DNA of 32,816 nucleotides from NCBI GenBank assembly GCA_021739625.1, contig JAIPBJ010000032.1, positions 1-32,816 on the forward strand. The letters are read 5' to 3'. The DNA comes from Flavobacteriales bacterium (GTDB lineage Bacteria > Bacteroidota > Bacteroidia > UBA10329). The position numbers and the translations under genes were made by a program. The number at the start of each line of letters is the position of its first letter. Positions within the stretch are counted from its first letter, which is position 1. Positions 1 to 32,816 of this stretch are shown piece by piece. The notes under the pieces are model-generated. The model was not told where the DNA came from. It saw only the letters and a program-made list of their open reading frames with translations, and searched no databases.

Positions 1-1006
1 CCTCGGCTGCTGCTTTGGCTGCTGCCGCATCCTGTTCCTTACGGATACGCACCTCCTCGGCCGCCTTGGCCTGTGCCGCCTTTTCTTCAGCTGCCTTGGC
101 CGCTACCACCTCCTGTTCCTTACGGATGCGGGTCTCCTCGGCCGCCTTGGCCTGTGCTGCTTTCTCCTGTTCAGCTGCCTTGGTCGCTGCAATCTCCTGC
201 TCCTTGCGGATGCGGGCCTCTTCGGCCGCCTTAGCCTGTGCTGCTTTCTCCTGTTCAGCTGCCTCGGTCGCAGCAATCTGCTGCTCATTTCGGATGCGGG
301 CCTCTTCGGCCGCTTTGGCTGCTGCGGCTGCCTGCTTCTCCTGTTCCAAACGCTTGGCCTCGGCCATGGCCTGGGCCTGGGCATCCTGACGCTGCTTTGC
401 CTCTTGCGCAAGTCGGTCTGCCTCCGCCTTCTGAGCTTTCCTCTCTTCCTCTGCCTTGTCCTTGCTGATCTGTTCCAGTTGCTTGTAGATCACCTCCTCT
501 GCTTTCTGGAACTCCATGGAATAGTCAAGGTCGTAGTCAAACTCCCTCATCCGCTCACTGTATTCGATCTTGGCGACCGGATTCACAAAAATGGCCTTGT
601 CCAACCCTTCCACGTCCGGAAAGAGATCCACAAGAAAATCGAACGTCCATACCAACTGTTCATTTTCTGGAACAGTGGTGTTGAAGGAGATTCGCTTAGT
701 GACATATCCTGTCTTGTAGAACTCAATGATATACTGAGCATTGACATCAATGGGAATAGAGAACTTACCGCTGGAAGGGGTGGAGAACGATTTGTCTGTG
801 CGCCCATCCTTCGAGAGTGTTATCTTCACTCCTTCAAGATTCTTTCGCGCTTCTTTCACCCCTCCAGAGATGGCCACATGCCGGTTCTGGCCAACAGCGG
901 TGGCCAAGCCCACGGCCAATAGTATCAACGTGGCGAACCAGACCTTTGCACTATGATGCGTAGATAATCTCAAACTCTTGTTATACGTTTCTTTAATGCG
1001 GTGCAT
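1..1006 (-). CDS. Exported protein with regulatory-like beta domain and TolA-like tandem-repeat coiled coil (partial, C-terminus missing)
   Basis: The minus-strand frame is open from an ATG at 1006 to the window edge (335 codons), so the C-terminus is missing. Residues 1-22 are basic and polar, about 23-38 form a hydrophobic signal or anchor segment (VWFATLILLAVGLATAV), and about 42-130 look like a carboxypeptidase-regulatory or transthyretin-like beta domain (ISGGVKEARKNLEGVKI and GYVTKRISF). From about residue 165 the protein becomes a long Glu/Lys/Ala/Gln helix, and from 232 on it consists of 27-28-residue repeats containing AAEEARIRKEQE. The layout fits a protein that spans the periplasm or links to peptidoglycan, as TolA does, but no family is recognised. 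It is divergent from the oxidoreductase at 1061. The repeats create spurious Ala/Ser-rich and Arg/Pro-rich frames in other phases. Function is unknown. Confidence 0.8.
   Translation of the reverse strand, partial: MHRIKETYNKSLRLSTHHSAKVWFATLILLAVGLATAVGQNRHVAISGGVKEARKNLEGVKITLSKDGRTDKSFSTPSSGKFSIPIDVNAQYIIEFYKTGYVTKRISFNTTVPENEQLVWTFDFLVDLFPDVEGLDKAIFVNPVAKIEYSERMREFDYDLDYSMEFQKAEEVIYKQLEQISKDKAEEERKAQKAEADRLAQEAKQRQDAQAQAMAEAKRLEQEKQAAAAAKAAEEARIRNEQQIAATEAAEQEKAAQAKAAEEARIRKEQEIAATKAAEQEKAAQAKAAEETRIRKEQEVVAAKAAEEKAAQAKAAEEVRIRKEQDAAAAKAAAE
2..313 (-). repeat. 84-bp in-frame tandem repeat encoding a coiled coil
   Basis: Four consecutive units start at 313, 229, 145 and 64 on the minus strand, with lengths of 84, 84 and 81 nt and a last unit cut by the window edge. 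Each encodes AAEE-x-RIRKEQ followed by an Ala/Lys/Glu-rich stretch. Copies are close but not identical, and the third is one codon shorter. The array probably continues beyond the window, and such arrays often vary in copy number between strains. Confidence 0.85.
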
Positions 1007-1060
1007 TGATACCCCAAGGGCAAAATTTTGTTTCACTTTTGGTCGCACAAAACTCAGCAA

Positions 1061-2224
1061 ATGGACGCATTATTCCCAACTCCCCATCCCCATCATTTCA
1101 GCTACTGGGAATTAGAGCGATACTTTGCCGACATAGACCTGTTGGTGGTGGGCAGTGGCATTGTGGGACTGACCACCGCCATCTATTGCAAACAAAGGGA
1201 ACCGGGACTCAGGGTCACTGTTGTGGAGCGGGGTGTGCTGCCATCGGGAGCAAGCACAAAGAACGCTGGATTCGCCTGTTTCGGGAGCCTTGGTGAGCTG
1301 TTGGCCGATTCGCGACAGCAGCCTATGGATGCGGTATTCCAGCGTGCGGAGGACCGCCTTCAAGGTCTTGTCATGCTTCGTTCACTGTTGGGCGATGAGG
1401 CAATCGGCTATGATGCGTGCGGTGGTTACGAGCTATTCACAAATGAACAGGAGGAATTGTTTGAGGCAAGTATGGCCTTGCTGAAGGTTGCCAATGAACG
1501 ATTTGGAACTTTTACGGGTTTCCGAGAAACCTACCTCCCCGATCATGAGGCATCGGGCAGGTTCGGGCTCAAAGGAGCAAACCACATGATACTGAACCGA
1601 GGCGAAGGGGCCATTGACACTGGGCGCATGATGCAGTCGCTCATATCAAAAGCAAGGGAAACAGGCATAGAGGTGATGACAGGAATCGGCATCAGCTCCT
1701 TGGAAGACCTCGGCCAAAGTGTTGATGTGATGCTTGATAGCGGCCATTCGCTGCGGGTGAAGCGAGTGCATGTGGCCACCAATGGATTCGCACGTCAACT
1801 ACTACCTGAGCTGGACGTGAGTCCGGCACGGGCCCAAGTGCTCATCACATCTCCGATAGAAGGACTGAAGTTGAAGGGCACATTTCATTTGGAAGAAGGC
1901 TTTTACTATTTCAGAAACGTGGGGAACAGGGTGCTGTTGGGCGGTGGACGCAATCTTGACATTGTTGGGGAGACCACAGCAGAGGCCGGGCTTTCGCGGC
2001 AGATTCAGGTGAAGTTGGACGACCTGCTGGCAACCATGATACTGCCAGATACGCACCATGTCGTTGCGCATCGCTGGTCTGGGGTCATGGGAGTGGGCGG
2101 GACCAAAGACCCCATCATCTGTCACCTGTCAGCCCGCATAAGCTGTGCCGTCCGCATGGGCGGCATGGGCGTGGCCCTCGGCACGTTAGTGGGGAAACGG
2201 TCGGCAGAGATGATTCTCGGCTGA
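1061..2224 (+). CDS. FAD-dependent oxidoreductase, DAO (glycine/D-amino acid oxidase-like) family
   Basis: A 387-residue cytoplasmic flavoprotein predicted to oxidise an amine or amino acid; the substrate cannot be read from the sequence. The N-terminal Rossmann motif is DLLVVGSGIVGLTTA (about residues 25-40), with an acidic residue ending the second strand in VVERG. It is followed by the FAD-contact segment PSGASTKNAGFAC. The C-terminal return to the FAD site (HRWSGVMGVGG and RMGGMGVALGTLVGKRSAE) is typical of PF01266 proteins. The frame is open from a TTG at 1028, but the ATG at 1061 is preferred because the Rossmann fold follows at the usual distance. It is divergent from the repeat protein and convergent with a second DAO-fold protein at 2281-3366. 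The two are only distantly alike, so this does not look like a recent duplication. Confidence 0.85.
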   Translation: MDALFPTPHPHHFSYWELERYFADIDLLVVGSGIVGLTTAIYCKQREPGLRVTVVERGVLPSGASTKNAGFACFGSLGELLADSRQQPMDAVFQRAEDRLQGLVMLRSLLGDEAIGYDACGGYELFTNEQEELFEASMALLKVANERFGTFTGFRETYLPDHEASGRFGLKGANHMILNRGEGAIDTGRMMQSLISKARETGIEVMTGIGISSLEDLGQSVDVMLDSGHSLRVKRVHVATNGFARQLLPELDVSPARAQVLITSPIEGLKLKGTFHLEEGFYYFRNVGNRVLLGGGRNLDIVGETTAEAGLSRQIQVKLDDLLATMILPDTHHVVAHRWSGVMGVGGTKDPIICHLSARISCAVRMGGMGVALGTLVGKRSAEMILG

Positions 2225-2237
2225 CCCGACTACAATT

Positions 2238-2264
2238 GCCAAACGGACATTGCCCGTTCATGGC
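2238..2264. terminator. Possible bidirectional hairpin between convergent genes
   Basis: AACGG (2242-2246) pairs with CCGTT (2254-2258) around a 7-nt loop, extended by GCC/GGC across a small internal loop. It lies in the 56-nt gap between two convergent stop codons. No T-tract follows on either strand, so terminator function is weakly supported. Confidence 0.3.
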
Positions 2265-2280
2265 GCGAATCGAATGCCGA

Positions 2281-3366
2281 TCAGGCCTTCACCTCATCGC
2301 GCTCATATCTATGTATGAACCGCCTGAGGTCGGCCTCAGGTTCTATCTCTCCTCCAGCATAGATGTGATTCACGAGCTGCCTGGCAAAATAAGGGGCCAA
2401 CATGACTCCCTTGGAACCCATTCCATTGAACAGGACAATGTTCGGATTCTCAGGATGTCTTCCGACAAGTGGTCTTCGATCGGCCACATTCGGTCTGATC
2501 GCGGCCTGTTGTCCGATCACCTCCATATTGACATCCAAGGCCTTGCCTACCCTTGAAACAAGTTCTTCACGGGCAGCAACGGTAGGGTCTTCATTCAGGT
2601 CGTGCCATTCGTAAGTGGCCCCCAGTCGGAAGATATTCTTCTCGCGACAGGGGAACATGAAGAACTGCTGATTGTAGATATGGTCGGGCGCGAGCTGAGG
2701 TGCCACCTTTACAGAAAGCATCTGTCCTTTGGTAGGACGCATCGGCAACCATGAGAAGAACGGATTTTCTGAAATGTGCCTGCCTTCGCAGAATATTACC
2801 CGGTCGGCCACGACATCCCCATAAACCATGGTATTTCCTCTGTCCTCCAGCACGAAGTGGTCAAATCGGTTTTCCAGCAGCGAACCGATGTGTCGCAAGT
2901 ACTCCCTATAGGCTTTGATCAGCACATCCGTTTCCACAAATCCACCATTGCGTATCGTGACAGATCCCAACACGTTGACGTTGAACGGCCCCGCAGGGCG
3001 GCCCATGACCAATTTTTCGGCATAAGGGGACAGTCTGCCCTCGTCAATGGCCGTCTGCCATTCAGTCAGTTCCTGCTCAGAGCTTACGGGTTTGAGAATC
3101 GGAAAATCATGATGCAGGAACGACACATTCAGCAAGGTCTCCAGTTCTCGATAGGTATCCACCAGAATTGGGAACAACGCATCAACCTTCCAGCTTTTCA
3201 CCTTCCGCTTGATGCCTACCGGATTGTAAATGCCACCGGCAATGATCGAGGAAGTTTGTGCGGGACAGGGGTCGATGACCACGAACGGCCTTCCTTGCCG
3301 CTGCAACTGATGACAGAGATTGATGCCGGCAATGCCCAGACCGACAATCAGGTTCTCAGTGCGCAT
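2281..3366 (-). CDS. FAD-dependent oxidoreductase resembling the oxidase domain of MnmC
   Basis: A 361-residue flavoprotein with the dinucleotide motif GLGIAG at residues 9-14 and a FAD-ribose acidic residue in VVIDP (D32). It continues with SSIIAGGIYNPVG and ends in RPLVGRHPENPNIVLFNG and GSKGVMLAPYFARQL. From memory, the C-terminal FAD domain of E. coli MnmC has the same order of elements: a GALYPL-type segment after the dinucleotide fold, then DHLPMVG, then LGSRGLCSAPLCAE. MnmC oxidase removes the carboxymethyl group of cmnm5(s2)U34 in tRNA, and MnmD, the methyltransferase half, is encoded separately at 9913-10590. The start lies 2 nt after the stop codon of the subtilisin-like gene, so the two are probably co-transcribed and translationally coupled. 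FAD oxidoreductase is certain; the MnmC assignment is inference, and a generic amine oxidase is the alternative. Confidence 0.82.
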   Translation of the reverse strand: MRTENLIVGLGIAGINLCHQLQRQGRPFVVIDPCPAQTSSIIAGGIYNPVGIKRKVKSWKVDALFPILVDTYRELETLLNVSFLHHDFPILKPVSSEQELTEWQTAIDEGRLSPYAEKLVMGRPAGPFNVNVLGSVTIRNGGFVETDVLIKAYREYLRHIGSLLENRFDHFVLEDRGNTMVYGDVVADRVIFCEGRHISENPFFSWLPMRPTKGQMLSVKVAPQLAPDHIYNQQFFMFPCREKNIFRLGATYEWHDLNEDPTVAAREELVSRVGKALDVNMEVIGQQAAIRPNVADRRPLVGRHPENPNIVLFNGMGSKGVMLAPYFARQLVNHIYAGGEIEPEADLRRFIHRYERDEVKA

Positions 3367-3368
3367 GG

Positions 3369-4973
3369 CTACTGCTGCGGATAGAGCTTCAATGCGCGCT
3401 CCACTGCATCAAAGGCATTGACAACTCCTCCGGTCGCACTGATCTTGTTCATACCGACAAGTTTGGTGGGATTGTAGCTGGGGTCGGGTGTCAACACCTT
3501 CAGTTTTGGATAGGTGCGCGAGGTGGCGATCAACAGGTCACGCAGTTGTACGGCAGTAATCCCAGGGAAGTATGACTTGATGAGCGCTGCCACACCTGAG
3601 ACCACCGGAGCGGCCATGCTTGTGCCATCTTCGAACTCATAGACATTACCCGGCTTGGTGGACCAGATGCGTGCACCCGGGGCAAAGAGGTCCACCTGTT
3701 TCTTGCCATAATTGGAGAATACGGCAATGAACTTGTCATCGCCAGTGTGAGTGGTTGCACCGACAGTGAGCCAAGTGGCGCATGGATTTTTTTGAAACCC
3801 ATAGCGGGGGTGAGGGAAATTGGGCGTCCTGTCAAGGTTGTTGGCGTCATTTCCGGCCGCGTGAACCATCAACACCCCTTTCTCCTCTGCGTGACGGATA
3901 GCTGCATGCACAGCTTCCGTGCTTGGTGAATAACCTTTTCCGAAGCTCATGTTGATGATCTGAGCACCATTGTCGGCAGCATAGCGAATGGCGTTGGCGA
4001 TGTCCTTGTCGAACTCATCACCGTTGGGCACCGCGCGCAACACCATCAATTCAACATCGGGGGCGATGCCGTCCATTCCTTTGCCATTGCCTTTCACCGC
4101 GCCAACGATCCCGGACACGTGTGTTCCGTGATCGGCCTGCTCTATCCAGACCTGACCATTGCCATAGAATTGCTCTGAGGTCTTCAGATAGTCATCACCG
4201 ATGACCGCCCGGTCATCGTACTGCGGATTGTAGTGATACAGCAACTGGTGGTTGAAGTATTCATAGTACTTCTCAAGCTCCTTCTTATTGAAGTTGGGAT
4301 CGGCCAGCACTCCTGCCAAAATGCCCTTGAACATCTGTTCGCTCTCCTGAGCATTCCACGCCATGAGCGCTTCCAGAGTATATCCCGCGCCCAAGGCAGC
4401 AGTGGCCACACTGTCGGCCTTATTGAAAATGGTGACGAACGCCTCCAACTGCACAAACTGTGCTTGCGCTTCGGCCCGCTTCTCTTCTATCTGCGACTTT
4501 ACTTCTGTGAACAGGGCATAGTCCACCTTGTCTTCCTTGGACACTGCCTTGGCATTCTCAATCTGCGCGAATCGCGGGGCAAGTTTGCGATAGATGCGGG
4601 TCATTTCCAAGTTGGCATGGATGAGGTTGACCCCGGCAGCATTGCCCATGAAGTTCCATCCATGGATGTCATCGACATAGCCATTGCCATCGTCATCGAT
4701 ACCGTTGCCGGGAATCTCGCCCTTGTTCACCCAGATGTTCGCTTTCAGATCCTCGTGCTCCACATCCACACCACTGTCAATGATGGCCACGCGCACCTTG
4801 GTGGGCTTCCGGCCCGTGAGCAGTCCCAACGCTTTTTCGGAGCTGACGCCATAATAGCCTTCGGCCGCGTCCTTGGTGTGCCACTGCTTCAGCTCGTCCT
4901 GAGCTATGGCAATCGTGCTGAGTGACAGCAAAAGTGCGGTCACAAATAATTTTGATTGAATTCTGAAAGTCAT
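3369..4973 (-). CDS. Exported subtilisin-like serine protease (peptidase S8)
   Basis: A 534-residue secreted endopeptidase. The ATG at 4973 is chosen over an upstream start at 5123 because it begins a signal peptide (residues 1-24, cleavage after AIA or AIAQ). The triad is visible: Asp66 in AIIDSGVD, His282 in DHGTHVSG and Ser452 in DGTSMAAP. Oxyanion Asn375 is in HAAGND. An Asp-rich segment GNGIDDDGNGYVDD (90-103) suggests calcium binding. About 160 mostly helical and charged residues (110-270) separate Asp from His, far more than in subtilisin BPN', but from memory Bacteroidota homologues that start with a GYYG motif have a similar insertion. No T9SS sorting domain is present at the C-terminus, so it is probably periplasmic or exported some other way. 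It is followed within 2 nt by the MnmC-like oxidoreductase and preceded by the terminator of the M43 gene. Confidence 0.92.
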   Translation of the reverse strand: MTFRIQSKLFVTALLLSLSTIAIAQDELKQWHTKDAAEGYYGVSSEKALGLLTGRKPTKVRVAIIDSGVDVEHEDLKANIWVNKGEIPGNGIDDDGNGYVDDIHGWNFMGNAAGVNLIHANLEMTRIYRKLAPRFAQIENAKAVSKEDKVDYALFTEVKSQIEEKRAEAQAQFVQLEAFVTIFNKADSVATAALGAGYTLEALMAWNAQESEQMFKGILAGVLADPNFNKKELEKYYEYFNHQLLYHYNPQYDDRAVIGDDYLKTSEQFYGNGQVWIEQADHGTHVSGIVGAVKGNGKGMDGIAPDVELMVLRAVPNGDEFDKDIANAIRYAADNGAQIINMSFGKGYSPSTEAVHAAIRHAEEKGVLMVHAAGNDANNLDRTPNFPHPRYGFQKNPCATWLTVGATTHTGDDKFIAVFSNYGKKQVDLFAPGARIWSTKPGNVYEFEDGTSMAAPVVSGVAALIKSYFPGITAVQLRDLLIATSRTYPKLKVLTPDPSYNPTKLVGMNKISATGGVVNAFDAVERALKLYPQQ

Positions 4974-5050
4974 GAGGTCATGGGTTAGTAAGGGTGCGCA
5001 AGTTAGCTTCCTGATGAAAGACATGCCGAGAATTACTGACTGATTCTTCC

Positions 5051-5107
5051 AAAAAATGCCAGAACAGGCCGATCGGGAGGTGCTCCACCCTATCGGCCTG
5101 TTCTGGC
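5051..5107 (-). terminator. Strong intrinsic terminator of the M43 protease gene
   Basis: A perfect 16-bp stem (5058-5073 with 5092-5107) and an 18-nt loop are followed on the minus strand by ATTTTTT (5057-5051). It begins 21 nt after the M43 stop codon and separates that gene from the subtilisin-like gene. Confidence 0.9.
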
Positions 5108-5127
5108 CCTCATCAACAGTCAATGCG

Positions 5128-7266
5128 TCACTTGCTCAGAACAAGTTTCCGGCTCAGGTTCATTTTCTCGCCATTCACCGAAAGGATATAGATGCCTGCA
5201 GGCAGGGACCGTGTATCAATCTCCGTTGTCAATGCCCCATCGATCTGCATGGCCTTCGACCACACTTTTCTGCCAAGTGCATCGGACAGCGTCATCTGAG
5301 CAAGATCCCGCTGAGCCGTCTCCATGCGCACGGTGAAGTTGTCAGAAGATGGATTGGGATAGACGTTCAGCACTACACCTCCAGCTTCATTAAGCCCCAC
5401 GGGAGCGGTGTTGCATCCATACATCATCATGTCATCGAGCAAAAGGACGAACATGTCAAGCGCGTTGTGATGGAATCCGATGTAGACCTGTTGGCCTGCA
5501 TAGGTTCCGGCCGACAGGTTGACAGACCGTGAACCCCAGGCCGTTTCGCTGGCGGTCGAAGCATCGTTGCTCGGCAGGTTGAACAGCACTGTGCCTCCCG
5601 TGAAATTGGCGACTGCTGTGCCTGTGTAGTTCAACATCACCCTGTATCCATCACGGTAGTCCATGTCCATGAAAGAATGCTTCCACTCCAAATCGGCACC
5701 GTCAGAAGGAATGGTGATCGGGCCGAAGGTTATCCAGTTGTCGGCAGGAATGGAAGTATTGGTATGCCAAGAGGTCGCTCCCCACGACCAGTTGGTGTCC
5801 AAAGGGGCCACCTCTTCATAGAAAGAAAGCCAGCCTGACGTGTAACCTGCATCTGCGAGGGTGGTTGCCACTGCTGCCTGATCGTTGTCGATGAGGGAAG
5901 CCGTGAAGGTGGGTTCGTCCGTTGCATTGATCACAGCGATGAACTGTCCATCAAGATAGACCAAGGTGTCGCAGGTCGTGGACCCGCCTCCTCCCTGGGT
6001 AACGGTGATGTAATTGACCTTGGTCTCCACATCAGAACCAGAACCATTGGAAGCTGTGAGCGAAACCGTGTACTGGCCAGGTGCTGCATAAGAGCGCACA
6101 GGGTTCTGGGCAGATGATGTCGCACCTCCGTCACCGAAATTCCAACTCCATGTTGTCGGGCTATTGGTGCTCAGGTCGGTGAAACTCACGTTCACACCTA
6201 CGGGCACAGTAGTGGGACTTCCCACAAAATCAGCAACAGGGGCACTTCCCTGCTGGCCAGCACAGCCATTGGACGTGACAAGACTTGCCCGCCCCGCTTG
6301 CGCATTGGGCCATGAAGCACTGTAGGTGGTGCTGAGAATGGAGTTCATATAGGCCGACTGTTGCGAAGTGAACATGGTGGGACAGGACGCATAGTCCATG
6401 AAATTCTCCACATTGTCAAGACTTCCGCACGACTGTGTTGTCAATGGACAATAGTTGTCCTGCCAACTCCCGAAATTGGGGCCGTCACAGTTCGGTGTGT
6501 CCGTAAACCCATCATCGTCCGAGCAGCTTTCGAAATCCGCTCCCCACGTATGGTTCAGTCCCATGTAGTGGCCTGTCTCGTGCGAGAGGGTGGTCTCGCC
6601 ACCGCCCACGACCTGATAGGCGAGCACAGTGCCGTCAATGGCCTCGAACTGCGAGCCATAGGAAGGAAGATAGGCAAATCCTGCAGTGCCTCCCTGATTC
6701 GGGTCGAATCCGATATCGCATACCCATACATTATAATAGGAGCCGAACGGCCATGGATTCTTTCCCCCTGTTGAGCTTGACTTCATATCATTGTCAACAG
6801 CGAAACTGGTCACACTGGTCTGTGTCCGGGTGATGCCGGTAGTCGGATTTCCCTGCGGATCTGTGGTGGCCAGACAGAACTGAATCTGCGGGTTGACCGC
6901 CACATTCTGGAACTGAGTCACCTGCGTGCTGAGATATGCATTGCTGAAATCAGCATTCAACCTGTTCAACTGCTGCTGGATGACGGCATCGCTGACGTTC
7001 TCTTGTGATGTGTTCCATACCACATGGAAAACGATAGGTATGGTGCGCACTCCACCACGGTATTGACCGATGGTCGGGTCCTCGGCCAATTGCCGCAACA
7101 TCTGCTGGCGCGCCTCTTCGGCCCGCAGTGAGTAGCCCGGATACTCGCTGTCAAGAAAATCACGGTAGAGATTCTGCCCGCACCAGTTGCGGTCCTGCGC
7201 CATGGTCTGCCCAACGGCCAGAACCGTTATAGCAATCAGAATTTTGTAGACTTTGTTCATGAACAT
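5128..7266 (-). CDS. Secreted M43 (pappalysin-like) zinc metalloprotease with PKD, adhesin-like and T9SS sorting domains
   Basis: A 712-residue multidomain secreted protease. The signal peptide covers residues 1-24 (ends TMAQ); the start may be Met1 (7266) or Met3 (7260). The zinc-binding motif HETGHYMGLNH is at 229-239 and the Met-turn is Met290 in ENFMDYA, which together indicate the metzincin family M43. A PKD domain spans about 342-424 (FTDLS, WSWNFGDG, YTVSLTASN). A jelly-roll of the choice-of-anchor J or cleaved-adhesin type follows at about 435-620 (VYIGFHH, LLLDDMMMYG). The last 80 residues are a T9SS type A sorting domain (VYPNPSSDNF at about 635, LPAGIYILSV near the end). It is expected to cross the outer membrane by T9SS and remain on the surface or be released. 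It is transcribed alone, with its own terminator. Cleavage targets are unknown. Confidence 0.93.
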   Translation of the reverse strand: MFMNKVYKILIAITVLAVGQTMAQDRNWCGQNLYRDFLDSEYPGYSLRAEEARQQMLRQLAEDPTIGQYRGGVRTIPIVFHVVWNTSQENVSDAVIQQQLNRLNADFSNAYLSTQVTQFQNVAVNPQIQFCLATTDPQGNPTTGITRTQTSVTSFAVDNDMKSSSTGGKNPWPFGSYYNVWVCDIGFDPNQGGTAGFAYLPSYGSQFEAIDGTVLAYQVVGGGETTLSHETGHYMGLNHTWGADFESCSDDDGFTDTPNCDGPNFGSWQDNYCPLTTQSCGSLDNVENFMDYASCPTMFTSQQSAYMNSILSTTYSASWPNAQAGRASLVTSNGCAGQQGSAPVADFVGSPTTVPVGVNVSFTDLSTNSPTTWSWNFGDGGATSSAQNPVRSYAAPGQYTVSLTASNGSGSDVETKVNYITVTQGGGGSTTCDTLVYLDGQFIAVINATDEPTFTASLIDNDQAAVATTLADAGYTSGWLSFYEEVAPLDTNWSWGATSWHTNTSIPADNWITFGPITIPSDGADLEWKHSFMDMDYRDGYRVMLNYTGTAVANFTGGTVLFNLPSNDASTASETAWGSRSVNLSAGTYAGQQVYIGFHHNALDMFVLLLDDMMMYGCNTAPVGLNEAGGVVLNVYPNPSSDNFTVRMETAQRDLAQMTLSDALGRKVWSKAMQIDGALTTEIDTRSLPAGIYILSVNGEKMNLSRKLVLSK

Positions 7267-7291
7267 TGTTTGTATGAGTTTGAATGGCGGT

Positions 7292-7299
7292 CAAAAATA
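7292..7299 (-). promoter_or_regulatory. -7 box candidate for the M43 protease gene
   Basis: The minus strand reads TATTTTTG, an exact match to the Bacteroidota TAnnTTTG box, 26 nt before the ATG. No TTG is seen at the usual -33 distance, so support is partial. Confidence 0.3.
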
Positions 7300-7443
7300 T
7301 GAGGCAATCCAATGTTGCGGCTACTGTGAATGGATTTTATTCAATGATGCTATCGGCCGCAAACTCAGCCATCTATGCAAGTGTTGCGACAAAATTCATA
7401 TACCGCGTAACGTTTATGTACGTGATTCCCTTAGTTGTCTGCG

Positions 7444-7451
7444 TATATTTG
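7444..7451 (+). promoter_or_regulatory. -7 box candidate for the Crp/Fnr regulator
   Basis: TATATTTG matches TAnnTTTG and lies 24 nt before the ATG at 7476. A good -33 TTG is not found at 19-21 nt. The 209-nt gap up to the divergent M43 gene probably carries both promoters. Confidence 0.45.
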
Positions 7452-7475
7452 CACCGAACTAAAAACCATAAATAC

Positions 7476-8150
7476 ATGCTTGTAGAAACCGATCTTTTCG
7501 AACACATTGAAGTGCTGCGTGGGCTGCCTATCGAGCAGCAGGACTTTTTAGGCCGTTACGCCCAGCACAGGTCTTACGGCAAAAATTCCTTCATCTATCA
7601 ACCCGGTGAAGCTGCTGATTGGGTGTATTTCGTAGTGGAAGGAGTTGTGAGGAACGGCACCGTCAGCAATGAGGGTCGCGAGATTGTGAAGAATCTTGTT
7701 TATCCGGGTGAGATGTTCGGTGAATTGGGCATCTCTGGAATAATGGAGCGTCCTGATTTTGCTGCAACCTTCAAAGCAGGTGCGGAAGTAATGCGTCTCC
7801 CTCTTGATGCACTGAGAGAACTCATCTCCCGCAATCCTGAAGTCGGTCAGCGCATGATCGCCAAACTGGGAGAGCGCATCTCACGCTCCGAGAAGCGTTT
7901 GGAGGAATTGGTGTTCCATGATGCCCGTACCCGTATCATCGACTTTATCAAAGAGCAGGCAGGCCGCAGTGGTGTGATGTTCGGAGATGAGACACTGGTG
8001 AATCACGGCTTCACCCATCAGGACATGGCCAATATCACGGGCACGTCCCGTCAATTGGTGACCATCGTGTTGAACGAACTGAAGAAGAAGAAACTCATCA
8101 ACTTCGACCGCACCAGTATCCTTGTGCGCAACATGAAGGCGTTGGCCTGA
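7476..8150 (+). CDS. Crp/Fnr family transcriptional regulator
   Basis: A 224-residue DNA-binding regulator. Residues about 20-120 form the cyclic-nucleotide-binding-like beta barrel (YQPGEAADWVYFVVEG, GEMFGELGIS), then a long dimerisation helix at about 125-150. A winged helix-turn-helix at about 160-220 has the recognition helix TSRQLVTIVLNELKKK. It contains no cysteine, so it cannot hold an FNR-type iron-sulfur cluster; the ligand is unknown. The frame is open upstream to 7284, but the ATG at 7476 is chosen because it gives the standard N-terminus and sits just after a TAnnTTTG box. It stands alone between a divergent protease gene and the convergent prfC gene. Confidence 0.9.
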   Translation: MLVETDLFEHIEVLRGLPIEQQDFLGRYAQHRSYGKNSFIYQPGEAADWVYFVVEGVVRNGTVSNEGREIVKNLVYPGEMFGELGISGIMERPDFAATFKAGAEVMRLPLDALRELISRNPEVGQRMIAKLGERISRSEKRLEELVFHDARTRIIDFIKEQAGRSGVMFGDETLVNHGFTHQDMANITGTSRQLVTIVLNELKKKKLINFDRTSILVRNMKALA

Positions 8151-8180
8151 GTCAAATAAAGGTTTCCGGTGCGAATGACA

Positions 8181-8211
8181 AACGGCCCTGTCCTATTTGG
8201 ACGGGGCCGTT
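8181..8211 (+). terminator. GC-rich hairpin after the Crp/Fnr gene
   Basis: A 13-bp stem (8181-8193 with 8199-8211, one G-T pair) with loop TATTT begins 30 nt after the stop codon, in the gap shared with convergent prfC. The flank contains only a few T residues, so it may be a weak or bidirectional terminator. Confidence 0.55.
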
Positions 8212-8271
8212 CTCGTTGGGCACAAGGCCGATTCCATTGTCCACGGGCTGGACAGGTCAAAGCCGAGGTCG

Positions 8272-9852
8272 CTAAAACTCACTCTTCGCGTGGAATCTCA
8301 CCTTGGGGTATTGTTCCTGTGCCATTTGCAACGCCCAGGCACTGTCGGCCAGGAAAACCGGTTGGCCTTCCTTGTCCTCGGCCATATTGTTCAGCTTCAT
8401 ATCAACAAAGCGGGCCAATTCCGCATCGTCATCACTGTCCAACCACATGGCTCGGCTCAACGCCACGGCCTCATAGCGGCACTTGGCCCCATATTCATGC
8501 TCCAATCTGTGCTGAATGACCTCGAACTGAAGCGCGCCCACACAGCCGATCACCCTCCTGCCGTTGGCCTTCTTGATGAACATCTGGGCCACACCTTCGT
8601 CCATCAGCATCTCCAGACCTTTCTGAAATTGCTTGGTCTTCATTGGGTCGGCATTCTCCACATAGCGGAACATCTCCGGTGAAAAGCTTGGGATTCCTTT
8701 GAAGTGAAGCTGTTCGCCATCGCTCAAGGCATCACCGATCTTGAAATTCCCAGTGTCGTGCAGGCCCACGATGTCGCCCGGATACGCCTCATCAATGACC
8801 TCCTTCTTCTCTGCCATGAATGATGTAGGGCTGCTGAATCTCAGTTGTTTGCCCAACCGCACATGTGTGTAATTAAAATTGCGCTCAAACCTGCCCGAGG
8901 TGATCCGCAGGAAAGCGATCCGGTTGCGGTGATTGGGATCTATGTTGGCATGTATCTTGAAAACAAAACCGGAGAAACGCGGATCCAACGGCTTGATTGT
9001 GCGCTCCTCGGTCTCCATGGGCCTTGGCGATGGGGCTATCTGAACGAAGCAGTCCAACATCTCGCGCACACCGAAATTGTTGAGAGCACTTCCGCAGAAG
9101 ACCGGGGCCACTTTGGCATCACGGTAATCCTGAAGATTGAAATCAGGATAGACGCCATTGACCAGTTCAACCTCTTCACGTAATTGGGCAGCTGCCTTCT
9201 CGCCCACTATCTCATCAATCCTCCGATCGTGGATGTCTGGAATGTCAAGCGAATCCACCACCCGCTGCTTGTCTGATGGACTGAAAAGACTGAGATTGCT
9301 CTCATAGAGATTGTAAACCCCTTGGAACCGTTCTCCCATTCCGATGGGCCAGGTAAGCGGCCGCACCTTGATCTTCAGTTTCTGCTCCACTTCGTCCAAC
9401 AGGTCGAACACCTCCTGCCCTTCACGGTCCATCTTGTTGATGAAGACAATGACAGGGGTATTCCTCATACGGCACACCTCGGCCAACTTCTCGGTCTGGC
9501 TTTCCACGCCCTTGGCCACATCGATCACCACGATCACACTGTCAACTGCTGTCAGCGTTCGATAGGTGTCCTCTGCAAAGTCCTGGTGACCGGGCGTGTC
9601 AAGGATGTTCACCTTGCGCCCCTTATACTCGAACCCCATCACCGATGTGGCCACAGAGATTCCGCGCTGCTTCTCAATTTCCATGAAGTCGCTGGTGGCG
9701 GTCTTCTTGATCTTGTTGCTTTTGACCGCACCTGCCACCTGAATGGCCCCACCGAAAAGAAGGAACTTCTCTGTGAGCGTGGTCTTGCCCGCATCGGGGT
9801 GACTGATGATGGCGAATGTGCGCCTGCGTTCTACCTCCTCGCGAATGGTCAT
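8272..9852 (-). CDS. prfC: Peptide chain release factor 3
   Basis: A 526-residue translational GTPase that removes RF1 and RF2 from the ribosome after peptide release; E. coli RF3 is about 529 residues. GTP-binding motifs are SHPDAGKTT (17-25), DTPGH (85-89) and NKMD (139-142). RF3-type signatures include [13 protein letters not shown] in switch I and [10 protein letters not shown] in the linker to domain II. The ATG at 9852 is chosen over the longer frame starting at 9909 because it gives the standard [20 protein letters not shown] start. It lies 60 nt downstream of mnmD on the same strand, so the two probably form an operon. Confidence 0.97.
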
Positions 9853-9912
9853 GGCATTTTTTTGAAGGGCGCGAAGATAGGGGAACAGTGTTCGGCAGTC
9901 CCTGTCCAACGG

Positions 9913-10590
9913 TCATCTCCGTACTGCCCGTAGCATCTCACGTTTGAAAGGCGGGCCGGGCAGTCGTTCCACTGTATATCCCGCAGCCTGCATGGCACGT
10001 CTCACGCTTCCTTTGGCGCAATATGTCACAACGACACCACCCGGTGCGGACATATCGAATAGTTTCCGAAACACTTCCTCTGTCCAAAGCTCGGGCTGAG
10101 TGTTAGGTTCGAATGCATCATAATATATGAGGTCGAATTTTTCTTGCGAAAAGAAATCCTGCAGCCGAATGTGATGTTTGACAATGCTGAACCTCTCGGC
10201 AATGACCGCACGCTCTCCCCAAGGCGAAGCATGAATGGTGCGAAAAAGTTCAGTGCAATGCAGTTCCTGATTCACCACTTCCTCCCACATCCCCATTGCG
10301 AGTGGAAATGCTTCCAAGGCGGTATAATCCACACTGATGTCTCCATCCAAGGTTCGCTCGGCAGTCAGAAATGCGTTGAGGCCTGTGCCGAAACCCATCT
10401 CAAGGACCTGAAAATGTTGAAGCCCCTTTTCTCGAAGAAAATCCAGCCCCGCCCTGATGAACACGTGAATGCTCTCGGTCCGCGCCCCGTGCCGCGAATG
10501 ATAAGTGGATCCGGTGACAACATCAAGCACAGTAAGCGACCCATCGGCCGTACGTTCTATTCTGGTCTCAGGCTCAGGGTTGTGTGACAT
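9913..10590 (-). CDS. mnmD: tRNA (5-methylaminomethyl-2-thiouridine34)-methyltransferase, MnmD type
   Basis: A 225-residue SAM-dependent methyltransferase, equivalent to the N-terminal half of E. coli MnmC, that makes mnm5(s2)U from nm5(s2)U at the tRNA wobble position. Diagnostic segments are YHSRHGARTESIHVFI (30-45), the SAM loop EMGFGTGLNA (64-73) and YYDAFEPNTQPELWT (156-170). No FAD domain follows, so the oxidase activity must come from another gene or be dispensable; a candidate lies at 2281-3366. It is the first gene of an operon with prfC, so both products act in translation. It is divergent from the thioredoxin-like gene across 52 nt. Confidence 0.93.
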   Translation of the reverse strand: MSHNPEPETRIERTADGSLTVLDVVTGSTYHSRHGARTESIHVFIRAGLDFLREKGLQHFQVLEMGFGTGLNAFLTAERTLDGDISVDYTALEAFPLAMGMWEEVVNQELHCTELFRTIHASPWGERAVIAERFSIVKHHIRLQDFFSQEKFDLIYYDAFEPNTQPELWTEEVFRKLFDMSAPGGVVVTYCAKGSVRRAMQAAGYTVERLPGPPFKREMLRAVRR

Positions 10591-10642
10591 GAGTCATAGA
10601 AGTTGTTGAATCTCAATCGGACTTTCGCGGTCAAAGAAACAA

Positions 10643-11263
10643 ATGATGATCAATCGTGAGATTTTCGAGAGCGGATATACCTACACGGAATACCGCCAAA
10701 TGATCAATGACAAGCTGGCCCAAGGTCTGACCACCGGCCCCGAGCAGACCCAAGAACGCTTGGACTTCACCAAACTGAATGTGCAGCGGATGCACCGATT
10801 GGACAAGACCATCGAAATTGCAGACGATGTGAGAGAGAAACTCTTGGATCTGAGGTGCAAGATCCATTGGCTATTGCTCACCGAGGCATGGTGCGGGGAT
10901 GCTTCGCAGAATGTGCCTGTACTTGCCAAAATGGCGGAGTCTTCTCCGAACATTGAGCTGCGACTGCTGCTGCGCGATGAGCACTTGGATATCATGGACC
11001 AATTCCTAACGGCCGGTGGACGGGCCATCCCCAAGCTCATCATCCTTGACGGGGATTTCAATGTGATGGCCGCTTGGGGCCCACGGCCTGACGAGATTCA
11101 GCAGCAGGTGTTGGAGAACAAGCGAACAGGTGGAATGCCCTATTCCGAGTTTGCCGTTGTTGTGCAGAAGTGGTACACCCAGAACAAAGGTGTGGGGCTG
11201 CAGAACGAAATGCTCCGGTCCATGCAATGGGCAGGGTGTCTGGAGATGGCAGATTCCCTATGA
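10643..11263 (+). CDS. Thioredoxin-fold protein with a single active-site cysteine
   Basis: A 206-residue cytoplasmic protein with no signal peptide. The segment LLLTEAWCGDASQNVPVL (77-94) matches the active-site region of thioredoxins, but CxxC is replaced by CGDA, which leaves one cysteine (Cys84). The cis-proline is Pro130 in AIPKLIILD. The family corresponds to the Thioredoxin_9-type proteins common in Bacteroidota and Firmicutes, whose substrates are not established. With one cysteine it could act as a monothiol reductase or peroxidase, or merely as a binding fold. Met1 (10643) and Met2 (10646) are equally possible starts. It is upstream of the monooxygenase (86-nt gap) and divergent from mnmD. 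Confidence 0.82.
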   Translation: MMINREIFESGYTYTEYRQMINDKLAQGLTTGPEQTQERLDFTKLNVQRMHRLDKTIEIADDVREKLLDLRCKIHWLLLTEAWCGDASQNVPVLAKMAESSPNIELRLLLRDEHLDIMDQFLTAGGRAIPKLIILDGDFNVMAAWGPRPDEIQQQVLENKRTGGMPYSEFAVVVQKWYTQNKGVGLQNEMLRSMQWAGCLEMADSL

Positions 11264-11349
11264 CGTCAGGGCTCTGGGCTGTGCGAAGGATGAAGGGCCG
11301 ATTTTGATTTTCCCGATTCCTGTCCTTCAGCTCCACTACCTTAGCGGCC

Positions 11350-12825
11350 ATGGAAAGTACTGGGCCAAGTGACCTGAACAGTAACCACATAGTGATCATA
11401 GGCACTGGATTCGCAGGCATCTGCATGGGAATCAAACTTTTGGAAGCGGGCATCCAAGACTTTGTGATTCTTGAACGGTCTACGCAATTGGGGGGCACTT
11501 GGCGCGACAACACCTATCCTGGTGCGGCATGCGATGTCGTCTCCCATCTATACTCGTTCTCCTTTGAGCCCAATCCGAATTGGAGCCGCATGTTCGCCCA
11601 GCAGAAAGAGATATTGGATTACACTGTCCATTGTGTGGAAAAGTACGGGCTGAGGCCATACATCCGGTTCGGAAAAGAAGTGACCGGTGGCACTTTCGAT
11701 GCGGAATCCTCCAAGTGGCACATCCATCTGAAAGACGGAAGTGATGTGACCGGCAACATCTGGGTGAATGGCATGGGGCCTCTGAACCGGGCCGTGATGC
11801 CCGATATTCCTGGACTAGACAGCTTCAGGGGCGAGGTTTTCCATTCCTCACACTGGCAGCACGATTGCAATCTCACCAACAAACATGTCAGTGTAATTGG
11901 CACAGGCGCAAGTGCCATTCAGATCGTCCCCAATATCGCAAAACAGGTAAAAGCGCTTCATGTTCACCAGCGGTCGGCCGCATGGGTCATCCGCAAACCA
12001 GACCGCCCCATGCGGAGTTGGGAGAAACGGATGTTCCGTTCCATTCCGCGTACCCAGCGCATCTATCGCGGATTCTACTATTGGTTGAATGAACTGACCG
12101 TTATCGCATTGGCAAAACACCCATCGCTCACACGGTTCATCAGGAAAATGGCTGAACATCACATGAACAACTCTGGCCTCACCCCCGAACTCAAGGCCAG
12201 ACTCACTCCCAAGTACACCATCGGCTGCAAGAGAATTCTCCCTTCCAATGATTTCTATCCTACATTTCTATTTCCACATGTTCACCTGCACAACGAAGGC
12301 ATAGAGCGGATCGGACCCAACGCCATCGTTGGCCGGGACGGTTCAAGGACTGAAGTGGATGTGATTATACTCGCCACGGGGTTCGAGGCCGCAGAGTTTC
12401 CCAGCTCCTTCAAAGTGCAGGGCATCGATGGACAGCTGCTGGCTGATGTTTGGAAAGATGGCCCCGAAGCATACCTGGGCACCACGGTGTGCGGATTCCC
12501 CAACATGTTCTTCATTATCGGTCCCAACACAGGCCTTGGCCATTCGTCCATGATTCTGATGATAGAGGCGCAGGTACGCTATATCATCTCTTGCATCCAT
12601 GAACTTGAACATCAGGGAGCGACCAGAATAGAAGTGAGGCCAGAGGTTCAGAACATATACAATCAAGAGATTCAGCGAAGGCTGGCAGCAACGGTCTGGA
12701 ACAGCGGCTGCTCGAGCTGGTATCGCACCGGTGCTGGAAAGAACACCTCGCTTTGGCCCGGGCACACTTTCGAATTCATGTCTCGCACCTGCCGCGTGAC
12801 CGTGTCAGATTATCTGTGGTCATAG
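11350..12825 (+). CDS. Flavin-containing monooxygenase, Baeyer-Villiger type
   Basis: A 491-residue FAD- and NADPH-dependent monooxygenase. The first Rossmann motif is IGTGFAG (17-23). The Baeyer-Villiger fingerprint FxGxxxHxxxW is complete at Phe159-Trp169 (FRGEVFHSSHW). The second dinucleotide motif, for NADPH, is GTGASAI (184-190), and ATGFEA completes the class B flavoprotein pattern. WRDNTYPGAACD (51-62) is typical of this group. Such enzymes insert oxygen next to ketones or oxidise soft heteroatoms; the substrate is not predictable. No partner hydrolase or alcohol dehydrogenase lies nearby, so the pathway cannot be inferred. It may share a transcript with the thioredoxin-like gene. Confidence 0.9.
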   Translation: MESTGPSDLNSNHIVIIGTGFAGICMGIKLLEAGIQDFVILERSTQLGGTWRDNTYPGAACDVVSHLYSFSFEPNPNWSRMFAQQKEILDYTVHCVEKYGLRPYIRFGKEVTGGTFDAESSKWHIHLKDGSDVTGNIWVNGMGPLNRAVMPDIPGLDSFRGEVFHSSHWQHDCNLTNKHVSVIGTGASAIQIVPNIAKQVKALHVHQRSAAWVIRKPDRPMRSWEKRMFRSIPRTQRIYRGFYYWLNELTVIALAKHPSLTRFIRKMAEHHMNNSGLTPELKARLTPKYTIGCKRILPSNDFYPTFLFPHVHLHNEGIERIGPNAIVGRDGSRTEVDVIILATGFEAAEFPSSFKVQGIDGQLLADVWKDGPEAYLGTTVCGFPNMFFIIGPNTGLGHSSMILMIEAQVRYIISCIHELEHQGATRIEVRPEVQNIYNQEIQRRLAATVWNSGCSSWYRTGAGKNTSLWPGHTFEFMSRTCRVTVSDYLWS

Positions 12826-12875
12826 ACCCGAACGGTGATTTGTCCACTGTTCTGGAAAGAAATTTTTTCAGCCTC

Positions 12876-12907
12876 TTGTAATACCCTTTACAAACTAATT
12901 ACCTTTG
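12876..12907 (+). promoter_or_regulatory. Bacteroidota-type promoter of the cold-shock gene
   Basis: TTG at 12876-12878 and TACCTTTG at 12900-12907 are separated by 21 nt, matching TTTG/TAnnTTTG. Transcription would start near 12914, leaving a leader of only about 23 nt, far shorter than the long thermosensing leader of E. coli cspA. Confidence 0.7.
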
Positions 12908-12936
12908 CCGAAGTTTCTAATCAATCTAATCACCTA

Positions 12937-13128
12937 ATGAAAGAAGGTACAGTGAAGTTCTTTAATGACACCAAAGGATATGGTTTCATTATCGACAGCA
13001 ATTCAAATCAGGAGTATTTCGTTCACGTTTCCGGTCTTGTTGACGAGGTTCGTGAAAATGACTCCGTAACATTTGAGTTGCAAGAAGGCCGCAAAGGTTT
13101 GAATGCAGTAAATGTGAAACGCGCCTAA
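12937..13128 (+). CDS. Cold-shock domain protein (CspA family)
   Basis: A 63-residue single cold-shock domain that binds single-stranded RNA or DNA and melts secondary structure. RNP1 is KGYGFI and RNP2 is YFVHVS, both intact and in the usual order after GTVKFF. It ends at GLNAVNVKRA, the normal family end. The ATG at 12937 follows the promoter by about 30 nt; the longer frame from 12835 overlaps the promoter and is rejected. It is monocistronic with its own terminator. Confidence 0.96.
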   Translation: MKEGTVKFFNDTKGYGFIIDSNSNQEYFVHVSGLVDEVRENDSVTFELQEGRKGLNAVNVKRA

Positions 13129-13164
13129 GCGGCCTCACAGAACAAGATCAAACATTGAAGGTAT

Positions 13165-13198
13165 AAGACCCTGGCAGCAATGTCGGGGTCTTTTTTTT
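13165..13198 (+). terminator. Intrinsic terminator of the cold-shock gene
   Basis: A 12-bp stem (13165-13176 with 13181-13192, G-T pairs included) with loop GCAA runs into an eight-T tract (13191-13198). The tract reaches the complement of the stop codon of convergent msrA at 13197-13199, so the two genes are packed with no spare DNA. Confidence 0.92.
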
Positions 13199-13832
13199 AC
13201 TTCAATTTCTCCTTGAACACCTTTCTGAACTTTTCGAGCTTTGGTCCGACCACTGCGGAACAGTAAGGCTGGTTCGGATTGACAGCAAAGTACTCCTGAT
13301 GGTAATCTTCGGCCTCGTAGAAGATGTTGAAGGCGGCAATCTCAGTAACGACAGGTGATGAAAATGCACCAGTGGCATTGAGTCTGTCCTTGTAGGATTT
13401 GGCCAATTGCTCCTGCTCCGGGCTGTGGAAAAAGATAACTGAACGGTACTGTGTGCCCACATCAGCACCCTGACGGTCAATCTGGGTCGGATCGTGCGAC
13501 AGAAAGAAGGCCTCCAACAACTCTTCATAACTGATCTCATCAGGGCTGAACCTCACCTGTATCACCTCTGCGTGGCCTGTGGTGCCATTGCATACTTCCT
13601 TGTAGGTGGGGTTTGCGACATGGCCTCCACTGTAGCCCGACACCGCGCTCTTGACACCCCTGAGGCTCTCGAACATGGCCTCGACACACCAGAAGCATCC
13701 GGCACCGAAAGTTGCAGTGGCTTTAGCAGAATCGCTTTCAATCATTGATGTCGGAGTCATCTGGTTGGCATTTTCAATTGAATCGGACAGGGTGCATCCA
13801 AGTATCGAACAAAGTAACATCAGAGATCTCAT
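13197..13832 (-). CDS. msrA: Peptide methionine sulfoxide reductase MsrA, probable lipoprotein
   Basis: A 211-residue enzyme that reduces methionine-S-sulfoxide in oxidised proteins. The catalytic motif GCFWC is at 45-49 (Cys46), and family signatures SGYSGGHVANPTYKEVC, GHAEVIQV and EDYHQEYF follow. A resolving-type cysteine is at 191 (QPYCSAVVGPK). The ATG at 13832 gives a short hydrophobic leader ending ILGC (Cys13), which fits a lipoprotein signal, so the enzyme would be membrane-anchored and repair envelope proteins. A longer frame from 13892 lacks signal character and is not preferred. No msrB is adjacent. It is divergent from the T9SS cargo gene at 13965. Confidence 0.95.
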   Translation of the reverse strand: MRSLMLLCSILGCTLSDSIENANQMTPTSMIESDSAKATATFGAGCFWCVEAMFESLRGVKSAVSGYSGGHVANPTYKEVCNGTTGHAEVIQVRFSPDEISYEELLEAFFLSHDPTQIDRQGADVGTQYRSVIFFHSPEQEQLAKSYKDRLNATGAFSSPVVTEIAAFNIFYEAEDYHQEYFAVNPNQPYCSAVVGPKLEKFRKVFKEKLK

Positions 13833-13910
13833 ATGGCGTGCTGGATGCCCGACTTGAACAGGGAAATGGAATAAGTGTTCCAAATCCACCAAAAAATATC
13901 ATGACCTATG

Positions 13911-13943
13911 TTGCCCAGTCAACTTTTTCTACATTTACGTTTC
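13911..13943 (+). promoter_or_regulatory. Promoter candidate for the T9SS cargo gene
   Basis: TTG (13911-13913) and TACGTTTC (13936-13943, 7 of 8 to TAnnTTTG) are separated by 22 nt and lie 21 nt before the ATG at 13965. Confidence 0.45.
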
Positions 13944-13964
13944 CTATCACCAAATCTCGTGAAA

Positions 13965-15695
13965 ATGAGAAAGAGACACCTTACAGCCGTTCTTGTCCTT
14001 GGCCTCTGTGCCAATGTCCATGCGCAACTGTACGTGACCAATGGCAATACGCTGACCATTCAGACCGGTGCAGTAGTCCATTCTGACGGGGATGTGATGA
14101 ACAACGGTTCCGTAGCTGGCGGGGGCTTCCTCAACATGTTCAACACCGCCCAAGTGTATAGCGGAACAGGTGCCATCAGCAACCTTCGCGTGAGCGGTGG
14201 CGCTTCTGTCACCCCGGCAAACAGTGTGACCTTGGGCAACGCGCTGGATGTGACCTCTGGGAGCGATCTCACAGTACCGACCGGGCAGTACATTCTGGTG
14301 AACGGCCCACTGACCAATGCTGGCACTTTCACTGTGGAGAACAGCGGCAGTCTGGTGCAGACCATTGGTAGCACACTTACAAATTCCGGCACATTCCACG
14401 TTTTGAGACAGGGCTCAAGTGCTTCCAACGTTTACAATTACTGGAGTTCTCCTATCACCTCTGGTAGCGTGCCCGGAGGAAGTATCTACCGCTGGAATCC
14501 GAACACCAGCACTCAGGATTATGCTGATGACACCTTCGACCCGGGCTGGATCTCGTTTTCGGGCACCATGCAGGTGGGTTCGGGCTATGCCAGCCTGGGC
14601 GGTGACCTTGCGACTTTTACTGGAACGGCCAACAATGGCCCCATTCCACGGTCATTGATCTACTATCCATACAACATCACCAACACTGGGCCCGGCACCC
14701 CGTTCAACCTGATGGGCAATCCATATCCCTGTGCCATCAGTGCTGCACAGTTGGTATTGGACAACACCAATGTGAACGGTTCCATCTATTTCTGGGACGA
14801 TGACCTCACTGGCGGTTCGGGCTACTCTACCACCGACTACGCGGTATGGAACCATACAGGCGGACTGAGTGGCAGCGGTACCCCAAGCAACAGCGTGACA
14901 CCCAAAGGATTCATCGCATCAGGCCAAGGATTCATGGTCAGAGCCCTGAACGGGTCAGCTGCATTGGACTTCAACAATGGACAGCGAGTGACCGGGCCTA
15001 ACAGCCAGTTCTTCCGAATGGAGTCGGAGCCGCAACGACTGTACATCAGTCTGGAAAGCACGCAGCATTTCAACCAGATCCTTATCGGACTTGTAGAGGA
15101 TGCCACAGATGGAGAGGACCGACTTTATGATGCAACAAAGATCAGAGGAAGTCAGAGCATCGCCCTCTCTGCGGTCGATGGGGACATGGAGTATGCCATC
15201 ATGGCATTTCCTCCTCCAATGACAGAAAAGACCATCCCATTGAATGTTTTTCTGGCAGAATCGGGTACATACACGTTCCACTCCAACACCATCGAAGGCT
15301 TTGATGGCTATGAGATCTATCTGGAAGACAGGAGCACTTTCACCTACTACCCGATGTCTGAGGGGACTCAGGTCCCTTTCCAACTCAATGCCGGTGACAT
15401 TGCCGAGCGTTTTTACCTGCACATAGGTTCAGAGCTGGTCACCGGTGTGCGTGACGAAGATTCTCCTGCCATGCGCGCTTGGATCTATGACGGAATGCTG
15501 AATGTGAATCTGTTCAATTTCGGCAATCATAACGGTCAACTGGAAATGTTGGACATGGCAGGACGCAAAGTGTGGGCCTCTGGAGCGAATGTCAGCGACC
15601 GCTTCATGGCCGATGTAAGCGACCTGAGCCGTGGTGCGTATCTTGTGCGTATGACCTCGCAATCAGGCATTTTCACTGAGAAAGTAATCCGTTAA
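13965..15695 (+). CDS. T9SS type A sorting-domain surface protein
   Basis: A 576-residue secreted protein of unknown role. The ATG at 13965 begins a signal peptide (MRKRHLTAVLVLGLCANVHAQ, cleavage near residue 19-20); an in-frame ATG at 13908 would add 19 residues that spoil it. Residues about 22-150 are Gly/Ser/Thr/Asn-rich with repeated short turns (GNTLTIQTGAVV, NSGSLVQTIGS), typical of a beta-helix. The middle contains YNYWSSPI and NLMGNPYP, a combination seen in many T9SS cargo proteins of Bacteroidota. The last 80 residues carry the sorting domain (LEMLDMAGRKVWA, LSRGAYLVRM, TEKVIR). The 64-residue PID-CTERM-like gene follows 33 nt downstream on the same strand. It may be a structural or adhesive protein; nothing enzymatic is seen. 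Confidence 0.85.
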   Translation: MRKRHLTAVLVLGLCANVHAQLYVTNGNTLTIQTGAVVHSDGDVMNNGSVAGGGFLNMFNTAQVYSGTGAISNLRVSGGASVTPANSVTLGNALDVTSGSDLTVPTGQYILVNGPLTNAGTFTVENSGSLVQTIGSTLTNSGTFHVLRQGSSASNVYNYWSSPITSGSVPGGSIYRWNPNTSTQDYADDTFDPGWISFSGTMQVGSGYASLGGDLATFTGTANNGPIPRSLIYYPYNITNTGPGTPFNLMGNPYPCAISAAQLVLDNTNVNGSIYFWDDDLTGGSGYSTTDYAVWNHTGGLSGSGTPSNSVTPKGFIASGQGFMVRALNGSAALDFNNGQRVTGPNSQFFRMESEPQRLYISLESTQHFNQILIGLVEDATDGEDRLYDATKIRGSQSIALSAVDGDMEYAIMAFPPPMTEKTIPLNVFLAESGTYTFHSNTIEGFDGYEIYLEDRSTFTYYPMSEGTQVPFQLNAGDIAERFYLHIGSELVTGVRDEDSPAMRAWIYDGMLNVNLFNFGNHNGQLEMLDMAGRKVWASGANVSDRFMADVSDLSRGAYLVRMTSQSGIFTEKVIR

Positions 15696-15728
15696 TTTGC
15701 TACCGATCAACGGCAATTCTCCATCCCG

Positions 15729-15923
15729 ATGAAGCCTCTATCCGTCTTACTTGTTGTTTCGGCACTGCTACTGATGGCTATTTCTGTCATGGCGCAAGGT
15801 CCTGCACCTCCACCTGCTCCGAACGAAGTGCCGTTGGATGGATTTTCAGCTCTGCTGCTTGTTGCGGGTGCGGGCTATGGAGCTCACAAGATGCTGCATC
15901 GCAGAAAGGACAAGCGTCCCTGA
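15729..15923 (+). CDS. Small exported protein with PID-CTERM-like sorting signal
   Basis: A 64-residue protein made of three parts: a signal peptide (about 1-22, ends VMAQ), a short Pro/Ala linker (GPAPPPAPNE), and a C-terminal tripartite signal. The signal is PLDG (about 35-38), a hydrophobic helix (FSALLLVAGAGYGAHKML) and a basic tail (HRRKDKRP). This matches the PID-CTERM proteins of Bacteroidota, usually PIDGG followed by a Leu/Ala-rich helix with GAGYG or similar, here with Leu instead of Ile. By analogy with PEP-CTERM and LPXTG proteins, a membrane protease or sortase-like enzyme would process it, but no such enzyme is in this window. Almost no mature protein remains, so it may be a small membrane peptide. 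It lies 33 nt behind a T9SS cargo gene and 12 nt from the convergent choice-of-anchor B gene. Confidence 0.8.
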   Translation: MKPLSVLLVVSALLLMAISVMAQGPAPPPAPNEVPLDGFSALLLVAGAGYGAHKMLHRRKDKRP

Positions 15924-15935
15924 CCTCATTCTTCC

Positions 15936-17333
15936 TCAGTGCTTGATGAATCTGACCGAACCGAAGTATGCGTGGTCTTGGATTCTCATGAGGTAGAGTC
16001 CCGGATTCAGACTTTCTATTTGGGGAATGCTGCCGTTCGTTGTTATTGTTCCGGCCAGCCTCTCCTTGCCAAACATATCCATCACTGAGAATCCGGAACC
16101 TCCGAATGCTGATGACACCTCGGCCCTGTCTGTGACGGGGTTCGGGCGAATCAGAACCGGTTCACGTTCGGAAACCGCATCGGTTCCAGTAGTGCCTGAA
16201 ATCGCATCGGTCCCATCAAGCACCCATAGACCCGTCTGCATATCGCTTGCCAATATGTGCCCTGAGGGCAGGAAAGGATACACACCCCAACACCCGCGAT
16301 AATCATTATCCGCGTGCGGCTCGGTTGACGTATCGTAGAATCCGGCCAGCGTTGGGTGTGCAGGGTCGGTGCAATTGAAAACATACATCCCATCATAATA
16401 ATAGGATACGAAAAGGAAGTTGTCGCGATAAATGAGATTGTGGGGAATGCTGAAAGGGTTCACGCCCGATGTGACGGTATCGGTCACCTGAAGATTCTGC
16501 ATGTCGCTCACATCCAAAATCTTGATGGACTTGCCATGGGTCTCATCAGCCATGGCGTAGTATGGCTGGTTCTCCATCAGATATCCACTGTGATTGTAGC
16601 CCTGATGAGGATAGACTGGCAATGAACCTATCATGGTCGGATTTTCCATATCGGTGAAATCGACCACAAAGAGGCCGCGGGTCTCAGCATTGCAATAGGC
16701 GGTGTCGTTCCGCACATAGATATCGTGGAGGTAACCTATCGAGTTCCAGAAAGCCAGGTCGTACCGGCAGTTGACCAACAATGTCGGATCTGTCGGGTCT
16801 TCCAAGGAATAGACCGCTGCCCAATTTGAATTTCCCACCACATAGAGGTGGGCGGTGGCCTGATCGATGAAACAGTTGTGCGCCCTTGTGAACAGCACAT
16901 TGCTATCATAGACCAAAGGTGCTGAGTCGGGCAGAAAACTGAGGTCTGCGATCTGCAACGTGCTCGGGCCCTCGTCACAGACCATGTAGAGATAATGCCC
17001 GTAATTGTCGAAATGGCGATGAATGACCTGTGAACCTGTGGCCGCTCCTTCAATGAACACGGCCTCGTAAGAGTTGGTCGGGTCGGTAACGTCAATGATG
17101 TGTGTCCCATTGGTTGAGCCAATGACACCATACTCCCGACCATCGGCCGCATAGCCCCACACCTCGTTGTAGGTGTTGCTCCAAGTGCTGGAGGCAGGCA
17201 ATGAGGCATCCTGCCAATTGAACAATGCACGCACGTTGAGACTGTCTTGTGCCAACACAACAGAATTCACCAATGCAAAAGCAGCAATCAGCAGGAACAT
17301 TCTAACGGTCACTCTCAATTGTCCTATCATCAT
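15936..17333 (-). CDS. Choice-of-anchor B family protein (LVIVD-type propeller) with T9SS sorting domain
   Basis: A 465-residue secreted protein. The start ATG-ATG at 17333/17330 gives a signal peptide with a basic n-region (RVTVR) and cleavage after VVLAQ. The body has the choice-of-anchor B signatures WGYAADGREYGVIGS, THIIDVTDPT, YGHYLYMVCDEG, TRAHNCFID, YNHSGYL, SIPHNLIYRDNFLFVSYY and GCWGVYPFLPSGHILASD. These form repeated LVIVD-like blades of a beta propeller. The last 75 residues are a T9SS type A domain (IRPNPVTDRAE, LNPGLYLMRI). The family's function is unknown; a surface recognition or scaffold role is inferred. Its start overlaps the 3' end of the PaaY-like gene by 32 nt. An ATG at 17300, one nucleotide after that gene's stop codon, is an alternative but lacks basic residues before the hydrophobic core. 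Confidence 0.9.
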   Translation of the reverse strand: MMIGQLRVTVRMFLLIAAFALVNSVVLAQDSLNVRALFNWQDASLPASSTWSNTYNEVWGYAADGREYGVIGSTNGTHIIDVTDPTNSYEAVFIEGAATGSQVIHRHFDNYGHYLYMVCDEGPSTLQIADLSFLPDSAPLVYDSNVLFTRAHNCFIDQATAHLYVVGNSNWAAVYSLEDPTDPTLLVNCRYDLAFWNSIGYLHDIYVRNDTAYCNAETRGLFVVDFTDMENPTMIGSLPVYPHQGYNHSGYLMENQPYYAMADETHGKSIKILDVSDMQNLQVTDTVTSGVNPFSIPHNLIYRDNFLFVSYYYDGMYVFNCTDPAHPTLAGFYDTSTEPHADNDYRGCWGVYPFLPSGHILASDMQTGLWVLDGTDAISGTTGTDAVSEREPVLIRPNPVTDRAEVSSAFGGSGFSVMDMFGKERLAGTITTNGSIPQIESLNPGLYLMRIQDHAYFGSVRFIKH

Positions 17334-17961
17334 GGTGCTTTTTGTTTCCCTTATCCTTATGCCATGTCGCAATGATGGCCGCCTGTCTGCCCTCATAAGG
17401 GTCTGCTTCTGGAATGTCGGCATCAGTGACATAATCTATGGCCGGAAGCTCCCGCATGGTCCCGTGGCATTCCTTAGGGTGGCTCTGATAGAGCATGGTG
17501 CCTCTGGTCTTCCAGTCGGCCATCTCATCTGTGACATCTTTCACCACACGCGCAGGATTGCCGACAACAATCTTCCTGTCGGGCACCTTCATCCCGGCAG
17601 GGACAAAGCACAGCGCACCGACCACGGCTTCCTCTCCGATAACTGCATCGTCCATCAGCACCGCGTTCATGCCTATGAGACAATTGCGTTTGAGTATGGC
17701 CCCATGCACGATGGCCCCGTGACCTACGTGGGCAAACTCATGAAGTATGACGGTGGTGCCCGGAAACTGATGCACTGTGCTGTTCTCTTGCACATTGCAT
17801 CCGTCCTTGATGACGATCCGGCCCCAGTCCCCTCGGATGCAGGCGCCCGGGCCGATATACACATCGCGGCCGATCTGCACATTGCCTATGACGCTTGCCG
17901 TAGGATGCACATAGGCCGAGGGGTGTACGGTCGGCCTCATGCCGTTAAACTCATAGATCAT
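17302..17961 (-). CDS. paaY: PaaY-like gamma-carbonic anhydrase / hexapeptide-repeat protein
   Basis: A 219-residue left-handed beta-helix protein. The start IYEFNGMRPTVHPSAYVHPT, then IRGDWGRIVIKDG, NVQENSTVHQFPG and GMNAVLMDDAVIGE closely follow remembered E. coli PaaY. Zinc-ligand histidines are His64, His81 and His86, with the same 17- and 5-residue spacing as in PaaY. PaaY is a trimeric zinc protein of phenylacetate catabolism, described as a thioesterase or carbonic-anhydrase-like repair enzyme. No other paa gene is visible here, so pathway membership is uncertain and the general carbonic anhydrase-like name is safer. The last 40 residues are hydrophilic and probably disordered. The ATG at 17961 is preferred over one at 17979. 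It overlaps and probably translationally couples with the choice-of-anchor B gene. Confidence 0.88.
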   Translation of the reverse strand: MIYEFNGMRPTVHPSAYVHPTASVIGNVQIGRDVYIGPGACIRGDWGRIVIKDGCNVQENSTVHQFPGTTVILHEFAHVGHGAIVHGAILKRNCLIGMNAVLMDDAVIGEEAVVGALCFVPAGMKVPDRKIVVGNPARVVKDVTDEMADWKTRGTMLYQSHPKECHGTMRELPAIDYVTDADIPEADPYEGRQAAIIATWHKDKGNKKHHDDRTIESDR

Positions 17962-18117
17962 ACGCTGGGAATGTTGCACGAAGATAAGGAGGCGGGCCAG
18001 TCCGAATCCGTCTCACCTTGTAATGGCGAACCCATGCCACTTGATCAACAGCCGAATGTGGGCAACCTTTATCGGAAACAGAGATAGGGCGTTGATGGCA
18101 CCACTAATTTTCATCCG

Positions 18118-19302
18118 ATGAAAAGCCTGTGTCCAATAGTATTGGGAATGATGCTGACTGCGGGCATCAGCACGGCACAGACCACCCCGCTCGACTCTGC
18201 AAAGGTGCTGGTGGCCAGCAATCGTACACGCGATGCGATCCCTGTGCTGGAACGTCTGATAAAGGCAGACCCCCATCTGGCCGCTCACAACTATTTCCTT
18301 GGACTCAGTCTGGTGCGCGAAGGCATTCGCATATCAGAGGCAACAGGCTATCTGGAAAAGGCTGCCGGCCTTTATGCGGCCACAGACGTGAATCCCGGCA
18401 TGGGAGAACCTGAGCTTGTCCATTTCTACCTCACCATCGCCTATAGCAGGCAACGCGAGTGCAAAAAAGCACTGGCGCGCTACTACGAACTTGTGGAGGT
18501 CTATTCAGGCAGCGATCCGTTCTATCCCAACGAGGCCATGAAATGGGTCGTGCTATGCAACGAACCGCAACGTATGGCGCAAGAAATGACCGCCAGCCCA
18601 GAAACAAGTACATCACGGCCGGTTGTGCGCGACCGTCTGGTGGCCGTCCGGCAAGGGTTGTCTCCGAAGGACAGCGTGGTGACCCGGCCTGTGGAGTTCT
18701 CCACACAGTCGGTCCTTTATGGGGTGCAGGTGGGTGCTCTGGTCAGGCCCACATATACCGTGCATTTTCCGGGCCTCAAGAATGTGGGCGTCTATGTGGA
18801 TGAGAATGGCATCTACCGCTACGTCATTGGAAACCTCACCTACAGGTCTCAGGCTGAAAAATTGCTGCAGCAGGTGCGCGAGGCCGGCTATCCCGATGCT
18901 TTCATTGTGGACATCAACAATCCTGAACGTTTCCGCGAAGAAGTGGTGCTTCTCAACGAGATTGGCATACAGCGACAATTGAAGGGCGATGTGGAGTTCC
19001 GTGTGCAGATCGGGGCGTTCACTGACGTGCTTCCAGAACAGCTCGCCAAACTATATATGCGTCTGGACGGGCTTCATGAGGTGCGCACCGCAGAGCTGAC
19101 CCTGCTCATGGTGGGATCCTTTTCGGACTATGACGAAGCGCTGCGTGAAAAGGAAAAAATGACCAGGGCGGGATTCGCTGACGCTTTCATCACCGCGTTC
19201 AACAAAGGGCAGCGCATTCCTGTGAGCATGGCCCTACAGCATCTGCAGAACAACAAGGATGTCGAACATCTGAAAGAGGGCGGGAATAACAAACACAGAT
19301 GA
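18118..19302 (+). CDS. Periplasmic protein with TPR-like N-terminus and two SPOR domains
   Basis: A 394-residue exported protein. Residues 1-20 are a signal peptide (ends STAQ). Residues about 25-150 form paired helices resembling tetratricopeptide repeats (AIPVLERLIKADPHLAAHNYFLGLSLV, AYSRQRECKKALARYYEL). Two SPOR domains follow, at about 200-267 (YGVQVGAL, YRYVIGNLTYRSQAEKLLQQVREAGYPDAFIV) and 290-365 (FRVQIGAF, LLMVGSFSDYDEALREKEKMTRAGFADAFITAF). SPOR domains bind denuded peptidoglycan at division sites or wherever amidases act. Tandem SPOR plus TPR suggests a wall-bound scaffold in division, envelope maintenance or cargo anchoring; the precise role is unknown. It is upstream of the IPExxxVDY-pyk pair but has a 33-nt gap and a separate promoter candidate between them. 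Confidence 0.85.
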   Translation: MKSLCPIVLGMMLTAGISTAQTTPLDSAKVLVASNRTRDAIPVLERLIKADPHLAAHNYFLGLSLVREGIRISEATGYLEKAAGLYAATDVNPGMGEPELVHFYLTIAYSRQRECKKALARYYELVEVYSGSDPFYPNEAMKWVVLCNEPQRMAQEMTASPETSTSRPVVRDRLVAVRQGLSPKDSVVTRPVEFSTQSVLYGVQVGALVRPTYTVHFPGLKNVGVYVDENGIYRYVIGNLTYRSQAEKLLQQVREAGYPDAFIVDINNPERFREEVVLLNEIGIQRQLKGDVEFRVQIGAFTDVLPEQLAKLYMRLDGLHEVRTAELTLLMVGSFSDYDEALREKEKMTRAGFADAFITAFNKGQRIPVSMALQHLQNNKDVEHLKEGGNNKHR

Positions 19303-19322
19303 TGGCACGGTCTTCAAACCCA

Positions 19323-19330
19323 TACCTTTG
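19323..19330 (+). promoter_or_regulatory. -7 box candidate immediately before the IPExxxVDY-pyk operon
   Basis: TACCTTTG is an exact TAnnTTTG match ending 5 nt before the ATG at 19336, so the transcript would start at about the start codon. No -33 TTG is seen at the right distance. Confidence 0.35.
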
Positions 19331-19335
19331 ATGCC

Positions 19336-19806
19336 ATGCTTTTACGGCTCGACAAGGATGAGTTCCTGCCTCCAGTGGACTTCGGACTCATCTGCATCTG
19401 CTGCACAATGCGTGAATACCGATTGGCACATCTCATCAACCAGAACCTGCACTTCGACCTCGCGCGTGACGGGGATCTGAACGCTGAGGACGACATGAGC
19501 ACTTTGCCCGTCTATTCGCGCTTCCGATGGGAGGATGTTCTGGCCCACCGCAGCACATTTCTCTATGGGAACCGCCCGCTGAACCGACAGGAGGTGACCC
19601 GCCCGGGCGACCTGTTCAGTTCTGAGGAGACCGCCCTTCTGATCCCAGACCTGCCCAAGGCCGACTATCTGTTGCAACTGATCGGTGATTTCGATGCAAG
19701 TGATATCGAACACATCCGCGGATCGCTTCACAGCATTCCGGGCATCACCTTGGCCTTCATCACAGATCCCAGCAAGATAAAGAACATTGAACCGATACTG
19801 ATCTGA
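19336..19806 (+). CDS. IPExxxVDY-type protein of unknown function
   Basis: A 156-residue cytoplasmic protein without signal peptide. It resembles a Bacteroidota family known only by the motif IPExxxVDY, which is usually encoded directly before pyruvate kinase. Here the motif reads IPDLPKADY (103-111) with conservative changes. N-terminal VDFGLICICCTMREYRLAHLINQ and the acidic centre also fit the family as remembered. Three cysteines lie near the N-terminus (Cys20, 22 and 23). It is 4 nt upstream of pyk, so the two are co-translated and a link with glycolytic control is plausible but unproven. The start at 19336 is the first ATG after a -7 box. Confidence 0.75.
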   Translation: MLLRLDKDEFLPPVDFGLICICCTMREYRLAHLINQNLHFDLARDGDLNAEDDMSTLPVYSRFRWEDVLAHRSTFLYGNRPLNRQEVTRPGDLFSSEETALLIPDLPKADYLLQLIGDFDASDIEHIRGSLHSIPGITLAFITDPSKIKNIEPILI

Positions 19807-19810
19807 ACCA

Positions 19811-21238
19811 ATGAGCATTTTCACCCGCACCAAGATAATTGCCACCATCGGCCCTTCATCCTCATCTGAAAAAGAGCTGGAAAAGCTGGTCAGGGCGGGC
19901 ATTTCAATCGCACGTATCAATTTCTCCCATGGAAGCTATGAGGACCATGCCAAGGTGATAGGACATATCCGCTCCATCAACGAAAGGTCGGGAACGCATG
20001 TAGGCATCCTTGCCGACCTTCAGGGGCCAAAGATCCGTTTGGGCTCTGTACAGGATGATGGCGTCCAAATTCGTCATGGTGACGAAATTGTCATCACCAC
20101 AGAACCATGCCTTGGCAACGCACATCGGGTACATATCACCTACCCGTCATTTGCAGGAGATGTGGCAAAGGGCGACAGGGTGCTCATCAATGACGGCAAG
20201 TTGATCCTGCGCGTCAAGGACACCGACCGCGTGGCCAACGTGACAGCCATCGTGGAGCATGGCGGACTCATGGAATCGCGCAAGGGCGTGAACCTGCCCA
20301 ACACGGTCATATCCCTGCCATCACTTACTGAAAAAGACCTGCAGGATCTTGATTTCCTATTGAAGCACAACGTGGAATGGGTGGGACTTTCGTTCGTTCG
20401 GCAGGCCAAGGATGTGATTGAACTCAAACAGCGCATCCTCGCGGGTGGCAGCACTGCCCGGGTCGTGGCCAAGATTGAAAAACCGGAGGCCGTCAAGGAC
20501 ATCACCAATATCATCAGGCACTCCGATGCAGTGATGGTGGCCCGTGGCGACCTTGGCGTGGAGGTCCCAATGCAGGAATTGCCAGTGATTCAGAAGATGA
20601 TCGTGCGCAGATGCCTTGCCCAGGCCAAACCCGTCATCATCGCTACACAGATGATGGAGAGCATGATCGTGAACCCATCGCCCAACCGTGCGGAGGTGAA
20701 CGATGTGGCCAATTCTGTCATGGACGGGGCCGATGCCGTGATGCTGAGCGGAGAGACAAGTGTGGGTGCGCACCCGTCAAAAGTGGTCGAGGCCATGAGC
20801 AGTATCATCGAGCATGTCGAACAGTTCTCCGACATCTATTACCGTGAACTCATCACAGGCAGCAGGCCCGACCGTGCCATCAGCGATGCCATCTGCCGGA
20901 CTGCCGTAGGACTGTCCAAGGAGACCAATGCGTCCGCCATCATCACCATGAGCCATTCGGGCTACACAGGCTTCCGCATTTCAAGCTATCGGCCAAGGTC
21001 GCCCATCTTCGTCTTCACTGACAATCTCAGCATTCTGACCACGCTCAACCTCGTGTGGGGCGTGCGCGGATTCTATTATGACCGCTATGCCAGTACCGAT
21101 GAGACCATCGCAGATATCAAAGGACTGTTGAAAACGGAAGGGATGTTGCAGCAGGAGGATCTGGTCATCAACATCGCCAGCATGCCCATTACCGACCGAG
21201 GCTCTGCCAACATGCTGAAATTGAGCCATGTGGAATAG
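19811..21238 (+). CDS. pyk: Pyruvate kinase
   Basis: A 475-residue glycolytic enzyme that converts phosphoenolpyruvate and ADP to pyruvate and ATP. N-terminal TKIIATIGPSS and ARINFSHGSYEDH (Arg35, Asn37, Ser39) form the PEP and potassium site. Catalytic Lys221 is in VAKIEKPEA, with metal ligands Glu223 and Asp247 (VARGDLGVEVP). ATQMMESMI, NDVANSVMDGADAVMLSGETS and a C-terminal regulatory domain complete the family pattern. The length is normal and the protein appears intact. It follows the IPExxxVDY gene by 4 nt and ends 16 nt from the convergent gene at 21255. Confidence 0.98.
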   Translation: MSIFTRTKIIATIGPSSSSEKELEKLVRAGISIARINFSHGSYEDHAKVIGHIRSINERSGTHVGILADLQGPKIRLGSVQDDGVQIRHGDEIVITTEPCLGNAHRVHITYPSFAGDVAKGDRVLINDGKLILRVKDTDRVANVTAIVEHGGLMESRKGVNLPNTVISLPSLTEKDLQDLDFLLKHNVEWVGLSFVRQAKDVIELKQRILAGGSTARVVAKIEKPEAVKDITNIIRHSDAVMVARGDLGVEVPMQELPVIQKMIVRRCLAQAKPVIIATQMMESMIVNPSPNRAEVNDVANSVMDGADAVMLSGETSVGAHPSKVVEAMSSIIEHVEQFSDIYYRELITGSRPDRAISDAICRTAVGLSKETNASAIITMSHSGYTGFRISSYRPRSPIFVFTDNLSILTTLNLVWGVRGFYYDRYASTDETIADIKGLLKTEGMLQQEDLVINIASMPITDRGSANMLKLSHVE

Positions 21239-21254
21239 GAGGCACTGACCTCCC

Positions 21255-22793
21255 TCACGCCTTCGCTTGGGTCCGCGCCTCTACCCACCCCTCAAAATCG
21301 AACATCAGCATAAGGGCCTTGTAGTAGGCGCAGGTGTTGCTGAGTTGGGCCAGTCTGTCAGAGGTCCTTTGAAAGAGTGCCTTCTGGTCTTTTCTTCCCT
21401 GTGCCAGAGAATGGAAGAGGCGGGCCAGCTCCCACTCGATCACAAACAACTCCTTGTTTCTTCGGAAATGGTGGTAGGCCGAGGCCGCACGCGCTTCGAA
21501 TTGGGGGTCGAATAATTGAGGCTTCCTTGACCTGTGTGAGAGTTGACCATAGCGCACCGCGAGAAAGATGAGCGGGGCAATGGCCTGAAGGTCGGTGGCG
21601 GCACTCGTATTCCGAGCTGTCATCTTGGTCACAATGCCAAGCAGCTTTTCACATTCTTTCAAAAGACCAAGGTTGAAACAGTGTCGCAGCAACATCGGCA
21701 GGATGGCGGAGGCCATATGGAGATTCCACTTGAAGATGTTGAAATCCCCGTCCTCATTTGTGCTTGCTCGGGCCATGTTGGCTATAACGGCCGAGAGGGC
21801 CTTCAGTCGGGCAGGGTCCGGGCCTTGGTGGCCGATGTCGATGAGCACTGAGAACGCGTGGTTCATCCCTTTCAGAAGGGGCGGATTGCCATAGATCTCG
21901 GAGATGGCCGTCTTGTGTGCAAGATCGGCCTCAACGGCCTTGGGCCATGCCTTGGCACTTATAGCGGACAGAATGTAGGTCTGAATAAACTGGTAGAACC
22001 GATGGTCGGCCAATGGTATGGGTCTTGGGTCGGTGTTCATCTTGACCCACAGAAGGTCGTAGCACCGGAAAACATGCTGTTCCTCGCCCCTCATCTCTGC
22101 CAGCAGCGCCTCGGTCTGGATGTGATAGGCCCATGTGTTGAATGGCAGGTCGGGATGCTGTTTACTGACTTCTTTAAACTCTTGAACAATCGCCTCAAAT
22201 TGCCCGATGCTCTCTGCCGATCTCAGCAACATGGAGGAGGTGGTAAGCGTGCCCGCCTTCACGTAGAGCCGACTGACCGTTTTCAGCACTTCGGCAGTCC
22301 GTGTCAGCTCGTCAATTTCCCCAACAATCGCATTGAACTGGTCTGAGGTGTCGTCCGGATGCACATATTGCACAAGGGCCGACCGCAATTCGAGGGCCAA
22401 GCGGGCCACTGCGAAGTGGGAGTCGGCCGTTGCTTGGTGCTGCACCTCCTGGGCAAGTTTCCATGCCCGTTGCGATTCACCCCAGTGCAGCAGCACATGG
22501 GAGGCGATGAGGTTACGTAGATGTGGGGCCACCCATCCATTGTTGTTCAGTATGCTCCACTCCAGAAGGGTCTTCTCCATTTCATACTTTATGGTTCGGA
22601 ACGTAGCATCGGTAAGGTCATGCGATTGGCACACCTCCTCTTTGTCCAAAGGGCCGGAACTGTTGCGCAGCCCGTCAAGCAACTTGCCTGCAAGCCGGGA
22701 TTGTAGGCCACGATAGGCGAAGAATGCGCTAAGGTCATCAAATTCCTGAGGATTCATACCCTGAATCAGGGAGCAGAGGCGGGACGATAGCAT
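21255..22793 (-). CDS. Large all-helical protein of unknown function
   Basis: A 512-residue soluble protein without signal peptide or membrane segment. It is not assigned to a named family. It is predicted almost entirely helical, with TPR-like pairs such as HVLLHWGESQRAWKLAQEV and SALVQYVHP. The N-terminus (MLSSRLCSLIQGMNPQEFDDLSAFFAY) resembles a recurrent Bacteroidota helical family whose members start with a leucine-rich helix followed by a region before L-x-D-x-L. No catalytic motif is visible. Met1 (22793) is used; Met13 (22757) is possible. It is convergent with pyk and may be preceded by the orphan open frame at 22839-23222 on the same strand. Confidence 0.75.
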   Translation of the reverse strand: MLSSRLCSLIQGMNPQEFDDLSAFFAYRGLQSRLAGKLLDGLRNSSGPLDKEEVCQSHDLTDATFRTIKYEMEKTLLEWSILNNNGWVAPHLRNLIASHVLLHWGESQRAWKLAQEVQHQATADSHFAVARLALELRSALVQYVHPDDTSDQFNAIVGEIDELTRTAEVLKTVSRLYVKAGTLTTSSMLLRSAESIGQFEAIVQEFKEVSKQHPDLPFNTWAYHIQTEALLAEMRGEEQHVFRCYDLLWVKMNTDPRPIPLADHRFYQFIQTYILSAISAKAWPKAVEADLAHKTAISEIYGNPPLLKGMNHAFSVLIDIGHQGPDPARLKALSAVIANMARASTNEDGDFNIFKWNLHMASAILPMLLRHCFNLGLLKECEKLLGIVTKMTARNTSAATDLQAIAPLIFLAVRYGQLSHRSRKPQLFDPQFEARAASAYHHFRRNKELFVIEWELARLFHSLAQGRKDQKALFQRTSDRLAQLSNTCAYYKALMLMFDFEGWVEARTQAKA

Positions 22794-22838
22794 GTGGAGG
22801 TCGGTATATGCAGGGTAAATGTATCAGATCACTGGAGC

Positions 22839-23222
22839 TCACGCATTTGGATTGACAATCCATGGCTTTTTGTCAAAAAAGTCCGAAACACGCCCCGCTA
22901 CATTTGGCTCTCCGCTGCGAAGTGCTTTAGCGAAAAAAGCAAAAGACAGTTTCTCCCATGCACGTGTTTGACGCAAATAATCAAAGGTTTTATCATCCCA
23001 AGCACGCGCTTGGTCCAAAGAAACCAATGCTTCCCGCAATGATGCATGTGCTTCTGTCAGAGAAACCTTGGTCAGCGCGCCAAAAGCACGGGGCTGATCG
23101 GCTCTTACATGTGCATCGGCCGCGCGCTCCAGCGCTTTTTCCGTCCTGTGGCGCGCCTGACGGGGTCTGTTCAGTGATTGCGTTGCAGCGACTTCACCGC
23201 TAAGGCCCGTCCCAATTGAGTT
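22839..23222 (-). pseudogene. Open frame without ATG, possible gene remnant or non-ATG gene
   Basis: The 472-nt gap 22794-23265 contains one notable structure: a minus-strand frame open for 127 codons between TGA codons at 23223-23225 and 22839-22841. It has no ATG or GTG. The translation looks protein-like, with helical segments such as SLTEAHASLREALVSL, an Arg/Trp-rich pattern (QARAWDDKTFDYLRQ and QTRAWEKLSFAFFAKAL) and an end of DFFDKKPWIVNPNA. TTG at 23039 would give 66 residues. No family is recognised. It may be the 3' remnant of a lost gene, a gene with a rare start, or chance. Nothing else supportable is seen in this gap. Confidence 0.25.
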
Positions 23223-23265
23223 TCATCACAATGCTCCCTTCTTCATCCACTAAATCTTAGAAATC

Positions 23266-24030
23266 ATGTCCAAACGAAAAAGATACCTGCCCACCCGCGA
23301 AGCCGACCGTGTCACATGGCTCAACAACTTCGCCCTCAAACTGGGTTCCTATGCCGCCCTTTTCGGCATCTCGGCCGCTGACGTCAGCCTCATCACCAAC
23401 GCGGCTGCGTTCTATGCCTACATCATCGGCAGGATAGAATCGGCCAAGAGCGAGGTCACCAGCCTCGTGGCCTTCAAGAATAAACTGTCATTCACATCAG
23501 ACAATGTTCCGCTCGGCCCTGTTCCCCAGCCCGAACTGCCACCCGAACCCATGGCCGTGCCGGCAGGCATCTTCAACGTGGTGGCCCGTATCGTGGCCGA
23601 CATCAAGAACAGCACCGACTACTCACCCCAGATCGGTGACGACCTTAAGATCATCGGGGAAGAGACCACCACTCAGGACCCTGCGCTGCTCAAGCCTATC
23701 CTGAAGGTGAAACTCGGCACGGGCGGCCACCCGCAACTGAGCTGGGTGAAGAAGGGAGCCGATTTCACCAACGTCTATGTGGACAGGGGAACGGGGTTCA
23801 CATTCCTCCGCTCGGTGAAGGGCAACAGCATGATAGACAACCACGCCCTGCCCACGGGCGAGACAACCACTCCTCCACCCACCACGACACCACCTCCTTC
23901 CGGAGACAGCGGCACACGCGTTCCTGCTGCCAACGCGGCCGTGTGGCGCTATCGTATCGTGTATGTGAAGAACGATGCGGAGACTGGCGAATACTCTGAC
24001 CCAGTGAGCGTGGCGGTGGGGCAACTGTGA
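23266..24030 (+). CDS. Protein of unknown function with helical N-domain and fibronectin-III-like C-domain
   Basis: A 254-residue protein without signal peptide. It starts MSKRKRYLPTREADRVTWLNN, followed by a helical domain (about 10-120) with GISAADVSLITNAAAFYAYII. A Pro-rich stretch (VPQPELPPEP) lies at about 86-95. Residues about 140-254 have an Fn3-like pattern: HPQLSWVKKGADFTNVYVDRG, then YRIVYVKNDAETGEYSDPVSV. The loop between them is expanded by a Thr/Pro insert (TTTPPPTTTPPP, about 200-211). Similar proteins recur in Bacteroidota and other environmental bacteria, often in several copies, without known function. It is monocistronic: ATG 23266, terminator at 24043. Cytoplasmic location or an unrecognised export route are both possible. 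Confidence 0.78.
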   Translation: MSKRKRYLPTREADRVTWLNNFALKLGSYAALFGISAADVSLITNAAAFYAYIIGRIESAKSEVTSLVAFKNKLSFTSDNVPLGPVPQPELPPEPMAVPAGIFNVVARIVADIKNSTDYSPQIGDDLKIIGEETTTQDPALLKPILKVKLGTGGHPQLSWVKKGADFTNVYVDRGTGFTFLRSVKGNSMIDNHALPTGETTTPPPTTTPPPSGDSGTRVPAANAAVWRYRIVYVKNDAETGEYSDPVSVAVGQL

Positions 24031-24042
24031 GAATAAAGAGCG

Positions 24043-24084
24043 CACCAGCTGCCTGAAAAACTCGGACGGCTGGTGTTGTTTTTT
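24043..24084 (+). terminator. Intrinsic terminator after the Fn3-like protein gene
   Basis: A 13-bp stem (24043-24055 with 24063-24075, one mismatch and two G-T pairs) with an A-rich loop is followed by TTGTTTTTT (24076-24084), 12 nt after the stop codon. Confidence 0.85.
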
Positions 24085-24095
24085 CGCCCAAGGTG

Positions 24096-24125
24096 TTTGT
24101 AATGACAGATGAAGTCCTATTTTTC
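24096..24125 (+). promoter_or_regulatory. Promoter candidate for the CsgG-like/T9SS-cargo operon
   Basis: TTTG (24096-24099), an 18-nt spacer and TATTTTTC (24118-24125, 7 of 8 to TAnnTTTG) lie just after the preceding terminator and about 130 nt before the ATG at 24253. The leader between has no other feature I can name. Confidence 0.5.
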
Positions 24126-24252
24126 GCCCACGAATTTAGCAGAACTGCTCTATGAATCGAACGAAAGCGCATGACCTCTCCCAATGAATACCGTCCTCTT
24201 TATGCTGCGGCATAGTGAGGGCGGTTTATTGTCAATCAAAAACCAGCAGACC

Positions 24253-25560
24253 ATGAAACAGAGTTGCCAACCCGTTTTACTCATCATCTTCCTTCTGTTC
24301 TCACAGCAATCCTTCGCCCAGAATCCTGATAAGGACTTCCGGGATATGGAGAAATACTACGAGCAGGGAAACTATGTGGATGCCACACAGAAGGCCATAA
24401 GTTTTCTGAGAGTGCGCCCAACAAAGAAGAAGGCGCAGGAGATTCTTGCCACGTCCTTCAATATGGCCATGGAAGACCTGAGGATAGAAATCAGTGACCT
24501 GAAAGAGCGGAGCCGATCCTTCTCTGGCGATGCCACGGTGAACGATCGCAGAAAAATCATGGACAAGTACAAGCTGATGCGTGAGTTGGACCGTGGTGGC
24601 AGAGAGATTGTCCGGGTGATACCCAAGCAGAAAGTTCCATTGGAATTTGACAGGGTCAATGTTTCTACTGAGTTGGAGGCAGCACAGAAATCACTGGACG
24701 AAGCGATTGAATTGGCGGCTGAAATGCATTATAAGGAAGGTCTCAGACTCAAAGAAAATCAGGATAGGGAGAGTCAGAAGAATGCTGCCAAGAAATTCAA
24801 AGCAGCCCTGAACTACGTAGCCAACTATAAGGATTGCGATGCGCTGTATAGCACTGCACGTAAGAACGCCATCACACGGGTTGCCATACTTCCCTTCATT
24901 AACAAAAGCGGTGTGACCCAATATGGCGATGTGGGGGAAATGACCTCAGACAAGCTGAGGGCAGGAATCCTAAACAATGATGCGGCCAGCGAGTTCATTG
25001 AAATCATAACCCGCGACCAACTGGACGTAGTGATTCGGGAGCACAACCTGAATAGGACGAATGACATTATTGACCAAAGCACCATTGCAGCTTATGGCAA
25101 AGTGTTGGGCATTCACTTGATACTTACAGGAAAGGTGATGCAGGTCGCAGTAGAACATCGGCAGACCATACATGATGGTGCCAGAGCATCAACCAAACGC
25201 GTAATTACAGGCACTCGCAACTATACCGACTCAAAGGGCGTGAAGCGAAGTGAAAGTATTTGGGGCGAAGTGACAGCCCAGAACTATTACCATCACAAGA
25301 CTGCCTTTGCATCTATGAATGGTTCTTACGAGCTGATTGATGTTCAAACAGGAAGGCTGGTCACATCAGGCCAATTCAGAGAAACAAAAGAATGGGAGAA
25401 TCATTGGTCAACTTATACTGGCGACCAACTGGCGGCAGAGGCTCCTCGGGGTTATGATAGTGGTGAGATGCCCACTCCAAGTAAGTCCGAACTCGCCATA
25501 ATGGTCATGGAGCGGCTCGGCACAAAGATTTCTTCTGATGTCATCAACTTCATTAAGTAA
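24253..25560 (+). CDS. Periplasmic CsgG-like protein with N-terminal helical domain
   Basis: A 435-residue exported protein. The ATG at 24253 starts a signal peptide (1-23, ends QQSFAQ); the upstream frame from 24184 does not look like a leader. There is no lipobox, unlike E. coli CsgG or LpoB. Residues 25-200 are charged helices (YYEQGNYVDATQKAISFLR is TPR-like). From about 206 the CsgG pattern appears: NAITRVAILPFINKSG, then IEIITRDQLDVVIREHNL and DQSTIAAYGKVLGIHLILTGKV. CsgG-fold proteins form outer-membrane secretion pores, while LpoB-like ones activate penicillin-binding proteins. The missing lipid anchor and extra N-domain argue against a classical pore. The gene ends 18 nt before the 1026-residue T9SS cargo gene, so the products may act together. 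Confidence 0.8.
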   Translation: MKQSCQPVLLIIFLLFSQQSFAQNPDKDFRDMEKYYEQGNYVDATQKAISFLRVRPTKKKAQEILATSFNMAMEDLRIEISDLKERSRSFSGDATVNDRRKIMDKYKLMRELDRGGREIVRVIPKQKVPLEFDRVNVSTELEAAQKSLDEAIELAAEMHYKEGLRLKENQDRESQKNAAKKFKAALNYVANYKDCDALYSTARKNAITRVAILPFINKSGVTQYGDVGEMTSDKLRAGILNNDAASEFIEIITRDQLDVVIREHNLNRTNDIIDQSTIAAYGKVLGIHLILTGKVMQVAVEHRQTIHDGARASTKRVITGTRNYTDSKGVKRSESIWGEVTAQNYYHHKTAFASMNGSYELIDVQTGRLVTSGQFRETKEWENHWSTYTGDQLAAEAPRGYDSGEMPTPSKSELAIMVMERLGTKISSDVINFIK

Positions 25561-25578
25561 CCTTCAACCCTTCATGCC

Positions 25579-28500
25579 ATGAAACGTAACCTGCTTTTCC
25601 TCGCTTTCTTTCTTTCTTCAGTAGCCGCCCATGCCCAGACACCCACATTGAATTGGGAGAGGAGATACAATAATCCTCAGGCGAATACCACGGATGTTTG
25701 GCTTGACATGGTAGTGGATGCCAACGGAAATACGTACGTGTGCGGATACAGTGATGGGCAAGGGTCTGGGATAGATGTTGTGGCGGCTAAATATGAACTG
25801 AACGGTGATACCGCTTGGATATTTCGTTATAATAATACGTTGGTGAACGGTGAAGATGTGGCTGTTGCATTGGCATTAACCAATAATAATGATGTGGTGG
25901 TAACCGGGCACTCTGAACAAGGGGGTAATTCCATAGATGGTCTAACGATAATGATTTCAGGGACTAATGGTCAGATAATGAATGGATGGCCACAGTTTTT
26001 CAATGGGCCAGCGAACGGAAACGATTGGTCAAATGATGTTTCTGTCAGGCAGACAGATAACTTAATAGCCGTATGCGGAGCTTATCAAGACAATAACTTG
26101 AAGAGAGCCGTTGTAACTTATGAACCAACTGGTGTTATGAATTGGATTGGAGTTCAGTATAATTCGTCCCAGAACTATGTAAACGCTCAAAATTTTTTCT
26201 GTGGATTCTTTAATAATGGAGATATCTTGGTCGTAGACCAAGAAATTACAGTCACGGGCATAGTTACGAGAGATACGTTGGCTAACTACTCCATATTGGA
26301 TGGCACAAATGGAAATGAGATAGGCGGTGGAATCACCGGGGATTTGGATGATAATTTATCAGGATATAAGTTTAATCAATGGCCACGAGATTTTACTATT
26401 GTCAATAATATTGGATATGTCCTTGTTGATTGCCATTCAGATAACGTGAATCTCTCCTCCTTTTCGGCTATTTATGAAATAAATCATAATAGCACATATA
26501 TAGTAGACCCTTTTGCTATCCATAATTTCTCGCAACCATATTCTCTAAGAACCACTGGTTTAGCAGTAAGTAATAGTAGGATCTATATTTCCGGTTATGA
26601 AGATGTCAATTCTTCGAATGCAGTTCATTGGGACGGCTTTGTTGCTGTCTTTAATAAAATTGATGGAGGCTTAATCGATTGGGAGAATCACGGGAGCATT
26701 ATTCAAAGCGGTTTTTTGGATATTGCAATTGATAACCTGTCTACCCCGAATGTGTATGTCACGGGCTTTGAAAGTTCAGCGGGCAATCGAAACATCATTA
26801 CGGCTAAATATAATAGCCTGTTGGATTTACAATGGGATATCCCATTTGATGGAACCGCAAGTGGTATAGATGAAGGATATAAAATAGCAGTAGGAAATGG
26901 TACTACCAGCGGTTCTGTATGGGTAAGTGGAAAGAGTGCAGGCACGGGTCAGGGGGATGATGCAATCCTTCTGAAGTACTGTGTTCCACCACAAGTATCC
27001 TTTAGTGTCCTCAATGCTGTTTGTGTCAACGCCTCGCCTTTAGCGCTCATTGGAGGTACGCCAACGGGTGGCGTATACTCGGGAACAGGAGTGACAAACG
27101 GAACCACCTTCAATCCGCAGACGGCAGGTGTGGGAACCCATACGATTACATACGAGTTCACAGCTACTAACGGATGTTCTGCAACTGCCACACGTACTGT
27201 CACTGTTCATCCAACACCACCGCAACCGACTGTCTCTAACAATGGCCCGTTGCAATTCTGCAATGGCGGCAGCGTCACGCTCAGTGCTCCTGCAAACTAT
27301 ACCTACGATTGGAACCCAGGCACGGGAACATCCGAAACATTGCAGGTCACCGCTACGGGCAGCTATACAGTTACCGTGACGGATCAGAATGGCTGTCAGA
27401 GCACCAGTGGCACAACCGCTGTTACAGTTCACGCCAATCCCACGGTCAGCATCACGGGGCAGAACTATTTCTGCTCGGGCAATACGACCCCACTTGTCGC
27501 GAATGGGCAGGCTGGCAGTGGCACTATCACAGACTATCAATGGTTGCTGAACAATGGCCCCATCGGGGGTTCCATATCTGCCAATTACAGCGCGTCAGTC
27601 GATGGCAACTATACTGTGATGGTTACGAACTCCAACAATTGTTCGACCACCTCATCGGTCTTTGTTGTTTCGGAGGCGTTGCCCCCGACCGTTCCAACCG
27701 TGAACGTGTCAGGTAGTCTGGAATTCTGTGAAGGACAAAGTGTGCTGCTTTCGGCTGTTGCGCCCAATTGTGTAGGCTGTAATTTCGAATGGCAGAATGA
27801 CGGCCAAAGTGCAGGGATAGGAGCTGCCTTGGCGGCAGCGCAAGCGGGAGACTACACGGTGACCGCATCCAACAATTGTGGCGAGGAAGTATCTGCATCG
27901 GCCATTTCCGTCATCGTGAATCCTTTGCCCAGTGTTGATGCGGGCAATGACGAGAGGATATGTTCTGGCGAGAGTTGGGAACTTGTAGGCTCAGGAAATG
28001 GTGATTGTTCTTGGCTTCCTGCGGCTGGCCTGTCGGCAGCAAATTCCTGTATCACCAATGCCACTCCGTCCAACACTACCAACTACATTCTCACGGTTAC
28101 TGACCCTGCTACTGGTTGTTTGAACAGGGATACTGTCGAGATCGAAGTCATTAGCGGGCAGGCACCTGTGCCTCAGTTCGACTATACCATAAGCGGTAAC
28201 ACAGTGGTATTCGATCTGCTGAATGACTCTGACTACGATCAGGTCACATGGTATTTTGGAGATGGCGATTCCTCATTTGTTTTCGACCCCGTTCATCCTT
28301 ATGCCAATAATGCTGTTGGTTCTGTGGTCACAGTATGGGGGTGTATCAATTGCAGTGATACGGTAATCTGTAGCCAAAGTGAGCAATTGCTTACCGTTGG
28401 AATTGAGGAGCATGAGGAGCTCGGGTTATTCGTATCGCCCAACCCAAGTCTTGGGCAGTTTGAACTTGTAGTTCCGAACTTTTTTGGCAATTGCACCTAT

Positions 28501-28659
28501 CAGCTGCACGACTTGCTCGGTCAATTGCTACAGGAAGGAACGGTTACTTCTGAACGTACCGCCATCACTATGCAACAGGTCGCAACGGGCATCTACTCCC
28601 TGCGTGTCCTTAACAATAGCGGGCAATCGATAGGGGCGAGAAGAGTGGTTGTGCAGTGA
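25579..28659 (+). CDS. Large T9SS cargo protein with propeller-like N-half and Ig/PKD-like repeats
   Basis: A 1026-residue surface protein. The signal peptide spans 1-19 (ends AAHAQ). Residues about 20-470 contain repeated strands such as DMVVDANGNTYVCGYS, VVVTGHSE, NVYVTGFESSAGN and GSVWVSGKSAGTG, which resemble SBBP-type beta-propeller blades. From about 475 onward come Ig-like or PKD-like modules with paired cysteines (FCNGGSVTLSAP, YDWNPGTG, CSGNTTPLVANG, YQWLLNNG, FCEGQSVLLSA). A PKD-like unit follows (DQVTWYFGDGDSS, about 890), then the T9SS type A sorting domain (VSPNPSLGQFEL, QVATGIYSLRV). The N-terminal half is clearly richer in A+T than the rest. It is co-transcribed with the CsgG-like gene. 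An adhesion or matrix role is inferred. Confidence 0.88.
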   Translation: MKRNLLFLAFFLSSVAAHAQTPTLNWERRYNNPQANTTDVWLDMVVDANGNTYVCGYSDGQGSGIDVVAAKYELNGDTAWIFRYNNTLVNGEDVAVALALTNNNDVVVTGHSEQGGNSIDGLTIMISGTNGQIMNGWPQFFNGPANGNDWSNDVSVRQTDNLIAVCGAYQDNNLKRAVVTYEPTGVMNWIGVQYNSSQNYVNAQNFFCGFFNNGDILVVDQEITVTGIVTRDTLANYSILDGTNGNEIGGGITGDLDDNLSGYKFNQWPRDFTIVNNIGYVLVDCHSDNVNLSSFSAIYEINHNSTYIVDPFAIHNFSQPYSLRTTGLAVSNSRIYISGYEDVNSSNAVHWDGFVAVFNKIDGGLIDWENHGSIIQSGFLDIAIDNLSTPNVYVTGFESSAGNRNIITAKYNSLLDLQWDIPFDGTASGIDEGYKIAVGNGTTSGSVWVSGKSAGTGQGDDAILLKYCVPPQVSFSVLNAVCVNASPLALIGGTPTGGVYSGTGVTNGTTFNPQTAGVGTHTITYEFTATNGCSATATRTVTVHPTPPQPTVSNNGPLQFCNGGSVTLSAPANYTYDWNPGTGTSETLQVTATGSYTVTVTDQNGCQSTSGTTAVTVHANPTVSITGQNYFCSGNTTPLVANGQAGSGTITDYQWLLNNGPIGGSISANYSASVDGNYTVMVTNSNNCSTTSSVFVVSEALPPTVPTVNVSGSLEFCEGQSVLLSAVAPNCVGCNFEWQNDGQSAGIGAALAAAQAGDYTVTASNNCGEEVSASAISVIVNPLPSVDAGNDERICSGESWELVGSGNGDCSWLPAAGLSAANSCITNATPSNTTNYILTVTDPATGCLNRDTVEIEVISGQAPVPQFDYTISGNTVVFDLLNDSDYDQVTWYFGDGDSSFVFDPVHPYANNAVGSVVTVWGCINCSDTVICSQSEQLLTVGIEEHEELGLFVSPNPSLGQFELVVPNFFGNCTYQLHDLLGQLLQEGTVTSERTAITMQQVATGIYSLRVLNNSGQSIGARRVVVQ

Positions 28660-28680
28660 CATAGACCCCCATGATATTCC

Positions 28681-28715
28681 AAGTCCCGCCACCTCCCAGA
28701 GGTGCGCGGGGCTTT
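28681..28715 (+). terminator. Probable terminator of the CsgG-like/T9SS-cargo operon
   Basis: A roughly 15-bp stem with one bulge (28681-28695 with 28699-28714), loop CCA, is followed by CTTTGCTTG, a weak T-tract, 21 nt after the stop codon. Confidence 0.6.
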
Positions 28716-28810
28716 GCTTGTCGTCTCCACTCAATACGCTTTTTCAGACCGCGTTTCACTGCCGTTACGTTCCTTGTTTCTCTCGCTTTGACCTACTGCC
28801 AACGCCCTAT

Positions 28811-28828
28811 GAACTTTGTCTAAAGTTC
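28811..28828. repeat. Perfect inverted repeat upstream of the M42 peptidase gene
   Basis: GAACTTT (28811-28817) and AAAGTTC (28822-28828) form a perfect 7-bp palindrome around GTCT, 57 nt before the ATG at 28886. It could be an operator or a small hairpin. The rest of the gap 28716-28885 shows no gene; an A-A-C-C-TTTG near-match to a -7 box is at 28854-28861. Confidence 0.4.
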
Positions 28829-28885
28829 TCACATCCCCTGTGCGGACTTTTTTAACCTTTGACCCCTCAAAATAATTCAAGAGCA

Positions 28886-29932
28886 ATGGCATTGAACATA
28901 AAACTGCTGGCAGAGATCTGTGAAGTGGCTGGCGCACCCGGTTACGAGAAGAGGATCCGCGACATCGTCCTGCGCGAAGTGACCCCGCTGGTCGATGAAG
29001 TGACCATCGACAATATGGGCAACGTGACCGCCCTTAAGAAAGGCAAGGAGCGCAAGAAAGTGATGGTGGCAGCGCACATGGACGAGATCAGCTTCATGGT
29101 CACGCACATTGATGAGAAGGGTTTTCTGCGTTTCCACACACTGGGAGGTTTCGACCCCAAGACCCTCACCGCACAGCGCGTGATCGTTCATGGGAAGAAA
29201 GACCTCGTGGGCGTGATGGGCAGCAAGCCGATACACGTGATGACTGCCGAGGAGCGCACCAAGCCGCCCAAGACCACCGATTTTTTCATCGACCTCGGCA
29301 TGTCCAAAGAGGAAGTGGATAAGTACATTTCCGTAGGCGATGTAGTTACCCGCGAACGCAAGCTCATAGAAATGGGCAACTGTGTCAACTGCAAGAGCAT
29401 CGACAACAGAATCTCGGTCTTCATTCTGATCGAAGCACTCAGAACCATTGGTGCATTGCCGTTCGATGTGTATGGCGTATTCACAGTTCAGGAAGAAATA
29501 GGCATCCGTGGGGCCAGTGTTTCGGCCCTTCAACACCAGCCTGATTTCGGGTTCGGTCTCGATACCACCATCGCCTTCGATGTGCCCGGTGCACAGCCGC
29601 ACGAAATGATCACCGAACTTGGCAAGGGGACTGCCATCAAGATCATGGACTCTTCGACCGTGTGCGACTATCGTATGGTGGAATACATGAAGGGCACTGC
29701 CGACAGGCACAAGATCAAATGGCAGCCGGAAGTGCTCACAGGGGGGGGCACAGACACTGCCGGCATCCAGCGCATGAGTGCAGGTGGGGCCATAGCAGGG
29801 GCCATCTCAATCCCCACACGTCACATCCATCAGGTGATTGAAATGGCCGATAAGGACGACATTCAAGGCAGCATCGACCTCTTGCAGCACTGCCTCACCG
29901 ACCTTGACAAGTTCGACTGGACGCACAAATAG
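28886..29932 (+). CDS. M42 family metallo-aminopeptidase (endoglucanase/PepA-like)
   Basis: A 348-residue cytoplasmic zinc or cobalt aminopeptidase that removes N-terminal residues from peptides and forms large tetrahedral complexes in known members. Metal ligands and catalytic residues are visible: His64 and Asp66 in AAHMDEI, Asp173 in KSIDNRIS, Glu203/Glu204 in VQEEIGIRGA, Asp232 in AFDVPG and His315 in TRHIHQ. GGGTDTAGIQ is also typical. The frame is open from a TTG at 28859, but the ATG at 28886 is the likely start because the family begins there (LLAEICEVAGAPGYEKRIRD). It is monocistronic, flanked by an operon terminator and the tonB genes. Confidence 0.95.
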   Translation: MALNIKLLAEICEVAGAPGYEKRIRDIVLREVTPLVDEVTIDNMGNVTALKKGKERKKVMVAAHMDEISFMVTHIDEKGFLRFHTLGGFDPKTLTAQRVIVHGKKDLVGVMGSKPIHVMTAEERTKPPKTTDFFIDLGMSKEEVDKYISVGDVVTRERKLIEMGNCVNCKSIDNRISVFILIEALRTIGALPFDVYGVFTVQEEIGIRGASVSALQHQPDFGFGLDTTIAFDVPGAQPHEMITELGKGTAIKIMDSSTVCDYRMVEYMKGTADRHKIKWQPEVLTGGGTDTAGIQRMSAGGAIAGAISIPTRHIHQVIEMADKDDIQGSIDLLQHCLTDLDKFDWTHK

Positions 29933-30041
29933 CGTTTCGGCATGGCGTATGGAATCACAACACATTTTGAACCCTTATGCAATATCGCCTTTCGCGATCC
30001 GTTGAAACCTTTACTTTTACCCACCTGAAATCCCAATTCCA

Positions 30042-30722
30042 ATGGAAATCAAGAAGAATCCCGGTGCCGACCTCGAGAAGAAGCGTTCGCTCTTCATGCT
30101 GGCCGGCTATGTAGTGGCCCTGTCTGTGGTGCTGGTCGCTTTTGAATGGAAAACCTTTGAACGCAGCGCCAGCGATCTTGGACAGCTGATCGCACAGGAC
30201 CATGAGGAGGAGATCATCCCGATCACAGAGCAGGAGATAAACCCGCCACCACCGCCACCACCTCCACCGCCTCCCGCCCCTGAGATCAATATCGTGGATG
30301 ACGATGTGGAAATTGAAGATGAGGTGGAGATCCAAGATGTGGAGGCCGACCAGAAGACAGAGATCGCTGAAATCCAACAGCCCGTTGAAGAAGAACCGGC
30401 AGAGCCCGATTTCTTCACCATCGTGGAGGATATGCCCTCATTCCCAGGTGGCGATGGGGCCCTGCTCAAGTATATTGCAGAGAACGTAAAATATCCGCCC
30501 ATTGCCAAGGAGAACGGCATCACCGGTGTGGTCTATGTCAGCTATGTTGTTGACCGTGACGGTTCGGTGAAGGACGTCAAGGTGGTGCGAGGTGCAGACC
30601 CGTTCCTGGACAAGGAGGCTGTCCGTGTGGTCAAGACACTGAAAGGTTACAAGCCCGGCAAGCAGCGCGGCAAGCCCGTTCCTGTTCAGTTCACCATCCC
30701 TATCCGTTTCGTGCTCAACTGA
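30042..30722 (+). CDS. tonB: Energy transducer TonB
   Basis: A 226-residue inner-membrane protein that passes proton-motive energy to outer-membrane receptors. It has a short basic N-terminus (EKKR), one membrane anchor at about 17-35, and an acidic and proline-rich periplasmic linker with 11 consecutive prolines (68-78). A C-terminal TonB domain occupies about 139-226 (ENVKYPPIAKENGITGVVYV, VDRDGSVKDVKVVRG, LDKEAVRVVKTLKGYKPGKQ). SFPGGDGALLKYI precedes the domain as in many Bacteroidota TonB proteins. No exbB or exbD is in this window. It is followed by a terminator and by a paralogue at 30892. Confidence 0.94.
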   Translation: MEIKKNPGADLEKKRSLFMLAGYVVALSVVLVAFEWKTFERSASDLGQLIAQDHEEEIIPITEQEINPPPPPPPPPPPAPEINIVDDDVEIEDEVEIQDVEADQKTEIAEIQQPVEEEPAEPDFFTIVEDMPSFPGGDGALLKYIAENVKYPPIAKENGITGVVYVSYVVDRDGSVKDVKVVRGADPFLDKEAVRVVKTLKGYKPGKQRGKPVPVQFTIPIRFVLN

Positions 30723-30744
30723 GTCGAAAACCAAATGAGACATG

Positions 30745-30777
30745 AGACCCGTTCCACATCCGTGGGGCGGGTCTTTT
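30745..30777 (+). terminator. Intrinsic terminator of the first tonB gene
   Basis: A 13-bp stem (30745-30757 with 30762-30774, two G-T pairs) with loop ATCC ends in a short T-tract, 23 nt after the stop codon. Confidence 0.75.
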
Positions 30778-30891
30778 CATTTTCCAGAAAAAAAATTCCA
30801 CCTCTTGGAAATATATTCCCCAAGCAACCGTTATTGAACCAGAATCTGCACCACATGGCCTACTCCTACTTCACCCTAAACCTGAAAGGCC

Positions 30892-31575
30892 ATGAAAACC
30901 ACGAGCTCAGTTTCCGAGAAACGCAGACCTCTTCTGTTCACCGCAGGTCTGCTCACAGCACTCTCTTTGACCCTTGTCGCCTTTGAGTGGAGAACGCCAC
31001 TTGTCGTGCCCACCATAACCCTTGACCGGGCCATGGAAGGTGAACCATGGGAAATTCCACCCATTCTGTTGGAACCCATCGACAGGAAAAAGGAGCGCCC
31101 TGCACCGCCCCCGACAAAGACCACTGAGGTTGCAGTGACCAAGGATGTCTCTGAACCTGACAACACGGAGCCGAATATCATGGAGCCTGATGACAGTCTG
31201 CTCACAGCTTCGGCCGGAAGTGTTGATGAGCCGGAAGAACAAGAACCGCCCTACGTGCCCCCATACGTGCCTTTTCCAGAGGTGCTTCCGAGTTTCTGCG
31301 GTGGTGAGGATGCCATGTTCAAAAAGATACACGACAACATCAGGTATCCTGAAGTGCCTTTGCGCAACGGAGTTTCGGGCAAGGTTTACATCACATTCAC
31401 TGTGATGGCCGATGGCACTTTGGGAGATGTGAAAGTGGCCCGTAGTGTTGACCCATGGCTCGATGCTGAAGCATTAAGGGTTGTAAAACTCCTCGATTGT
31501 TTCACCCCCGGCATGCAGGGCGGACGACCGGTTCATGTGCCATTTAGCATCCCTATCCATTTCAAATTGAAATAG
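30892..31575 (+). CDS. TonB-family protein, diverged paralogue with two C-terminal-domain cysteines
   Basis: A 227-residue membrane-anchored protein with one membrane helix (about 13-33) ending in LVAFEW, the same words that end the anchor of the upstream TonB. A Pro/Glu linker contains PPYVPPYVPFPE. The C-terminal TonB domain is at about 140-227 (DNIRYPEVPLRNGVSGKVYI, MADGTLGDVKVARSV, LDAEALRVVKLLDCF). The canonical FPGG is FCGG here (Cys136), and a second cysteine (Cys203) replaces glycine in the helix region KTLKGY. The two could form a disulfide. It lies 169 nt after the first tonB gene with a terminator between, so it has its own promoter. It probably serves a specific receptor; no receptor is nearby. 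Confidence 0.9.
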   Translation: MKTTSSVSEKRRPLLFTAGLLTALSLTLVAFEWRTPLVVPTITLDRAMEGEPWEIPPILLEPIDRKKERPAPPPTKTTEVAVTKDVSEPDNTEPNIMEPDDSLLTASAGSVDEPEEQEPPYVPPYVPFPEVLPSFCGGEDAMFKKIHDNIRYPEVPLRNGVSGKVYITFTVMADGTLGDVKVARSVDPWLDAEALRVVKLLDCFTPGMQGGRPVHVPFSIPIHFKLK

Positions 31576-31598
31576 GATGTTGCAAGGGCGGGTCATGC

Positions 31599-31606
31599 TA
31601 AGTTTG
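31599..31606 (+). promoter_or_regulatory. -7 box candidate adjacent to the response-regulator start codon
   Basis: TAAGTTTG is an exact TAnnTTTG match 7 nt before the ATG at 31614, which would give a leaderless mRNA. The nearest TTG (31580-31582) leaves only a 16-nt spacer, so support is moderate to weak. Confidence 0.4.
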
Positions 31607-31613
31607 CCGTCCC

Positions 31614-32303
31614 ATGCTAGAAGCCTATCGGATACTGCTTGTTGAGGACGATGAGAATCTCGGCCTGGTGGTGAGCGACCTATTGGAAATGGGTGGCCAC
31701 GCTGTGCAGTGGAGCCGTGACGGTGAAGTGGCCCTGCGCGATTTCAATACTTTCGGACCACATCTCTGTCTGGTGGATGTAATGCTCCCGAAAAAGGACG
31801 GGTATTCACTGGTCGAGGACATCAAACGTCTTAGGCCCGATATGCCTGTGATCTTCCTCACTGCCCGCAGCATGGAGGACGACCGGATCCGCGGATTCCG
31901 CAGCGGGGCGGATGACTACGTGACCAAACCGTTCAGCAATCAGGAACTGATGTTGCGCATCAGCGCAGTTCTGCAACGCTGCTATGCCAGCGGTGCTGCT
32001 GAAGCATCAGCCACATTCCGCATCGGAAGCTATGTTTTCGACCCTGTCAACCTGTTATTGAAAGGAACTGAAGAACGCTCTCTCACACAAAAGGAGGCCG
32101 ACATTCTATCGTTGCTGTGCCGCCAGCAGGACACTGCTGTTCACCGAGACCTTATCCTGAAAACCGTCTGGGGACAGTCGGACTATTTCGTGGGGCGAAG
32201 TTTGGACGTGTTCATCTCCAAACTGCGCAAATACCTGAAGGACGACCCCACGGTGAACATAGAGACTATCCATGGTGTGGGATTCAGGTTGCGGGTGGGT
32301 TAA
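31614..32303 (+). CDS. OmpR/PhoB-family response regulator
   Basis: A 229-residue two-component transcription regulator. The receiver domain (1-120) has acidic pocket Asp12 and Asp13, phosphoacceptor Asp55 in LVDVMLPK, Thr83 and Lys105 in VTKPF. The winged-helix output domain (about 135-229) has [12 protein letters not shown], the recognition helix [14 protein letters not shown] and the wing [11 protein letters not shown]. No histidine kinase is encoded in the visible region, so the partner and signal are unknown; resemblance to RprY-type Bacteroidota regulators is possible. The stop codon shares bases with the stop codon of convergent purT. Confidence 0.94.
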
Positions 32304-32816
32304 TTGTTCACCTGTATGCATCCCGCCACTTTCCTCGCCACTTCGCGCACCGTGTCAGTATCTGTTCCAATAGCATCGTATGCGATAGCCACGGCCATTC
32401 TGCGATACTTCCTTGTGCTGGGTTTACCGAAGATGCGGAAATCCGACTTTGGAATGGATGCGGCATCTTTCAATCCTGAGAACACTGGCGCTTCATTGTT
32501 TTCTGAAAGGGCCAGAACCACGGCACTGGCAGCAGTCCGTTCGAGAGTGATGTCAGGGATCGGAAGGCCAAGAATGGCCCGCGCATGCAACTCGAACTCT
32601 GAGAAATTCTGCGAACCGGCCAAAGTGACCATACCTGTGTCGTGCGGCCTTGGCGACAGTTCGGAGAAATAGACTCCATCAGGTGCAAGGAAAAACTCCA
32701 CACCCCAGATGCCCGCCCCACGGAGGGCGGCAGTCACCTTGGCTGCCATGTCTTGTGCCTCTTTCAGTTGCATTGGCCCCATGATTGCCGGCTGCCAGCT
32801 TTCCATGTAGTCACCA
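32300..32816 (-). CDS. purT: Phosphoribosylglycinamide formyltransferase 2 (partial, N-terminus missing)
   Basis: The last 171 residues of PurT, an ATP-grasp enzyme that formylates GAR with formate in purine synthesis. Reading from the window edge, GDYMESWQP matches the PurT segment GDYxESWQP. Then come the ATP-grasp metal and phosphate segments [25 protein letters not shown], followed by [25 protein letters not shown] and the C-terminal [17 protein letters not shown]. The N-terminal part is outside the window. The stop overlaps the stop codon of the response-regulator gene by convergence (TTAA). Confidence 0.96.

Follow-up and report, generated by a model that had tools for sequence, protein, structure and literature searches.

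The window analyzed here, a stretch of 32,816 nucleotides, encodes on its forward strand a protein of 64 amino acids (open reading frame 15729 to 15923), MKPLSVLLVVSALLLMAISVMA|QGPAPPPAPNEV-PLDG-FSALLLVAGAGYGA-HKMLHRRKDKRP. Judged by sequence and hydropathy, residues 1 to 22 (15729 to 15794) form a Sec signal peptide, with cleavage predicted by the Bacteroidetes Q-rule between A22 and Q23. The proline-rich peptide QGPAPPPAPNEV (15795 to 15830), which is the segment expected to be left after both cleavages, is followed by a P-L-D-G sorting motif (15831 to 15842; consensus P[IL]DGG), the presumed exosortase site. Then come a short Gly/Ala-rich hydrophobic helix seen in the hydropathy profile (residues 39 to 52; 15843 to 15884) and the basic tail HKMLHRRKDKRP (15885 to 15920), which is presumably cytoplasmic. 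This is exactly the layout that the first-pass annotation had described. Directly upstream and on the same strand lies the gene of a 595-residue T9SS type A cargo (13908 to 15695; TIGR04183, 28.1 bits with a cut-off of 23; PF18962, 28.2 bits), whose type A C-terminal domain matches TIGR04183 with residues 534 to 594 (15507 to 15689). The stop of the cargo gene is separated from the ATG of the mini-protein gene by only 33 nt, and a pattern scan, although weak evidence by nature, found no terminator-like site in this gap.

On the other side, the gene at 15936 to 17432 on the reverse strand encodes a protein of the choice-of-anchor B family (TIGR04312, 155.6 bits) that also has a T9SS type A tail. 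The mini-protein gene had been placed between two T9SS cargo genes, and indeed TIGR04183 (cut-off 23) detected a type A tail in both flanking proteins, with 28.1 and 25.6 bits. The downstream gene, however, is oriented toward the mini-protein gene and does not belong to the cargo/mini-protein unit. Thus, "between two cargo genes" shrinks to "directly behind one".

The proposed PID-CTERM identity was confirmed by the NCBIfam model PID_CTERM (NF046080), which matched the protein with 32.7 bits, above the curated cut-off of 26, with residues 34 to 58 aligned to positions 1 to 24 of the 25 profile positions. The P[IL]DG motif, the hydrophobic helix, the basic tail at the extreme C terminus and the N-terminal signal peptide are all present, and no other credible family was found for the protein in NCBIfam or Pfam. 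It is not a PEP-CTERM protein, since the motif is PLDG rather than PEP and no PEP-CTERM model matched. The same anatomy occurred once in the window and in none of 60 shuffled windows. When the whole genome was searched for further proteins of this pattern, as had been suggested, exactly two genes exceeded the NF046080 cut-off; the second copy (G000:C148) is 58% identical to the copy in the window and begins 21 nt behind the gene of a large type A cargo.

Matches to NF046080 above the cut-off were found in 42 of 247 Bacteroidota genomes from widely separated families, with one to seven per genome, and nearly all of them are mini-proteins of about 50 to 140 amino acids. These relatives conserve the frame as well as the PxDG-helix pattern. 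Among 122 relatives, the motif (A/V)P(I/L)DGG is followed by a helix rich in Gly and Ala and then by a K/R tail; with the proline taken as the anchor, I or L is found in 115, D in 108 and G in 114 sequences, another G occupies motif position +12 in 120, and 19 to 33 residues remain after P.DG. A glutamine stands at the end of the signal peptide in 111 of the 122, in line with the Bacteroidetes Q-rule (PMC5837995), and the median distance from this residue to the motif is 13 residues. The dN/dS ratio had a median of 0.16 and was below 1 in every one of 308 pairs with usable dS, which argues that the frame is selected as a protein. Together with the absence of the pattern from shuffled windows, this rules out a chance open reading frame in the window. 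A detached piece of the neighboring cargo is ruled out as well, since every copy carries a signal peptide of its own. It could still be argued that the mini-proteins are neutral hitchhikers, that is, relics of a body-bearing protein or chance small frames kept by duplication of gene pairs, and cargo/PID pairs have in fact been duplicated together within genomes. However, purifying selection in every usable pair largely refutes this idea, and conservation over many families and a separate signal peptide for each copy also speak against it, so that we regard it as hardly credible.

Two further features were observed among the relatives. Mini-proteins of a PISG type (L171:4977-5171 and L170:4869-5072) score below the PID_CTERM cut-off, and thus the family is undercounted by the curated model; the gene in L171 has a 4-nt overlap with the stop of the gene for a T9SS cargo of 1957 residues. 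In eight loci (L043, L047, L049, L053, L089, L096, L102 and L104), the frame runs upstream of the signal peptide and includes a conserved Cys4 segment, CxxC..GKPRPVGNYIVEL..CQSC, which would, if translated, yield an N-terminal cytoplasmic zinc-ribbon.

One NF046080 match was not a mini-protein; it sits in an open frame of 995 residues that encodes an MSEP-CTERM-family protein of 950 residues. This protein matched TIGR04286 with 743 bits over positions 2 to 890 of 920, and its last segment matched NF046080 with 28.9 bits. A search of its taxonomic family yielded six intact MSEP-CTERM-family homologues (L264 to L269, family f10), all of which match TIGR04286 only up to about positions 889 to 895 of 920 and end with VPIDG, VPLDG, VPLDD or VPLDH, followed by a helix and an Arg tail. 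A PID-like tail in place of the MSEP tail, itself an exosortase tag, on the same type of body is a classic hallmark of such suffixes and identifies the PID tag as a swappable sorting suffix, although MSEP-CTERM proteins are the only kind of body found with such a tail, all other carriers being bodiless mini-proteins, so that its use on unrelated bodies is documented minimally. In the genome of the 950-residue protein (G166), a search run without a positive control did not find XrtN; that the PID tail replaces the MSEP tail because XrtN is missing is therefore only suggestive.

The first-pass annotation had merely suggested a link with T9SS surface proteins, and this link is strongly supported across the phylum. 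TIGR04183 matched 82/95 distinct same-strand upstream neighbors of PID genes, and a home-made HMM for T9SS cargo tails likewise picked up 82 of the 95. Of 123 full PID genes, 89 have a cargo tail that ends no more than 400 nt upstream, compared with 9 of 113 non-PID genes from the same regions (P = 9e-26), and the gap between cargo and PID gene is typically 10 to 100 nt. Since the home-made HMM misses some true cargos, including that of the second copy in the same genome, these counts are lower bounds; likewise, some of the 24/123 PID genes for which the HMMs detected neither a cargo nor an exosortase as neighbor are HMM misses. All 42 PID-positive genomes have a T9SS, as do 192 of the 247 genomes overall. 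Within the genus, 12 of 15 intact close homologues of the cargo module in the window are followed by a PID-type mini-gene at a distance of about -4 to 33 nt, and two of these 12 mini-proteins (G248 and G252) have degenerate PLDA or PLDI motifs that the curated model missed. More distant members of this cargo module (L257, L248, L254, L260 and L261, from G000:C20 and congeners) have no PID gene behind them; right after the cargo stop is instead a conserved mini-protein of about 50 residues, M(N)TKKKTYKKPEVKKVTIDNEISMVMMSFGPGGDPE...LNPLRWWK, which resembles the leader of a RiPP precursor.

Such tight pairing with a cargo gene is reminiscent of type B cargos, whose SprF shuttle is encoded immediately downstream (PMC12618676), and would also be expected if the PID protein were an unprocessed small bitopic microprotein of the inner membrane, or a hairpin with an uncleaved signal, that helps its cognate cargo to leave the membrane or enter the T9SS, with co-occurrence of exosortases being secondary. 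The Cys4 zinc-ribbon-like upstream frame of some relatives would suit an N-in hairpin. We consider this alternative unlikely, because type A cargos use the general shuttle PorV (PMC12618676) and because the exchange of the MSEP tail for a PID tail in a large protein points to an exosortase signal, as do the joint presence and absence of tag and enzyme and their adjacency in 16 genomes, described below.

A co-occurring exosortase-like enzyme, whose presence the first-pass annotation had proposed to check, is indeed encoded in the genome, outside the window (G000:C107:29566-30063; ORF L147:6836-7384), where it adjoins neither of the two PID genes. It matched the XrtX model NF046081 with 83.6 bits, below the cut-off of 170, and is therefore called XrtX-like rather than XrtX. 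With 24.5 bits, it also fell just short of the PF09721 cut-off of 25.7, and it passed the broad exosortase/archaeosortase signature TIGR04178 with 47 bits (cut-off 23). In an alignment of 22 enzymes that includes this one, Cys93 and Arg134 are invariant and His153 is nearly so; archaeosortase A is known to require conserved Cys and Arg residues (PMC9263693).

PF09721 exosortases were found in 38 of the 42 PID-positive genomes, compared with 23 of 150 T9SS-positive genomes without PID, and the enzyme of the former is mostly single and short (165 to 217 amino acids). A 39th PID-positive genome (G045) has an XrtX above the cut-off directly behind the PID gene, and no exosortase was found at the threshold used in the PID-positive genomes G103, G122 and G226. 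In family f24, the enzyme was present in 23 of 23 PID-positive versus 1 of 6 PID-negative genomes. Among 50 relatives, the XrtX model matched 28/28 PID-positive versus 6/22 PID-negative genomes, or 30/30 versus 4/20 if the two members of the genus with degenerate motifs are counted as PID positive. In 16 of the 28, PID and exosortase matches share a strand, and the latter starts about 90 nt or less from the former. Cargo, PID and exosortase genes stand in a row in at least seven loci (L123, L208, L211, L212, L217, L220 and L070), often with a small membrane protein next. The enzymes next to PID genes are XrtX above the cut-off in L040, L008 and L124, XrtY-like in L123 and XrtX-like in L070; enzymes unlinked to PID genes include XrtF in Flavobacteriaceae and, in L149 and L151, XrtX above the cut-off. 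In one genome, an XrtK was present in addition.

The membrane protein gene often begins at or within the exosortase stop (L149:3469-3993, L154:3490-3954 and L151:3012-3863), and no NCBIfam model matched these three proteins; behind the exosortases of L157 and L155, the membrane protein matched NF046082 (weakly) and TIGR04127, respectively. It is not the case that every Bacteroidota exosortase pairs with PID, since other tails occur near the enzymes of four PID-negative genomes (loci L178, L179, L180 and L184). The proteins in question end with VPTLG[EQ]W or PVPTVTEWG followed by a helix and a basic tail, and these pairs are IPTL-CTERM/XrtH-like. More generally, several genomes with an exosortase and no PID match have either tails of the VPTLGEWG type or, as with PISG in L171, PID-like tails that do not reach the cut-off.

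The co-occurrence extends to Flavobacteriaceae. A model built from five PID-like mini-proteins was used to search 61 genomes of one genus of this family, presumably Flavobacterium in view of XrtF scores of up to 236 bits. A PID-like mini-protein was found in 47 of the 61, namely, in 44/51 genomes with XrtF versus 3/10 without (P = 6.5e-4), where Fisher values treat genomes as independent and, since the genomes are related, overstate their independence. The agreement among separate lineages (the genus of the window, f24, Flavobacteriaceae and many families with a single genome) is the stronger argument. By synteny, the mini-gene lies beside ribE in the loci examined and usually does not adjoin a cargo gene. 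In Flavobacterium johnsoniae, deletion of xrtF or its partner gene greatly reduced biofilm formation and abolished zorbs, as did deletions of porU, porV and sprA, which xrtF mutants resemble in surface colonization (PMC10936215); the exosortase substrates were left to future work in this mBio study of 2024 (PMC10936215). The mini-proteins encoded beside ribE are candidate substrates for the Flavobacterium XrtF and are predicted to act with the T9SS pathway.

The gene, its tag, the suffix-like swapping of the tag, the linkage to T9SS cargos and the co-occurrence and adjacency of exosortases are all direct results of the computational analysis, and from these we infer cleavage, transfer to an acceptor and a role with the cargo as follows. 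The precursor would be exported by Sec and cut by signal peptidase I at A22|Q23, after which Q23 would be converted to pyroglutamate. The 42-residue product would be held in the inner membrane by its C-terminal helix, and PLDG would face the periplasm. The XrtX-like exosortase (G000:C107) may then cut at or near PLDG, so that the helix is discarded, and move the proline-rich peptide of about 12 to 15 residues onto a lipid or glycan carrier. At the cell surface, the modified peptide may serve the cargo encoded upstream as a small partner in anchoring or assembly. The mini-protein is very probably an exosortase substrate, and a joint role with the adjacent cargo is on balance probable; the proposal as a whole, in which a substrate without a body is processed by an exosortase system and coexpressed with a type A surface protein of the T9SS, seems fairly probable to us.

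A peptide of about 12 to 15 residues is too small for a structural domain, and most PID copies go with a single cargo gene. Both observations would also fit a proline-rich peptide that is released by the exosortase as a signal or regulator and reports cargo production or a working T9SS, instead of being a surface component. However, no recurring receptor or regulator gene was seen beside PID genes in the neighborhoods of PID loci, and the xrtF phenotype concerns adhesion and biofilm (PMC10936215), which makes a signaling role rather improbable.

Since the relatives mostly lie behind a T9SS cargo gene in genomes with an exosortase, there appears to be a connection in Bacteroidota between two surface-sorting pathways that had been regarded as separate. 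One might go further and view T9SS and exosortase sorting as two halves of a single surface assembly route, in which each dedicated type A cargo has a mini-protein of its own, whose exosortase-processed peptide, on a lipid or glycan, serves as the specific anchor or assembly point of that cargo at the cell surface. This we put forward only tentatively, as possible rather than likely; if true, it would explain why the xrtF mutant of F. johnsoniae resembles T9SS mutants. Moreover, the substrates are so small that mass spectrometry could read them in full, and the product chemistry of an exosortase could thus be worked out with a peptide of about 14 residues.

The tag and the enzyme are already represented in NCBIfam. 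Enzymes of the XrtX (NF046081) and XrtY (NF046083) families adjoin PID genes in many relatives, NF046082 denotes an XrtX-associated membrane protein, and the consecutive accessions NF046080 to NF046083 suggest that tag and enzymes had been paired by the curators. The NCBIfam entries, as matched here, are silent on T9SS and on bodiless mini-proteins, and a literature search found no mention of PID-CTERM or XrtX. Neither the pairing with cargos nor the bodiless design was found described, and the link to T9SS, which looks new, would be the first to join the two systems by which Bacteroidota sort proteins through their C termini.

Like PEP-CTERM and its exosortase EpsH, the PID system combines a motif, a helix and a basic tail with an N-terminal signal peptide, and tag and exosortase are jointly present (PMC3237569). 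Unlike PEP-CTERM, it uses P[IL]DG, nearly all of its targets are bodiless, its exosortases are of a short Bacteroidota type and its genes are tied to T9SS cargos. The placement of PID and XrtX genes resembles that in the GlyGly-CTERM/rhombosortase system, in which a single target adjoins the enzyme and several targets stand apart (PMC3237569), but there the enzyme belongs to the rhomboid superfamily and the targets are of normal size. As with T9SS type B cargos and their SprF-like shuttles, a dedicated partner gene lies directly downstream of the cargo gene (PMC12618676); in contrast to SprF pairs, the partner is an exosortase-tagged mini-protein, the cargos are of type A and no beta-barrel is encoded. 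A further related system is that of XrtF of F. johnsoniae (TIGR04128), which is a separate subfamily: Flavobacteriaceae with XrtF mostly have a PID-like mini-protein, and the xrtF mutant behaves like a T9SS mutant (PMC10936215).
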